Part shown: in pieces, positions 1-64,000 of the stretch
Layout of the letters: every line of letters begins with the position of its first letter
Numbering within the stretch: the stretch's first letter is position 1
DNA from: Kaustia mangrovi
GTDB taxonomy: Bacteria; Pseudomonadota; Alphaproteobacteria; Rhizobiales; Im1
Reading direction: 5' to 3'
DNA: 64,000 nucleotides
Assembly (NCBI RefSeq): GCF_015482775.1
Contig: NZ_CP058214.1
Span: forward strand, 372,001-436,000
Notes under the pieces: generated by a model
Told to the model about the DNA's origin: nothing
Seen by the model: the letters and a program-made list of their open reading frames with translations, nothing else
The model's database searches: none
Program-made: the position numbers and the translations under genes

Positions 1-1035
1 GCCGTCGAATGCCTCGAAATCGATCCCGTCCAGCGCCAGGGCGGCGGCCACGCAATGCTGCAGCGAGAACTTGGCGGCATAGGTCGAGGAGACGTCCGCG
101 CGGTCGCAGACATCGAGGGCCGCGGGATAGCTCTCCACCGTGACGGCACTCAGCCGGTTGCCGGACAGCGGCTCCCCGCCGATGGCCGCGCGGACCGCCA
201 GCGCCGCCTCGATTGCAGGGTGGGTGTGCCTGCAGGACGGCCATGGCTTGATGGACGTCTCGCGCAGTTGCCAGGGCCCGCCCGGGCCCTCGAGCAGGCG
301 GTGGGGCAGGTCGTCGGGACACATGGCGCGGAAGATCCCCTTCTCGCCCTCCAGGATCGCCGGCGCGCCGGTAAAGCCTTGCGCGGCCAGCCCTGCGGCG
401 ACCACGCCGGCTTCTGCCGCGCGCCCGGCATGCAGGTGCTTGGAGTGCGCGCCGGTCTCCAGGAACTCCCACAGCCCGCCCGACTGGGTGCCCGCATTGC
501 CGAGCGCGTCGATGGCTGCGCCGTCGTCGAGGCCGAGCAGATACGCCGCCGCCATGGCGGAGCCGAAAGGCCCGCAGGTCGCCGTGTTGTGCCAGATGCG
601 GTAATGGGCGGGACCGACCGCCATGCCGACCCGGGTCGCGGCCTCGAAGCCGTGGAGCACCGCCGTCAGCGCCTCGTGGCCCGGCCGTCCCCGGGCCATG
701 GCGAAGATCGCCGGCACCACGGCGCATCCCGGATGCACGACCGAGGCGCGGTGAAGATCGTCCATCTCCAGAATGTGGCAGAGTGCGCCCATGAGAAAGG
801 CGCGGCGGGGCGCGTCGAGCGAGCCGCCATCGGGTGCCAGGGTGCGTGCCCATCGCATGAGTTTCTCGCCCGGGACGCTGCGCTGCCCGGCAAGGATGCT
901 GGCCGCCGCATCGAGGGTGAACAGGGCCGCCGCCCTCATGTCGGCCTCGCCGACCGGGCGGGCGCGAATGAGCTCGACAAGGCGCGCCGTGAGCGGTTCG
1001 CCATCGTGCCGTTGGAGACGGGGAGCGGTCGACAT
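1..1035 (-). CDS. MmgE/PrpD family protein (C-terminus beyond window edge)
   Basis: The first 345 residues are present, starting MSTAPRLQRHDGEPL, and the frame runs open off the left edge. The sequence resembles the all-helical MmgE/PrpD fold: LEMDDLHRASVVHPG followed by VVPAIFAMARG, a HAGRAAEAGVVAAGLA segment and a WPSCRHTHPAIEA segment are typical of this family. Members include 2-methylcitrate dehydratase, cis-aconitate decarboxylase and iminodisuccinate epimerase; the substrate cannot be told from sequence here. Full-length members are about 450 residues, so roughly 100 are missing. It is transcribed away from rlpA and shares no operon with it. Confidence 0.85.
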   Translation of the reverse strand, partial: MSTAPRLQRHDGEPLTARLVELIRARPVGEADMRAAALFTLDAAASILAGQRSVPGEKLMRWARTLAPDGGSLDAPRRAFLMGALCHILEMDDLHRASVVHPGCAVVPAIFAMARGRPGHEALTAVLHGFEAATRVGMAVGPAHYRIWHNTATCGPFGSAMAAAYLLGLDDGAAIDALGNAGTQSGGLWEFLETGAHSKHLHAGRAAEAGVVAAGLAAQGFTGAPAILEGEKGIFRAMCPDDLPHRLLEGPGGPWQLRETSIKPWPSCRHTHPAIEAALAVRAAIGGEPLSGNRLSAVTVESYPAALDVCDRADVSSTYAAKFSLQHCVAAALALDGIDFEAFDG

Positions 1036-1272
1036 GGAGGCCCTCGTTCAAATGTCCGGTGCGTATCGTGAGGCTAGAGCATGAGGCCGGGCGGTGGAAA
1101 GCACTGTGCCGCAGCCGTGGGGGAGGGCGCACACAATCTTAACCCTTTTCCTCAACGCCGCGTTTACCGGTCGGCGCGCACAGTCATGGCGCATGCCGGC
1201 TCCGTCATATCGTGACGGGGGCGCAATCGGAATTTCAGGCAGGGACCCCTGTCAGTTCAGGGACAGCAGCGA

Positions 1273-2307
1273 ATGACGAGAGGCCACAAGGTGGACGGAC
1301 GCGGCCCCGTGCGCGGCACGATAATCGCCGGTCTCGCCCTCGCATTGACAGCGTCGTCGCTCATGCTCGCGGGATGCTCGAGCGACAAGGACGCCTTCTC
1401 CGGCAAGGGCAGCCCGATCTATCCGGGCGACGGGCCGCTGCCCAAGGGCGGCGGGCGCTATCAGATCGGCAAGCCCTACACGGTTGCGGGCCAGCGCTTC
1501 TATCCCAAGGCGGACCCGGACTACGACAAGACGGGCGTTGCGTCCTGGTACGGGCCGAAGTTCAACCGCCGGATGACCTCCAACGGCGAATGGTTCGACA
1601 TGGACTATTTGAGCGCCGCCCACACCACGCTGCCGCTGCCGAGCTACGCCAAGGTCACCAATCTGGAGAACGGCCGGGAAATCGTTGTGCGCGTGAACGA
1701 CCGCGGCCCCTTCGTGAACAGCCGCATCATCGACCTGTCGAAGAAATCGGCCGAGGCTCTGGGCTTCCGCAAGAAGGGCAAGGCGAAGGTGCGCGTTCAG
1801 TATATCGGCCGCGCGCCGCTCGACGACAAGGGCACGCATCTGGCCGCCATGAACACCGAGCTTCATCGCGGCACGTCGCTCAACACCATGATCGCAGCCG
1901 CCGACCGCCGCACCTCCGGCGGCACGCCCACCATGGTCGCCAAGGCAGAGCCCAACAAGCGGCCTGCCTCTAGCAAGCCGCAGGGCGCGCCCGTCACCAT
2001 CGCCTCGCTCAGCGGGCAGGCGGCGGCCGGGTCGGGCAGCGCGGGGACCAATGCGGTCGTCCAGCCCGCAGGCGCCGGTTTCTACGTGCAGGCCGCCGCG
2101 TTCAGCGACCCGGACAATGCCGACCGGACCCGGGCACAGCTCGCCCCCATCGGTCCGGTCGAGGTCGCCCCGCTCAGCCGGGGCAGCCACACGCTCTACC
2201 GTGTCCGTGTGGGGCCGCTGCGCGATGCTGGCCAGGCCGACCAGGCGCTGCGCCAGGTCGTGGCGGCCGGCCACTCCGACGCCCGCGTGATCGTCGCCGC
2301 CAACTGA
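1273..2307 (+). CDS. rlpA: RlpA-like septal ring lytic transglycosylase/lipoprotein
   Basis: 344-residue lipoprotein. A hydrophobic signal (about residues 15-33) ends in a lipobox LAGC with the lipidated Cys at 35. A double-psi beta-barrel domain (about 88-165) carries SWYG and the NDRGPF motif (142-147) with the acidic residue used by RlpA enzymes. A C-terminal SPOR domain (about 270-344, starting GFYVQAAAF) should bind denuded septal glycan. RlpA cleaves glycan strands lacking stem peptides, which fits its place 87 bp upstream of a D,D-carboxypeptidase. A purine-rich AGGGA lies about 8 bases before the chosen ATG. Confidence 0.93.
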   Translation: MTRGHKVDGRGPVRGTIIAGLALALTASSLMLAGCSSDKDAFSGKGSPIYPGDGPLPKGGGRYQIGKPYTVAGQRFYPKADPDYDKTGVASWYGPKFNRRMTSNGEWFDMDYLSAAHTTLPLPSYAKVTNLENGREIVVRVNDRGPFVNSRIIDLSKKSAEALGFRKKGKAKVRVQYIGRAPLDDKGTHLAAMNTELHRGTSLNTMIAAADRRTSGGTPTMVAKAEPNKRPASSKPQGAPVTIASLSGQAAAGSGSAGTNAVVQPAGAGFYVQAAAFSDPDNADRTRAQLAPIGPVEVAPLSRGSHTLYRVRVGPLRDAGQADQALRQVVAAGHSDARVIVAAN

Positions 2308-2394
2308 TCGGGACCTCAGGCCTTTGTGTTGATTTGACCCGCCTGTCTGGATAGCTTCGGGAAAGGGGCTCCGGGGACAAGGCGAGGGTTTGCC

Positions 2395-3579
2395 ATGGGC
2401 AAGACGATGGGTCGTGGCCTGTCGCGACTGATCGGGATGCGATTGCTGGCGGTGCTGGCGGTGTTCGCACTCTCCGCCGAACCGCTTGCCGCGCAGGAGC
2501 GCTTTGCCACCGAGGCGCCCTACGCCTTCCTGATGGATGCCGGCTCGGGCACAATTCTCTACGAGAAGCGCGCCAACGAGCTGATGGCGCCGGCGAGCAT
2601 GAGCAAGCTCATGACGCTCGTCATGGCCTTCGAGGCCGTCGACCGGGGGCAGCTTGAGCTCGACGACCGGATCCTCATCACCGAGGAGGCTTGGAAGCGC
2701 GGCGGGGCGAAGTCGGGTGGGTCGACCATGTTCGCCGAACTCGATTCGCATGTTCCCTTGCGGGATATCCTCAAGGGGATCGCGGTCGTCTCCGCCAACG
2801 ATGCCTGCATCGCGCTCGCCCAGGCGCTTGCCGGATCGGAGGCCGCATTCGCCGACCTCATGACGACGCGAGCGCGCGAGCTCGGCCTCGAGCGCTCCAC
2901 GTTCACCAATGCGACCGGCCTGCCGGATCCGGGCCAGCGCATGACGGTGCGCGAGCTCGCCATGCTGGCGCGCTATATCGTCCGCGACTTCCCGGAGTTC
3001 TACGAGCTCTTCGATATCCGAGAATTCACCTGGAACGACATTCCCCAGCACAACCGCAATCCGCTACTCGACCGGGTGCCGGGTGCCGACGGCGTGAAGA
3101 CCGGCTACACGAAGGAGGCCGGCTACGGGCTCGTCGGCTCCGTCCAGCGCTTCGGGCGGCGCCTGATCCTCGTCGTCGCCGGATTGCCATCGGCCGACGC
3201 CCGCGAGGAGGCGGCCGTCAAGCTGATCGACTGGGGCTTCGGCAACTATCAGGCCTATGTGATGTTCGAGCCCGGTCAGACCGTCGAGAAGGCCCGCGTC
3301 TGGGGCGGGGATGCCGCCTGGGTGCCGCTCGTCACGCGTATTCCCGTGGACATCATGCTCGCCGCCGAGGAACGCCATTTCATGCGCGCGGAGGTGAGTT
3401 ATAAGGGACCGCTCATCGCGCCCGTAAAGGCTGGAACGCAGGTCGGCACGCTGCGTTTCACCGTCCAGGACCGGGTGCTTGCGGAGGCACCGCTCTACAC
3501 CGATGCGAGCGTTCAGAAAAACGACGGGCTCCTGCGCCGTGCCCTGGATACGCTGCATTATTTCATCTTCGGCGCCTGA
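2395..3579 (+). CDS. dacC: D-alanyl-D-alanine carboxypeptidase (PBP5/6 type)
   Basis: 394-residue periplasmic penicillin-binding protein of the S11 peptidase family. The N-terminus has a signal peptide (about 9-33, ending PLAAQ). The three active-site motifs are present: SMSK with Ser68/Lys71, SAN at 133-135 and KTG at 235-237. A PBP5-type C-terminal beta domain follows, and the last ~15 residues (LDTLHYFIFGA) look like the amphipathic membrane anchor. It trims the terminal D-Ala from peptidoglycan stem peptides. GAGGG lies 8 bases before the ATG. The symbol is by family; dacA/dacF would be equally fair. Confidence 0.93.
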   Translation: MGKTMGRGLSRLIGMRLLAVLAVFALSAEPLAAQERFATEAPYAFLMDAGSGTILYEKRANELMAPASMSKLMTLVMAFEAVDRGQLELDDRILITEEAWKRGGAKSGGSTMFAELDSHVPLRDILKGIAVVSANDACIALAQALAGSEAAFADLMTTRARELGLERSTFTNATGLPDPGQRMTVRELAMLARYIVRDFPEFYELFDIREFTWNDIPQHNRNPLLDRVPGADGVKTGYTKEAGYGLVGSVQRFGRRLILVVAGLPSADAREEAAVKLIDWGFGNYQAYVMFEPGQTVEKARVWGGDAAWVPLVTRIPVDIMLAAEERHFMRAEVSYKGPLIAPVKAGTQVGTLRFTVQDRVLAEAPLYTDASVQKNDGLLRRALDTLHYFIFGA

Positions 3580-3593
3580 GAGTATCCGGCTGG

Positions 3594-4229
3594 ATGGGGC
3601 AGGGCAGGTTCATCACGCTTGAAGGCGGCGAGGGGGCGGGGAAATCCACCCACGCCAGACGGCTGAGCGCACGGCTCGGCGAGGAAGGCTACGGCGTCGT
3701 CCAGACCCGCGAGCCCGGCGGCTCGCCGGAGGCGGAGGCGATCCGCACGCTGCTCGTGACCGGCGAGGTCGACCGCTGGTCTTCCAATGCGGAGGCGCTT
3801 CTGAACTATGCCGCGCGCGACCAGCATCTGCGCAACACGATCCGGCCGGCGCTTAAGCAGGGGCAATGGGTGGTGAGCGACCGCTTCTCCGATTCGACGC
3901 GCGCCTATCAGGGTGTGACGGGCGGCGCGGACATGGCGCTCATCGACCATATGGAGCGTGTCGTGGTCGGGCCGACGCGCCCCGACCTCACGATCGTCTT
4001 CGATCTGGAGGCGAGGGAGGGCCTGAGTCGCGCCGGCAAGCGCCCCGACGACCATGACGAGCACCGCTTCGAGCGCAAGGGCTTAGCCTTCCACGAGCGC
4101 CTGCGCGAGGCGTTCCTCGCCATTGCCGAAGCCGATCCGGAACGCTGCGTCGTGGTCGATGCGACGGCGCCGGTGGACGAGGTGGCCGAAACCGTCTGGC
4201 AGGCTGTTGCCTCCCGCCTCATAGCCTGA
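3594..4229 (+). CDS. tmk: Thymidylate kinase
   Basis: 211-residue enzyme phosphorylating dTMP to dTDP. The P-loop GGEGAGKST is at residues 11-19, the DR-F motif (SDRFSDSTRAYQG) follows near residue 95, and a lid region (RAGKRPDDHDEHRFE) lies in the C-terminal half. Length is normal for the family. It starts 14 bp after the carboxypeptidase stop and is followed 13 bp later by holB, the usual tmk-holB pairing. Confidence 0.96.
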   Translation: MGQGRFITLEGGEGAGKSTHARRLSARLGEEGYGVVQTREPGGSPEAEAIRTLLVTGEVDRWSSNAEALLNYAARDQHLRNTIRPALKQGQWVVSDRFSDSTRAYQGVTGGADMALIDHMERVVVGPTRPDLTIVFDLEAREGLSRAGKRPDDHDEHRFERKGLAFHERLREAFLAIAEADPERCVVVDATAPVDEVAETVWQAVASRLIA

Positions 4230-4242
4230 TTATCTGCCCGCC

Positions 4243-5322
4243 ATGAGTGCCGACACCCAGCAGCAGACAGAGACGGAGCGCCATCCGCGCCTTGAAAGCC
4301 GGCTTGTCGGCCATGAGGAGGCGGAGGCGCGCTTCCTCAAGGCACATCTGGCCGGCAAGCTGCACCATGCCTGGATCCTCGCGGGGCCGAAGGGCATCGG
4401 CAAGGCGACGCTCGCATACCGGGTCGCCCGCTTCGTGCTGCGCCATCCCCGGCCGTCCGCGGAGGGCATCGCGCCCGACAGCCTCTATGTGCCGCCCGAG
4501 GATCCGGTGTTCCGCCGGGTGGCGTCGCGCGCGCATGCCGACCTCATCACCATCGAGCGGCGCTACGATCCCAAGACCAAGCGCCTGAAGGCGGAGATCG
4601 GCGCGGAGGATGCCCGCAAGGCCGGCCAGTTCTTCGCGCGCACGGCGGGCGAGGGGGGCTGGCGCGTGTGCATCGTCGATGCGGCCGACGACATGAACGC
4701 CTCGGCGGCGAACGCGTTGCTCAAGACGCTGGAGGAACCGCCGCGCGACGCGCTCTTCCTTCTGGTGAGCAATGTGCCGGGCCGGCTCCTGCCCACGATC
4801 CGCTCGCGCTGTGTCCGTCTCGATCTGGCGCCCCTGTCGAACGATCAGGTGCTCGACGTCGTGCGCCATTCGGACGGCCTCGACGCACCGCCCGACGAGG
4901 CGACGCTGCGGCTTGCCGCCGACATCGCGGAAGGCTCGCCGGGCCGCGCCATCCAGTATCTGGAAACCTCTGGCTTCACGCTCTTCAACGACTTCCTGAA
5001 GCTGGTGGAGCGCACGCCGGGCCTCGACATCGCGCGCGCGCTCGACTTCGCCGAACGGCTGAAACCCGCCCAGGCACTCGACGACTACCGGCTGTTCGCG
5101 GAAATGCTCTCAAGCTGGCTCGGCGGCGAGATCCGCAAGGCCGCGCGCGGCGAGGGCGACTGGGGCGGGCGCATCACGCCGGCCACCATGAGCCGCTGGG
5201 TGGACGCGCACCATGCAATCGGCCATTCCATTGCCCGCGCAAATGCCCTAAACCTCGATCGCCGCCAGGTCGTGATGCAGGCCTTCAGGCTGATCGACGA
5301 CACGGCCCGCGCGGCGCGGTGA
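4243..5322 (+). CDS. holB: DNA polymerase III subunit delta'
   Basis: 359-residue AAA+ clamp-loader subunit. A Walker A-like loop GPKGIGKAT is at residues 48-56. The segment NALLKTLEEPP (sensor 1 region) and the SRC arginine-finger-type motif (RSRCVRL) are present. Delta' works with delta and tau/gamma in loading the beta clamp on DNA. The four zinc Cys seen in some DnaX-like proteins are absent, as in many alphaproteobacterial HolB proteins. No strong ribosome site precedes the ATG, so translation may be coupled to tmk. Confidence 0.93.
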   Translation: MSADTQQQTETERHPRLESRLVGHEEAEARFLKAHLAGKLHHAWILAGPKGIGKATLAYRVARFVLRHPRPSAEGIAPDSLYVPPEDPVFRRVASRAHADLITIERRYDPKTKRLKAEIGAEDARKAGQFFARTAGEGGWRVCIVDAADDMNASAANALLKTLEEPPRDALFLLVSNVPGRLLPTIRSRCVRLDLAPLSNDQVLDVVRHSDGLDAPPDEATLRLAADIAEGSPGRAIQYLETSGFTLFNDFLKLVERTPGLDIARALDFAERLKPAQALDDYRLFAEMLSSWLGGEIRKAARGEGDWGGRITPATMSRWVDAHHAIGHSIARANALNLDRRQVVMQAFRLIDDTARAAR

Positions 5323-5373
5323 CCCCCGTCCGGGGTTGCGCTTAATGCCGGCACATCCAAGATATCGGACGAC

Positions 5374-6936
5374 ATGGCTGACCAGAAGCGGTTCTACATC
5401 ACGACGGCGATCTCCTATCCCAATGGCGAGCCCCATATCGGGCACGCCTACGAGTTGCTTGCGACCGACGCGCTGGCGCGGTTCAAGCGCCTCGACGGAT
5501 ATGACGTGTTCTTCCTGACCGGCACGGACGAGCACGGCATCAAGATGTTTCAGACCGCGACGCGCGAGGGTGTCGATCCGGCCGCGCTCGCCGACCGCAA
5601 TACAGCCCGCTTCCAGGCCATGACCCGGGCACTCGACAGCTCCAACGACGACTTCATCCGCACGACGGAGGAGCGCCACAAGCGCGCCTGCGCGGAGATC
5701 TGGCGGCGCATGGCGGCCAATGGCGATATCTATCTCGACACCTATGCCGGCTGGTATTCGGTGCGCGACGAGGCCTATTACGACGAGAGCGAAGTGACGG
5801 TCGCAGACGACGGCACCAGGCTCTCGCCCCAGAGTACGCCCGTGGAGTGGGTGGAGGAGGAAAGCTATTTCTTCCGCCTGTCCGCCTATCAGGACAGGCT
5901 GCTCGCCCATTACGAGGCCAATCCGGAGTTCATCGGGCCGGAGACGCGGCGCAACGAGGTGGTGAGCTTCGTGAAGGGCGGCTTGCGCGACCTCTCAATC
6001 TCGCGCACCACCTTCCAGTGGGGCGTGCCGGTGCCCGACGATCCGCGCCATGTCATGTATGTGTGGGTGGACGCGCTCACCAACTACCTCTCCGCGACCG
6101 GCTTTCCCGACGAGACCGCGCCGCGCGCGCCGTTCTGGCCGGCCGACGTTCACGTCATCGGCAAGGATATCGTGCGCTTCCACACGGTCTACTGGCCGGC
6201 CTTCCTGATGTCGGCCGGCGTGGCCTTGCCGCGCCGGGTCTATGCCCACGGCTTCCTGTTCAATCGCGGGGAGAAGATGTCGAAGTCGGTCGGCAATGTG
6301 ATCGACCCCTTCGCGCTGGCCGACCATTACGGGGTCGACCAGATGCGCTATTTCTTCATGCGCGAGGTGCCCTTCGGTCAGGACGGCAATTACAGCCACG
6401 AGGCGATTGTCGGGCGGATCAATGCCGATCTCGCCAACGATCTCGGCAATCTGGCCCAGCGCTCGCTCTCCATGATCGCCAAGAATTGCGGCGGCGCGGT
6501 GCCGGCCCCCGGCACGCTCAGCGACGAGGACCGCACGATGCTCGCCGCCGCCGACGGGCTGCTTGCCGAAATCCGTCCGCAGATCGACGCCCAGCAGATC
6601 CACATGGCGCTCAACGCCATCTGGCGCGTCGTGGGCGACGCCAACCGCTATTTCGCGGGCCAGGAGCCCTGGGCGCTGCGCAAGACCGATCCGGAGCGCA
6701 TGGCGACCGTGCTCTATGTCACGGCGGAAACCGTGCGTCAGATCGCCATTCTCGTTCAGCCCTATATGCCGGGCTCGGGCGCGGCGCTGCTCGACCTTCT
6801 GGCCGTGCCGGAGAACGCGCGCGGCTTCGACGCGCTCGGCGAGGCCGGACGGCTCGAGCCGGGCAGGGCGCTTCCCGCACCCACTCCCGTCTTTCCGCGC
6901 TATGTGGAGCCGGAGGACCAGAAAGCGACCAGCTGA
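5374..6936 (+). CDS. metG: Methionyl-tRNA synthetase
   Basis: 520-residue class I aminoacyl-tRNA synthetase charging tRNA-Met. The HIGH motif is at residues 21-24 and KMSKS at 301-305. The connective domain lacks the zinc-binding Cys clusters ([13 protein letters not shown] region), which matches the short zinc-free MetG form common in alphaproteobacteria. There is no C-terminal dimerisation (Trbp111-like) domain. The gene sits between holB and tatD, a common alphaproteobacterial order. Confidence 0.97.
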
Positions 6937-6947
6937 CAGGACGCCCC

Positions 6948-7760
6948 ATGCGACCGTTCATCATCGACAGCCATTGCCATCTGGATTTCCCCGTCCTTTC
7001 CGGGGAGATCGACGCGGTCCTCGCGCGTGCGAGGGAGGCAGGCGTCGGCCTCATGGTCACGATTTCCACGAGGGTGCGCGCCTTCGACACCGTTCTGGCG
7101 ATCGCCGAGGCCCATGACAACGTCTACTGCACGGTCGGCACGCATCCCCACAACGCCGCCGAGGAGCAGGACGTGACGGTGGACGAGCTCGTCCGGCTGG
7201 CACGCCACCCCAAGGTCGTCGGTATCGGCGAGGCGGGGCTCGACTATCACTACGACAACAGCCCGCGCGAGCTCCAGGCGGCGAGCTTCCGCACCCATAT
7301 CGCGGCGGCGCGCGAGACCGGCCTGCCGCTCGTCATCCACAGCCGGGAGGCGGAGGACGACACCGCCAGCATCCTGGAGGAGGAGTACGCCAGGGGCGCC
7401 TTCACCCCGCTGCTCCACTGCTTCAGCTCCGGCATCGAGCTTGCCCGGCGGGGCCTTGCCCTCGGCGGCTATGTCTCGTTCTCCGGCATCATCACCTTCA
7501 GGAACGCCGAGGAAATCCGCGCCGCGGCGCGCGAGGTGCCGCTCGACCGGCTGCTGGTGGAAACCGATGCGCCCTATCTCGCGCCGGTGCCCATGAGGGG
7601 ACAGTCGAACGAGCCGGCCTATGTGGCCCATACGCTTGAGAAACTGGCGGAAATCAGGGCGTTAACCATAGAGGACATGGCCGCGCGGACGACGGAGAAC
7701 TTCCATCGGCTGTTCTCCAGGGTGCCGGCGGGCGCGGCCGCATCGAACGGGGTCTCCTGA
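6948..7760 (+). CDS. tatD: TatD family deoxyribonuclease
   Basis: 270-residue metal-dependent hydrolase with a TIM-barrel. The metal-binding motif DSHCHLD is near residues 8-14; further ligands are the E of GEAGLDYHY, the H of VIHSRE, the H of LHCFS and the D of VETDAPYLAP. TatD/YcfH proteins are 3'-5' exonucleases with DNA-repair roles. I start at the ATG 11 bp after metG; the same frame remains open upstream through metG but without homology. Confidence 0.94.
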   Translation: MRPFIIDSHCHLDFPVLSGEIDAVLARAREAGVGLMVTISTRVRAFDTVLAIAEAHDNVYCTVGTHPHNAAEEQDVTVDELVRLARHPKVVGIGEAGLDYHYDNSPRELQAASFRTHIAAARETGLPLVIHSREAEDDTASILEEEYARGAFTPLLHCFSSGIELARRGLALGGYVSFSGIITFRNAEEIRAAAREVPLDRLLVETDAPYLAPVPMRGQSNEPAYVAHTLEKLAEIRALTIEDMAARTTENFHRLFSRVPAGAAASNGVS

Positions 7761-7764
7761 CGCC

Positions 7765-8562
7765 ATGGGGCTCAAGATCACCGTGCTCGGCTGCGGCTCC
7801 TCCGGCGGCGTGCCGCGGATCGGCAACAATTGGGGCGTCTGCGACCCGACGAACCCGAAGAACCGGCGACGGCGCTGCTCGATCCTCGTGGAGCGCGAAA
7901 ACGGCCGCGATGCGACGCGCGTGCTGGTCGACAGTTCGCCGGATGTGCGCGAGCAGCTTCTCGACGCGGGGGTGAGCTGGCTCGACGGGGTTATCTACAC
8001 CCACGACCATGCCGACCACACCCACGGGCTCGACGAACTGCGCGTCATCGCCATCAATGGCCGCCAGCGCGTGCGGGTCTGGGCGGACGAGCGCACCGAG
8101 CGGTCCTTGAGGACGCGCTTCGGCTATTGCTTCGAGACGCCGCCGGGCAGCAACTATCCGCCGATCCTGGACGCCCATCGTATCGTGCCGCCGGAACCGG
8201 TGGCGGTCGACGGGCCGGGCGGCATCGTGGAGGCCGTGCCGTTCGAACTCGACCATGGCGATATCCGCGCGCTCGGTTTCCGGTTCGACGGTCTGGCCTA
8301 TACGCCCGATCTCCACGACATTCCCGAAGAGAGCATCGCCGCGCTTGAGGATCTCGATGTGTGGATCGTCGATGCGCTGCGGCCGACGCCGCATCCGAGC
8401 CATTTCGATCTCAATCAGGCGCTCGACTGGATCGACCGCCTGAAGCCGCGGCGCGCGATCCTCACCAACATGCATGTCGATCTCGACTACGAGGCGCTGA
8501 AGCGCGAGCTGCCGGACAATGTCGTGCCGGCCCATGACGGGCTCACAGTCGTCGCGGAGTGA
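7765..8562 (+). CDS. MBL-fold metallo-hydrolase, PhnP-like
   Basis: 265-residue metallo-beta-lactamase-fold protein that starts 4 bp after tatD. It has the opening LGCGSSGGVPRIG and the metal motif THDHADHTHG, plus an internal NNWGVCDP/RRRCS pair of Cys resembling the extra zinc site of PhnP. PhnP enzymes hydrolyse 5-membered cyclic phosphates, but no other phn genes are nearby, so the substrate is uncertain. This tatD-linked copy is common in alphaproteobacteria and probably has a housekeeping role in nucleotide or cyclic phosphate turnover. Confidence 0.85.
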   Translation: MGLKITVLGCGSSGGVPRIGNNWGVCDPTNPKNRRRRCSILVERENGRDATRVLVDSSPDVREQLLDAGVSWLDGVIYTHDHADHTHGLDELRVIAINGRQRVRVWADERTERSLRTRFGYCFETPPGSNYPPILDAHRIVPPEPVAVDGPGGIVEAVPFELDHGDIRALGFRFDGLAYTPDLHDIPEESIAALEDLDVWIVDALRPTPHPSHFDLNQALDWIDRLKPRRAILTNMHVDLDYEALKRELPDNVVPAHDGLTVVAE

Positions 8563-8664
8563 CGTTTCAGGGCCCATGCCGCGGCTTGCGGCGTCTCATG
8601 GTCCACTGCCGGCCCATATGGATTGGTTCCATAATATAGATTATGCGACTTTCAGATGTAGCAA

Positions 8665-8682
8665 CGGGCCGCAATGGGCCCG
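8665..8682 (-). terminator. Hairpin downstream of the GFA-family gene
   Basis: A six-base perfect inverted repeat (CGGGCC at 8665-8670, GGCCCG at 8677-8682) starts 11 bp past the stop of the minus-strand gene. There is no clear U tract, so its role in termination is tentative. A second, AT-rich repeat (CATAAT 8630-8635, ATTATG 8640-8645) follows. Confidence 0.3.
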
Positions 8683-8693
8683 CAACGGCCAGC

Positions 8694-9086
8694 CTACTCC
8701 TCCGAACGCCCCGTGGCGTCGCGGTCGCGCTCATATCGCCTCATGGATGGAAACGACGGCAACCAGGACTCGCGACGGACGGTCCAGAGTTCATAGGTCG
8801 GCCTCAGCCGGTCGGGTTCGTCCAGGGATCCGAGGTTGACCTCGGTCTCGTCTCCGGTGCGCGCGAAGACCGGCGAGCCGCAGCGCGGACAGAAATGTCG
8901 CCCCGCATAGTCGCGCGTCTCGCCTTCTATCGTCACAGCATCCTGGGGAAACACCGCGGAGGCGTGAAAAAGCGCCCCGTGATGCTTGCGGCAGTCGAGA
9001 CAGTGACACAGGCCGACCCTGTATGGGCGACCAGAGGCCACGATCCGGACGTCGCCGCACAGGCAACCGCCAGTGAACCGGTCCAT
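8694..9086 (-). CDS. GFA/CENP-V family zinc protein
   Basis: 130-residue protein of the glutathione-dependent formaldehyde-activating (GFA) fold. Zinc ligands are visible as GGCLCGDVR, CHCLDCRKHHG and FCPRCGSPVF. The family name comes from Gfa of Paracoccus, but most members have unknown substrates and I would not claim formaldehyde metabolism. The ATG is preceded by a strong GGAGGAGG. The gene is a lone minus-strand insertion between the PhnP-like gene and mazG. Confidence 0.88.
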   Translation of the reverse strand: MDRFTGGCLCGDVRIVASGRPYRVGLCHCLDCRKHHGALFHASAVFPQDAVTIEGETRDYAGRHFCPRCGSPVFARTGDETEVNLGSLDEPDRLRPTYELWTVRRESWLPSFPSMRRYERDRDATGRSEE

Positions 9087-9253
9087 GCTTGCACCTCCTC
9101 CGAAATCGCATGCTCTGACCTCTGTCTACAACGGCCCCCCGCCAGACGTCCATGGCCGGTCTCGCGCGGGCTTGCTGTTCAGCGCCGATGCGATCTGCGC
9201 TAGGCTCGCCACATGCCGCGCCCGCGACTCACGAACTTCCGGAGCCGATCCAG

Positions 9254-10093
9254 ATGACCGACGCCATCGCGGACAAGCCGCGTTCCATCGAGACCCTGCG
9301 CGCCATCATGCGGGCGCTACGCACGCCCGATACGGGCTGCCCATGGGATCTGGAGCAGGATTTCCAGACCATCGCGCCCTATACGGTCGAGGAAGCCTAT
9401 GAGGTGGCCGATGCCATCGAGCGCGACGACATGGAGGACCTGAAAGAGGAGCTCGGAGACCTGCAGCTCCAGGTCGTCTATCACGCGCAAATGGCTGAGG
9501 AATCGGGTTATTTCGCCTTCGAGGACGTCGTCGAGGCGATCAACCGGAAACTCGTGCGCCGGCATCCCCACGTCTTCGGCGACGAGGCGGCGCGCACGGC
9601 CGGTGCGGTCAAGGGCATGTGGGAGCGTATCAAGGCGGAGGAAAAGGCGGAGAAGGCCCGCAAGCGCCCGCCCGCCGATACGGATGACGCCGGCAGCGTG
9701 CTGGACGATGTGCCCGTCGCCCTGCCCGCGTTGACGCGCGCGGGAAAGCTCCAGAAGAAGGCCGCGCGCGTGGGCTTCGACTGGGGCGATGCCGCCCCCG
9801 TGCTCGACAAGGCGGAGGAAGAGATCGCCGAACTCAGGGACGCACTGGCGGGCGGCGACCGCGAGGGTGCGGCCGAGGAGATCGGCGACCTGCTGTTCGT
9901 GCTCGCCAATCTCGCCCGCCATCTCGGTGTGGAGCCGGAAGCCGCATTGCAGGCGACGAATGCGAAATTCTCACGCCGTTTCAGACATATCGAGACGGAA
10001 CTTCGCAAACAGGGAAAGCGTCCGGAGGATGTCGGCCTCGATGCCATGGACGCGCTCTGGGACGATGCCAAGCGCCGCGAGAGGGCCGTCTGA
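9254..10093 (+). CDS. mazG: Nucleoside triphosphate pyrophosphohydrolase MazG
   Basis: 279-residue protein with two MazG domains. The N-terminal one starts PDTGCPWDLEQDFQTI and carries EEAYE and EELGDLQLQ; the C-terminal one carries EEIAEL and EEIGDLLFV, the metal-binding EExxD pattern. It hydrolyses NTPs to NMP and pyrophosphate, clearing non-canonical nucleotides. I use the ATG preceded by GGAG (spacing about 9) rather than the longer frame starting at 9152, whose extra residues lack similarity. It ends 20 bp from the convergent hflX stop. Confidence 0.94.
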   Translation: MTDAIADKPRSIETLRAIMRALRTPDTGCPWDLEQDFQTIAPYTVEEAYEVADAIERDDMEDLKEELGDLQLQVVYHAQMAEESGYFAFEDVVEAINRKLVRRHPHVFGDEAARTAGAVKGMWERIKAEEKAEKARKRPPADTDDAGSVLDDVPVALPALTRAGKLQKKAARVGFDWGDAAPVLDKAEEEIAELRDALAGGDREGAAEEIGDLLFVLANLARHLGVEPEAALQATNAKFSRRFRHIETELRKQGKRPEDVGLDAMDALWDDAKRRERAV

Positions 10094-10113
10094 GCGGAAA
10101 ACAGCCCGCCCGA

Positions 10114-11553
10114 CTACTCCGCCGCGCTGCGGCGCTCGGTGCTGTCGAGTGCCTGGGCGGACGCGCCGAGGCGAGCCTCCACGGGCCCGACCTTCTCCGG
10201 CGGCACGCGCACGACAAGGGTCACGCGGCCGTCCTCGCCGTCATGGCGCTCGAGCACCTCGCCGATATCGTAGAGCCAGGACAGGCGCCGGCCCTCCGTC
10301 GGCTCCAGGGTGACGCGGAAGCGGCTCGAGCTCTCCGCAAGCGTGCGCTCCACGAGCGCGAGGAGCGTGTCGATCCCCTCGCCCGTCCTGGCCGAGATCA
10401 AGGCCACATTGTCCGACCGCATCGCCTGGTTCTCGATGGAAGTGCGCTCCTCGCCCGCCAGCCTGTCGGCCTTGTTCCAGACCTCCACGATACGGTCGCG
10501 GCGAGCCTCGTCGACACCGAGCTCGGCAAGCACCTGTGCGACATCGGCGGCCTGAGCGCCCGTATCGGGATGGCTGATATCGCGCACATGGAGGATGATC
10601 TCCGCCTCCAGGACCTCTTCCAGCGTCGCCCGAAAGGCGGCCACAAGATCGGTCGGCAGATCGGAGATGAAGCCCACGGTGTCCGACAGGATGACCGTGC
10701 GCCCATGGGGCAGCTCCAGCCGCCTCATGGTCGGATCGAGGGTCGCGAAGAGCAGGTCCTCCGCGTCCACATGCGCCGTCGTCAGCCGGTTGAACAGTGT
10801 CGACTTTCCGGCATTCGTGTACCCCACCAGCGCCACGACCGGATAAGGCACGCGCTGGCGGTTGGCGCGATGCAGCTCGCGCCGGCGCCTGACCTTCTCC
10901 AGATCCTGCCGGATGCGCGTGATGCGGTCCTGGATGATGCGGCGGTCCGCCTCGATCTGCGTCTCGCCCGGGCCGCCCATGAAGCCGAAGCCGCCCCTCT
11001 GGCGCTCGAGATGGGTCCAGGACCGCACGAGGCGGCTCTTCTGGTAGCTCAGATGGGCGAGCTCCACCTGGAGGCGCCCTTCCTTCGTCTGCGCGCGCCG
11101 ACCGAAGATCTCCAGAATGAGGCCCGTGCGGTCGAGCACCTTCGCCTTGAAGGCGCGCTCCAGATTGCGCTGCTGGACAGGCGAGAGCGTCGCGTTGACG
11201 ACGACCAGCCCGACATCCTGCACCCTCGCGGCCTCCGCGATCTCCTCCACCTTCCCCGGACCGATCAGGGTCGCGGGGTGCACCCGGGCGACGGTGACGA
11301 TCTCGGATCCGGCGATATCCAGGTCGATGGCGAGCGCCAACCCCTCCGCCTCGTCCAGGCGGGCGGTCTCGTCGCGCAGCGTGGAGGTCTCGTCCGGGGC
11401 CTGCGCCTTGATGGCGCCGGCCTTGAAGGCGACATGCACCACAAGCGCACGAACCGGTGGCGTCTCCTCGATCTGGAACGCGACCGGGCCGTGGGCCCGT
11501 CCCTCGGGGCTGTCTGTGTTCGCCGGGGTGTCTTCGTGTCGCCTATTCGTCAC
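10114..11553 (-). CDS. hflX: Ribosome-dissociation GTPase HflX
   Basis: 479-residue GTPase with an N-terminal HflX domain, a glycine-rich linker ([15 protein letters not shown]) and a G domain. The P-loop GYTNAGKST is at 244-252 and the switch II motif DTVGF follows. HflX binds the ribosome E site/50S and rescues stalled ribosomes after heat stress. Its start overlaps the hfq stop by 11 bases, the conserved hfq-hflX arrangement, so the two are translationally coupled. The C-terminal ~45 residues form a small extra domain often seen in alphaproteobacteria. Confidence 0.95.
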
Positions 11554-11794
11554 CCGCGCTTGGATCCTCCTCGAAAAGATTGATCGACTGGCCAGGCATC
11601 ACTGTGGATATGGCGTGCTTGTAGACCAATTGCGAGAGGCCGTCGCGCCGGAGAAGGACGCAGAAATTATCGAACCATGTGATCACGCCCTGCAGCTTCA
11701 CGCCATTCACGAGGAAGACCGTGAGTGGGACGCGATTCTTGCGCACGTGATTGAGAAAGGTGTCCTGCAGGTTTTGTGATTTTTCTTGAGCCAT
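11543..11794 (-). CDS. hfq: RNA chaperone Hfq
   Basis: 83-residue Sm-like RNA chaperone. Sm1 ([15 protein letters not shown]) and Sm2 ([10 protein letters not shown]) motifs are intact, with QNLQDTFLN at the proximal-face N-terminus. The C-terminal tail is short, as usual in alphaproteobacteria. I start at MAQEKSQ; the frame is open 15 codons further upstream but those residues are not part of Hfq. In this group Hfq mediates sRNA control, including nifA and ntr-related regulation. It has its own likely promoter (11876-11905). Confidence 0.97.
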
Positions 11795-11798
11795 GGTG

Positions 11799-11831
11799 GT
11801 TCCCGCTTCTTGCAACGTCAGAGACGGGAAC
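11799..11831 (-). promoter_or_regulatory. Hairpin in the hfq leader next to the start codon
   Basis: A perfect 7-bp inverted repeat (GTTCCCG 11799-11805, CGGGAAC 11825-11831) lies 4 bases upstream of the hfq ATG. The AAGAAG stretch, the best ribosome-site candidate, falls in the loop and the following GC-rich arm. Hfq autoregulates translation in several bacteria, so this is a plausible control element; that link is inference. Confidence 0.4.
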
Positions 11832-11875
11832 GCACACACACCGAACCCCGTCCCCTTCCTTTTCCTGTCGTACTC

Positions 11876-11905
11876 TTATTACGCGTGTTTGGCTGTGCTT
11901 TTCAA
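11876..11905 (-). promoter_or_regulatory. Predicted sigma-70-type promoter of hfq
   Basis: On the minus strand a TTGAAA (-35, 11905-11900) and TAATAA (-10, 11881-11876) are separated by 18 bases. The predicted start near 11869 gives a leader of about 75 bases. It lies in the 173-bp gap between trkA and hfq. Confidence 0.5.
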
Positions 11906-11967
11906 TGGCCGCACCGTAGCACAATGCCAACAGGGCAGCGACCGTCAAACATGGCGCGCGCCGCCGC

Positions 11968-13344
11968 CTAGAAATACTCCAGACTGACCCGGAACAGATG
12001 CTCCACCTCGCGCACGACGCCGGCCAGCGCGAACATGACGATCCGGTCATGCGGCTTGATCTCGGTCTGGCCCGTGGGGATGATCACGCGGCCGCCACGC
12101 ACCAGCGCACCGATGCGCACGCCGTCGGGCAGCGATGCCTCGCGCAGGGGCCGGCCGACGACGGGCGAGGTTTCCAGAGCCTCCGCCTCCAGAACCTCCC
12201 CCTGCCCGTTATGGACCGGATGCACGCCGCGGATACGCCCGCGCCTCACATGGCGCAGAATGCTGGAGACGGTGACCGAGCGCGGGCTGATATAGGCGTC
12301 GATGTTCAACGGATCGAGGATCGAGTTGAAATCGGTCCCCGTCACCAGGCTGAAGGTCTGGCGCGCGCCTTCCTGCTTGGCCATGACGGCGGCGAGGATG
12401 TTGACCTTGTCGTCGTTGGTCAGCGCGACGAAGGCCTCCGCCTCCGGGGCGCCGGCCTCGCGCAGCATCTCCTGCTCGAGCGTGCTGCCATGGAGCACGA
12501 CGGTGCGGCGCAGCTCCTCCGCGATCCTGACCGCGCGCTGCCGGTTGCCCTCGATGATCTTCACCTGGGTGCGGCTCTGGCGCTCCTCCAGCTTGGTGGC
12601 GACATAGAGGCCGATATTGCCGCCGCCGGCGATCAGAACGCGTCGGGCGGGCTTTTCCTCATGGCCGAAAATGCCGAGCACGCGCTCCGCCTGCGCCCGG
12701 TCGGCGATCACATAGACATCGTCGCCCACGAGCATCTGGTCGGAACCGTGCGGCACGAAGAGCTGGCCATCGCGCACGACGCCGACCACGACCGTCTGCA
12801 GGTCCGGGAAGAGCTCGGTGAGCTGGGCCAGCGGTGTGTCGACCACCGGGCAGTCCTCGCGCAGGCGGATACCCAGCGCGATCACCGCATCGTCCACGAA
12901 ATGGATCGCCTCGAAGGCGCCGGGCAGCGCGAGCCGGCGCAGCACCATCTCTCCGACCGCGATCTCCGGTGAGATGACGACGTCGATCGGCATGTTCTCG
13001 CGGGAGAACAGATGGCGCCATTCGGGGTTCAGATAGCTCTGGGCGCGCACGCGCGCGATCTTGGTGGGGATCTCGAACAGGGAATGCGCGATCTGGCAGG
13101 CCATCATGTTCACCTCGTCGGCGAAGGTGACCGCGATCAGCATGTCGGCATCGCGCGCGCCGGCGCTTTCCAGAACGTCCGGATGGGAGCCGTGCCCCAC
13201 CACGCCCTGCACGTCCAGCGCGTCGGAGATCGCCTGCACGAGCTGGGGCGAGGAATCGATCACCGTCACGTCGTTCTGCTCATGGGCCAGACGTTCGGCG
13301 ATTCCCCGGCCGACCTGGCCCGCACCGCAAATGATGATCTTCAT
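11968..13344 (-). CDS. trkA: Trk K+ uptake regulator TrkA
   Basis: 458-residue cytoplasmic gating protein of the Trk potassium transporter. It has two RCK_N Rossmann domains, beginning IICGAGQVG (residues 4-12) and VLIAGGGNIG (about 235), each followed by an RCK_C domain. The subunit binds NAD(H)/ATP and controls TrkH, which is not in this window. It lies between ntrX and hfq, as in Brucella, Azospirillum and Rhodobacter relatives, and is probably part of the ntr transcript. Confidence 0.95.
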   Translation of the reverse strand: MKIIICGAGQVGRGIAERLAHEQNDVTVIDSSPQLVQAISDALDVQGVVGHGSHPDVLESAGARDADMLIAVTFADEVNMMACQIAHSLFEIPTKIARVRAQSYLNPEWRHLFSRENMPIDVVISPEIAVGEMVLRRLALPGAFEAIHFVDDAVIALGIRLREDCPVVDTPLAQLTELFPDLQTVVVGVVRDGQLFVPHGSDQMLVGDDVYVIADRAQAERVLGIFGHEEKPARRVLIAGGGNIGLYVATKLEERQSRTQVKIIEGNRQRAVRIAEELRRTVVLHGSTLEQEMLREAGAPEAEAFVALTNDDKVNILAAVMAKQEGARQTFSLVTGTDFNSILDPLNIDAYISPRSVTVSSILRHVRRGRIRGVHPVHNGQGEVLEAEALETSPVVGRPLREASLPDGVRIGALVRGGRVIIPTGQTEIKPHDRIVMFALAGVVREVEHLFRVSLEYF

Positions 13345-13453
13345 GAAAGGCAGCCCTCTGCCGCGTCACAGGGGGCGGAGTGTGCGCAAACGGCCCGCTG
13401 GAGGCAAGCACTCTTGTGACACGTCCTGAAGCCGCGATGCCGCAGCAGCCGGT

Positions 13454-14884
13454 TCAGTAGTGATTCGAATGTTCTCGGGCCGTTTCCTCAAGCGAAATCT
13501 CGGGCGCCTTGTCGTTCTGTGACACGCCGAGCAGTTTGAGTTTGCGGTGCAGGGCGGAGCGTTCCATGCCGACGAAACTCGCCGTCTTGGAGATGTTCCC
13601 CCCGAACCGGGCGATCTGGGCGGTGAGATATTCGCGCTCGAAGATCTCGCGCGCCTCGCGCAGCGGCAGGGCCATAAGCTGCTCGCCGCCATGGCCGTTC
13701 ACCACCGGCGGCGAGGCCGAGCCGAGCTCGCTCGGCAGCATGCTCGCGGTGATCTCCGCCTCCGGATCGCCGCTGGCCAGAATGAGCAGCCGCTCCACAT
13801 TGTTGCGCAGCTGGCGCACATTCCCCGGCCAGTTATGGGCCTGCAGCACGGCGATCGCATCGTCGGCGATCTCACGTTCCGGCTGGCCGGAAATCAGCGA
13901 ATATTGCCGTGCGAAATGCTCAACGAGCGCGGGGATGTCCTCGCGGCGCTCCGCCAGCGCCGGCACGTGGATCGGCACGACATTCAGCCGGTGATAGAAA
14001 TCCTCCCGGAACGCCCCCTCCTCGATCAGGGCCGACAAATTCCGGCAGCTCGACGAGACGACGCGCACATCGACCTTCACGCGCTTCGCGCCGCCGACGC
14101 GCTGGAAGGTCTGGTCGACGAGGACCCGAAGGATCTTGCCCTGGGTCTCCAGCGGCATGTCGGCGACCTCGTCGATGAACAGCGTCCCGCCATGGGCCTC
14201 CTCCAGCGCGCCGATGCGCACCAGCGTGCCGCTCTCGTCCTCCACGCCGAACAGCTTCTCCTCCATCAGATCCGGCGCCATTGCGGCGGCCGGCAGGATG
14301 ATGAAGGGACCGCTGGCGCGCAGCGACGAGGCATGGAGCATGCGCGCGGCGAGCTCCTTGCCGGCACCGAGCGGGCCGGTGATGAGCACCCGGCTGTTGG
14401 TCGGCGCGACCTTCTTCAGCGACTGGTGAAGCTGGCGCATGGCGTGCGAATCGCCGACGAGCTCGGCCGCCGCACCCGCACGCTCCCTGAGCTCCTCGTT
14501 CTCACGCCGGAGCCGAGAGGCTTCGAGCGCGCGCGTGACGATCAGGATCAGCCGGTCGGTCTTGAACGGCTTCTCGATATAGTCGTAGGCGCCGCGCTTG
14601 ATGGCCGCGACCGCGGTCTCGATATTGCCGTGGCCCGAAATGATGACGATCGGCAGGTCGGGGTGGCTCTTCTGCACCACATCCAGGAGATCGAGCCCGT
14701 CGAGCTTCGACCCTTGCAGCCAGATATCGAGCACGATGAGAGACGGCCGCCGCTCCTGGATGGAATCGAGCGCGGAATCGCTGTCATGGGCGACCCTCGT
14801 CTCGAACCCCTCGTCCTCGAGTATCCCGGCGATCAGCTCGCGGATATCTGCTTCATCGTCAACGATCAGAACATCCGAGGCCAT
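13454..14884 (-). CDS. ntrX: Nitrogen/redox response regulator NtrX
   Basis: 476-residue response regulator: receiver domain (phospho-acceptor Asp53 in VLDIWL), AAA+ domain and Fis-type helix-turn-helix (EREYLTAQIARFGGNISKTASFVGMERS). The Walker A loop is GPLGAGKE. The GAFTGA loop that contacts sigma-54 is absent: the aligned region reads FGVEDESGTLVRIG. This is known for alphaproteobacterial NtrX and implies action without sigma-54. Its start overlaps the ntrY stop by 26 bases, so the pair is translationally coupled. Confidence 0.95.
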   Translation of the reverse strand: MASDVLIVDDEADIRELIAGILEDEGFETRVAHDSDSALDSIQERRPSLIVLDIWLQGSKLDGLDLLDVVQKSHPDLPIVIISGHGNIETAVAAIKRGAYDYIEKPFKTDRLILIVTRALEASRLRRENEELRERAGAAAELVGDSHAMRQLHQSLKKVAPTNSRVLITGPLGAGKELAARMLHASSLRASGPFIILPAAAMAPDLMEEKLFGVEDESGTLVRIGALEEAHGGTLFIDEVADMPLETQGKILRVLVDQTFQRVGGAKRVKVDVRVVSSSCRNLSALIEEGAFREDFYHRLNVVPIHVPALAERREDIPALVEHFARQYSLISGQPEREIADDAIAVLQAHNWPGNVRQLRNNVERLLILASGDPEAEITASMLPSELGSASPPVVNGHGGEQLMALPLREAREIFEREYLTAQIARFGGNISKTASFVGMERSALHRKLKLLGVSQNDKAPEISLEETAREHSNHY

Positions 14885-17225
14885 CTTCGGTTCCCTCTCC
14901 TTGCGTTGTCTCAGGTTCCCGGTCTGCCCCTCTCAAATCCGTTCCGACGTCTCCCTCATCGGCAGGTCTCGCGGTATCCGCCTCCGCGCGCGGCCCAACC
15001 GCCATCGGCAGGACGAGCCGGACCAGCGCGCCGCCGAGCGCCTCCGGCGCATCGTGGAGCACGATGGTGCCGCCATGCTCCTCCATGATGCGCGCAACAA
15101 TGGCAAGCCCGAGGCCGGTGCCTTTCTCGCGCGTCGTCATATAGGGCTCGAGCAGCCTCTGCCGGTTCTCGTCCGGTAGTCCGATACCGTTGTCGGCGAC
15201 ATCGATCACCGCGTGCTCGCCGTCGCGATAGAGGCTGACGACGATACGTCCCTCGATCTCCGGCTCGGCCTGGACATGGGTCTCGACGGCCTCGCGCGCG
15301 TTCTTGACCAGATTGGTGATCGCCTGGGTGACGAGACGCCGGTCGAACTCCAGATTGAGCGGCTCGTCGGGAAGCTCCAGATCGATGGCGATATCGCTGG
15401 ACGAGACGCGCTGGAGGATCGTCGCCTCCTTGACCACGGCGCCGAGGTCGCCCGGCTCGAGCAGCGCCTTCGGCATGCGCGCGAAGGACGAGAACTCGTC
15501 GATCATCCGGCCGATGTCGCCCACCTGCCGGATAATGGTGTCGGTGCATTGCTCGAAGACTTGCGTGTCGCTCTGGATCTCCTTGCCGTATTTCCGGCGC
15601 AGGCGCTCCGCGGAGAGCTGGATCGGGGTCAGCGGGTTCTTGATCTCGTGCGCGATGCGCCGGGCGATGTCCGCCCAGGCGGAATTGCGCTGTGCGGCAA
15701 CGAGCTCGGTGATGTCGTCGAAGGTCACCACATAGCCGTGGACGTCCTCGCGGGCGCGTTCCGTCGTGGCGCGCACGACGAAATGGCGCTCCTGGCCGCC
15801 GACGCGCATGTCGACCTGCCCCTCCGCCGTGCCGGACCGTTTCGACAGAGCCTTGTCGAGCACCACGGCCATATCGGGCAACACGTCCTTGAGCGCCTTG
15901 TTGGCAAGCGCGCGGTCATCGAGGCTCAGAAGTGCCAGCGCGGAGCGGTTGACGAGGGTGATGCGCCCTTCCCTGTCGAGACCGATCACGCCTGCGCTGA
16001 CGCCGGAAAGCACGGCTTCGGTGAACCGGCGGCGTTCGTCGAGCTGGACGTTGGCACTGATGAGCTCGTTGTGCTGGGAGGCGAGCTGGCTCGTCATGCG
16101 GTTGAAGGTGCGCCCGAGCGTTGCCAGATCGCCCTCGTCCTTGCGCACGGGCACCTTGACGTCGAGCTCGCCGAGCGACACCTGGCGCGCGGCGTCCACG
16201 AGCCGCATGATCGGCTGGACCAGCCTGTCGGCCACCCACAAGCCGAACCAGATGGCCGCCAGGAGGAAAATGAAGGCCACGCCCACATACATGAGGGCGA
16301 AGGTCACCTGGACGCCGTAGCGCTGGGTCTGCATGGCATCGTATTCGGCCTTGCCGGCCTCGGTGCGCTGCAGGTGTTCCACCACCTTCGGGTTCACGAG
16401 CCTGAGGACGTAGAGATAGGCGTTGTCGAAGGCCGACAGCTTCAGGATCGCGCGGATGACATTGTAGTCCTCGCCCGGTCCGATCACCACCAGCTCGCCC
16501 GTCTCCGCCTTCCGCAGGGCCTCCTCGGGCGGTGGCTGGAAGCTGATCTTGTCGTTGATGGTGACGCTCGCATCGACGCGGCGCTTGCTGGAATCGATGA
16601 TATAGGCGGCCGCCAGCCCGCGCAGCGCCACATGGGTCGCGAGCCGCCGCGTGAACTTCTGGCGGTCGCTGTCGAAATCGGCGCGCTGCCGGTTGAGGTC
16701 GGCGGCAATCGAGGCGACATCGCCGCGGATCACCTCGCTGTGCTCGGTGACATAGGCCTGCGCGACCGTGACGGCGGTATCGACGATCTGGCGCGTGCGC
16801 TCGGAGAACCAGGTGTCGAGGCCGCGATTGAGGGTGACGGTCGCGAAGACGGCGACGACGAGGGCCGGCAGCGCGGCCACCACGCCGAACAGCGACACGA
16901 TGCGGACATGGAGCCGCGCGCCCGCAATACCCTGCCGGCGCGCCTGCCAGAGCATGTAGACCTGCCAGGCGATCATGCCGGCCATGAACAGGACCAGCAG
17001 CAGGTTGACGCCGAGCAGCGCGACGATCATGTCGCGCGAGGGCTTGAGCGGGGTCAGCCCGGTGAGAATCGTATAGGTGACGAGCCCCATGAGAATCGAC
17101 ACGGCGACCACGGCGACGCCGAGCCATGTCGGCACCCGCCGCTCGTGCGGCAGGGGCTTCGCGCTGCCGCGCTGCGTGCCCACACCGCCCGCGGACATGC
17201 CCGCTGTGTCGAGACCCACACTCAT
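14859..17225 (-). CDS. ntrY: Sensor histidine kinase NtrY
   Basis: 788-residue membrane kinase. Three transmembrane segments lie in the first ~150 residues, then a periplasmic sensor of about 160 residues, a fourth segment (about 305-330), HAMP, PAS and the kinase core. The phospho-acceptor is His526 in [14 protein letters not shown]-binding boxes NLVKNARE, DNGIGLP and GTGLGLAI are present. The C-terminal ~40 residues are acidic and low-complexity. It phosphorylates NtrX. The 230-bp gap from ntrC suggests the ntrYX pair may have its own promoter. Confidence 0.94.
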   Translation of the reverse strand: MSVGLDTAGMSAGGVGTQRGSAKPLPHERRVPTWLGVAVVAVSILMGLVTYTILTGLTPLKPSRDMIVALLGVNLLLVLFMAGMIAWQVYMLWQARRQGIAGARLHVRIVSLFGVVAALPALVVAVFATVTLNRGLDTWFSERTRQIVDTAVTVAQAYVTEHSEVIRGDVASIAADLNRQRADFDSDRQKFTRRLATHVALRGLAAAYIIDSSKRRVDASVTINDKISFQPPPEEALRKAETGELVVIGPGEDYNVIRAILKLSAFDNAYLYVLRLVNPKVVEHLQRTEAGKAEYDAMQTQRYGVQVTFALMYVGVAFIFLLAAIWFGLWVADRLVQPIMRLVDAARQVSLGELDVKVPVRKDEGDLATLGRTFNRMTSQLASQHNELISANVQLDERRRFTEAVLSGVSAGVIGLDREGRITLVNRSALALLSLDDRALANKALKDVLPDMAVVLDKALSKRSGTAEGQVDMRVGGQERHFVVRATTERAREDVHGYVVTFDDITELVAAQRNSAWADIARRIAHEIKNPLTPIQLSAERLRRKYGKEIQSDTQVFEQCTDTIIRQVGDIGRMIDEFSSFARMPKALLEPGDLGAVVKEATILQRVSSSDIAIDLELPDEPLNLEFDRRLVTQAITNLVKNAREAVETHVQAEPEIEGRIVVSLYRDGEHAVIDVADNGIGLPDENRQRLLEPYMTTREKGTGLGLAIVARIMEEHGGTIVLHDAPEALGGALVRLVLPMAVGPRAEADTARPADEGDVGTDLRGADREPETTQGEGTEDGLGCSDR

Positions 17226-17455
17226 TTCCTAAAAAACACCTTGAGTGATCTGCGTGTCCTAAAAGATGCGACGATGCCGGGCTGGCCCTGCCGGCCATGC
17301 CCCCCCGAAATCCGATATCGCCCATCCGGGTCGTACAGGCCCGCATTGGATTTCCAAGACTGGAGTTCCAAGCGTTGCCGGATCGACCCCCTCTCACACG
17401 ACTCAACGCATTGTGCAGGGTCTGTTGCGCGTAATCAACACGCGATGTTGCAATT

Positions 17456-18929
<1,474 letters not shown>

Positions 18930-18943
<14 letters not shown>

Positions 18944-20081
18944 GGTCCTGCTTGTCCTCTGCGGGCTGGTCCCTTTCGCCGGTGAACATCGGCATGAGCA
19001 CGCGGAAGGTCGTGCGCCCGTTCTGGGAATCGCACTCGATGATGCCGCCATGGTCGCCGATGATCTTGGCGACCATGGCCAGCCCCAGCCCCTTGCCGGT
19101 GGCCTTCGTCGTCACGAACGGATCGAACAGGTGCGCCACGATATCCTCCGGGATCCCCGGTCCCGTATCGTGGACGCAGAATTCGAGCGGCAGCATGACG
19201 CGCTCGTCGGAGCCCGGAATGCTCAGCCGCACGCCCGGACGGAACGCCGTCGACAATGTGATCTCTCCATCTCCGCCTTCCGACAGAATGGCTTCCGCGG
19301 CATTTTTCACCAGATTCATGAAGACCTGGATGAGCTGGTCCCGGTTGCCGAGCACCGGCGGCAGAGACGGATCGTAGGCCTCCGAGATGGTGAGGTCCTT
19401 CGCAAAGCCGCTCTCCGCGACCGCCTTCACATGGTCGAGGACGGCATGGATGTTGACCGGCTTCGTCTCCGGCGGGCGCTCGTCGGAGAACACCTCCATC
19501 TGGTCCACGAGGGTGCAGATACGGTCCGTCTCCTCGCAGATGAGCCGCGTCAGGGTGCGATCCTCCTCCCCCACCGCGGTCTCCAGGAGCTGGGCCGCGC
19601 CGCGGATGCCCGACAGCGGGTTCTTGATCTCGTGGGCCAGCATGGCGGCCATGCCGGTCACCGACCGTGCCGCATTGCGGTGGGTGAGCTGACGGTCGAT
19701 CTTGTGCGCCATGGACCGGAGCTGGAACACGATCACGATCGTCCCGTCCTGTTCCGACAGGGGGGTGACCTGAAGGTCGACCAGCCGCTCGCCGCCGGTG
19801 CGCGGCGTGCCGACATCGACGGCGTACTCGTTGACCGTCGCGCCGGTGTCGCGCACCTGCTGGACAAGCGTCAGCAGCGGGCTTGCGAAAGGCACCACAT
19901 CGTCGATGCGATGGCGGCCGAGCACGGTCGCGCTCGTCTGGAAGAAGTTCTCCGCCGATACGTTGGCGAACACGATCCGGTTGCCGTCCGCCACAGTCAG
20001 CACGGGATCGGGCAGCGCATTGATCAGCGCGTCCGGATCCGCCCTCGCCAGCACGTCGGTGGTCGCCTTGTCGCCAGCCAT
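18930..20081 (-). CDS. ntrB: Nitrogen sensor histidine kinase NtrB
   Basis: 383-residue soluble kinase: N-terminal PAS domain (about 15-80), dimerisation/phospho-acceptor domain with His150 in [19 protein letters not shown], and a catalytic domain with [16 protein letters not shown] and GKGLGLAM. It phosphorylates or dephosphorylates NtrC depending on PII (GlnB). It overlaps dusB by one base and ntrC by 14, so all three are one translational unit. Confidence 0.96.
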
Positions 20082-21091
20082 CAGGCCGCCATCCTTTCAT
20101 CGAGCGCGGCATCGAGCCCGTCGAGCATCTGCCAGATCGTCCGCGGCTCCTCCTCCCGGCACAGCCGGCTCCGCCAGGAGCGCGCCGTGCCGGCGTCCAT
20201 GAGGCCGTCCTCCACGAAGCCGTCGAGATACCAGCCGAAATGCTTGCGCATGCAGCGCACGCCCTGCCAGAGCCCGTAATGGTCGAGCATGGCCGCGAAA
20301 TGCCGCCGCACGATCGCCATGCGTTCGCCCGCATCGGGCAGCACGGGCGCCCCGCCCTCCTCGAGCGCGCGGGCCAACGCGCCGGGCAGCCACGGCTTGC
20401 CATAGGCGCCGCGCCCGATCATCGCGCCGTCGGCGCCGGACCGGGCGAGCATCTCGCGCACGCCGGCGAGCGAACGGGCGTCGCCATTGGCGATGACCGG
20501 AACGCCGACCGCCTCCTTCACCTCGCGGATGGCGTCCCAGTCGGCCCGGCCCTCGTAGAACTGGCAGCGCGTGCGGCCGTGGACGGTGACCATGCGGACG
20601 CCCGCGCCCTCCGCGCGCCGGGCGAGCTCCGGCGCATTGCGGCTCGCATCGTCCCAGCCGAGCCTCATCTTGAGCGTGACGGGTAGCACGGTCGCGCCGA
20701 CCGTCGCCTCGATCAGCGTCAGCGCATGGTCCAGGTCGCGCATGAGGGCGGAGCCGGACAGCCCGCTCGTGACCTTGCGAGCCGGGCAGCCCATATTGAT
20801 GTCGATAATGTCGGCGCCCAGATCGGCGGCCACGCGCGCCCCCTCGGCCATCCATCGGGCCTCACGCCCGGCGAGCTGGATCGCGAAGGGCTGGACCGCC
20901 CCCTTCCCCGTGGCGCGCAGAAGGGTTTCGGGATCGGCGCCGGCGAGCTGCTCGCTGGCCACCATCTCCGACACGACGAGCCCCGCGCCGAGCTCATGGG
21001 CGAGCACGCGGAACGGCTCGTCCGTGACGCCGGACATGGGCGCCAGGAAGACCCTGCTGTGAATGTCGAGCTTGTCTATCGTGATGCTCAT
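20081..21091 (-). CDS. dusB: tRNA-dihydrouridine synthase (NifR3)
   Basis: 336-residue FMN enzyme reducing uridine to dihydrouridine in the tRNA D-loop. Signature features are the N-terminal [13 protein letters not shown], the catalytic Cys in [10 protein letters not shown], and the FMN-phosphate site [18 protein letters not shown]. It is first in the ntr operon, the classic nifR3-ntrBC order. The ATG has only a weak ribosome site and sits 11 bases from a 30-bp inverted repeat (21103-21132). Confidence 0.95.
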
Positions 21092-21102
21092 AATTTGAGC
21101 AA

Positions 21103-21132
21103 ATCTGCCATACGATTAAATCGTGGGCAGAT
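21103..21132. promoter_or_regulatory. 30-bp inverted repeat upstream of dusB-ntrBC
   Basis: Outer arms ATCTGCC (21103-21109) and GGCAGAT (21126-21132) match over 7 bases; inner arms ACGATT (21112-21117) and AATCGT (21119-21124) match over 6, with a 2-nt/1-nt bulge between them. It could be a repressor operator or a 13-bp stem at the 5' end of the dusB mRNA. It overlaps the predicted -10 and start site of the minus-strand transcript. Confidence 0.5.
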
Positions 21133-21159
21133 AGTGCCCCAAACCGGGCAAGAGCGCAA
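21131..21159 (-). promoter_or_regulatory. Possible dusB-ntrBC promoter
   Basis: On the minus strand TTGCGC (21159-21154) and CACTAT (21136-21131) are spaced by 17 bases. Match to the consensus is moderate. The predicted start falls inside the inverted repeat at 21103-21132. Confidence 0.3.
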
Positions 21160-21240
21160 GCGGCCTGTTTGTCTTGCCGCCCGGCACCGGCTGCTGATAA
21201 ACCCCTTTCTCGACGATCATTCAAGGCTTGATGTCCATTC

Positions 21241-21864
21241 ATGCTCACCGCAGCGCTCATTGTCGCGGCAGGCTCCGGCCAGCGCGCCGGCGGCGATCTC
21301 CCGAAACAGTACCGGACCGTCGGCGGGCGCACCGTGCTCGCCCGCACGGCGTCTGCCTTCCTCGACGCGCCGGATGTGGATCTCGTGCAGGTCGTGATCG
21401 GCGCGGGCCACGAGGATCTCTATGAGGACGCGACAGCGGGCTTCGCCCTGCCCGCCCCGGTCACCGGCGGCGCGACGCGTCAGGCCTCGGTGCGGCTCGG
21501 CCTCGAGGCCCTGTCGGCGCGCGGCGTGGAGCGCGTGCTCATCCACGATGCGGCGCGCCCCTTTGTCGGCCCTGCCCTCATCTCGCGCGTTGTCGGCGCG
21601 CTCGGCTCCCACGAGGCGGTGCTGCCGGCAGTCGCCGTGGCCGACACGCTCAAGCGGGTCGATGGGAGGGCACGGTCTCCGCGACCGTCGACAGGACGGG
21701 CCTGTGGGCCGCACAGACGCCGCAGGGCTTCCGCTTCGAGGCCATCCGCTCGGCCCACGCCCGCGCCCATGACGAGGGCCGTTCCGATTTCACCGACGAT
21801 TCCGCCCTTGCCGAATGGGCGGGGATCCCTGTTCATGTGGTCGAGGGAGAACCTGCCAACATGA
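21241..21864 (+). CDS. ispDF: IspD domain of a frameshifted ispDF (MEP cytidylyltransferase)
   Basis: The first ~140 residues are a good Isp[21 protein letters not shown] (CTP-binding), [20 protein letters not shown] and HDAARPFV. IspD makes CDP-methylerythritol in isoprenoid synthesis. After LKRVDG (near 21664) the frame changes to unrelated Arg/Pro-rich residues and stops at 21864, while the expected continuation ([16 protein letters not shown]) is found in another plus frame and leads into IspF. One base appears missing in a G run. Corrected, the gene would span 21241-22418 and encode 392 residues, normal for fused IspDF. Confidence 0.85.
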
Positions 21865-22418
21865 AGCTGACCACCAATGCCGATCTGGAGGCGGCCGGGC
21901 GCCAGCTCGACGCGCAGGACTGGCTGCGCCGCGGCGATGTGCGCACCGGCCAGGGCTTCGACGTCCACGCCTTCGCGCCCGGCGACCACGTGATCCTGTG
22001 CGGTGTGACGATCCCGCACGAGGCGCGGCTCTCCGGCCATTCCGACGCCGATGTCGGCATGCATGCGCTGACCGACGCCATTCTGGGCGCGGTCGGGGCC
22101 GGCGATATCGGCGCGCATTTCCCGCCGAGCGATCCGCAATGGAAGGGCGCGGCGTCCGATATCTTCCTCAAGGCCGCCTGCGATCTGATCGCGGAACGCG
22201 ACGGCGTGATCGCCCATGCCGACATCACGCTCATCTGCGAGGCGCCGAAGATCCGCCCCCATGTGGAGGCCATGCGCGAGACGCTCGCGCGCATCATGGG
22301 AATCGATGCGGCGCGCGTCAGCGTGAAGGCGACGACCAGCGAGCAGCTCGGCTTCACAGGCCGGCGCGAGGGCATCGCCGCTCTTGCCGCCGCCACCGTG
22401 CGCCTGCCCTTTGCCTGA
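21837..22418 (+). CDS. ispDF: IspF domain of the frameshifted ispDF (MECDP synthase)
   Basis: This frame carries the rest of the fused enzyme. IspF converts CDP-ME-2-phosphate to 2-C-methylerythritol 2,4-cyclodiphosphate. It begins at GQGFDVHAF (metal Asp/His) and continues with [17 protein letters not shown], the [13 protein letters not shown] loop and [16 protein letters not shown]. The 5' limit given (a GTG) is only the first start codon in this frame; the same frame encodes the IspD C-terminal half from about 21665, so I do not believe 21837 is a true start. MKLTT is probably the end of the IspD domain. Confidence 0.85.
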
Positions 22419-22491
22419 GCGTTTCGCGTAGGCCATCATGGCCGGCACGGGCCGGCGCCCGAGAAACCCCGAGGCCTGGAGGATACCCGCG

Positions 22492-22998
22492 ATGTTCGAC
22501 CGCGACGTCATCATGGAAGCCAAGGAGGTGCTGGACCTCTGCCGCAGCGCCGGGCTCAAGGTCGCGACCGCGGAATCCTGTACGGGCGGCCTCGTTTCCG
22601 CCTGCCTCACCGACATTGCCGGCTCGTCGGATGTCGTGGAGCGCGGCTTCGTGACCTATTCGAACGACGCCAAGATGGAGCTCCTCGGCGTGCCTGCCGA
22701 CATGCTCACCGCCCATGGCGCGGTCTCCGAGCAGGTCGCCCGCGCCATGGCGGAGGGCGCGCTGGAGCGGTCCCATGCGGATATCGCGGTCAGCGTCACC
22801 GGTGTCGCCGGGCCCGGCGGCGGCACGCAGGACAAGCCGGTCGGTCTCGTCCATCTCGCCTGTGCCCGGCGCGAGCAGGCGACCGACCATCGCCGCATGA
22901 TGTTCGGCGATCAGGGCCGCCAGCGCATCCGGATCCTGAGCGTGCGCACCGCCTTCGTGCTCATCGCCAACCAGATCGGCCGACCGAGCCTCGCCTGA
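22492..22998 (+). CDS. pncC: CinA-family nicotinamide-nucleotide amidohydrolase
   Basis: 168-residue stand-alone CinA C-terminal domain. The catalytic motif TAESCTGGL and the TGVAGPGGG loop are present. The enzyme deamidates NMN to NaMN in pyridine nucleotide salvage. The chosen ATG follows GGAGG by 8 bases; an in-frame ATG at 22438 would add 18 residues without similarity. The N-terminal MoaB-like domain of full CinA is absent. It is 73 bp downstream of ispDF and converges on the Coq10-like gene. Confidence 0.92.
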   Translation: MFDRDVIMEAKEVLDLCRSAGLKVATAESCTGGLVSACLTDIAGSSDVVERGFVTYSNDAKMELLGVPADMLTAHGAVSEQVARAMAEGALERSHADIAVSVTGVAGPGGGTQDKPVGLVHLACARREQATDHRRMMFGDQGRQRIRILSVRTAFVLIANQIGRPSLA

Positions 22999-23013
22999 CC
23001 GCAAGTTGCGGTC
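22997..23013. terminator. Bidirectional hairpin between convergent pncC and coq10-like genes
   Basis: A perfect 8-bp inverted repeat GACCGCAA/TTGCGGTC with a one-base centre overlaps the pncC stop codon. It is the only structure in the 31-bp gap between two converging genes. There is no long U tract. Confidence 0.4.
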
Positions 23014-23029
23014 CGATAGTCCATATCCC

Positions 23030-23518
23030 TCAGGCGGTCGCTTCCTGGCCGAGCTCGGGATGCTCGCCGTAAAGCGCGTTGGCGCGCGCCCGGAAGGCGT
23101 TGGCGATCTTCTCGAAGGCCTTCTCGAACATCATGCCGACCACGAGCTGCAGCGGCATGTGGCGCATGCGGTAGGTCACGGCGAACTCGATCTCGGAACT
23201 GCCGTCGTCGAGATCGTGGAAGTACCAGTTCGTCTCGAGATGCTTGACCGGCCCCTTGTTGGAGAAGACATGGATATGCCGGCCCGCCGGATCGAGCGTG
23301 ACGTCGCTGACGAAGGTTTCGTGGATGCCGAGCTGGGCATAGCCGACGACGAGGGAAGCCTCCAGGAACTCGCGCCCCTCGCCCTCGTCGGACCGGCTGT
23401 GCACCGTGGCCTTCTCGCACAGCGGCACGAATTCCGGGTAGGTCTCGATATCGGCGGCGAGCGCGAACATCTCGTCGGCGCCATAGGGCATGCGATAGGT
23501 GGTGTGAAAGTTTCGCAT
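23030..23518 (-). CDS. Coq10/RatA-like SRPBCC protein
   Basis: 162-residue START/SRPBCC-fold protein (PF03364 type). It opens MRNFHTTYRMPYGADEMFALAADIETYPEFVPLC, the usual helix-grip start of Coq10-like proteins, with ETNWYFHDLDDG and KAFEKIANAF further on. Coq10 homologues bind ubiquinone and help respiratory function; the E. coli homologue RatA was described as a ribosome-association toxin, though that is not evident here. Its start is 13 bp after lipA, the usual lipA-coq10 pair. An upstream in-frame ATG at 23623 lies inside lipA and is not used. Confidence 0.88.
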   Translation of the reverse strand: MRNFHTTYRMPYGADEMFALAADIETYPEFVPLCEKATVHSRSDEGEGREFLEASLVVGYAQLGIHETFVSDVTLDPAGRHIHVFSNKGPVKHLETNWYFHDLDDGSSEIEFAVTYRMRHMPLQLVVGMMFEKAFEKIANAFRARANALYGEHPELGQEATA

Positions 23519-23531
23519 CGTGCGGCGAGAC

Positions 23532-24524
23532 TTACGCCCTGTCGTGTTGTGTGCCGGCTGCGCCCTGCTTGGCGAGCATCGCCGCCCGGGCGGCCCTGAG
23601 CCGCTCGAAATCCTCGCCCGCATGGTGCGACGAGCGCGTCAGCGGGCTCGCGGAGACCATGAGGAAGCCCTTCGCATAGGCGGTCGTCTCGTAGCCCTTG
23701 AACTCGTCGGGCGTCACGAACCGGTCGACCGCAGCATGCTTGCGGGTCGGCTGGAGGTACTGGCCGATGGTGATGAAGTCCACATCGGCCGCGCGCATGT
23801 CGTCCATCACCTGGAGGACCTCCATGCGCTCCTCGCCCAGCCCGACCATCATGCCGGACTTGGTGAAGATCTCCGGATCGATCTCCTTGACCCGCTGGAG
23901 CAGGCGCAGCGAATGGAAATAGCGCGCGCCGGGGCGGACCTTCAGATAGCGCGACGGCACCGTCTCCAGATTGTGGTTGAAGACGTCCGGACGCGCGGCG
24001 ACCACGATCTCCAGCGCCCCGTCCTTGCGCAGGAAGTCGGGGGTAAGGATCTCGATGGTGGTCTCGGGGCTGCGCCGGCGGATCGCGCCGATCACCTCGG
24101 CGAAATGCTGCGCCCCGCCATCGGCGAGGTCGTCGCGGTCGACGGAGGTGATGACCACATGGCGCAGGCCGAGCTTTTCGACGGCCTCCGCGACATGGTC
24201 CGGCTCGTCCGGGTCGAGCGCGTCGGGAAGGCCGGTGCGCACATTGCAGAAGGCGCAGGCGCGCGTGCACACCTCGCCCATGATCATGAAGGTCGCATGC
24301 TTCTTCGACCAGCACTCGCCGATATTGGGGCAGGCCGCCTCCTCGCACACCGTCACGAGCTTGTTCTCGCGCACGATCTGGCGGGTTTCCCGATAGACGG
24401 GCGAGCCCGGCGCCTTGACGCGGATCCAGTCCGGCTTGCGCATCACCGGATTGTCCGGCCGGTGCGCCTTTTCCGGGTGGCGCGGCGCGTTGGGCGCCGT
24501 CACCGTATCGACGAGAGTGACCAT
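23532..24524 (-). CDS. lipA: Lipoyl synthase
   Basis: 330-residue radical-SAM enzyme inserting two sulfurs into protein-bound octanoate. The auxiliary cluster Cys are C60, C65 and C71; the SAM cluster motif is C86-x3-C90-x2-C93 (CTRACAFC). The C-terminal RSS motif ([10 protein letters not shown]) supplies the serine ligand of the auxiliary cluster. Its product is the cofactor of the PdhB and PdhC lipoyl domains encoded upstream on the same strand. Confidence 0.97.
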
Positions 24525-24572
24525 GAGAAAATGCCTGAGCCTAGATCGATAGTCCGATCTTCTTCAAAAGGT

Positions 24573-24628
24573 TAGAGCGACTTATTCGCGTTCGGTTGTT
24601 CGCGTCCGGTTGAACGCACGTCGCTCTA
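24573..24628. repeat. Nested inverted/direct repeat between glsB-like gene and lipA
   Basis: Outer arms TAGAGCGAC (24573-24581) and GTCGCTCTA (24620-24628) are perfect; the second contains the stop codon of the membrane protein gene. Inside are an inverted pair GCGTTC/GAACGC (24588-24593, 24612-24617) and a direct repeat GCGTTCGGTTG/GCGTCCGGTTG. The TAGAGC ends resemble dispersed Rhizobiales palindromes. It may act as a terminator. Confidence 0.5.
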
Positions 24629-24874
24629 GCGTCCTCGAACCAGATTGAGTCCGAACAGCAGAATGATGGCGCCGACAATAGCAACGATCAGCGTGCCCCA
24701 GAAGCCCGGCGCGACATGAAGCCCCACGACGCCCGCGAGCCATCCGCCGAGAAGCGCGCCGACCACGCCGACGATCAGATTGGTGATCAGGCCATGATTC
24801 TTCTGCATGACCTTTTCGGCGATATAGCCGGCGAGGAGGCCGACCACGATCCAACCCAGTATGCCAAGGCCCAT
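24626..24874 (-). CDS. GlsB/YeaQ/YmgE family stress-response membrane protein
   Basis: 82-residue integral membrane protein of the transglycosylase-associated family. Three hydrophobic segments: ILGWIVVGLLAGYIAEKV, NLIVGVVGALLGGWLAGVVG and FWGTLIVAIVGAIILLFGL; the Gly-rich GALLGGWL motif is characteristic. Role is unclear; homologues are induced by acid or general stress. The ATG used has AAGGAG about 6 bases before it. The frame is open to 24949 but that segment is charged and not part of the family. Confidence 0.87.
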   Translation of the reverse strand: MGLGILGWIVVGLLAGYIAEKVMQKNHGLITNLIVGVVGALLGGWLAGVVGLHVAPGFWGTLIVAIVGAIILLFGLNLVRGR

Positions 24875-24945
24875 TCCGTTCTCCTTCGGGTTTGCCCTTC
24901 CCCACTCCGGGAGGCCTGTGCCCCAGCGGGCGCGCCCATGCGATC

Positions 24946-26343
24946 TCACATGTGGATAACGCGCCCATAGGCGTCAAGCACGGCCTCGTGCATCATCTCC
25001 GAAAGCGTGGGATGGGGGAAGACCGTATGCATGAGCTCTTCCTCCGTCGTCTCCAGATTCATGGCGACGACATAGCCCTGGATGAGCTCGGTGACCTCCG
25101 CGCCGACCATATGGGCGCCGAGGAGCTGGCCGGTCTTCTTGTCGAACACCGTCTTCACGAGGCCTTCCGGCTCGCCGAGCGCGATCGCCTTGCCGTTGCC
25201 GATGAAGGGGAAACGGCCGACGCGGACCTCGTGGCCCTTCTCCTTGGCCTGCGCCTCGGTCAGCCCGACACTCGCGATCTGCGGCTGGCAGTAGGTGCAG
25301 CCCGGAATCTTCAGCTTGTCCATCGCATGGGGCTTGAGCCCGGCGATGGCCTCCACGCAGATCACGCCCTCGTGCTCGGCCTTGTGGGCGAGCATGGGCG
25401 GGCCCGCCACGTCGCCGATGGCGTAGACCCCGGGCTCCGCCGTCTTGCCGTAGCCGTCGGCGACGATGATGCCGCGATCCGTCTTCACCTTCGTCGTCTC
25501 GAGCCCGATATCCTCGATATTGCCGGTGACGCCGACGGCGGAGATCACCTTGTCGACCGCGATCTTGCGGCTTTCCTTGCCGTCATTGACGGTCGCGGTG
25601 ACGCCCGACTTCGTCTTGTCGAGCTTTTCGACCTTCGCGCCCGTCATGATCTCGATGCCCTGCTTCTCGAAGCGCTTGCGGGCATGGGCGGCGATCTCGG
25701 CGTCCTCTACCGGCAGGATCTGGTCGAGAATCTCCACCACCGTCACCTCGACCCCCATCGTGTGGTAGAAGGAGGCGAACTCGATGCCGATGGCGCCAGA
25801 GCCGATCACGAGCAGCGATTTCGGCATCTCCTTCGGCACCATGGCCTCGAAATAGGTCCACACCTTGTCGCCGTCGGGCTCGAGCCCCGGCAGGGCACGC
25901 GGGCGGGCGCCGGTGGCGAGGATCACATGCTTCGCCTTGTAGGTGCCGGCGTCCTTGCCGTCCTTCTTCACCGCGACCTTGCCCGGGCCGTCGAGCCGTC
26001 CGCGCCCGTCGATCACCGTGACCTTGTTCTTCTTCATGAGGTGCCCGACGCCCTTATTGAGCTGGGCGGCGACCGCACGCGAGCGCTTGACGATGGCCTC
26101 GGTATCGTAGCCGACCTTATCCGCGGTCAGGCCGTAATCCTTGGCGTTCTGCATATAGTGGTAGATTTCCGAGGACCGCAGCAGGGCCTTGGTGGGAATG
26201 CAGCCCCAGTTGAGGCAGATCCCGCCCAGATGCTTCTCCTCCACGATGGCGGTCTTGAGGCCGAGCTGGGCTGAGCGTATGGCGGCCACATAGCCGCCCG
26301 GCCCGCCACCGATGATGATCACGTCAAAGCTGGTCTCGCTCAT
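24946..26343 (-). CDS. lpdA: Dihydrolipoyl dehydrogenase (E3)
   Basis: 465-residue flavoprotein: FAD motif GGGPGG at 12-17, redox disulfide C43-x4-C48 (CLNWGC), NAD-binding GSGAIG, second FAD motif YAIGDVAGPPMLAH, and the C-terminal HPTLSE with the catalytic His. It reoxidises dihydrolipoamide of PdhC and passes electrons to NAD+. It is the last gene of the pdh operon, 71 bp after pdhC. There is no lipoyl domain on this E3. Confidence 0.97.
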   Translation of the reverse strand: MSETSFDVIIIGGGPGGYVAAIRSAQLGLKTAIVEEKHLGGICLNWGCIPTKALLRSSEIYHYMQNAKDYGLTADKVGYDTEAIVKRSRAVAAQLNKGVGHLMKKNKVTVIDGRGRLDGPGKVAVKKDGKDAGTYKAKHVILATGARPRALPGLEPDGDKVWTYFEAMVPKEMPKSLLVIGSGAIGIEFASFYHTMGVEVTVVEILDQILPVEDAEIAAHARKRFEKQGIEIMTGAKVEKLDKTKSGVTATVNDGKESRKIAVDKVISAVGVTGNIEDIGLETTKVKTDRGIIVADGYGKTAEPGVYAIGDVAGPPMLAHKAEHEGVICVEAIAGLKPHAMDKLKIPGCTYCQPQIASVGLTEAQAKEKGHEVRVGRFPFIGNGKAIALGEPEGLVKTVFDKKTGQLLGAHMVGAEVTELIQGYVVAMNLETTEEELMHTVFPHPTLSEMMHEAVLDAYGRVIHM

Positions 26344-26414
26344 TCACTCGCCTCGTTTCAGCCTTTGGGGGGACCTGGTCCCGCCAGTCCCGCGACGGCG
26401 GGGCCGGCCTCGCC

Positions 26415-27776
26415 TCACACCAGCATCATTGCCGGTTCCTCGATGCAGTTCTTGAACGCCGCCAGCAGCTTCGCGCCGAGCGCGCCGTCGACCGCGCGGT
26501 GATCGGTCGACAGGGTGACCGTCATCATGGTCTTGATCGCGATCTCGTCGCCGACCACCACGGGCCGCTTCTCGCCCTTGCCGACGGCGAGGATCGTCGC
26601 ATGCGGCGGGTTGATGACGGCGGAGAAGTCGCGCACGCCGAACATGCCGAGATTGGAGACCGCCGTCGTGCCGCCCTGATATTCGTGCGGCATGAGCTTG
26701 CGCGAGCGCGCGCGGACGGCGAAATCCTTCATCTCGCTGGAGATCGCCGAAAGGCCCTTCGCCTCCACCTGGCGCACCACCGGCGTGATCAGACCGCCCT
26801 CGATGGCGACCGCCACGCCGACATCGGCCCGGCGGTGCTTCAGCATGCCGCCCTCCGTCCAGGTGACATTGGCGTCGGGCACGCGCATTAGCGACATGCC
26901 GAGCGCCTTGATGATGAAGTCGTTAACGGAGAGCTTGTAGGCGGGCTTGCCGTCCTCGCCCTCCGGCGCGCGCCCGTTGAGCTTGGAGCGCAGGGCGAGC
27001 AGCTCGTCGAGCTCGCAATCGACCGTCAGGTAGAAATGCGGGATGGTCTGCTTCGCCTGGGTGAGCCGCTCCGCGATGATCTTGCGCATGGAATCGTGCG
27101 GCTCGACATCGTAGGTGCCCTCCTCGTAGAGCTTGAGGATCTCCTTGTCGGCCATCGGCGCGGCGGCCTTCGCGGGCGCTGCGGCTGCGGCGGGCGCCTC
27201 CGCTGCCTGCGCCGGAACGCCCTTCTCCCTGGCCTCCTCGATATCGCGCTTCACGATGCGGCCATGGGGGCCCGAGCCCTTGAGCGCGGCAAGGTCGATC
27301 CCCGCCTGTTCGGCCATGCGCCGGGCGAGCGGCGAGGCGAAGATGCGCCCACCCTTGCCTTCGGCGTCTCCCCCCGCCGACGGCGCTGCCTTGGGAGCCG
27401 CCTCCTCCGCCTTCTTCTCGGGCGCGGATGCGGCCGGCTTTTCTTCCTTCTCTTCCTTCGCTTCGGCCTCGTCCTTCTCCGGCTTGGCCGGGGGGCCGCC
27501 GGCATCGAAGTCCTTCAGCGCGTCCTTGTCCTCGCCCTCTTCCAGGAGCACCGCAATGGGCGTGTTGACGGCGACCTCGTCGGTCCCCTCATCGACGAGG
27601 ATCTTGCCGAGCGTACCCTCCTCGACCGCCTCGACCTCCATGGTCGCCTTGTCGGTCTCGATCTCGGCGATAACGTCTCCCGGAGCGACGCTGTCGCCCT
27701 CCTTGACCAGCCATTTGGCGAGCTTGCCCATCTCCATGGTGGGCGACAGCGCGGGCATCAGAATGGGCGTGGGCAT
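26415..27776 (-). CDS. pdhC: Pyruvate dehydrogenase E2, dihydrolipoamide acetyltransferase
   Basis: 453-residue core subunit: one lipoyl domain (lipoyl-Lys43 in ETDKATME), an Ala/Pro/Glu/Lys-rich linker (about 100-145), a peripheral-subunit-binding domain (about 145-180, ASPLARRMAEQ), a second Ala/Pro linker, and the acyltransferase domain with catalytic His426 and Asp430 in DHRAVDG. It transfers acetyl groups to CoA. A single lipoyl domain is compensated by the one on PdhB. Confidence 0.97.
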   Translation of the reverse strand: MPTPILMPALSPTMEMGKLAKWLVKEGDSVAPGDVIAEIETDKATMEVEAVEEGTLGKILVDEGTDEVAVNTPIAVLLEEGEDKDALKDFDAGGPPAKPEKDEAEAKEEKEEKPAASAPEKKAEEAAPKAAPSAGGDAEGKGGRIFASPLARRMAEQAGIDLAALKGSGPHGRIVKRDIEEAREKGVPAQAAEAPAAAAAPAKAAAPMADKEILKLYEEGTYDVEPHDSMRKIIAERLTQAKQTIPHFYLTVDCELDELLALRSKLNGRAPEGEDGKPAYKLSVNDFIIKALGMSLMRVPDANVTWTEGGMLKHRRADVGVAVAIEGGLITPVVRQVEAKGLSAISSEMKDFAVRARSRKLMPHEYQGGTTAVSNLGMFGVRDFSAVINPPHATILAVGKGEKRPVVVGDEIAIKTMMTVTLSTDHRAVDGALGAKLLAAFKNCIEEPAMMLV

Positions 27777-27854
27777 GGCTCTTTTGCGTCCTGCTTTGTG
27801 TCGTCGGATGGCTTCAGGGAGTTCCCCGTGTCCCGAAGGCGCCCCGCCGGGGCG

Positions 27855-29285
27855 TCACAGATAGAGAAGCTTGCGTGCCGTCTCCACGACCTCGTCGGTC
27901 GACGGCAGGGCGAGTGTCTCCAGATTTGCGGCATAGGGCATGGGCACATCCTTGCCCGTGACGCGCGCGACCGGCGCGTCGAGCCAGTCGAAGGCATGCT
28001 CCATGATCTGCATCGCGATCTCCGAGGCCATGGAACAGACCGGCCAGCCCTCCTGCACCGTGAGGCAGCGATTGGTCTTCTTCACGCTCTCGATCACCGT
28101 GTCGATATCGAGCGGCCGCAGCGTCCTGAGATCGATCACCTCCGCCTCGATGCCGTCTTCCGCCAGCCTGTCGGCGGCTTCGAGCGCATGCTGCATGCCG
28201 ATGGAGTAGGAGACGATGGTCACGTCGCCCCCCGCCCTCGCGATCCGGGCCTTGCCGATGGGCAGCACCCAGTCGTCGAGCTTCGGCACGTCGAAGGAGC
28301 GTCCGTAGAGGATCTCGTTCTCCAGGAAGATCACCGGGTTGGGATCGCGGATCGCGGCCTTGAGCAGCCCCTTGGCGTCCGCCGCCGTATAGGGGGTCAC
28401 GACCTTCAGGCCCGGCACATGGGCATACCAGGAGGAATAGTCCTGGCTGTGCTGGGCGGCGACGCGGGCGGCCGCGCCGTTGGGCCCGCGAAACACCATG
28501 GGGCAGCGCATCTGGCCGCCGGACATGTAGTGCGTCTTGCCGGCGGAGTTGATGATCTGGTCCATGGCCTGCATGGCGAAGTTGAAGGTCATGAACTCGA
28601 CGACCGGCTTGAGCCCGCCGAACGCCGCGCCGATGCCGAGCCCTGCAAAGCCGTGCTCGGTGATCGGCGTGTCGATGACGCGCTTGGCGCCGAATTCCGC
28701 CAGCAGTCCCTGGGTCACCTTGTAGGCGCCCTCGTACTCCGCGACCTCCTCGCCCATGACGAAGACGCTGTCGTCGCCGCGCATCTCCTCCGCCATGGCG
28801 TCGCGCAGGGCCTCGCGAACGGTCGTGGAAACAAACTCCGTGCCCTCCGGAACCTCCGGGTCGGCGGGCGCCGCGGTCGCGGGCGCTGCCGGTTCCGCGG
28901 GCCGGGATGCGGGCCGCTCCTCCCCTTCCGGCGCCTTTGAGGCGGCTTCGGTCTCGTCGGGTGCGGACCGGGTCTCGCTGTCCGCGCCGTTTCCGGACGA
29001 TCCGCCCTCGAGGCTCGCGACATCGATATCGCCGGCATCCTCGCCATCGCCCAGCACCACCGCGATGAGCGTGTTCACCTTCACACCCTCCGTGCCGGCG
29101 TCGATCAGGATCTTTCCGACCTTGCCCTCGTCGACCGCCTCGACCTCCATGGTCGCCTTGTCGGTCTCGATCTCCGCGATGACGTCGCCGGGGGCGATCT
29201 CGTCACCTTCCTTGACCAGCCACTTGGCCAGCGTGCCCTCCTCCATGGTCGGCGAGAGGGCGGGCATGAGGATCGGCGTCGGCAT
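27855..29285 (-). CDS. pdhB: Pyruvate dehydrogenase E1 beta with N-terminal lipoyl domain
   Basis: 476-residue subunit. Residues 1-80 form a lipoyl domain almost identical to that of PdhC, with lipoyl-Lys43; then an acidic/Ala-rich linker (about 85-145) and the transketolase-like beta subunit ([41 protein letters not shown]). This fused E1 beta is known from alphaproteobacteria. I use the ATG preceded by GGAGG; the longer open frame to 29333 has no similarity. Confidence 0.96.
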
Positions 29286-29411
29286 GTGTCTTAACCTCCC
29301 AACCGGGCGGCGGCGCAGCGGGCCGCCTTCCACGGATCATCGCCCCCGGAGCGGGGCGTTTCGAACGAGTGTAGCAGCAAGGGGCGGCCCATGGTCACGG
29401 GACGAGGGCCG

Positions 29412-30527
29412 TCACGACTCGACATAGACATCCGTCCACAGCTCGGACGGATCGGGCTCGGGATCGGACTGGGCGAACTCGGCCGCCTCGGAGATGATGT
29501 CGCGCACCTCCTTGTCGATCTTCTTCAGCTCGTCCTCGCTGGCATGGCCGCCGTCGAGCAGGCGCTGGCGGACCTGTTCGATGGGATCGTGCTCCTGGCG
29601 CATCTTCTGCACCTCGTCGCGGGTGCGGTACTTCGCCGGGTCGGACATGGAGTGGCCGCGATAGCGATAGGTCATCATCTCAAGAATGATCGGCCCGTCG
29701 CCAGCGCGGCAATGCTCCGCCGCCTTCTCGCCGGCGGCCTTGACCGCGCGCACATCCATGCCGTCGACCTGTTCTCCGGGGATGCCGAAGACCGTGCCGC
29801 GATTGTGCAGGTTCTCCGCATTCGCCGCGGCGCGGGTGATGGAGGTGCCCATGGCGTAGCGGTTGTTCTCGATGGCGTAGATCACCGGCAGCTTCCACAG
29901 GGAGGCCATGTTGAAGCTCTCATAGACCTGGCCCTGATTGGCCGCGCCCTCGCCGAAATAGGTGACGCACACCCGGTCGTTCTCCCGATACCGGTTGGAG
30001 AAGGCCAGTCCCGTGCCGAGCGGGACCTGCGCGCCCACGATGCCGTGACCGCCGAAGAAGTCCTTCTCCTTGGAGAACATGTGCATGGAGCCGCCCTTGC
30101 CCTTGGAATAGCCGCTGCGGCGCCCGGTGAGCTCGGCCATGACGCCCTTGGGGTCCATGCCGCAAGCGAGCATGTGCCCGTGGTCGCGATAGGAGGTGAT
30201 GACCTGGTCGCCCTTCTCGATGGCGAGCTGCATGCCCACGACCACGGCCTCCTGGCCGATATAGAGATGGCAGAAGCCGCCGATATAGCCCATGCCGTAA
30301 AGCTGGCCGGCCTTCTCCTCGAACCGGCGGATCAGCAGCATCCGGCGCAGTGCGTCGAGCTCCTGTTCGGGCGTGAATTCGGGAACGGCGGGAGTGGCGG
30401 CCTTGGACGACCGGCGCGCACGCGTCGCCGGCTTGCCGTCAGACGATTTGCGGCTGGCGGGCGTTTTCCGGCTTGCCGGTTTCGCCGCCGTCGATTTCGT
30501 CTGTGTCTTGGACTTGCGGGGCGCCAT
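29412..30527 (-). CDS. pdhA: Pyruvate dehydrogenase E1 alpha
   Basis: 371-residue thiamine-diphosphate enzyme that decarboxylates pyruvate with PdhB. The ThDP motif is present as GEGAANQG ending in YAIENN, and the phosphorylation-loop region RYRGHSMSDPAKYR follows. The first ~50 residues are a very basic Lys/Arg/Ser/Ala-rich tail before the conserved start (ELDALRRMLLIRRFEEKAGQLYG); similar shorter tails occur in rhizobial PdhA. GGGAGAGG precedes the ATG. The gene is 126 bp from pdhB. Confidence 0.96.
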   Translation of the reverse strand: MAPRKSKTQTKSTAAKPASRKTPASRKSSDGKPATRARRSSKAATPAVPEFTPEQELDALRRMLLIRRFEEKAGQLYGMGYIGGFCHLYIGQEAVVVGMQLAIEKGDQVITSYRDHGHMLACGMDPKGVMAELTGRRSGYSKGKGGSMHMFSKEKDFFGGHGIVGAQVPLGTGLAFSNRYRENDRVCVTYFGEGAANQGQVYESFNMASLWKLPVIYAIENNRYAMGTSITRAAANAENLHNRGTVFGIPGEQVDGMDVRAVKAAGEKAAEHCRAGDGPIILEMMTYRYRGHSMSDPAKYRTRDEVQKMRQEHDPIEQVRQRLLDGGHASEDELKKIDKEVRDIISEAAEFAQSDPEPDPSELWTDVYVES

Positions 30528-30662
30528 GACTGCCTCTCCCTGACGATGCTTTTGGGCGAGGATAGCCAGTTCAGGGCCGTCGCGCCAGAAGGAATTTCAC
30601 CCTTCCGGTTTTCGATAAGATACTGTTTAAGCGTTATATTTTCGTCATTAACAGAATTTCGG

Positions 30663-30986
30663 TTAATTCGCCGGTTTCCGGTCGAGATCGCCGGAGTCGA
30701 GCAGGATGACACGGTCGTTGGGATGGGCGAATTCCAGCAGGGCGCGCGCCTGCCGGTCGAGCATGTCGGGATCGATGCCGTCCGGGCGCAGGAGCGCGAC
30801 CTTTTGCTCCAGACGCTCGCGTTCGGCGACCAGGGCGTCGAGCTTGCGCTCCAGCCGGCCCACCTCGAACTCGCGCGCCTTGACCCGCTCCATGCCCCGG
30901 CTGCCATAGACGCCGTGCCAGGCGAAATAGCCGAGCGCGGCAAGGCAGACAGTCATGAAAAGCAGTGCCGATCGGTGCTTGCGCAT
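30663..30986 (-). CDS. ftsB: Septum formation initiator FtsB/DivIC family
   Basis: 107-residue bitopic membrane protein: short cytoplasmic N-terminus, one transmembrane helix (about 9-27) and a periplasmic coiled coil (about 38-68, LERKLDALVAERERLEQKVALL). It is expected to bridge FtsL and FtsQ in the divisome. Its place upstream of pdhA is the conserved alphaproteobacterial location. The 135-bp gap to pdhA is AT-rich compared with its surroundings and probably holds the pdh promoter. Confidence 0.9.
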   Translation of the reverse strand: MRKHRSALLFMTVCLAALGYFAWHGVYGSRGMERVKAREFEVGRLERKLDALVAERERLEQKVALLRPDGIDPDMLDRQARALLEFAHPNDRVILLDSGDLDRKPAN

Positions 30987-31069
30987 GGGCGCCCCAACGC
31001 TTTGTGAATATCGCGACCGTCACCCTAGGCCGGACAAGGTTAATGCTTTGCTGAAAGGCGACTGCGTCA

Positions 31070-31108
31070 CCGCCGCTGCCCCGGGGATTTCTCCCGGGAC
31101 AGCGGCGG
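31070..31108 (-). terminator. Strong GC hairpin downstream of malate synthase
   Basis: CCGCCGCTG (31070-31078) pairs with CAGCGGCGG (31100-31108), and an inner CCCGGGG/TCCCGGG extends the stem to about 16 bp with an ATTT loop region. It lies 30 bp past the aceB stop. No U tract follows on the minus strand, so termination may need Rho. Confidence 0.5.
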
Positions 31109-31137
31109 CGCATCGCATCCGGGCGAGGCGAAGGACC

Positions 31138-32751
31138 CTAGACGATGTGGCGATAGGCCGGAAGCGTGAGGAAGGCCTCGAACCGGTCCTGGGTCGACAT
31201 GGTGCGGAAGATGTCGATGGCCTCCGGGAAGCGCCCGGCGTCGTAGGCCTCCGCCCCAACCTCCTCGCGCACCCGCGCCATCTCCTCGTCGAGGCAGCGC
31301 TCGAAGACGTCCTTCGTCACCTTCTGGCCGCCCTCGAGGCTCTCGCCGAATTTGAGCCACTGCCAGATCTGGGCCCGGCTGATCTCGGCGGTCGCGGCAT
31401 CCTCCATGAGATTGTAGAGCGGCACCGCGCCCCGCCCCCTGAGCCAGGCCTCGATATACTGGACGCCGACGCGGATATTCTCGCGGAACCCGGCCTCCGT
31501 CTTGGTGCCCTCATGGACCTCGAGCAGCTCCTTCTGGCCGACCGAGACGTCCTCGCGCCGATTGTCGAGCTGGTTGGGGCCCGGCATGAGCGCGTCGAAC
31601 ACCTCCTGAGCGACCGGCACCAGATCGGGATGGGCGACCCAGGTGCCGTCGTGGCCGTTGCGGGCCTCGCGTTCCTTGTCGGCGCGCACCTTCGCAAGTG
31701 CCGCCTCGTTCGCCTCCGGGTCGCGCCGGTTGGGGATCTGGGCCGCCATGCCGCCCATGGCGAAGGCGCCGCGCCGGTGGCAGGTCTTGATGAGCAGCAG
31801 GCTGTAGGCATTCAGGAACGCCTTGCTCATGACCACCTGCCCGCGGTCCGGCAGGATGAACTCCGGCTTGTTCCTGAGCGTCTTGATGAAGGAGAAGATA
31901 TAGTCCCAGCGCCCGCAATTGAGCCCGACAATATGGTCCTTGAGCTCATAGAGGATCTCGTCCATCTCGAACGCCGCCGGCAGCGTCTCGATGAGCACCG
32001 TCGCCTTGATGGTGCCGACAGGAAGTCCGAGCGCCTCCTGGGCGTGGCGGAACACCTTGTCCCACAGCCGGGCCTCCAGATGGCTCTCCATCTTGGGCAG
32101 GTAGAAATAGGGTCCGGAGCCCTGGTCGAGCGCGGCGCGGGCATTGTGGAAGACATAGAGACCGAAATCGAACAGCCCGCCGGCGACCGGATCGCCGTCG
32201 ACTGTCATATGCTCCTCCACCAGGTGCCAGCCGCGCGGCCGCACGATCAGCACGGCGGGATCGTCGGAGAGCCTGTAGGCCTTGCCCGATGCGGGATCGG
32301 TGAAGTCGAGCGCGCCGGCCCAGCGGTCCATCAGATTGAGCTGGCCGTTGAGCATGTTGTCCCAAGTCGGGGAGTTGGCGTCCTCGAAATCGGTCATGAA
32401 GACCTTCGCGCCCGAATTGAGCGCGTTGATGACCATCTTGCGGTCGGTCGGGCCGGTGATTTCCACACGCCGGTCCTGCAGATCGCCGGGAATGTAGCCG
32501 ACCGTCCAGTCGCTCTCCCGAATCTCGCGGGTTTCCGGCAGGAAGTCCGGCAAGGCCCCCTCGTCGAACCGCTTCTGCCTCTCAACCCGTTCCGTCAGGC
32601 GCGCGCGCCGCTCCGCCTCGAACCGGCGGTGCAGATCGGCAACGAAGGACAGCGCATCCGGGGTCAGCACACGCCCCTGGTCGCCGGCGACCGGGCTCTT
32701 GAGCGCAACACCCGCCGGCAGGCCGGATTGGGAAGCATCCGCAACTGACAT
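31138..32751 (-). CDS. aceB: Malate synthase A
   Basis: 537-residue enzyme joining glyoxylate and acetyl-CoA to malate. Family features include FMTDFEDANSPTWDN, RPRGWHLVEEH, KMESHLEARLWD (catalytic acid region) and LNCGRWDYIFS. Length and motifs fit isoform A, not the ~720-residue isoform G often found in glc operons. It lies 112 bp downstream of glcF on the same strand, so glycolate oxidation and glyoxylate capture are probably co-expressed. Isocitrate lyase is not in the window. Confidence 0.96.
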   Translation of the reverse strand: MSVADASQSGLPAGVALKSPVAGDQGRVLTPDALSFVADLHRRFEAERRARLTERVERQKRFDEGALPDFLPETREIRESDWTVGYIPGDLQDRRVEITGPTDRKMVINALNSGAKVFMTDFEDANSPTWDNMLNGQLNLMDRWAGALDFTDPASGKAYRLSDDPAVLIVRPRGWHLVEEHMTVDGDPVAGGLFDFGLYVFHNARAALDQGSGPYFYLPKMESHLEARLWDKVFRHAQEALGLPVGTIKATVLIETLPAAFEMDEILYELKDHIVGLNCGRWDYIFSFIKTLRNKPEFILPDRGQVVMSKAFLNAYSLLLIKTCHRRGAFAMGGMAAQIPNRRDPEANEAALAKVRADKEREARNGHDGTWVAHPDLVPVAQEVFDALMPGPNQLDNRREDVSVGQKELLEVHEGTKTEAGFRENIRVGVQYIEAWLRGRGAVPLYNLMEDAATAEISRAQIWQWLKFGESLEGGQKVTKDVFERCLDEEMARVREEVGAEAYDAGRFPEAIDIFRTMSTQDRFEAFLTLPAYRHIV

Positions 32752-32863
32752 GACATCGATCTCCTGTAGCGTTTATCCAGCCGGGGAAAACCACGAGAGG
32801 TGCCGCGTCTCAAGACGGGTTTCCACAGGCCGGAAGGTCGCCCCGGATCGCGCCGCTGCCCCC

Positions 32864-34156
32864 TCAGCCGAGCCGCGCCGGCCGCGGGCCTCCGCACGCC
32901 CAGTCCAGCAGTTCCACCGTGTGCAGGACGGGGACGCCGGTGCCGGAGGAGATCTGCGTGATGCAGCCGATATTGCCGGTCGCGATGAGGTCCGGGCGCG
33001 TGCTCTCGATATTGCGGACCTTGCGCGCCTTCAGCCGGTCGGCGATGTCCGGCTGAAGGATATTGTAGGTCCCCGCGGAGCCGCAGCACAGATGCCCCTC
33101 CGGCACGTCGCGCACGTCGAACCCGGCCCGTTCGAGCAGCGTCCTGGGTTCGGTGCGGATCTTCTGCCCGTGCTGCATGGAGCAGGCGGAGTGATAGGCC
33201 ACGCGCGCCTTGACCGGAGCCCTGGCGCCGCGAAGCCCGATCGCGCTCATATATTCGGTGATGTCGCGCGTGATCTCCGAGACCCGTGCGGCCTTCTCGG
33301 CATATTCCGGATCGCGGGAAAACATGTGCCCGTAATCCTTCACCGTCGTGCCGCAGCCCGACGCGTTGATGACAATGGCGTCGAGCCCCTCCCCGTCCAT
33401 CTCCGCGATATAGGCGTCGATATTGCGGCGCGCGCGGGCCATGGCGTCGTCCTCGCGGCCCATATGGTGGGTCAGCGCGCCGCAGCAGCCCTGCCCCTGC
33501 GGCACGACGACGTCGATGCCGTGGCGCGCGAGGAGGCGGCGCGTGGCCGCGTTGATCTCCGGCGCGATGACCGACTGCACGCAGCCCGTGAGCAGCGCCA
33601 CCCGCCCCCGCCGCTCGCCGGACCGGACAGGTTCGGCCGCCTCGCCCTTCGCAGATCCGCCCGATGGCGCGAGCGACAGCATGGCGGCCAGCGGCTTCAG
33701 CACCGGCACGAGACGCAGGAGCGGCGCGGCGGGACGGCCGAGCCGCGCCAGCGCCAAAGCGAGGCGCATGCGGCCGGGCTCGGGCAGGATGCGCGCGATC
33801 AGGGCGCGGATCGCCCGGTCGGGCAGCGGACGGCGATAGGTCTCCTCGATCCGCGTCCGCGCCTGGTCCACCAGATGCATGTAGTCGACGCCCGACGGGC
33901 ATGTGGTCACGCAGGCGAGGCACGACAGGCACCGGTCGATATGCTTCACGAGCTGCGGGCTCGCCGGCTTGTCCTCCTCCAGCATGTCCTTGATGAGGTA
34001 GATGCGCCCGCGCGGCGAATCGAGCTCGTCGCCTAGCAGCACATAGGTCGGACAGGTCGCCGTGCAGAAGCCGCAATGCACGCATTTGCGCAATATGCCG
34101 TTGGCCTCGGCAATGCGCGGATCTGCGAGCTGGTCTTGCGTGAAGTTCGTCTGCAT
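32864..34156 (-). CDS. glcF: Glycolate oxidase iron-sulfur subunit
   Basis: 430-residue subunit. Two 4Fe-4S motifs lie near the N-terminus (CVHCGFCTATCP and CLSCLACVTTCP), followed by two Cys-rich CCG domains (QGCCGALTHHMG, HLCCGSAGTY). It passes electrons from GlcD/GlcE to the respiratory chain at the inner membrane. It starts 3 bp after the small membrane protein gene and belongs to the glcD-glcE-X-glcF unit. Confidence 0.95.
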   Translation of the reverse strand: MQTNFTQDQLADPRIAEANGILRKCVHCGFCTATCPTYVLLGDELDSPRGRIYLIKDMLEEDKPASPQLVKHIDRCLSCLACVTTCPSGVDYMHLVDQARTRIEETYRRPLPDRAIRALIARILPEPGRMRLALALARLGRPAAPLLRLVPVLKPLAAMLSLAPSGGSAKGEAAEPVRSGERRGRVALLTGCVQSVIAPEINAATRRLLARHGIDVVVPQGQGCCGALTHHMGREDDAMARARRNIDAYIAEMDGEGLDAIVINASGCGTTVKDYGHMFSRDPEYAEKAARVSEITRDITEYMSAIGLRGARAPVKARVAYHSACSMQHGQKIRTEPRTLLERAGFDVRDVPEGHLCCGSAGTYNILQPDIADRLKARKVRNIESTRPDLIATGNIGCITQISSGTGVPVLHTVELLDWACGGPRPARLG

Positions 34157-34159
34157 CGC

Positions 34160-34540
34160 CTACAGCATCCAGCTTTCGGGGTTCTTGATCGGATCGCCGC
34201 GGCTGACCGCCTGGAGGCCGACGACCGCGCGCACCACGACCCAGATGCCGGCGGCGAGGAGCAGCACGAAGCCGATGCCGACGATCATGAGCAGCACCGA
34301 GACCGCCGCGAAGAGCACCCCGATCCAGAAGGTCCGGATGGCCCATGTATAGTGGGTCTCGACCCAGCCTTCCGACTTGCCGCGGTTGAGATAGGCGAGC
34401 ACGATGCCGACCACCGCCGTGATGCCGACAACGAAGCCTACGAGATAGAGCACATAGATGAGCTGGATGTTGTTCGGGCCCGGTTCGAGCCAGCGGTCGG
34501 CGGCGCCGGGCCGCGGGGGCTGAGGATCGGTCTCGCTCAT
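34160..34540 (-). CDS. DUF4870-like small membrane protein in the glc operon
   Basis: 126-residue protein with a soluble Pro-rich N-terminus and three hydrophobic segments (about 28-50, 70-95, 95-112). The pattern NIQLIYVLYLVGF, then ETHYTWAIRTFW and a C-terminal GDPIKNPESW resembles the DUF4870/YIP-like family. Function is unknown. It is set tightly between glcE (42 bp) and glcF (3 bp). I use the ATG preceded by TTGGAGG; a TTG at 34555 is possible but would remove that site. Confidence 0.8.
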   Translation of the reverse strand: MSETDPQPPRPGAADRWLEPGPNNIQLIYVLYLVGFVVGITAVVGIVLAYLNRGKSEGWVETHYTWAIRTFWIGVLFAAVSVLLMIVGIGFVLLLAAGIWVVVRAVVGLQAVSRGDPIKNPESWML

Positions 34541-34582
34541 GTCAGTGGCCTCCAAGCTCGCGTGATGCGTTGCGGTTTCGCG

Positions 34583-35797
34583 TCAAAGATCGGCATACAT
34601 CCGCCCCGGATTGAGCACGCGGCGGGGATCGAACGCCTCCTTGACGCGCCGGGACACCGCCGCCACACCCGGCGATGGCGGTTCGAAGACCGGGACGGCG
34701 GCCCGGACCTCTTGCGGCGCGCGGATGAGCGTGGCATGGCCCGTCGTGCCCAGGAGCGCGCCGCGCACGGCACTCGCATGGGCGTCGCCCGCCGGCGGCA
34801 CCGCGCACCAGACGAGCCCGCCCGCCCAGTCGTAATAGCACAGCGCCGGCGCCCTGGCCCGGATACGGGCCGCCACCTCCGCTCCCTCCATGGGCGGAAC
34901 GGAAATCCGCCAGACCGCATCGTCGCTGCCGGCGAGGAACAGCACGTCCCTCACCTCCCGCCAGAACCCGCGCGAGGCGTCCTCCGGCAGGCGCTCGGGC
35001 GTACCGAACTCGCCCAGAAGCGCGCCGAGCTCGCCCGCGCGATAGTCGACCGACGGCCCCACGCCCTCCAGCCTCAATGCGGTGACGGCCGTTGCCTCGG
35101 CCTCCTGCGTGCCGTTCGACCGGGCCAGGACGTCCGCCGGGATATGGGCCGCGCCGGATACTTCGTACGGGCTCTGGAGCGCGAGGCTCATGGCGCGGAT
35201 GGCGGTCGCGTCGTCGAGCCCCATGAGCGCGAGTGTCGACTGCGTCTGCGCCCTCGGCAGCACCTTCACGATGACATCGGACATCGCGACCAGCGTCCCC
35301 CAGGAGCCGGCCATGAGCTTCGGCAGGTCGTAGCCCGTCACGTTCTTCACCACGCGCCCGCCGGCCTTGAAGACCTCGCCGCGCCCGCTCACGCCCGTGA
35401 AGCCGAGGAAATGGTCGCGCACCGCACCGGCCTTCACCCGGCGCGGACCGGAGAGGTTGCAGGCGATCATGCCGCCGAGCGTGCCGCGCCCCTGCGACCC
35501 CAGGAGCGTGCCGAGATCGGGCGGCTCGAAGGCGAATTCCTGGCCGTTGCCGGCAAGCGCCTCCTCCACCTCCCCGCGCGGCGTGCCGGCGCGCGCGCCG
35601 AGTACGAGCTCTTCGGGTTCGTAGAGCGTGATGCCGGACAGTCCCGACAGGTCGAGCGTCGCGGCCGCCTGGACCGGCCGGCCCACCGTGTCGCGCGTGC
35701 CGTGCCCCCTGACGGCAAGCGGCCGGTCCTCGGAAGCCGCACCGGCCACCAGGTCACGCAGGGCCTCCACGCTGTCCGGCTTGTGGATATCCGCCAT
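34583..35797 (-). CDS. glcE: Glycolate oxidase FAD-binding subunit
   Basis: 404-residue PCMH-type FAD protein, shorter than GlcD. The FAD-binding part includes LDLSGLSGI, GTLLGSQGRGTLGGMIACNLSGPRR (split by strand) and VVKNVTGYDLPKLMAGSWGTL, typical of GlcE. It follows glcD by only 3 bp. In E. coli GlcD, GlcE and GlcF are all needed for glycolate dehydrogenase activity. Confidence 0.94.
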   Translation of the reverse strand: MADIHKPDSVEALRDLVAGAASEDRPLAVRGHGTRDTVGRPVQAAATLDLSGLSGITLYEPEELVLGARAGTPRGEVEEALAGNGQEFAFEPPDLGTLLGSQGRGTLGGMIACNLSGPRRVKAGAVRDHFLGFTGVSGRGEVFKAGGRVVKNVTGYDLPKLMAGSWGTLVAMSDVIVKVLPRAQTQSTLALMGLDDATAIRAMSLALQSPYEVSGAAHIPADVLARSNGTQEAEATAVTALRLEGVGPSVDYRAGELGALLGEFGTPERLPEDASRGFWREVRDVLFLAGSDDAVWRISVPPMEGAEVAARIRARAPALCYYDWAGGLVWCAVPPAGDAHASAVRGALLGTTGHATLIRAPQEVRAAVPVFEPPSPGVAAVSRRVKEAFDPRRVLNPGRMYADL

Positions 35798-35800
35798 CGC

Positions 35801-37297
35801 CTAGAACCTCGGCAGATCGGGGAACGGCATCTGGCCGCGGTGGATATGCATCCGCCCGAGTTCCGCGCAGCGGTGGAGCGTTGGGAACACCTTGCCCGGG
35901 TTGAGCAGCCCCTGGTCGTCGAAGGCACATTTGAGGCGCTGCTGGTGGGCGAGGTCGGTCTCGTCGAACATGGCGGGCATCAGGTCTCGCTTCTCCACGC
36001 CCACGCCGTGCTCGCCGGTCAGCACGCCGCCGACCTCCACGCAGAGCTTCAGGATATCGGCGCCGAAGGATTCCGCCTTGTGGAGCTCGTCGGGCTCATT
36101 GGCATCGTAGAGGATGAGCGGGTGGAGATTGCCGTCGCCGGCATGGAACACATTGGCGACCCGCAGGCCGTATTGCTCGGAGAGCTCCGACATGCGCCGA
36201 AGCACCTCCGGCAGGCTGTGGCGGGGAATGGTGCCGTCCATGCAGTAATAGTCCGGCGAGATGCGCCCCACCGCCGGAAACGCCGCCTTGCGCCCGGCCC
36301 AGAAGGCCAGGCGCTCCTCGTCCGACGTGCTCACCCGGCTCGTCGTCGCCCCGTTCTTGCGGGCGAGCTCCCCGACGCGCTCGATCAGGTGATGCACCTC
36401 CGCCTCCGGCCCGTCGAGCTCGACGATCAGCAGCGCCTCCACATCGAGCGGATAGCCCGCATGGACGAACTCCTCGGCGGCATGGATCGCCGGCTTGTCC
36501 ATCATCTCCATGCCGCCGGGAATGATGCCGTCGGAGATGATGTCGGCCACGCAGCGCCCGGCCTCCTCGCTTGAGGGGAAGCCGACGAGCATGGCCCGTG
36601 CCGTCTCCGGTGCCGGCAGGATGCGCACCGTCACCTCCGTGACCACGCCGAGCAGGCCTTCGGAGCCCGTCACGATGCCGAGAAGGTCGTAGCCCTCCGA
36701 ATCGAGATGCTTGCCGCCGAGGCGCACGACCTCGCCGTCGATGGTGACCAGCTCCACACCGAGCAGATTGTTGGTGGTCAGCCCGTATTTGAGGCAGTGG
36801 ACGCCGCCCGAGTTCTCCGCAACATTGCCGCCGATGGTGCAGGCGATCTGGCTGGAGGGGTCGGGCGCGTAATAGAAGCCGCGATGCTTCACCGCCTCGG
36901 TGATGGCGAGATTGGTGACGCCCGGCTGCACGACCGCGCAGCGATTGTCGAAATCGACCTCGAGCACGCGGTTGAACTTGCCCATGGCGAGCAGGACGCC
37001 ATCCTCCAGCGGCAGCGCGCCGCCCGACAGGGAGGTCCCTGCCCCGCGCGGCACCACCTTGATGCCGTTCTCGTGGCAATAGGCGAGGACGGCGGAGACC
37101 TGGCGCACCGTCTCCGGCAGCACGACCACCATGGGGCGCTGGCGATAGGCGGTGAGCCCGTCGGACTCGTAGGCGCGCATCTCCTCCGCCCCGTCGATCA
37201 CCCCCTCCCCCGGGCAGATCTGGCGCAGGGCTCTGACAATGTCCTGACGCCGGCCAAGCACGTCGGCATCGGCTTCCGGCATGATGGGACCGCTCAT
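35801..37297 (-). CDS. glcD: Glycolate oxidase subunit GlcD (FAD-linked oxidase)
   Basis: 498-residue FAD-linked oxidase with PCMH-type FAD domain: PRGAGTSLSGGALP, DPSSQIACTIGGNVAENSGG and LKYGLTTNNLLGVE, then the C-terminal catalytic domain with NVFHAGDGNLHP and GEHGVGVEKRDL. It oxidises glycolate to glyoxylate (some homologues use D-lactate). I start at MSGPIMPEADAD; the open frame extends upstream to 37465 without similarity. It is first in its operon and divergent from the cytochrome c gene. Confidence 0.94.
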   Translation of the reverse strand: MSGPIMPEADADVLGRRQDIVRALRQICPGEGVIDGAEEMRAYESDGLTAYRQRPMVVVLPETVRQVSAVLAYCHENGIKVVPRGAGTSLSGGALPLEDGVLLAMGKFNRVLEVDFDNRCAVVQPGVTNLAITEAVKHRGFYYAPDPSSQIACTIGGNVAENSGGVHCLKYGLTTNNLLGVELVTIDGEVVRLGGKHLDSEGYDLLGIVTGSEGLLGVVTEVTVRILPAPETARAMLVGFPSSEEAGRCVADIISDGIIPGGMEMMDKPAIHAAEEFVHAGYPLDVEALLIVELDGPEAEVHHLIERVGELARKNGATTSRVSTSDEERLAFWAGRKAAFPAVGRISPDYYCMDGTIPRHSLPEVLRRMSELSEQYGLRVANVFHAGDGNLHPLILYDANEPDELHKAESFGADILKLCVEVGGVLTGEHGVGVEKRDLMPAMFDETDLAHQQRLKCAFDDQGLLNPGKVFPTLHRCAELGRMHIHRGQMPFPDLPRF

Positions 37298-37643
37298 GGC
37301 TGGCCGTTTCCTCGTTCCCGATATCGTTTCCGCCTCATAGCATAGCAGTTTCACACGTTCTCGCCTGTTGTCCCGCCGTTTTCGCGATACGGCCCGGACG
37401 GTCTGTTCTTCGTCCCGCCCGAATTCAGGGGGGAACAAGGGACCTCCCCGCTTGTCCAGCCCCACGGGCTTTCCCGACCGGGTTTGGGAAAACGTGACAC
37501 ATGGCGTCGCACCCGCTTATTTTGCTCTATTCGAGTTCCAAAGTGGCCCACACTCGCGCTACCTTCCCGCTGTGCTGGAGGCTTTCGGGGGAAAGTTCGC
37601 GTACAAGAGCCGTCCGTTCAGCAAGCAGGGAGAACACGAGACC
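37298..37643. other. 346-bp divergent intergenic region glcD / cytochrome c
   Basis: No convincing gene is visible. The region should hold the promoters for glcD (minus) and the cytochrome c gene (plus). It contains short T-rich runs (around 37365-37385 and 37515-37530), but I could not identify a -35/-10 pair or operator with confidence. A GntR-type operator, as used by GlcC/LldR, would be expected but was not recognised. Confidence 0.4.
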
Positions 37644-38030
37644 ATGTTTCTGCGTTATGCCGCCGTCGCCATTCTCGTCGCCGCCGCACCGGGCCTTGCC
37701 ATGGCCGACGAGCATGGCAATCCGGACAAGGGCAAGAAGGTCTTCCGCAAGTGCCAGGCCTGCCATGTGGTCGAGCAGCAGAAGAACCGCATCGGGCCGT
37801 ATCTCGCGGGCGTGGTGGGTCGCCACGCGGCGGCGGTGGAGAGCTACAACTACTCCAACGCCATGAAGAAGCTCGGCGAGGAGGATGTCGTCTGGGACGA
37901 GGAGACCCTCTCGGAATATCTGAAGAATCCGCGCAAGTTCGCGCCGGGCACCAAAATGATCTTTCCGGGCCTGAAGAAGGAGGACGACCGGGAGGACGTC
38001 ATCGCCTATCTGAAGGAATTCTCCGAGTAG
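37644..38030 (+). CDS. Class I cytochrome c, periplasmic
   Basis: 128-residue protein with a signal peptide (about 1-21, cleavage after AMA), a haem motif C37-QA-C40-H41 and a Met ligand in GTKMIFPG (Met105). Size and motifs fit the c2/c550 family of soluble electron carriers. It is flanked by glcD (divergent) and lutA (same strand, 154 bp), so it may accept electrons from quinol oxidation fed by these hydroxy-acid oxidases; that role is inference. GGGAG precedes the ATG. Confidence 0.93.
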   Translation: MFLRYAAVAILVAAAPGLAMADEHGNPDKGKKVFRKCQACHVVEQQKNRIGPYLAGVVGRHAAAVESYNYSNAMKKLGEEDVVWDEETLSEYLKNPRKFAPGTKMIFPGLKKEDDREDVIAYLKEFSE

Positions 38031-38184
38031 CGGGAACCCTCTTTGACCGGCTCCCGGCCATCGGCCAGCTTGGCATCCTCACCGAGCCATTATAGGAAAG
38101 AAGAGACACCGATCCGTCCCGCACCCGCCATCGACCGGGAAATGCGTGCGGGACCAGCCCCGAAGCTTCGCGTGGAGAACGCCC

Positions 38185-38949
38185 ATGCCGTCAGAGCGAC
38201 CGCGAGTCGCCTTGTTCGTCACCTGCCTTGTCGACCTGTTCCGCCCGTCTGTCGGCTTCGCCGCCGTCAAGCTTCTGGAGCAGGCCGGCTGCACGGTGGA
38301 GGTTCCCGACGCGCAGACCTGCTGCGGCCAGCCCGCCTACAATTCCGGCGACCGGAAGGATACCGCCTCGATCGCGCGGCAGGTCATCAGGGCATTTGCG
38401 TCCTACGATTATGTGGTCGCACCGTCGGGCTCGTGCGCGGGCATGATCCGCAAGCACTACCCCACCCTTTTCGCGGAAGGCAGCGCGGAGCGGGCGCAGG
38501 CAGAGGCCCTTGCCGGAAAGACCCATGAGCTCGTCTCCTTCCTGGTCGACGTCATGGGGGTCTCCGGCGTCGAGGCCGAATATGACGGCACCGTCACCTA
38601 CCACGATTCCTGCTCGGGCCTGCGCGAGCTCGGCGTCAAGGCCCAGCCGCGCCGCCTGCTCGCCAAGGTGGACGGCCTCACCCTGGCGGAGCTTCCCGAC
38701 GCGGAGGTCTGCTGCGGGTTCGGCGGCACATTCTGCGTGAAATATCCCGACATCTCCAACAACATGCTGGAGAAGAAACTCGCCAATATCGCCTCGACCG
38801 GCGCCGACACGCTGCTGGCGGGCGATCTCGGCTGCCTCATGAACATGGCCGGCAAGCTCAAGCGCGAGGGCAGCGCCGTGAAGGTCCGCCATGTCGCGGA
38901 GGTGCTCGCCGGCGAGACATCGCAACCGCCCATCGGCGAGGGAGACTGA
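38185..38949 (+). CDS. lutA: L-lactate oxidation Fe-S protein LutA
   Basis: 254-residue protein of the CCG-domain (YkgE/LutA) family. Two Cys-rich motifs are present: QTCCGQPAYNSG and VCCGFGGTFCVKYP, each part of a CX(n)CCG cluster-binding domain. With LutB and LutC it oxidises L-lactate to pyruvate. Start chosen at MPSERPRVALF, preceded by GGAG; an alternative GTG at 38146 would add 13 residues. It is 5 bp upstream of lutB. Confidence 0.93.
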   Translation: MPSERPRVALFVTCLVDLFRPSVGFAAVKLLEQAGCTVEVPDAQTCCGQPAYNSGDRKDTASIARQVIRAFASYDYVVAPSGSCAGMIRKHYPTLFAEGSAERAQAEALAGKTHELVSFLVDVMGVSGVEAEYDGTVTYHDSCSGLRELGVKAQPRRLLAKVDGLTLAELPDAEVCCGFGGTFCVKYPDISNNMLEKKLANIASTGADTLLAGDLGCLMNMAGKLKREGSAVKVRHVAEVLAGETSQPPIGEGD

Positions 38950-38954
38950 GCGCC

Positions 38955-40376
38955 ATGGTCCAGTCGACCGCCCATTCCTTCAAGGACAATGCCCGCGAGG
39001 CGCTCGGCGACGCCCAGCTCCAGCGTGCTCTGTCCAACGTGCCCAAGGGCTTCATCGACAAGCGCGCCAAGGCCCGCGACGGGCTGCCCGAGTTCGATGC
39101 GCTGCGCGACGCCGGCCGGGACATCAAGAACCACACGCTCGCCCATCTCGACCTCTATCTGGAGACCTATGAGCGAAAGGTCGCCGAATCGGGCGGCGTC
39201 GTGCACTGGGCGCGCACGGCGGAGGAGGCCCGCAACGCCATCCTCGACATCTGCCGGGAGCGCGGCGCGCGCACCGTCACCAAGGGCAAGTCCATGGTGT
39301 CGGAGGAGATCGGCCTCAACGACGCGCTCGAGGCGGCGGACATCGAACCGGTCGAGACCGATCTCGGCGAATACATCATCCAGTTGCGCCACGAGACGCC
39401 GAGCCACATCATCGCCCCGGCGGTCCATCTGTCGAAGGATCAGGTGGAGGAGTCCTTTCGCGAGGCCCATACGGAGCTCCCCGCCGACCGCGACCTGACC
39501 GAGCCCGTCTCGCTGCTCCACGAGGCACGCCAGATCCTGCGCCAGAAATATCTCGACGCCGATATCGGCATCACGGGCGCGAATTTCCTCATCGCGGAGA
39601 CCGGCACCTCGATCATCGTCACCAATGAGGGCAATGGCGACCTGACGCAGACCCTGCCCAAGGTGCATATCGTGCTCGCCACCATCGAGAAGGTGGTGCC
39701 GACGCTGGAGGACGTCTCGACCATCCTGCGCATCCTGGCACGGTCCGCCACGGGCCAGGAGTTCTCCTCCTACACGACCTTCTCCACAGGCCCCCGCCGG
39801 GCGGACGACCCCGACGGGCCGGAGGAGTACCACGTCATCCTGCTCGACAACGGGCGCGCGGACGTGCTCGGCACCGAGTTCCAGGAGATGCTGCGCTGCA
39901 TACGCTGCGGCGCCTGCCTCAATCATTGCCCGATCTATCACGCCGTCGGCGGGCACGCCTATGGCTGGGTCTATTCGGGGCCCATCGGGGCGGTGCTCGA
40001 TCCCGCGCTCATCGGCGTGGAGGAGGCCGGCTCCCTGCCCAATGCCTCGACCTTCTGCGGGCGGTGCGAGGAGGTCTGCCCCATGCGCATCCCGCTGCCG
40101 AAGATGATGCGCCACTGGCGCGAGCGCGAGTTCGAGAAGCATCTCTCGCCCGCAAGCGTGCGCACAGGCCTCGGGCTGTGGGCGTTCATGGCCCGCCGCC
40201 CCGGCCTCTACCGCGCCGCCACCCGGCTTGCCATGGGCGCCCTCAAGGCGCTGTCAGGCGGCCGCGGTCGCCTCTCCAGCGTGCCTCTTGCCGGCGGCTG
40301 GACACGTTATCGCGACCTGCCCGCGCCGCAGGGAAAGACATTCCAAGCGCTCTGGAGGGAACGCCAGCATGGCTGA
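38955..40376 (+). CDS. lutB: L-lactate oxidation Fe-S protein LutB
   Basis: 473-residue protein with an N-terminal LUD domain (EEARNAILDICRERGARTVTKGKSM region split across residues 85-115) and two C-terminal 4Fe-4S motifs, CIRCGACLNHCP and CGRCEEVCPMRIP. It is the central electron-transfer subunit of the LutABC complex. It overlaps lutC by 8 bases, so the two are coupled. Confidence 0.94.
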   Translation: MVQSTAHSFKDNAREALGDAQLQRALSNVPKGFIDKRAKARDGLPEFDALRDAGRDIKNHTLAHLDLYLETYERKVAESGGVVHWARTAEEARNAILDICRERGARTVTKGKSMVSEEIGLNDALEAADIEPVETDLGEYIIQLRHETPSHIIAPAVHLSKDQVEESFREAHTELPADRDLTEPVSLLHEARQILRQKYLDADIGITGANFLIAETGTSIIVTNEGNGDLTQTLPKVHIVLATIEKVVPTLEDVSTILRILARSATGQEFSSYTTFSTGPRRADDPDGPEEYHVILLDNGRADVLGTEFQEMLRCIRCGACLNHCPIYHAVGGHAYGWVYSGPIGAVLDPALIGVEEAGSLPNASTFCGRCEEVCPMRIPLPKMMRHWREREFEKHLSPASVRTGLGLWAFMARRPGLYRAATRLAMGALKALSGGRGRLSSVPLAGGWTRYRDLPAPQGKTFQALWRERQHG

Positions 40377-41076
40377 CGACGGCACCGATGCCCGCACGGC
40401 GGTGATGGGCCGCATCCGCCGCCACCTCAAGGTCTCCGACGGGCCGGAGGACGAGGCCCGCCGCGCCGCGGTGCGCAGCAGGCTGGAGCGCCATGCCCGC
40501 AATCTCGTTCCGGCGCGCGCCGACGGCGACGACGCCCACAGGCTGGCGCTCTTCAAGACCATGCTGGAGCGCGCCGACGCGACCGTGACCGAGGTCGCGA
40601 CCCCGGACGAGGTGCCCCAGGCGGTCGCGGAGTTCCTGAGGAACCACAATCTCCCGTTCCAGATCCGGACCGGCGCGGATACCGCCCTCGCCGCCCTGCC
40701 CTGGGACCGGGTTCCGACGCTCGAAATCGGCCACGGCGCCGCGGAGGCGAGCGACCAGGCCTCGCTCTCCCATGCCTTTGCAGGCATCGCGGAGACCGGC
40801 ACGCTGGCGCTCCATTCGGGGCAGGACAACCCGACGAGCCTGAACTTCCTGCCGGAGAACCATGTGGTGATGGTCGATGCCGACCGCATCGTCGGCACCT
40901 ATGAGGACGTCTGGGACCGCCTGCGCGAGGTGTTCGGCGAAGGCATCATGCCGCGCGCCCTCAACATGGTCACGGGGCCCTCGCGCACCGGCGACATCGA
41001 GCAGCGACTGTTCCTCGGCGCACACGGCCCCAAGCGCGTCCACGTCATCATCGCCGGCAGCGGCAAGGCTCGCTAG
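40369..41076 (+). CDS. lutC: Lactate utilization protein LutC
   Basis: 235-residue LUD-domain protein. Typical segments are IAETGTLAL, NFLPENHVVMVDADRIVGTYEDVW and MVTGPSRTGDIEQ. The ATG lies inside the end of lutB (overlap 8 bases) and follows a GGAGGGA. The frame is open upstream to 40228 but that part is antisense-like Arg-rich sequence and not conserved. Confidence 0.93.
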   Translation: MADDGTDARTAVMGRIRRHLKVSDGPEDEARRAAVRSRLERHARNLVPARADGDDAHRLALFKTMLERADATVTEVATPDEVPQAVAEFLRNHNLPFQIRTGADTALAALPWDRVPTLEIGHGAAEASDQASLSHAFAGIAETGTLALHSGQDNPTSLNFLPENHVVMVDADRIVGTYEDVWDRLREVFGEGIMPRALNMVTGPSRTGDIEQRLFLGAHGPKRVHVIIAGSGKAR

Positions 41077-41201
41077 GTTGGCCGTCTCCGTCCTCAGGGG
41101 AACACCGCATCCGCGCCCATAGGCTTCCGCTTGCCGCCCCGCCCGGCTTGCGGCACAGTTGCCGCAGGCCAGAAAAAGGCAAGAACGAGGACCCTCACTC
41201 C

Positions 41202-42362
41202 ATGACCTGCATAGTCGGCTGGGCGCACGGCGCCTTCGGAAAGCTCGAGAACGACGACCTGGAATCGCTGATCGCCCGGGTGGCGAAAGAGGCCGTGGCG
41301 GATGCCGGAATCGGCTTCGAGGATATCGACGCCATCTATGTGGGCAATTTCGGCGGTTTCGAGAAGCAGAGCTTTCCGGCCGCCTTCGCGCTCGATGCCG
41401 ATCCCGCGTTCCGCTTCAAGCCGGCGACCCGCGTGGAGAATGCCTGCGCGACGGGCTCCGCCGCCGTGCATATGGGGATCAACGACATCCGCGCGCGCAA
41501 GAGCGGCTTCGTGCTGGTGGTCGGCGCGGAGAAGATGACCGTCGCGCCCGGACGCGAGATCGGCGACATCCTGCTGAACGCCTGCTATCGCAAGGAGGAA
41601 GGCGACACGGAAGGCGGCTTCGCCGGTATCTTCGGCCAGATCGCGCAGCTTTATTTCCAGCGCTATGGCGACCAGTCCGCGGCGATGGCGCGGATTGCGG
41701 CGAAGAACCACAAGAACGGCGTCGCCAACCCCTTCGCCCAGCTCCGCAAGGATCTCGGCTTCGAGTTCTGCAACACGGTCGGCGACAAGAACCCCATCGT
41801 GGCCGGCCCCATCCGGCGCACCGACTGCTCGCTCGTCTCAGACGGCGCGGCGGCGCTGGTGCTCGCCGATACCGAGACCGCACTGCAGCGCCCCAAGGCG
41901 GTGCATGTCCGCGCCGCGGCCCACACCCAGGACTACATGCCGCTGTCGAAGCGCGACATCGTGGCCTTCGAGGGCTGCGAGGCGGCATGGCAGAAGGCTC
42001 ACGAGGCCGCCGGCACGACGCTCGACGACCTGTCCTTCGTGGAAACCCACGACTGCTTCACCATCGCCGAGCTTATCGAGTACGAGGCGATGGGCCTTGC
42101 GCCCAAGGGCGAAGGCGCACGCGCCATCGAGGAGGGCTGGACGGAGAAGGACGGGCGCCTGCCCGTGAACCCGTCGGGCGGTCTCAAGGCCAAGGGCCAC
42201 CCCATCGGCGCGACCGGCGTCTCCATGCATGTGATGAGCGCGCTGCAGCTCATGGGCGAGGCCGGCGACATGCAGATCCCCGACGCGACGCTTGCCGGCA
42301 TCTTCAACATGGGCGGCGCGGCGGTCGCCAACTACGTCTCGATCCTCGAGCGCCTGCGCTGA
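41202..42362 (+). CDS. Acetyl-CoA acetyltransferase / thiolase
   Basis: 386-residue thiolase-fold enzyme. Active-site Cys82 lies in NACATGSAAVH; the C-terminal GGLKAKGHPIGATG and the ETHDCFT segment match the SCP-x/acetyl-CoA acetyltransferase subgroup rather than PhaA-type thiolases, which have a second active Cys. The reaction could be thiolytic cleavage or condensation of acyl-CoA; the partner pathway is not shown. It is 125 bp after lutC and converges on the next gene. Confidence 0.9.
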   Translation: MTCIVGWAHGAFGKLENDDLESLIARVAKEAVADAGIGFEDIDAIYVGNFGGFEKQSFPAAFALDADPAFRFKPATRVENACATGSAAVHMGINDIRARKSGFVLVVGAEKMTVAPGREIGDILLNACYRKEEGDTEGGFAGIFGQIAQLYFQRYGDQSAAMARIAAKNHKNGVANPFAQLRKDLGFEFCNTVGDKNPIVAGPIRRTDCSLVSDGAAALVLADTETALQRPKAVHVRAAAHTQDYMPLSKRDIVAFEGCEAAWQKAHEAAGTTLDDLSFVETHDCFTIAELIEYEAMGLAPKGEGARAIEEGWTEKDGRLPVNPSGGLKAKGHPIGATGVSMHVMSALQLMGEAGDMQIPDATLAGIFNMGGAAVANYVSILERLR

Positions 42363-42383
42363 CGCGCAAGCAGCGCCCGCGCC

Positions 42384-43337
42384 TCAGCCACGGTCGAGGA
42401 CGATCGTCACCGTTACGGGGAGATGGTCGGAGCCCGTGGCCGGGCCGAGGCGGGCCGGGCGATGCACGCGCAGGCCCGGAGAGATGAAGATGTGGTCGAT
42501 GGGGAGCTGTGGCAGCCCCGCCGTCCAGACGGGCCAGGATGGCAGGCCGGTCAGTCGCCGCAGGCCCGACGTCGCCTCGAAGCTCCGCAGCACGCTCGAC
42601 CACTGGGTCGCATTGAAATCCCCCATCACCGCGAGCGGACCGGGCGTGTTCTGGATCAGGGTGGCGAGCGCCTCGAGCTGGCGCTTCTGGGCGTAGATAT
42701 GCGGTGGGCGCAGGATATGCGCGCCGATCACGGTGAGATTGTCGTAGACCTTGCCGAACCGCGCCTGGATGAGCGGCGGCCCGGCCCATCGCGAGGCGAC
42801 CTTCCAGTCGACGATCGGCTCCTTGGACAGAAGCGCGACATGGCAGTTCGCGAGGTCGAGGCAGCTCGCCTGATAGGGATAGAGATCCTCGATATCGGCC
42901 AGCATGGGCGCCTTTTCGGGGCCGAATTCGAGCAGGGCGACGATATCGGCGTCCTCCCGCCTCAGCATCCGCTCGACTTGCTCCCAGTCGTCATTGCGCA
43001 GCCAGCTGTTGAGCGACAGGAGCTTGACCGTCCGCTCGCCCTGGAGGCGGGCCTGGGCGGCAGGCGTGAATTGCTCCGACAGCATGCCCCACGCACCGAT
43101 GGCCGCCATGACGAGCACGGCGCCTATGGCGACGACAGGCAGCCAGCAGCGCCCGGCGAAGACGGCCAGCGCGCACACAATGGCAAAGCCCAGCGCATGC
43201 ATCCTGAAATGGGCGAGAACGTCCAGCGGCAGCCACAACGCGCCGAGCCAGCCCAGCCCGAAGACAATGAGAGCAACCAGAAGCCCCACCGTCGGCGCGA
43301 CGACGCGCAGCCGACCGATCACGTCTGACGGTAACAT
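42384..43337 (-). CDS. Membrane-anchored endonuclease/exonuclease/phosphatase family protein
   Basis: 317-residue protein. The first ~85 residues contain three hydrophobic helices (VGLLVALIVFGLGWLG, FAIVCALAVFAG, VAIGAVLVMAAIGAWG). The rest is an EEP domain: LSLNSWLRNDD, ALLEFGPEKA, VIGAHILRPPH, MGDFNATQWS and GSDHLPVTV hold the metal and phosphate-binding residues. Related proteins act on phosphodiesters or DNA in the periplasm, but the substrate is unknown. Confidence 0.87.
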   Translation of the reverse strand: MLPSDVIGRLRVVAPTVGLLVALIVFGLGWLGALWLPLDVLAHFRMHALGFAIVCALAVFAGRCWLPVVAIGAVLVMAAIGAWGMLSEQFTPAAQARLQGERTVKLLSLNSWLRNDDWEQVERMLRREDADIVALLEFGPEKAPMLADIEDLYPYQASCLDLANCHVALLSKEPIVDWKVASRWAGPPLIQARFGKVYDNLTVIGAHILRPPHIYAQKRQLEALATLIQNTPGPLAVMGDFNATQWSSVLRSFEATSGLRRLTGLPSWPVWTAGLPQLPIDHIFISPGLRVHRPARLGPATGSDHLPVTVTIVLDRG

Positions 43338-43456
43338 GCGATACTACCGAATCCACGAGCCCCCGAGGGGGATCAAACCCGGATAGCATCGCCTTGTCAC
43401 GAGGAAAACGAAATCGGATTATCCGATAGGTCGCGTAGGCGGCCACGCCCGCGGGA

Positions 43457-44938
43457 TCAGTCGATCCCGAGGCGGCGCTTGAGGATTTCGTTCACTGCCT
43501 GCGGATTGGCCTTGCCGCCGGTCGCCTTCATGACCTGGCCGACGAACCAGCCGATGGTCTTGGGCTTCGTCTTGACCTGTTCGGCCTGCTCGGGATTGGC
43601 GGCGACGATCTCGTCGACCACCGCCTCGATGGCGCCCGTGTCGGTGACCTGCCTGAGCCCCCTCTCCTCCACGATCCGCGCCGGATCGCCGCCCTCGGCG
43701 ACGACGATCTCCAGCACGTCCTTGGCGATCTTGCCGGAAATCGTGCCGTCGCCGATGAGATCGAGAATGGTGCCGAGCTGCTCGGGCGAGACGCCGGCCT
43801 CCGCGATCGAGACACCCTTGGCATTCGCATGGCCGGCGAGGTCGCCCATCACCCAGTTGACGGCAAGCTTGGCGTCGCGTCCCTCGGCCACCGCCTCGAA
43901 ATAGTCCGCCGCCGCGCGGTCGGCCACAAGGATGCCGGCATCGTAGGGCGTGAGGCCGTAATCGCCCATCAGCCTGTCCTTCTTCTCGTCGGGAAGCTCC
44001 GGCAGCGTCGCCTCGATCTCCTTCACCCAGGCCTCGTCGAGCTCGAGCGGCAGGAGGTCGGGATCGGGGAAGTAGCGGTAGTCGTGCGCCTCTTCCTTGT
44101 TGCGCATGGACCGCGTCTCGCCCTTGCGGGGATCGAACAGGCGGGTTTCCTGAACGATCTCGCCGCCATCCTCCAGAATGCCCACCTGGCGGTGCGCCTC
44201 GTAGTCGATGGCCTGGCCCATGAAGCGGATGGAGTTGACGTTCTTCACTTCGCAGCGCGTGCCGAAGGGCTCGCCCGGGCGGCGGACGGAGACGTTGATG
44301 TCGGCGCGCAGGCTGCCCTTCTCCATGTCGCCGTCGCAGGTGCCGAGATAGCGCAGGATGGTGCGCAGCTTGGACACATAGGCCTTCGCCTCGTCGGCAC
44401 ACCTCATGTCGGGCTTCGACACGATCTCCATGAGCGCCACGCCGGACCGGTTGAGGTCCACGAACGACATGGTCGGATGCTGGTCGTGCATCAACTTGCC
44501 CGCATCCTGCTCCAGATGCAGCCGCTCGATGCCGACCTCGATGGTCTCGCCGTCGGCCATGTCGAGGAGCACCTTGCCCTCGCCCACCACGGGCTGCTTG
44601 TACTGCGAGATCTGGTAGCCCTGCGGCAGGTCGGGATAGAAATAGTTCTTGCGGTCGAACACCGAGTAGAGATTGATCTGCGCCTTCAGCCCGAGCCCCG
44701 TGCGCACGGCCTGTTCCACGCAGTAACGGTTGATCACCGGCAGCATGCCGGGCATGGCGGCATCGACCAGCGAGACATTCGCGTTGGGCTCCGCGCCGAA
44801 GGCGGTGGAGGCGCCGGAGAACAGCTTGGCATTGGAGGTGACCTGGGCATGGACCTCCATGCCGATCACGATCTCCCAATCACCCGTCGCGCCCTTGATG
44901 AGCTTCGATTTGTCCGCCTTGCGCACCGCTTCGTTCAT
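43457..44938 (-). CDS. gatB: Asp-tRNA(Asn)/Glu-tRNA(Gln) amidotransferase subunit B
   Basis: 493-residue subunit. It has the GatB catalytic part ([43 protein letters not shown]) and the C-terminal YqeY-like tRNA-binding domain ending in the glycine/lysine segment [17 protein letters not shown]. GatB phosphorylates the misacylated Glu/Asp and channels ammonia from GatA. It is last in the gat cluster, 46 bp after a chorismate mutase gene. Confidence 0.97.
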
Positions 44939-44984
44939 CGGTCTCGTCCATCCGGTTCTACAGTCGGGCCGTCAGCGCGTCCGG

Positions 44985-45287
44985 TCACTTGCGATGAAGC
45001 CGCTTTTCCTCATAGGCGATGAATTCGTCCATCATCGCCCGCCAGAGCTTGTCCGCCAGATTGGCGTCGAGCCCCTGCCGCTCCGCCTCGCGGCGGACAT
45101 TGACCACCACGGCCTCGACCCGTTCGTCGATACGGGCGGGCAGCCCCTCGCGAGACTTGAGCGCCACGGCCCGCGCGATATAGCGCGACCGTTCGGCGAG
45201 CAGGCGCACGAGCTCGCGGTCGAGCCGGTCTATCTCGACGCGCAGCTCCTCCATGGACCGACAGGCTTCGGGCTGTCTTCTCGTCAT
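44985..45287 (-). CDS. Chorismate mutase (AroQ class)
   Basis: 100-residue all-helical chorismate mutase, converting chorismate to prephenate. The first helix EELRVEIDRLDRELVRLLAER, read in two parts, is typical; conserved Arg (RSRYI), Lys (ALK) and Arg (DERVEAV) line the active site. The C-terminal helix has MDEFIAYEE. It starts 1 bp from the gatA stop, so it is co-translated with gatA. An in-frame upstream extension to 45422 lies within gatA and is not used. Confidence 0.85.
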   Translation of the reverse strand: MTRRQPEACRSMEELRVEIDRLDRELVRLLAERSRYIARAVALKSREGLPARIDERVEAVVVNVRREAERQGLDANLADKLWRAMMDEFIAYEEKRLHRK

Positions 45288-45288
45288 G

Positions 45289-46767
45289 TCAGACCGTCCA
45301 CCATGCATCGGGCCGCGCAGCGAAGCCCGCCGCCTCCTCCAGTGCGCCGCCGGCGCGGAACAGGGTCTCCTCGTCGAACGCCTTGCCGATGAGCTGAAGC
45401 CCGAGCGGCAGCCCGTCGGCACTCAGCCCCGCCGGCACCGAGATGCCGGGAAGCCCCGCCATGTTGACCGTCACCGTGAAGACGTCGTTCAGATACATCT
45501 CCACCGGATCGGTGATCTCGCCCGGCGCGAAGGCGGGCGTCGGCGTCGTCGGCGTCAGCAGCACGTCGACGTCCTCGAAGGCCTGTTCGAAATCCCGCTT
45601 GATGAGCGTGCGCACCTTCTGCGCCTTGAGATAGTAGGCGTCGTAATAGCCCGCCGAGAGCACATAGGTGCCGATCAGCACGCGCCGCTTCACCTCCGCG
45701 CCGAAACCGGCCGCACGGGTGTTCTCGTACATGCCTGTGATGTCGTCGCCATTGACGCGCAGGCCGTAGCGCACGCCGTCATAGCGCGCGAGATTGGAGG
45801 AGGCCTCCGCCGGTGCCACGATATAATAGGCCGGCAGCGCATATTTCGTGTGCGGCAGGGAGACCTCGCGGATCTCGGCGCCCTGCGCCTTCAGCCAGTC
45901 GATCCCCTGCTGCCACAGGGCGTCGATCTCCGCCGACATGCCCTCGACGCGATATTCCTTCGGAATGCCGACCGTCAGGCCGCGCACGTCGCCGGTGAGC
46001 GCGGCCTCGTAGTCCGGCACCGGACGGTCGACCGACGTCGTGTCCTTCGCATCGGGGCTCGCCATGGATCTCAGCATGATCGCCGCGTCGCGGACATTGC
46101 GGGCGATGGGCCCGGCCTGGTCCAGCGAGGAGGCGAAGGCGACGATGCCCCAGCGCGAGCAGCGCCCGTAGGTCGGCTTGATGCCGACGGTCCCGGTGAA
46201 CGCGGCGGGCTGGCGGATCGAGCCGCCCGTATCGGTCGCTGTCGCGCCGGCACACATCCAGGCGGAGACCGCGGACGCCGACCCGCCCGACGAACCGCCG
46301 GGAACGAGGTCCCGGTTGCTGCCCTTCGCCCGCCACGGATTGACGACCGGACCGTAATGGGAGGTCTCGTTGGACGACCCCATGGCGAACTCGTCCATGT
46401 TGAGCTTGCCGAGCATCACCGCCCCGTCGGCCCAGAGATTGGCCGTGACGGTCGATTCATAGGCCGGCTCGAACCCGTCGAGGATGTGGCTAGCCGCCTG
46501 GCTGTGCACCCCCTCGGTGCAGAACAGGTCCTTGATGCCGAGGGGAACGCCCTCCAGCGCCCCGCCCTCGCCTTTCGCCAGGCGCTCGTCGGAGGCCCTG
46601 GCCATCTCGCGCGCCTTGTCGGCGGTCACCGCGACATAGGCGTTCAGCGCCTTGTTTCCGGCCTCGATCGCCTGGAGATAGGCCTCGGTCAGTTCGACGG
46701 CGGAAATCTCGCGCGCCCTGAGCTTGTCGCGGGCCTCGGCGATGGAAAGCTGTGTCAGGTCTGTCAT
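45289..46767 (-). CDS. gatA: Asp-tRNA(Asn)/Glu-tRNA(Gln) amidotransferase subunit A
   Basis: 492-residue amidase-signature enzyme releasing ammonia from glutamine. The catalytic triad fits Lys79 (LGIKDLF), the GGSSGGS loop at 157-163, and Ser183 in [11 protein letters not shown]. It transfers ammonia through GatB to Glu-tRNA(Gln) or Asp-tRNA(Asn), implying that this organism uses indirect charging for at least one of these tRNAs. Start at MTDLTQLS; upstream frame to 46854 has no similarity. Confidence 0.97.
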
Positions 46768-46866
46768 CGGGCTTCTTCTTCGGGCACGGGAAACGAACGG
46801 GTCTTCATGCGGGCGACCGGAAGGACCGTGCCGTGGCCGCCTGCCGGCCGCCACGGGGGCACCGGA

Positions 46867-47154
46867 CTATTCGACCACCTTCGGCACGACGAAATAGCTG
46901 TCCTCCGAGGCGGGCGCATTGCCCACGATGTCGCCGGCGCGATTGCCGTCGGTCACCGCATCATCGCGCTTCTTCATCTCGGTGCGCACGACGCTGGTCA
47001 TCGGTTCCACGCCGGAGGTGTCGACCTCGTCGAGTTGCTCCACCCAGGCGAGGATCTCCGACAGCTCGCCCTGGAGCGCGGTGACCTCCTGGCCCGAAAC
47101 CGCGATGCGCGCGAGCTTCGCGATATGGCGAACCGTGTTTTCGTCAACGGCCAT
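46867..47154 (-). CDS. gatC: Asp-tRNA(Asn)/Glu-tRNA(Gln) amidotransferase subunit C
   Basis: 95-residue subunit that wraps around GatA and GatB. It reads [35 protein letters not shown] and ends YFVVPKVVE, all typical. It is first in the cluster, 99 bp ahead of gatA, and divergent from the diguanylate cyclase gene. An upstream in-frame ATG at 47250 would add 32 unrelated residues. Confidence 0.96.
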
Positions 47155-47286
47155 GGCGGATACTCCGGGAATGAGGCCTGGATGTCTCTGGCGGGGGTTG
47201 GCGCATAGGTCTGCCCCGCCTTTACTCCGCGCGTTAGATAGCACCCGCATCCCTCCCCGGCAACGCCTCGCTGGCCCCCTGCGGCC

Positions 47287-48558
47287 ATGCGTCGGTTGTG
47301 CTTGGAGGTGTCATGTAATTGCGCTATTGAGTGCCGATCTTTTCTCGACAAGGCAGATCCGACCGTGTGGACACCGGTTTTTCCCGTCAATCCGGCAGTC
47401 TTGATCGGCCCCGCAGTGCTGCTGGTCTTCTCGGTCGCCTTTGTGGGTGTCTGGTTTTTCGACCGGACGATGCGATATCTGCTTGTCCTTTCGGCGGCCT
47501 GCGCCCTGTTCGTCCTCGGCGCGTCGATGCAACTGTTCAGGTGGCCGCCGGGCACCGGGCCCAACGCCCTGGCATCGGGAGCGGTGTATACGGCCAGCGT
47601 CCTCGTCCTTGCCGAAGGTCTGTTGCGGCGTACGGGAAAGACCGCCGGCTGGGCATTCCACGGCGCGGCCTTCGCCGCAATCATGGGGCTTACGGTCTAT
47701 TTCCTCTATGTGACCCCCTCATTGTCAGCCCGCATCTATCTCCAGAACTTTGGCTACGGCCTTATCCTGCTCATCGCGGCGTTCCGCCTGCGGATCCTCG
47801 CCTCGGGAACGGCGACGGAGCGGCTCGTCTTCTGGGTCTTTCTCGTGTTCGCGCTCCATTTCCTGCCGCGCACGGTACTGACCGCGCCGGGTGGCGCGCC
47901 CATAACGGCATCGGAGTTCGCCTATACGAAATTCTGGACCGTCCTCCATCTCTCGCTCGCCATGATGGGGACGGGGCTCGCCCTTGCCCTGCTCGCGGCG
48001 GCCGTCACCGACATTGTGAACAAGATATCGATGGAGCGCGACCAGGACGCGCTGACCGGCGTCGACAACCGCCGCGCTTTCGAGCGCAAGGCACTGGCGC
48101 TTATGGCGGGCACAGGCCGCCCCGTTTCGGCAGCGGTCGCCGACATAGACGGCTTCAAGGCCATCAACGACCGTTTCGGCCATGCCGCCGGCGACAAGGT
48201 GCTGTCGGAAGTTGGCAGCCTTCTGCGATCCAGCGTGCCTGAGGGCGCCGTGATCGGCCGCATTGGCGGCGAGGAATTCGCGATCCTCGTGCCCGGCATG
48301 GATCGCGAGGCGGCCTACGAGCTTGCCGAACGCATCCGGCTTGCCATCACGTCGCTGCGGTTCCGGGGCGGGGAGGAAATGAGAACGGTCACCTCGAGCT
48401 TCGGCATTGCCGAGCGTCAGGAGAACGAAGCCCTGTGGGCGCTGATCGAACGGGCCGACCGGAGCCTCTACGAGGCCAAGCGAACCGGGCGGAACCGGAC
48501 CGTGATGGCACGGCCCGTTCCCGACACTCCCCAGCAGGTGGCCGGGTCGGCCACCTGA
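47287..48558 (+). CDS. Membrane-bound diguanylate cyclase (GGDEF)
   Basis: 423 residues from the first ATG. About seven hydrophobic segments occupy roughly residues 35-245, followed by a GGDEF domain ([41 protein letters not shown]). The signature is GGEEF, an active variant. The RxxD product-inhibition site expected five residues before it is absent (residues there are Pro-Glu-Gly-Ala). The enzyme makes c-di-GMP. The first 26 residues are Cys-rich and not membrane-like; a GTG at 47365 is a likely alternative start. Confidence 0.88.
48535..48557 (+). terminator. Hairpin at the end of the diguanylate cyclase gene
   Basis: A perfect 9-bp inverted repeat CAGGTGGCC (48535-48543) / GGCCACCTG (48549-48557) with a 5-base loop overlaps the stop codon. 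No U tract follows. Confidence 0.4.
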
Positions 48559-48598
48559 CGATCCTTCGCCCCCTGCCAGGACAGGAAGGCAAACGGCC

Positions 48599-49885
48599 TC
48601 ACGCGGCCACGGGCTTGCGCCGCGGGCGCGACCGCCTGCGGTTGCGGTCGGGCTGGCCCTGCGGCTTGCCCCGGCCACCGGTCCGCTGCGGACGGCCCTC
48701 GCCACGCGGACGGCCACCACCCTTGCGGCCGCGCGGCGCATCCTCGTGCCCGCCGCGCCACGGTTCGCCGCCAGCCACCGAGATGCCGATGCCGACCAGC
48801 CGCTCGATGCCGCGCAGAAGCGACATCTCAGCCGGCGCGCAGAACGCCACGGCCTCGCCCTCCGCTCCGGCGCGCGCGGTGCGGCCGATACGGTGCACAT
48901 AGCTCTCCGCCACTTCCGGCAGATCGTAGTTGTAGACGCGCGCCACGCCCGGAATGTCGATGCCGCGCGCGGCGACATCGGTGGCGACCAGCACGCGGAT
49001 ATCGCCCGACCGGAACGCCTTGATGGCGCGGTCGCGCTGGCCCTGGCTCTTGTTGCCGTGGATCGACCCGGCATCGAAGCCGTGCTTGACCAGAGTCTTC
49101 ATCAGCTTCTCCGCACCGTGCTTGGTGCGCGAGAAGACGATGGAGAGTTCCTCCGGCGTTTCCGCGAGGCAATCCCTCAAAAGGGCCGCCTTGTCGCTCT
49201 GCTCCACGAAATGAACCGACTGGCGCACCTTGTCGGCGGTCCGGCCCGGAGGCGCGACCTCGACGCGCACGGGGTCGTTCAGATAGGTGCGCGCCAGCTC
49301 CTCCATCTGCTTCGGCATGGTGGCGGAGAACAGGAGGGTCTGGCGGGGCGTTCCAACGAGCTTGGCGATCTTGCGCAAGGCATGGATGAAGCCCAGATCG
49401 AGCATCTGGTCGGCTTCGTCGAGGACGAGATATTTCGCCGTGTCGAGGAAGACCGCCCGGCGCTCGACCAGATCGAGCAGGCGACCGGGCGTGGCGACAA
49501 GGATGTCCGTGCCGCGATTGAGATTCTTGATCTGCACATTGATCGAGGCGCCGCCCACGACCGAGCCCACCTTGATCGGCGTGCCGCGAACGAAATCGCG
49601 GAGATTGCCCGCGATCTGGTTCACCAGCTCCCGGGTCGGCGCGAGAATCAGTGCGCGGATCGTCTTCGGAGCGGGCTTGCCATTCTCCTCGCGAAGCCGG
49701 TCCACGAGCGGCAGGCCGAAGGCCGCCGTCTTGCCCGTGCCTGTCTGGGCGAGGCCCATGAGGTCGTGGCCGTCGAGAACGAGCGGTATCGCCTCCTTCT
49801 GGATCGGGGTCGGCGCGTCGTAACCGAGCGCCAGGACCTGTTTCAGAACAGAGGGGGAAAGCCCGAGAGTTTCAAACTGTGACAA
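48599..49885 (-). CDS. DEAD-box RNA helicase (RhlE-like)
   Basis: 428-residue RNA helicase: Q motif near residues 20-35 (GYDAPTPIQ), Walker A AQTGTGKT (46-53), DEAD (VLDEADQMLD), SAT, RGIDIPGVARV and HRIGRTARAG. The C-terminal ~70 residues are Arg/Gly/Pro-rich and basic, as in RhlE/CsdA relatives. It unwinds RNA in ribosome assembly or cold adaptation. The gene has a long upstream gap (382 bp), which may carry a structured leader. Confidence 0.93.
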   Translation of the reverse strand: MSQFETLGLSPSVLKQVLALGYDAPTPIQKEAIPLVLDGHDLMGLAQTGTGKTAAFGLPLVDRLREENGKPAPKTIRALILAPTRELVNQIAGNLRDFVRGTPIKVGSVVGGASINVQIKNLNRGTDILVATPGRLLDLVERRAVFLDTAKYLVLDEADQMLDLGFIHALRKIAKLVGTPRQTLLFSATMPKQMEELARTYLNDPVRVEVAPPGRTADKVRQSVHFVEQSDKAALLRDCLAETPEELSIVFSRTKHGAEKLMKTLVKHGFDAGSIHGNKSQGQRDRAIKAFRSGDIRVLVATDVAARGIDIPGVARVYNYDLPEVAESYVHRIGRTARAGAEGEAVAFCAPAEMSLLRGIERLVGIGISVAGGEPWRGGHEDAPRGRKGGGRPRGEGRPQRTGGRGKPQGQPDRNRRRSRPRRKPVAA

Positions 49886-50267
49886 TGTCGATACCTTTCA
49901 GGAGCGGCTCCGGCCCGTCATTTCCGACGCCGGATCGCCGCAACAGCGTTTACGCAGCAAGGCGCTGTCCGCGACGCCGAATGGGCGCGCGACTTCGCGC
50001 TTCGAGGTTGCGATCATGGTCTCACCCGGGAACAGGATTGCCCCGTCAGGCGGCCAGACCGTGAGAACCCGCGCGTGAAATGGGAACTATGGAGAAAAAC
50101 GGTGCCCGGACCTCGTGGTCGGGCGGACGTTGAACATGCCGGGCGCCGGAAGGAGAGCGGGCCGCCCCGGAGGGAGACACGCCTGTTGCGGTGCGGACTG
50201 CTCACGCGGCAGCCAAGCGACATGCACGGCTTCTCATATCTGCGTTGACCGGCACGAAGTCAAGCAC
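49886..50267. other. 382-bp intergenic region upstream of the helicase gene
   Basis: No gene is apparent. On the minus strand it would contain the end of the GNAT transcript (hairpin and T-run at 50094-50124) and the promoter/leader of the helicase. Short open frames here have no recognisable features. Cold-shock helicases often carry long regulatory leaders; whether this one does is unknown. Confidence 0.4.
50094..50124 (-). terminator. Rho-independent-like terminator after the GNAT gene
   Basis: On the minus strand GCCCGACC pairs with GGTCCGGGC (one bulged base, 4-base loop; 50104-50124), followed by ACCG and a run of five T at 50099-50095. It lies about 145 bp past the GNAT stop. Alternatively it is an attenuator of the helicase gene. 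Confidence 0.5.
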
Positions 50268-51044
50268 TCATTGCCGGGAGGCGGCACGCAGCGACTGTCT
50301 CTGCCGTCCCTCGCCGTCGAAATTGGCATCGTCCAGCCAGGCCGCGAAGGCCTTGCGGATCTCCGGCCAGTCGCTGTCGAGCATGGCGAACCAGGCGGTG
50401 TCCCGATTGCGCCCCTTGATCACCATGTGCTGGCGGAAAATGCCCTCGAAAGTGAAACCGAGGCGCTCGGCCGCGCCGCGCGAGGCGGCGTTCAGCGCGT
50501 CGCATTTCCACTCGACACGGCGATAGCCCATCTCGTCGAAGGCGTGGCGCATCATCACGAACAGAGCCTCGGTCGCCGCGCGTGTGCGTTGCAGGGACGG
50601 GGCGAACCAGATATGGCCGATCTCGATCACCCCGTGGGCCGGCCGGATCGCGGAATAGGCCGCCATGCCGGACGCCCTGCCCGTCTCGCGCGGCACGATG
50701 GCGTAGTAGACGGGATCGCTGCTCGCCGCGCAGTCGTTGAGCCAGGCGAGGAAGGGCGGATAGTCCGTCCACGGCCCATAGGCCATATAGGTCCACAAGT
50801 CCGCCGCCTGTGCGGAGCCGCGAAAGCTCTCGTAAAGCTCCGGGCCGTGGCGGTCCGGCGCGATCGGCTCCACGGTCACCGAGCGGCCGAACAGGAGCCG
50901 CCCGTCCGGCCTGTGCCCGGCAGGCGGCGGCACCGGCGGGCCGACAGGGCGCGCCGTCTTCTGCGCCCCTGCCCCGGCCTTGCCCTTCGGTCGCACAGCG
51001 CCCGACGCGGCCGTCTTCGTCCGCGCGCTCTTCTGTGCCTTCAT
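50268..51044 (-). CDS. GNAT family N-acetyltransferase
   Basis: 258-residue acetyltransferase of the RimJ/RimL type: LTYMAYGPWTDYP-like N-part, GVIEIGHIWFAPSLQRTRAATEALFVMM (split here) and ERLGFTFEGIFRQHMVIKGR. Residues 1-48 are a Lys/Ala/Pro-rich low-complexity tail ([15 protein letters not shown]...). Its ATG shares one base with the UPF0173 stop (TGATG), so it is translationally coupled to that gene. The substrate is unknown. Confidence 0.88.
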   Translation of the reverse strand: MKAQKSARTKTAASGAVRPKGKAGAGAQKTARPVGPPVPPPAGHRPDGRLLFGRSVTVEPIAPDRHGPELYESFRGSAQAADLWTYMAYGPWTDYPPFLAWLNDCAASSDPVYYAIVPRETGRASGMAAYSAIRPAHGVIEIGHIWFAPSLQRTRAATEALFVMMRHAFDEMGYRRVEWKCDALNAASRGAAERLGFTFEGIFRQHMVIKGRNRDTAWFAMLDSDWPEIRKAFAAWLDDANFDGEGRQRQSLRAASRQ

Positions 51045-51742
51045 CAGACCGTCACGCTCCCGCCGATATCGAGCGCCTTCACCCGGTCGCCCCTGTCGCC
51101 CATCGCCGCCACGAAGCCGTCCGCCGACTGTTCGAGCAGCGGGAAGGTCATGTAGTGGCAGGGCAGCACGGTGGAGAAGTCGAAATACCGCCTGCAGGCG
51201 AGCGCGGCGGAGCGCGGGTTCATGGTGAACCGGTCGCCGATGGGCACGATGCCCACATCCGGCTTGTAGAGCTCGTTGACGAGCGCCATGTCGGCAAAGA
51301 TGTCGGTATCGCCCATATGGTAGACGGTCGGGCCGTCCTTGGGGCGGAACACCAGCCCGCACGGATTGCCGAGATAGGTGATGCCGCCATCGGCGAGCGT
51401 GGCGGAGGAATGGTCGGCGCGCACGAAGGTGACGTCGAAATCCTCCGTATAGATCGTGCCGCCCATATTGGCGGGTTCGAAGTCGTTCAGGCCCTTGCCG
51501 GCGAGGTACTGGCAGATCTCGAAGCAGGCGATGAGCTGCGCGCCTGTCCCCTCCGCGATGGCCACCGTATCGCCGATATGGTCGTCGTGACCGTGGGTCA
51601 GCGCGATATGGGTCGCGCCCGCGGCGGCCTCCAGCGGATCGCCCTCGAATTTGGGGTTTCCGCTCAGGAAGGGATCGACCATCACGACACTGTTGCCGGT
51701 CTCGATTCGGAAGGCCGAATGGCCAAGCCAGGTGATCTTCAT
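51044..51742 (-). CDS. UPF0173 metal-dependent hydrolase
   Basis: 232-residue metallo-beta-lactamase-fold protein. Metal motif [10 protein letters not shown], then ADHSS and GDTDIFADM, with the first strand [14 protein letters not shown], define the UPF0173 (YtkL-like) family. Biochemical function is not established for the family. It is the first of a two-gene unit with the GNAT protein and divergent from ruvX; the 149-bp gap holds both promoters. Confidence 0.92.
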
Positions 51743-51891
51743 CGCCCTTGAACCTCCTGTCTGAACTGTCTGACGGTGATCTTGTGCCCGATGGTTGCCG
51801 GCGCAAGGGTACAGTTCAAGACTTTGCCCCGGGCGTCAAATGGCCTATGGGACAGCGTAGATATCGCGGACTCCACGAGAGCGACGCCGTC

Positions 51892-52389
51892 ATGAGCGAC
51901 AAGCCTGCCACCATCGACATCTCCGCGCTGCCGGAACGCCTCGGGCCCGGCGAGCGGCTGATGGGGCTCGACCTCGGCACCAAGACCATCGGCGTCGCCC
52001 TCAGCGACACGACGCGCACGGTCGCCACCGCCCGCGAGACGATCCGGCGGCGGAAGTTCACGCAGGACGCCGAAGCGCTCAAGGCCATCGCCGATGCGGA
52101 GAACGTCTCCGCCATCGTTCTCGGCCTGCCGGTCAACATGGACGGAACGGAAGGTCCGCGCGCCCAGTCGACGCGCGCCTTCGCCCGGAACCTGCCGCGC
52201 ATCCTGCCGCTGCCCGTCGTCTTCTGGGACGAGCGCCTGTCGACGGTGGCGGTGACGCGCACGCTGCTGGAGGCCGATTCGAGCCGGGCGCGGCGCGGCG
52301 AGGTGGTCGACAAGCTCGCCGCCGCCTACATCCTTCAGGGCGCTCTCGACCGGCTCGCCGCCATCGCGGCACAACGGCCGGACGGCTGA
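51892..52389 (+). CDS. ruvX: Holliday junction resolvase-like RuvX (YqgF)
   Basis: 165-residue RNase H-fold protein. The catalytic Asp27 is in [16 protein letters not shown], with the second acidic site in WDERLST and the third in [11 protein letters not shown]. The protein matures 16S rRNA 5' ends and/or resolves junctions. The chosen ATG starts MSDKPATID; upstream in-frame residues to 51748 are unrelated. Confidence 0.94.
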
Positions 52390-52405
52390 TCCCCCTGCCC
52401 GCCGT

Positions 52406-54079
52406 TCATTCGACCGGCGCGGCACGCTCCAGTATGGCCGCATCGTCGAGCTTCGGCCCGGCGCCATAGCCATTGCGGAAGCCGCCGGCGATTCGCGAGG
52501 CGATGAACGCGTCGGCCACCTCCACGCTGTCGCTTGCCCGCAGGAGGCCTGCCGCCCACAGGAGAGCCAGCCGCTCGACCAGACTGCGCAGGGCCGACTG
52601 GTCGCCGGCAAGCCCGGCCATCCGGCCGCGCAGATCCTCAAACGCCGCCTCGAGCGTCTTGTCGCCGCGGCAGTGCTCGCCGAGCTGTTCCATGACGGAA
52701 GCCATGGCGTCCGGGTCCCGCTCGGCCACGCGGGCCACGTCGAGGCACATGACATTGCCGGACCCCTCCCAGATCGCGTTGACCGGCGCCTCCCGGTAGA
52801 GCCGCGCCGCCGGCCCCTCCTCCACATAGCCATTGCCGCCGAGGCACTCCATCGCCTCGTAGACGAAGCCCGGACAGGTCTTGCAGACCCAGTACTTGAT
52901 CACCGGGGTCATGACGCGGCGGAAGGCGGCCTCCGCCGGCACCGCGCCCGCCTCGTCGAAGGCCCGTGCGAGGCGGAAGGCCAGCGCGGTGGCCGCCTCC
53001 GAATCGAGCGCGAGATCGGCCAGCACCTGCCGCATCAGCGGCTGGTCGATCAGCCGGCGCTGGAACGCCGCCCGATGCGCGGTGTGATGGAGCGCATTGG
53101 CAAGCGCGGACCGCATGAGGCCGGCGGAGGAGACCGCGCAATCGAGCCGCGTGAAGGTCACCATATCCATGATGGTGGCGATGCCGCGCCCCTCTTCCCC
53201 GACGAGCCAGGCACGGCAGCCGGCGAACTCCACCTCGGCGGAGGCGTTCGACCGGTTGCCAAGCTTGTCCTTCAGGCGCTGGATGCGAATCGGATTGATG
53301 CTGCCGTCGGGCAGCACGCGCGGCATGAAGAAGCAGGAGAGCCCGCCCGGAGCCTGGGCGAGCACCAGGAAGGCATCGCTCATGGGCGCGGACAGGAACC
53401 ATTTATGGCCGACGATCAGGTAGCCCTCTTCTGGGCCGCCGGGGCCGATCGGATCGGCGCGCGTCGTGTTGGCGCGGACATCGGTTCCGCCCTGCTTCTC
53501 CGTCATGCCCATGCCGAGCGTCAGCCCGGCCTTCTCATGGGCGGGCAGGAAGGCCGGGTCGTAATGGCGCGACAGCAGGAGCGGCACCCAGCTTTCCGCG
53601 ATGCTCGGCGCCAAGAGCAGCGTGGCGACGCCGGCATTGGTCATGGTGAGCGGGCAGCAATGGCCCGGCTCGAGCTGCGCGGCCATATGGAGAAGGCCCG
53701 CGCGCGCCACGTTGCGGCCCGGATAGGGCTCGCCGCCGTCGGGCGGCAGGTCCCAGGACAGGCAATGCAGACCGGCGCGCACGCTCTCGCGCATGATGTC
53801 GTGATAGGCGGGATGGTACTCCACCACGTCGAGCCGGCGGCCTTTCGAATCGAATGTCCTCAGCCGCGGTAGGTCCTCGTTGGCGAGCCGTGCCATGTGC
53901 TGGCCCAGCGCGCTGCCCGCGAACGACCCGTAGGCCGTGAGCATCTGCTCGGCACCGCCGCCGCCTTCGCGAATCGCCACCTCGCGGAGCGCACGGTCGC
54001 TGGTGAACAGATTGACATCCTCGAACGACGGAGACTGGTTGAAAACCTCGTGGGTGGTAAACTGTGAACTTTGCGACAT
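52406..54079 (-). CDS. AidB-like acyl-CoA dehydrogenase
   Basis: 557-residue flavoprotein of the acyl-CoA dehydrogenase family. FAD/substrate features include MTEKQGGTDVRANTTRA, KWFLSAPMSDAFLV and ECLGGNGYVEEG. The length and the N-terminal HEVFNQSPSFEDVN block match AidB, which binds DNA and responds to alkylation in E. coli; the enzyme may also act as an ordinary acyl-CoA dehydrogenase. I start at MSQSSQFTTHEV; the frame is open to 54139. Confidence 0.9.
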   Translation of the reverse strand: MSQSSQFTTHEVFNQSPSFEDVNLFTSDRALREVAIREGGGGAEQMLTAYGSFAGSALGQHMARLANEDLPRLRTFDSKGRRLDVVEYHPAYHDIMRESVRAGLHCLSWDLPPDGGEPYPGRNVARAGLLHMAAQLEPGHCCPLTMTNAGVATLLLAPSIAESWVPLLLSRHYDPAFLPAHEKAGLTLGMGMTEKQGGTDVRANTTRADPIGPGGPEEGYLIVGHKWFLSAPMSDAFLVLAQAPGGLSCFFMPRVLPDGSINPIRIQRLKDKLGNRSNASAEVEFAGCRAWLVGEEGRGIATIMDMVTFTRLDCAVSSAGLMRSALANALHHTAHRAAFQRRLIDQPLMRQVLADLALDSEAATALAFRLARAFDEAGAVPAEAAFRRVMTPVIKYWVCKTCPGFVYEAMECLGGNGYVEEGPAARLYREAPVNAIWEGSGNVMCLDVARVAERDPDAMASVMEQLGEHCRGDKTLEAAFEDLRGRMAGLAGDQSALRSLVERLALLWAAGLLRASDSVEVADAFIASRIAGGFRNGYGAGPKLDDAAILERAAPVE

Positions 54080-54128
54080 TCGACCTCCCTCACATGGCCG
54101 CGGGCATGGTACAACGCCGCAAACCAGC

Positions 54129-54157
54129 TTGCCCAGCACGGTCGGGCAGTCTATAGA
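54129..54157 (+). promoter_or_regulatory. Predicted promoter of pyrB
   Basis: TTGCCC (-35, 54129-54134) and TATAGA (-10, 54152-54157) are separated by 17 bases. The predicted start near 54164 is only about 5 bases from the pyrB ATG, so the mRNA would be nearly leaderless; no ribosome site is visible. Confidence 0.5.
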
Positions 54158-54168
54158 TCCAGCCTTAA

Positions 54169-55134
54169 ATGACAGCCTTGGACGATCGACCAGACCCCAT
54201 CCTTTCCCGGCCGCATCTGCTCGGCACGGAGGGGCTTTCTCCTGTGGAGATCACCGCCCTCCTCGATCTTGCCGACAAGTATGTCGAGCTGAACCGCCAG
54301 ATCCACAAGAAGCAGTCCGTGCTCGGCGGGCGCACCCAGATCAACCTGTTCTTCGAGGCCTCCACGCGCACGCAGAGCTCCTTCGAGCTCGCCGGCAAGC
54401 GGCTGGGCGCGGATGTGATGAACATGTCGGTCAAGGGCTCGTCCATGAGCAAGGGGGAGACCCTGCTCGACACGGCGATGACGCTCAACGCCATGCACCC
54501 CGACCTCCTGGTCGTGCGCCACTCCGCGGCGGGCGCCGCGGAACTCCTCGCCCAGAAGGTCGGCTGCGCGGTGATCAATGCCGGCGACGGCGCGCACGAG
54601 CACCCGACCCAGGCGCTCCTCGACGCACTGACGATCCGGCGCCGCAAGGGCCGGCTCGACGGGCTGACAGTCGCGATCTGCGGCGACGTCATGCACAGCC
54701 GGGTCGCGCGCTCCAATATCCTGCTTCTGCACACGATGGGCGCCTATGTGCGCGTCATCGCCCCCTCCTCGCTCCTGCCGCCGGCGGCCGACCGGCTGGG
54801 CGTGGAGGTGCATACCGGAATGGAGAGCGGGCTTGAGGGCTGCGACGTGGTGATGATGCTGCGGCTTCAGCGCGAGCGCATGGAAGGCGGCTTCATCCCG
54901 TCGGTGCGCGAATATTACCGCTATTTCGGGCTCGACCGGGACCGGCTGAAGCTCGCCAATCCGGATGCGCTCGTCATGCATCCCGGCCCGATGAATCGCG
55001 GCGTGGAGATCGACAGCGCGGTCGCCGACGGCGTGCAGAGCGTGATCCGCGAGCAGGTCGAAATGGGGGTCGCGGTGCGCATGGCGGTTCTCGACGCGCT
55101 GGCGCGCAACCTGCCGGGCGGAGGCAACGCATGA
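54169..55134 (+). CDS. pyrB: Aspartate carbamoyltransferase, catalytic subunit
   Basis: 321-residue enzyme making carbamoyl-aspartate in pyrimidine synthesis. Carbamoyl-phosphate loop [24 protein letters not shown] and MHPGPMNRG are present. There is no pyrI; instead the next gene overlaps by 4 bases (ATGA) and encodes a dihydroorotase homologue, as in the class A ATCase holoenzyme. Confidence 0.96.
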
Positions 55135-56456
55135 GCGGCAACGCACCCGATACCGGACCGAACGGGCGCCGCGCATTCGTGAATGCGCGCCTCGTGGATC
55201 CGGCCCAGGGGCTCGACGGGCCGGGCGGGCTCATTGTCGAGGACGGCACCATCTTGGCCTGCGGTGCCGATGTGACCGCCGATTCGGCTGGCAGCGGGAC
55301 GGAGATTCGCGACTGCGCCGGTGCCATCGTGATGCCGGGCCTCATCGACATGCGCGTCTTCACCGGCGAGCCCGGCGCGGAACATCGCGAGACGCTCGCC
55401 TCCGCATCGGAGGCCGCGGCGGCCGGCGGCGTGACGACGCTGATTGTCATGCCGAACACCAACCCCGTGATCGACGACGTGGCGCTCGTCGATTTCATCC
55501 TGCGCCGCGCCCGCGACACCGCCATCGTGCGCATCGCCCCCATGGCCGCCCTCACCAAGGGCACCGGCGGCGTGGAGATGACCGAGATCGGCATGCTGCG
55601 CGAGGCCGGCGCGGTGGCCGTGACCGACGGCATCGTGCCGGTGACCAATGCGCGCCTCCTGCGCCGCGTGCTCGCCTACGCGCACGATTTCGGCATGCTC
55701 GTCGTCCAGCATGTGGAGGAGCCGGAGCTTGCCCGCGGCGGCGTCATGAACGAGGGCGAGGTCGCGACGCGGCTCGGACTGTCGGGCATCCCCATCGAGG
55801 CGGAAGTCATCATGCTGGAGCGGGACCTCCGGCTCGTGGCGCTCACGGGCGCGCGCTACCACGCCGCCCAGATCTCGTGCCGCGCCTCGCTGGATCTGAT
55901 CCGGCGGGCGAAGGAGAACGGCCTGCCCGTGACCTGCGGGGTTTCGGTCAACCATCTCGCGCTCAACGAGAACGACATCGGTGCCTACCGCACCTTCTTC
56001 AAGCTCTCCCCGCCGCTCAGGGGCGAGGACGACCGCGCGGCCATGGTGGAAGGCCTGCGTGACGGGCTGATCGACGTGATCGTGTCCAGCCACGACCCGC
56101 AGGAGCCGGACACCAAGCGCCTGCCCTTCTCCGAGGCCGCCTTCGGGGCGATCGGCCTGGAGACGCTGCTGCCGGCCGCCCTGTCGCTGCACCATGACGG
56201 CGCGGTGCCGCTTGGCGAGATCGTGGCCGCGCTCGCCACGAGACCGGCACGGATCCTCGGCTTCGACATGGGAACGCTCGCGCCCGGCACACCCGCCGAC
56301 CTCGCTGTGGTGGACCCGCAGCGTAGCTGGCGCGTCGGACCCGATTCCCTGCGGTCGAAGTCGAAGAACTCGCCCTTCGAGCACCGCATGCTGGAGGGCC
56401 GCGTGCTCGAAACCGTTGTCGCGGGGCGCACCGTCTTCGCGCTCGGCGCGGAGTAG
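55131..56456 (+). CDS. pyrC: Dihydroorotase-like PyrC' (probably non-catalytic)
   Basis: 441-residue amidohydrolase-fold protein. Several metal-site residues are replaced: the usual HxH after LID is R75-V-F77 (MRVFTGEPG), the His in the YHxxH-type strand is Gln247 (HAAQISC) and the terminal TDHAPH reads [15 protein letters not shown] and the LSPPLR loop are kept. In Pseudomonas an inactive PyrC' is needed for PyrB assembly; I infer the same here, so a second true dihydroorotase should exist elsewhere. It overlaps pyrB by 4 bases. Confidence 0.85.
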
Positions 56457-56464
56457 TGCCCGCA

Positions 56465-57073
56465 ATGCCCGGCGAGTGGCCCCTCCCCCTCACGGCGACG
56501 CTGGTCGCGCTCGCTTTCGGCTATCTGTGCGGATCCATACCGTTCGGGCTGATCTTCGCCAGGCTCTTCCGCCTTGGCGATCTGAGACAGATGGGGTCGG
56601 GCAATATCGGCGCCACCAACGTGTTGCGCACGGGCTCGAAGCCGGTCGCGGCGGCAACGCTCCTGTGCGATGTGCTCAAGGGCGTCGTCCCGGTGCTTGT
56701 CGCCAGCCAGTGGCACGAGGCGGCCGGTATCGTGGCGGGGCTCGGGGCCTTTCTCGGCCATATCTTCCCGGTCTGGCTGCGCTTTCGCGGCGGCAAGGGT
56801 GTCGCCACCCTTATCGGTGTCTTTCTCGGGCTCGCCTGGCCGCTCGCCCTCGCCTTCCTCGCCATATGGCTGTTGGTTGCGGTCGCGACGCGCTATTCCT
56901 CCCTGTCCGCATTGGTTGCATCGACATTGACAGCACTAGGTGCGGTGGTGTTCCATGGCGGTTGGCTTGCCGTAGCGGTCGTGGCCATGGCCGTGATCGT
57001 CTTCTTCACCCATCGTGCCAATATCGTGCGGCTCGCACGGGGCGAGGAAACGAGAATCTCCCTGGGCCGCTGA
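56465..57073 (+). CDS. plsY: Glycerol-3-phosphate acyltransferase PlsY
   Basis: 202-residue membrane acyltransferase using acyl-phosphate to make lysophosphatidate. Five hydrophobic segments; motifs [20 protein letters not shown] and FRGGKGVAT are conserved. A GTG at 56456 overlapping the pyrC' stop is possible, but the ATG with GGAG 11 bases before it fits better. It is 8 bp after pyrC'. Confidence 0.95.
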
Positions 57074-57128
57074 CCGCGCCCGGCAAGCCCTCACTGGGGA
57101 GGGGGCACTCATATGACGCGAGCATGGC

Positions 57129-58268
57129 ATGTCGGCGCGGCTGCTGGATGACCGGCAGCGCCGGGACTGGCTGCGTCTCATCAAGAGCGAGAATGTCGGG
57201 CCCATCGGGTTCCGCGCCCTGATCAACCGGTTCGGCAGCGCCCGCGCCGCCTTGGAAGCCCTGCCGGACCTCTCCGCGCGCGGTGGGCTGAAACGGCGGA
57301 TCCGGCTCTATCCGGCGGACCGTGCCGAGCGCGACCTGGAGACCGCCGACCGGATCGGCGCGCGATTCGTCGCGCTCGGCGAGCCGGACTACCCTGCGCT
57401 CCTGCGCCAGCTCGAGGACGCCCCGCCCCTCCTGTGCATGAAGGGCCGCGCCGAGCTCGCGCAGGCGCCGGGCATCGCCATTGTGGGCGCGCGCAACGCC
57501 TCCGCGCTCGGCCGCAAGCTCGCGCGCCGGCTCGCCGCCGATCTCGGCACGCGCGGCTTCGCCGTCATTTCGGGACTGGCGCGGGGCATCGACACCGCCG
57601 CCCACGAGGCGGCGCTCGCCACAGGCACCATCGCCGTGATGGCCGGAGGGCTCGATGTCGTGTACCCGCCGGAGAATGACGGGCTTCATGGCGAGATCGG
57701 CGAAACCGGGCTCCTCGTCAGCGAGATGACGCCCGGGCTCCAACCGCAGGCACGCCACTTTCCCCGGCGCAACCGGATCATATCGGGCCTCGGCTACGGC
57801 ACAGTGGTGGTGGAGGCGGCCAAGCGGTCGGGATCGCTGATCACCGCACGCATGGCGCTGGAACAGAACCGCGAGGTCTTCGCGGTTCCCGGATCGCCGC
57901 TCGACCCGCGCGCCGAGGGCACCAACCATCTCATCCGCCGCGGCGCCATGCTGGTGACCTCGGCGGGCGATATCGACGATGCCGTCCGGCCCATGATCGG
58001 AACCCTGCCGCCGCCCACCGAGATCGACATGCTGAGCGAGCTCGTCGACGGCAACGCCTATTCAGGGCACGAGGATCGCGATTGCGACCGGCCCGACCCC
58101 GACCTGCGCAGCCGGATCGCCTCGCTCCTCGGCCCCTCGCCCGTGGAGATCGACGATCTCATCCGCGAAAGCGGCGCCGCGGTCGGGCCGATCCACGCAA
58201 TCCTGCTCGAACTGGAGCTGGCCGGGCGCCTCCACCGGATAGACGCCCGCCGCGTTTCGTTGTCGTGA
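57129..58268 (+). CDS. dprA: DNA processing protein DprA
   Basis: 379-residue protein: an N-terminal SAM-like helical region, a Rossmann-like ssDNA-binding core (GARNASALGR, SGLARGIDTAAHEAAL, PRRNRIISGL) and a C-terminal winged-helix domain (SPVEIDDLIRESG). DprA loads RecA on incoming single-stranded DNA in transformation. It follows plsY by 55 bp and ends 7 bp from a convergent small gene. Confidence 0.95.
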   Translation: MSARLLDDRQRRDWLRLIKSENVGPIGFRALINRFGSARAALEALPDLSARGGLKRRIRLYPADRAERDLETADRIGARFVALGEPDYPALLRQLEDAPPLLCMKGRAELAQAPGIAIVGARNASALGRKLARRLAADLGTRGFAVISGLARGIDTAAHEAALATGTIAVMAGGLDVVYPPENDGLHGEIGETGLLVSEMTPGLQPQARHFPRRNRIISGLGYGTVVVEAAKRSGSLITARMALEQNREVFAVPGSPLDPRAEGTNHLIRRGAMLVTSAGDIDDAVRPMIGTLPPPTEIDMLSELVDGNAYSGHEDRDCDRPDPDLRSRIASLLGPSPVEIDDLIRESGAAVGPIHAILLELELAGRLHRIDARRVSLS

Positions 58269-58275
58269 CCCGGGG

Positions 58276-58563
58276 TCACTGATGGGCGGGCGACTGCCCC
58301 GGCGGCCCGAATCTCTTGCGCATGCTCGCGCAGTGCGCCTCCTGGAACACCATTTCCAGAAGATAGGCCAGAAACGGCATACCCAGCTTCACCGACATGT
58401 CCCTGAGACACAACGACATCTCGGCAATGTACTCAATGGTCTCGATCTCGTCCTCGTCCATCCCCTCCCGGTCCGGCACCTCCCCAGCGCCCGGAGCCCC
58501 CGTATCCGCCGCAACATTGCATTGTGTTTTGGGCTGGGCCTTATAGGTCCCTGCTGGTGTCAT
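58276..58563 (-). CDS. Small conserved-type protein of unknown function
   Basis: 95 residues from the chosen ATG. The C-terminal half (IETIEYIAEMSLCLRDMSVKL then FLAYLLEMVFQEA) is an amphipathic helical pair resembling small Rhizobiales proteins of the 'ETLEYIADM...LAYLLEMA' type that I recognise only by pattern. No function can be given. Start is uncertain: an ATG at 58461, with GGGAGG just before it, gives 61 residues and contains all the conserved part; 58650 gives 124. Confidence 0.55.
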   Translation of the reverse strand: MTPAGTYKAQPKTQCNVAADTGAPGAGEVPDREGMDEDEIETIEYIAEMSLCLRDMSVKLGMPFLAYLLEMVFQEAHCASMRKRFGPPGQSPAHQ

Positions 58564-58977
58564 TTTGGTTTGCCCCGCGTCTTTGAGCACATGGCCGTAC
58601 TTGCAAAACCAGGGGGCTCCGGCACACAGACTCTGCGCCAGATTTGCCACAATTCCCCCGGTAACAGGGAATGGTAGGTCTAAAATCTCCAGTGGTAAAC
58701 CAACTCGTTACAATTTTCGATATTTACCTTTTCCGGCCTCCCCTGATAGGGTCTGCATCATTCGCGAAATCGTCGCAGATTGCCGGTGCCGAAAACGACA
58801 TACCGGCGCCGTCAAACGCCCTGGGGGAAGGAAAACGGGAACAGCCGGGGCTTGCAGTCGCGTGTCGCTCCGGCTAAGAGCCGCCGGACGAGTTGAACTG
58901 TCCGCCAGCGCGGACCTTATAAGACGGGGAGCCGGGAACGGCATCCGTTGCAAACCCAGGATCGCAAAGAGCACCCC
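58564..58977. other. 414-bp region upstream of topA
   Basis: No convincing gene. The part 58660-58740 is much more AT-rich than the rest of the window (ATATTTACC, CAATTTTCG) and probably carries promoters for topA on the plus strand and for the small minus-strand gene. I could not define a reliable -35/-10 pair. Confidence 0.4.
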
Positions 58978-61554
58978 ATGAATGTCGTCGTCGTCGAGTC
59001 GCCGGCCAAGGCCAAGACGATCAACAAATATCTCGGCCAGGACTATACCGTCCTCGCCTCCTACGGCCATGTCCGCGATCTGCCCGCGAAGGACGGCTCC
59101 GTGCGTCCGGACGAGGATTTCGCCATGTCGTGGGAAACCGACGCGAAGTCCAAGAAACGCATCGACGATATCGCCAAGGCGCTCAAGTCGGCGGACAAGC
59201 TGATCCTCGCCACCGACCCCGACCGCGAGGGCGAAGCGATTTCCTGGCACGTCCTGGAGATCCTCAAGCGCAAGGGCGCGCTCAAGGACAAGGCCATCGA
59301 GCGGGTCGCCTTCAACGCGGTGACACGCTCGGCGATTCTCGACGCGCTCGACAATCCGCGCGTGATCGACGACGACCTCGTGGAGGCCTATCTCGCGCGC
59401 CGCGCCCTCGACTATCTGGTGGGCTTCACCCTGTCGCCGGTGCTCTGGCGCAAGCTGCCCGGCGCGCGCTCTGCGGGCCGCGTGCAGTCCGTCGCTCTCA
59501 GGCTCGTCTGCGACCGCGAGATGGAGATCGAGGCCTTCAGGCCCCAGGAGTACTGGACGCTCGAGGCGCAGATGCGCAATGGCGCCGGCGACACCTTCAC
59601 CGCCCGGCTGTCCGCCATCGACGGCAAGAAGGTCGACAAGCTCGCCATCGGCAACGAGACCGACGCGCGACGCATCGAGGCGGCGATCACATCCGCGCCG
59701 TTCCGCGTCGACTCCGTCCAGAGCAAGCCGGTCCGGCGCAATCCGCAACCGCCCTTCATCACCTCCACGCTGCAGCAGGAGGCCTCGCGCAAGCTCGGCC
59801 TGTCGTCGGCCCGCACCATGCAGCTCGCCCAGAGGCTCTATGAGGGCGTCGATCTCGACGGCGACACGGTCGGCCTGATCACCTATATGCGGACCGACGG
59901 CGTGCAGATGGCGGAGGAAGCCATCGCCTCGTGCCGCAGCGTCATCGGCTCGCGCTTCGGCGACCGCTACGTGCCCGACGCCCCGCGCCGCTATACCACC
60001 AAGGCCCGCAACGCGCAGGAGGCCCACGAGGCGATCCGGCCGACCGATCTCACCCGCCATCCCGACGAGATCGCCGACCGGATCGATCGCGACCTCGCAC
60101 GCCTCTACGAACTCGTCTGGAAGCGCACCGTGGCCAGCCAGATGGCGAGCGCGGAGACCGAGCGCACGACCATCGAGATGTCGGCCACCGGCAATGACGG
60201 CGTGCGCTACGGCCTGAGGGCGGTCGGGTCCGTCCTGCGCTTCGACGGCTTCCTCGCGCTCTATCAGGAAGGCCGCGACGACGACGACGACTCCGACGAG
60301 TCGAAGCGCCTGCCCGCCGTGAAGGAGGGCGAGGCGGTCGACCTCACGAAGCTCGATGTCAGCCAGCACTTCACCGAGCCGCCGCCGCGCTACACCGAAG
60401 CCTCTCTCATCAAGAAGATGGAGGAGCTCGGCATCGGCCGGCCGTCGACCTATACGGCGATCCTCACGGTGCTGCGCGACCGCGGCTATGTGCAGCTCGA
60501 CAAGAAGCGCCTCGTGCCGGAAGACAAGGGCCGGCTCGTGACGGCGTTTCTGGAGAGCTTCTTCAAGCGCTATGTGGAGTTCGACTTCACCGCCAATCTG
60601 GAGGAACAGCTCGACCGGATCTCCGCCGGCGATGCGGACTGGAAGGCGGTGCTACGCGATTTCTGGAACGACTTCATCGCCACGGTGGACGGCATCAGCG
60701 ACCTCCGGGTGTCGGAGGTCCTCGAGGCGCTCAACGAGCTGCTCGGGCCGCATATCTTCCCCGCGACGGAAGACGGCAAGGATCCGCGCCAGTGCCCGAA
60801 CTGCGAGACCGGGCGGCTGAGCCTCAAGACCGGGCGCTACGGCGCCTTCATCGGCTGTTCGAACTATCCCGACTGCCGCTATACGCGCCAGATCGCGGGC
60901 CCGGGCGACAATGAGGACCAGTCGGCCGTCTCTCCCGACGGCAAGCTGCTCGGCAACGATCCGGAGACGGGCCTGCCGGTGTCCCTGCGCGACGGGCGGT
61001 TCGGCCCCTATGTGCAGCTCGGCGGCGAGGACAACGGCGAGAAGCCGAAGCGCGCGAGCGTGCCCAAGGGCGTCTCGCCGGAGACCGTCGATCTCGACTA
61101 TGCGCTGAAGCTCCTCAGCCTGCCGCGCGAGGTGGGGCTCCATCCCGAGACCGGCAAGCCGATCGCCGCCGGCATCGGCCGCTATGGCCCGTTCGTCAAT
61201 CACGAGCGGACCTATGCCAATCTGGACTCCGTGGACGAGGTATTCACCGTCGGGCTCAACCGCGCCGTCACGCTGCTGGCCGAGAAGGCGGCGAAGACCA
61301 AGGGCGGCAGCGCCGCCGTCATCCGCGAGCTCGGCGATCATCCGGGCGAAGGCGGCCCCATACAGTTGATGAACGGACGATACGGCCCATATGTAAAGCA
61401 CGGGCGCATCAACGCGACGCTGCCCAAGGGGACCTCGCCCGACGAGATCACACTGGCCGAAGCCGTCGACCTGCTGGACAAGAAGAAGCAGAGCGGCAGC
61501 GGCGGCCGTGGTGGCAAGACGAAGGGCAGGCAGAAAAAATCGGCGAAAGCCTGA
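58978..61554 (+). CDS. topA: DNA topoisomerase I
   Basis: 858-residue type IA topoisomerase. The TOPRIM domain starts VVVESPAKAKTI and has LATDPDREGEAI; the catalytic Tyr303 is in ITYMRTDGV. One 4-Cys zinc ribbon (CPNC...CSNYPDC, about 605-640) is followed by several TopA C-terminal repeats (RFGPYVQLG, RYGPFVNH, RYGPYVKHG). The end is a short Lys/Gly-rich tail. The enzyme relaxes negative supercoils. It is 17 bp upstream of rnr, a usual alphaproteobacterial order after dprA. Confidence 0.97.
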   Translation: MNVVVVESPAKAKTINKYLGQDYTVLASYGHVRDLPAKDGSVRPDEDFAMSWETDAKSKKRIDDIAKALKSADKLILATDPDREGEAISWHVLEILKRKGALKDKAIERVAFNAVTRSAILDALDNPRVIDDDLVEAYLARRALDYLVGFTLSPVLWRKLPGARSAGRVQSVALRLVCDREMEIEAFRPQEYWTLEAQMRNGAGDTFTARLSAIDGKKVDKLAIGNETDARRIEAAITSAPFRVDSVQSKPVRRNPQPPFITSTLQQEASRKLGLSSARTMQLAQRLYEGVDLDGDTVGLITYMRTDGVQMAEEAIASCRSVIGSRFGDRYVPDAPRRYTTKARNAQEAHEAIRPTDLTRHPDEIADRIDRDLARLYELVWKRTVASQMASAETERTTIEMSATGNDGVRYGLRAVGSVLRFDGFLALYQEGRDDDDDSDESKRLPAVKEGEAVDLTKLDVSQHFTEPPPRYTEASLIKKMEELGIGRPSTYTAILTVLRDRGYVQLDKKRLVPEDKGRLVTAFLESFFKRYVEFDFTANLEEQLDRISAGDADWKAVLRDFWNDFIATVDGISDLRVSEVLEALNELLGPHIFPATEDGKDPRQCPNCETGRLSLKTGRYGAFIGCSNYPDCRYTRQIAGPGDNEDQSAVSPDGKLLGNDPETGLPVSLRDGRFGPYVQLGGEDNGEKPKRASVPKGVSPETVDLDYALKLLSLPREVGLHPETGKPIAAGIGRYGPFVNHERTYANLDSVDEVFTVGLNRAVTLLAEKAAKTKGGSAAVIRELGDHPGEGGPIQLMNGRYGPYVKHGRINATLPKGTSPDEITLAEAVDLLDKKKQSGSGGRGGKTKGRQKKSAKA

Positions 61555-61571
61555 CGACAAAGACCAACGAT

Positions 61572-63908
61572 TTGACGCAACAGCGAAAAACAAAAGACAA
61601 ACGAACCGCCGGAGAACTTCCGAGCGAAACCGATATTCTCGATTTTATACAGAATGAACCGGGCCGGGTGGGCAAGCGCGAGATCGCGCGCGCCTTCCAG
61701 ATCAAGGGCGCCCAGCGCGTCGAGCTGAAGCGGCTCCTGAAGGACATGACCGAGCGCGGCCTCCTGGCGCGCGAGAGCAAGCAGCTCCGCGATCCGACGG
61801 TCCTGCCGCCGGTCACCGTGCTGGAGGTATCCGGCACCGACAGCGACGGCGAGCTGATCGCCGTGCCGTCCAACTGGGACGCCGACGAGCACGGCCCCCC
61901 TCCGGCCATCGTGGTGGAAACGCCGAAGACGCGCGGCAAGCGCGAGGAGTCGCGCCCGCCCGGCGAGGGCGACCGCATCCTTGCGCGCCTCACCGCCACG
62001 GCCACCGGCCCCGACGGCCGCCCGAGCGCCTATGAGGCGCGCGTCATCCGCAAGCTCGCAGATGCGGCGCGCCGCGTGCTCGGCCTGTTCCACCAGACCA
62101 AGGGACAGGGCATGCGCATCGTGCCCGTCGACAAGAAGGGCGCGAAGGAGCTTGCGGTCCTGCCCGGCGACGAGGCCGGCGCCAAATCCGGCGAGCTCGT
62201 CTCCGCGGAGATCGTGAAGGATCGCGGCCGCGGCCTCGTGCGTGCCCGGATCCGCGAGCGGCTGGGGCGCGTGGACGACCAGCGCAATATCAGCCTCGTC
62301 GCCATCCATCAGCGCGGCATTCCCGACCATTTCCCCGACGAGGTCACGGAGGCGGCAGACCGTCTCGCCCCGCTCGACCTTGCCGGCCGCACCGACATGC
62401 GCGACACGCCGCTCGTCACCATCGACCCGCCCGACGCGCGCGACCATGACGATGCGGTCTGGGCGGAACCCGACGACGCCGGCGACAATGAGGGTGGCTT
62501 CCGCGTCGTCGTCGCCATTGCCGATGTCGCGGCCTATGTCCACCCGGGCAGCGTGCTCGACAGGGAGGCCCGCCGGCGCGGCAACTCGGTCTATTTCCCC
62601 GACCGCGTCGTGCCCATGCTGCCGGAGAAGCTGTCTGCCGATCTGTGCTCGCTGAGGGAGGGCGAGGACCGCCCTGCCCTCGCCTGCATCATGCGGTTCG
62701 ACAAGGCGGGCACCAAGCTCGACCACCGCTTCGAGCGGATTGTCATGCGGTCTGCCGCCGGGCTCTCCTACGAGCAGGCCCAGGCCGCCATCGACGGGCG
62801 GACGGACGACAAGACCGGCCCGCTTCTGGACCCCGTCCTGAAACCGCTCTGGGCGGCCTACCGCGCCCTGTCGGCGGCCCGCAAGCGGCGCGGCCCGCTC
62901 GAGCTCGACATTCCCGAGCGCAAGCTCGTCCTCGATGCCCACGGGCTGATCGAGCGCGTGGTGACGCCGGAACGCCTCGATGCCCACAAGCTCATCGAGG
63001 AGATGATGATCCAGGCCAATGTGGCCGCCGCGGAAACGCTGGAGAAGGCGCGCGTACCGCTGATCTATCGCGTCCACGACGCACCCTCCGACGAGAAGGC
63101 AGCCGCGTTGTCTGAGTTCCTGCGCACCATCGGCCTGTCGCTCGCCAAGGGGCAGACGCTGAAGCCGCAGCATTTCAACAAGATCCTGGAGGCGGTGCGC
63201 GGGCGCGAATACGAGCATCTGGTCAACGAGGTCGTTCTGCGCACCCAGGCCCAGGCGATCTACACGCCGGAGAACGGGGGCCATTTCGGGCTCAATCTGC
63301 GCCGCTACGCCCATTTCACCTCGCCCATCCGGCGCTATGCCGACCTCATCGTGCATCGCGCGCTGATCACCGCGCACGGCTTCGGCAAGGACGGACTGAG
63401 CGAGGAGGATATCGCCCGTCTGGAGGAGACCGCGGAGACGATCTCCGATGCGGAGCGCCGTGCCATGGCCGCCGAGCGCGACACGGTCGACCGGCTCGTC
63501 GCCCGGCATCTCGCCGACAAGGTCGGCTCCGTCTTCAAGGGGCGGATCGCCGGGGTGACCCGGGCGGGTCTCTTCATCACGCTGGACGATACGGGCGCCG
63601 ACGGCTTCGTGCCCATGGGCAGCCTCATCCAGGACTTCTTCGTCTATGACGAGGCGGGCCACGCCCTCGTCGGCCGGCACACCGGCGAGACCTACCGGCT
63701 CGGCGACCGCGTCGAGGTGCGCCTCGTGGAAGTGACGCCGATTGCCGGCGGAATCCGCATGGAGATGCTCTCCGACGGCCACAAATCCGCCAAGCCCGCG
63801 AAATCCGCAAGGCCGGCGAAGACCGCAAAGTCCCGGAAACGCGACAAGGCCGCCAAGCCGCGCGGACGCGGCACGGCGCGGGGGCGAAAGAGCAAGGCGA
63901 AGGCCTGA
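61572..63908 (+). CDS. rnr: Ribonuclease R
   Basis: 778-residue 3'-5' exoribonuclease: N-terminal winged-helix and cold-shock domains, RNB catalytic domain with the metal Asp cluster DARDHDDA (288-295), C-terminal S1 domain and a ~45-residue Lys/Ala/Arg-rich tail. The best start is a TTG at 61572 with no strong ribosome site; the first in-frame ATG is 57 codons later, inside the domain. It degrades structured RNA. Confidence 0.95.
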   Translation: MTQQRKTKDKRTAGELPSETDILDFIQNEPGRVGKREIARAFQIKGAQRVELKRLLKDMTERGLLARESKQLRDPTVLPPVTVLEVSGTDSDGELIAVPSNWDADEHGPPPAIVVETPKTRGKREESRPPGEGDRILARLTATATGPDGRPSAYEARVIRKLADAARRVLGLFHQTKGQGMRIVPVDKKGAKELAVLPGDEAGAKSGELVSAEIVKDRGRGLVRARIRERLGRVDDQRNISLVAIHQRGIPDHFPDEVTEAADRLAPLDLAGRTDMRDTPLVTIDPPDARDHDDAVWAEPDDAGDNEGGFRVVVAIADVAAYVHPGSVLDREARRRGNSVYFPDRVVPMLPEKLSADLCSLREGEDRPALACIMRFDKAGTKLDHRFERIVMRSAAGLSYEQAQAAIDGRTDDKTGPLLDPVLKPLWAAYRALSAARKRRGPLELDIPERKLVLDAHGLIERVVTPERLDAHKLIEEMMIQANVAAAETLEKARVPLIYRVHDAPSDEKAAALSEFLRTIGLSLAKGQTLKPQHFNKILEAVRGREYEHLVNEVVLRTQAQAIYTPENGGHFGLNLRRYAHFTSPIRRYADLIVHRALITAHGFGKDGLSEEDIARLEETAETISDAERRAMAAERDTVDRLVARHLADKVGSVFKGRIAGVTRAGLFITLDDTGADGFVPMGSLIQDFFVYDEAGHALVGRHTGETYRLGDRVEVRLVEVTPIAGGIRMEMLSDGHKSAKPAKSARPAKTAKSRKRDKAAKPRGRGTARGRKSKAKA

Positions 63909-64000
63909 GACCCCGGGGTTTGCGCCCGGCTCTTGCGTCATCGTGCCGCGCGGCGCGCGGGGCTCTTGGCGAATGCACGTCTTTTGCGCACATTATGCGG

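Follow-up and report, generated by a model that had tools for sequence, protein, structure and literature searches.

Bifunctional IspDF enzymes (NCBIfam NF006899/PRK09382; Pfam IspD PF01128 plus YgbB PF02542) are composed of an IspD domain followed by an IspF domain. The same order is found on the + strand of the locus described here, which belongs to the window, i.e., the whole 64,000-nucleotide stretch of the Kaustia mangrovi contig NZ_CP058214.1 (positions 372,001 to 436,000) that was analyzed. Two pieces of the locus match successive positions 7-143 and 146-381 of the 387 in the NF006899 profile. Unlike in the described family, the reading frame changes between them, and each piece alone (125.1 and 352 bits) scores below the family cut-off of 417 bits. 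The published sequence therefore lacks the single open reading frame of a bifunctional IspDF, the frame changing at 21664-21666; in our view, this is a fault of the sequence and not of the gene. Every title matching a literature search for ispDF with a frameshift concerns Helicobacter pylori.

A second set of relevant precedents comes from long-read assemblies, for which errors that fragment genes have been reported in general (PMC12007338). The Streptomyces albus SM254 genome (73% G+C), assembled with HGAP v3 at 262x and treated with Quiver to QV>50, still held 205 indels before it was corrected with Illumina reads, and almost all of these lay in runs of G or C (PMC4832174). A counter-example is the PacBio-only assembly of Streptococcus pyogenes, reported as a 100% match (PMC7363880). 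K. mangrovi R1DC25 (CP058214), a member of the family Parvibaculaceae (PMC8289202; NCBI taxonomy), was sequenced by PacBio RS2 and assembled with HGAP.3, and the words Illumina, polish, and Quiver have no occurrence in the main text of the genome paper (PMC8289202). As far as that text describes it, the assembly combines error-prone sequencing (PacBio RS2 plus HGAP.3) with no short-read correction. The G+C content of the window is 67.2%, and that published for R1DC25 is 67.3 mol% (PMC8289202); we infer that the genome analyzed here is that of this strain.

The reading favored here, at a probability of roughly 95%, is that the break in ispDF is a residual single-base deletion in the PacBio RS2/HGAP.3 assembly. 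The gene would be an ordinary alphaproteobacterial ispDF of the MEP pathway, in which the IspD cytidylyltransferase is fused to the IspF cyclodiphosphate synthase, and one base of a short G run near 21664-21666 would be missing from the published sequence. This base is presumably present in the DNA, and the living strain most likely has an intact gene that encodes a single bifunctional protein some 392 residues long.

Location and structure of the frame break

The ispDF gene starts at 21241 (+), where an open reading frame of 207 amino acids begins (21241-21864, +). Direct reading and the translation of this frame both give IspD up to ...ADTLKRVDG, followed by Arg/Pro-rich residues until the TGA at 21862-21864. 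A second plus frame is open from 21666 to a stop at 22418 and contains the remainder of IspD together with the entire IspF domain. The switch occurs at 21664-21666, where the published sequence is one base short of what the frame needs; the Pfam matches locate the junction at the first GGG of GATGGGAGGGC, between 21663 and 21666. The features are listed in Table 1 together with the other split genes of this genome.

The IspD profile is split at about 138 and 140, the first frame covering 2-138 and the second 140/141-215/216. The two pieces score 115.4 and 80.4 bits against a family cut-off of 27, and because both lie so far above it, the frame break is not a chance arrangement. The IspF domain is a YgbB match over profile positions 2-154 of 155 in the second frame, and the tail of the first frame after GGG 21664-21666 has no Pfam IspD match. 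Joined as one, the two pieces amount to 392 residues. The initial annotation, made from the letters alone, had described an IspD frame that is good to LKRVDG and then runs through Arg/Pro-rich residues to a stop at 21864, an IspD continuation with a complete IspF in another plus frame, and a single 392-residue IspDF upon addition of one base; this description holds in all three parts. No promoter or terminator was detected when 21600-21900 was scanned for them. In the published sequence, the ATGA at 21861-21864 could restart translation of IspF.

Table 1. Features of the ispDF locus (window positions) and further K. mangrovi genes with a same-direction split (positions within their own stretches)
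Feature	Position	Strand	Evidence
5′ part of ispDF, IspD residues 1-142	21241..21666	+	ORF; Pfam IspD 2-138
GGG run, frame-change site, one base too few	21664..21666	+	Direct reading; Pfam; alignment of relatives
Out-of-frame tail of the first ORF, no IspD match, ends in TGA 21862-21864	21667..21864	+	
3′ part of the IspD domain, second frame; conserved Arg, TPQ, and Lys present	21666..21899	+	Pfam IspD 141-216
IspF domain and stop codon	21942..22418	+	Pfam YgbB 2-154 of 155
MgtC/DUF4010 gene, same-direction split	L123:4906-6150		Pfam MgtC 1-36 and 56-120
4HBT_2 thioesterase, same-direction split	L124:634-1059		Pfam 4HBT_2 2-30 and 42-121
Glutathione S-transferase, same-direction split	L124:1076-1774		Pfam GST_N_3 5-29 and 43-75
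Sarcosine-oxidase-alpha-like gene with GCV_T domain, same-direction split	L133:12085-15039		Pfam GCV_T 2-158 and 173-254
NAD(P)H-hydrate dehydratase with YjeF_N domain, same-direction split	L141:10120-11610		Pfam Carb_kinase 6-122 and 125-224

Comparison with relatives

IspD was searched for in 41 genomes, namely this one and 40 relatives, and the 30 relatives with returned loci were aligned. Left out of the alignment were seven relatives with near-full-length IspD and three (G005, G011, and G028) with only partial or weak IspD matches. Among the genomes listed, this is the only one in which two strong pieces of IspD lie in different frames. The reading frame is open through the site in 30/30 aligned relatives, 28 of which have a one-frame product of at least 385 residues counted from the IspD match, and in each of 80 further named loci the site is spanned by a single tblastn match in one frame. 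A split shared by relatives, which the initial annotation had named as an outcome that would overturn its reading, is accordingly absent at the site from both sets (0/30 aligned, 0/80 named). The genus search returned no second Kaustia genome.

Beyond the break, the residues identical in all 30 relatives (R152, Q159, T160, P161, Q162, F164, H173, T185, D186, D187, K209, T211, and D215) are all kept. Those among them that characterize the C-terminal part of IspD in bifunctional IspDF (R152, Q159-Q162, D186, D187, K209, and T211) are likewise in place. Downstream of the break, identity exceeds the upstream value in 19 of the 30 relatives and falls short of it in 11; in the three same-family genomes, the values before and after are 0.57 and 0.61 (L011), 0.60 and 0.61 (L018), and 0.46 and 0.60 (L023). 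There is no sign of drift, because the invariant residues are retained and identity after the break is not reduced overall. Judged by this conservation, the second frame has been under selection as IspD up to the very recent past or remains so today.

Other frame breaks in the same genome

A codon-usage scan, trained on known genes and retrained for each genome, covered 483,901 bases, i.e., the window and 21 further stretches. A strict test gave eight tight same-strand frame breaks, including ispDF, and all eight require one base more (or two fewer). A looser test gave 32 same-strand junctions, of which 12 were inspected, nine of them down to the surrounding bases; all nine show the same shift direction and have three or more consecutive G or C within 30 bases. 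Nearness to such runs is weak evidence, as they are common (1,554 of exactly three in the window).

Pfam matches on both sides support five of the eight strict breaks (IspD, MgtC, GST_N_3, Carb_kinase, and GCV_T). The 4HBT_2 break was found by the loose test only and lies outside the strict eight, yet it has Pfam support as well, so that same-direction breaks with such support are found in five unrelated genes besides ispDF. Two of the halves fall below the Pfam cut-off, namely the second of MgtC (21.3 vs 31.4 bits) and the first of 4HBT_2 (20.4 vs 25.5 bits). A cyclase-like gene on L123 has a Pfam match on one side of its junction only, and the junctions on L132 and L142 lack two-sided Pfam support. 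The junction at 13478-17217 of the window was rejected as a frame break; by eye, it separates two ordinary neighbors that are NtrY/NtrX-like.

Two genomes of the same family served as controls under the same test. G002 has no break in 400,000 bases, and G001 has four in 400,000 bases, all also in the missing-one direction. Inspection by eye assigns one of the latter (L182) to an ordinary gene pair, and the other three look real, being apparent one-base losses at L168:2112-3164, L172:15442-17592, and L177:628-2160; the G001 assembly may carry similar errors. When single-base changes were introduced by script, 59/110 losses and 52/110 gains were detected in the stretches of K. mangrovi, compared to 34/98 losses and 21/98 gains in G002. 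Since losses and gains are detected about equally in its own stretches, the eight-to-zero direction was not made by the test. The zero of G002 is somewhat weaker than it appears because the test is less sensitive there. Compared with G002, K. mangrovi has a clear excess of breaks; compared with G001, the excess is moderate.

Isoprenoid supply and alternative explanations

Besides the two pieces, the genome contains six further IspD-profile matches. A second ispD, which the initial annotation had suggested looking for, was not found among them: the two over the cut-off are a molybdenum-cofactor-cytidylyltransferase (MocA)-like protein and GlmU (NCBIfam), and the rest are below it. The matches to dxr, ispE, ispF, ispG, and ispH have no internal stop. 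By eye, a 725-codon open frame around dxr arises from chance readthrough, its frame being that of a cdsA-like gene upstream. As a separate observation, the GlmU match at L005:1138-2811 ends at profile position 408 of 453, and the terminal part may likewise be absent or frame-shifted.

The deletion could be real, that is, a fresh ispD null tolerated through IPP from elsewhere or present in part of the culture, but this is improbable. One HMG-CoA reductase gene is present, which speaks for this reading, but this sole match is of the degradative type (TIGR00532, 421.3 bits vs a cut-off of 259.95). It adjoins an HMG-CoA lyase and a TRAP large permease (L120:479-4057), and given its type and neighbors the reductase most likely breaks mevalonate down, the cluster as a whole being a likely mevalonate-breakdown cluster. 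A backup mevalonate route was discarded on the same grounds and because neither HMG-CoA synthase (PF01154) nor mevalonate-diphosphate decarboxylase (MVD, TIGR01240) has a match in the genome. The side chain of Q-10 requires isoprenoid precursors. The quinone of strain R1DC25 is reported as 100% Q-10 (PMC8289202), and as no second ispD or mevalonate route was found, IspD must work, which fits an intact gene. A mutation in ispD would, moreover, leave the five unrelated genes split in the same direction unexplained.

Decoding offers another way to keep both the published base count and the enzyme: the ribosome would slip back one base at GATGGGAGGGC by an unrecognized programmed -1 frameshift, perhaps stimulated by GGGAGGG, and full IspDF would still be made. 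The direction needed is -1, a common type of programmed frameshift in bacteria, and the GGGAGGG at the break is Shine-Dalgarno-like. Against this, direct reading gives no X_XXY_YYZ slippery heptamer in frame across 21649-21675 (CTC AAG CGG GTC GAT GGG AGG GCA CGG), and the downstream RNA at 21664-21744 folds no better than its shuffles (MFE z-score 0.74, in a calculation that does not cover pseudoknots). The shift is also absent in relatives, and the unrelated genes with the same one-base loss would need explaining too, several of them having to be recoded in the same direction; recoding is therefore very improbable. Hardly credible is a true division into separate IspD and IspF, in which IspF restarts at the ATG of 21861. 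That codon (21861-21863) does overlap the TGA stop in an ATGA arrangement and lies upstream of the IspF domain, but the residue it encodes still belongs to the IspD match, whose end is at about 21899, and IspD would lose its last third, including the residues identical in 30/30 relatives. Against the loss of a base in assembly stands the length of the run, which at GGG is short for a homopolymer error.

Significance and comparison with other long-read assemblies

Of the three readings offered by the initial annotation, the base error is strongly supported, by the same-direction breaks elsewhere, the PacBio-only assembly, and the intact relatives. The other two fared poorly: a real frameshift is at odds with relatives that lack the split and with Q-10 in a strain for which no second ispD or mevalonate route was found, and recoding with the missing heptamer, the ordinary fold, and the unshifted relatives. 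The ispDF break is almost certainly nothing that the organism does but one base lost in a long-read-only assembly.

Its importance is solely that of a caution, as tens of one-base deletions seem to be present in the public genome of the type strain. Outside the window, seven automatic breaks were found in 420 kb, which corresponds to about 77 over 4.63 Mb if the rate holds; the true total is perhaps twice that number because the test finds about half of the introduced losses. Annotation would turn genes with such deletions into false pseudogenes, in this case in an essential pathway.

Among known systems, the case differs from Streptomyces albus SM254, whose errors had short-read confirmation. 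It resembles PacBio-only, G+C-rich assemblies with residual deletions, as this 67% G+C genome, assembled with HGAP.3, has breaks in the missing-one direction in several unrelated genes.
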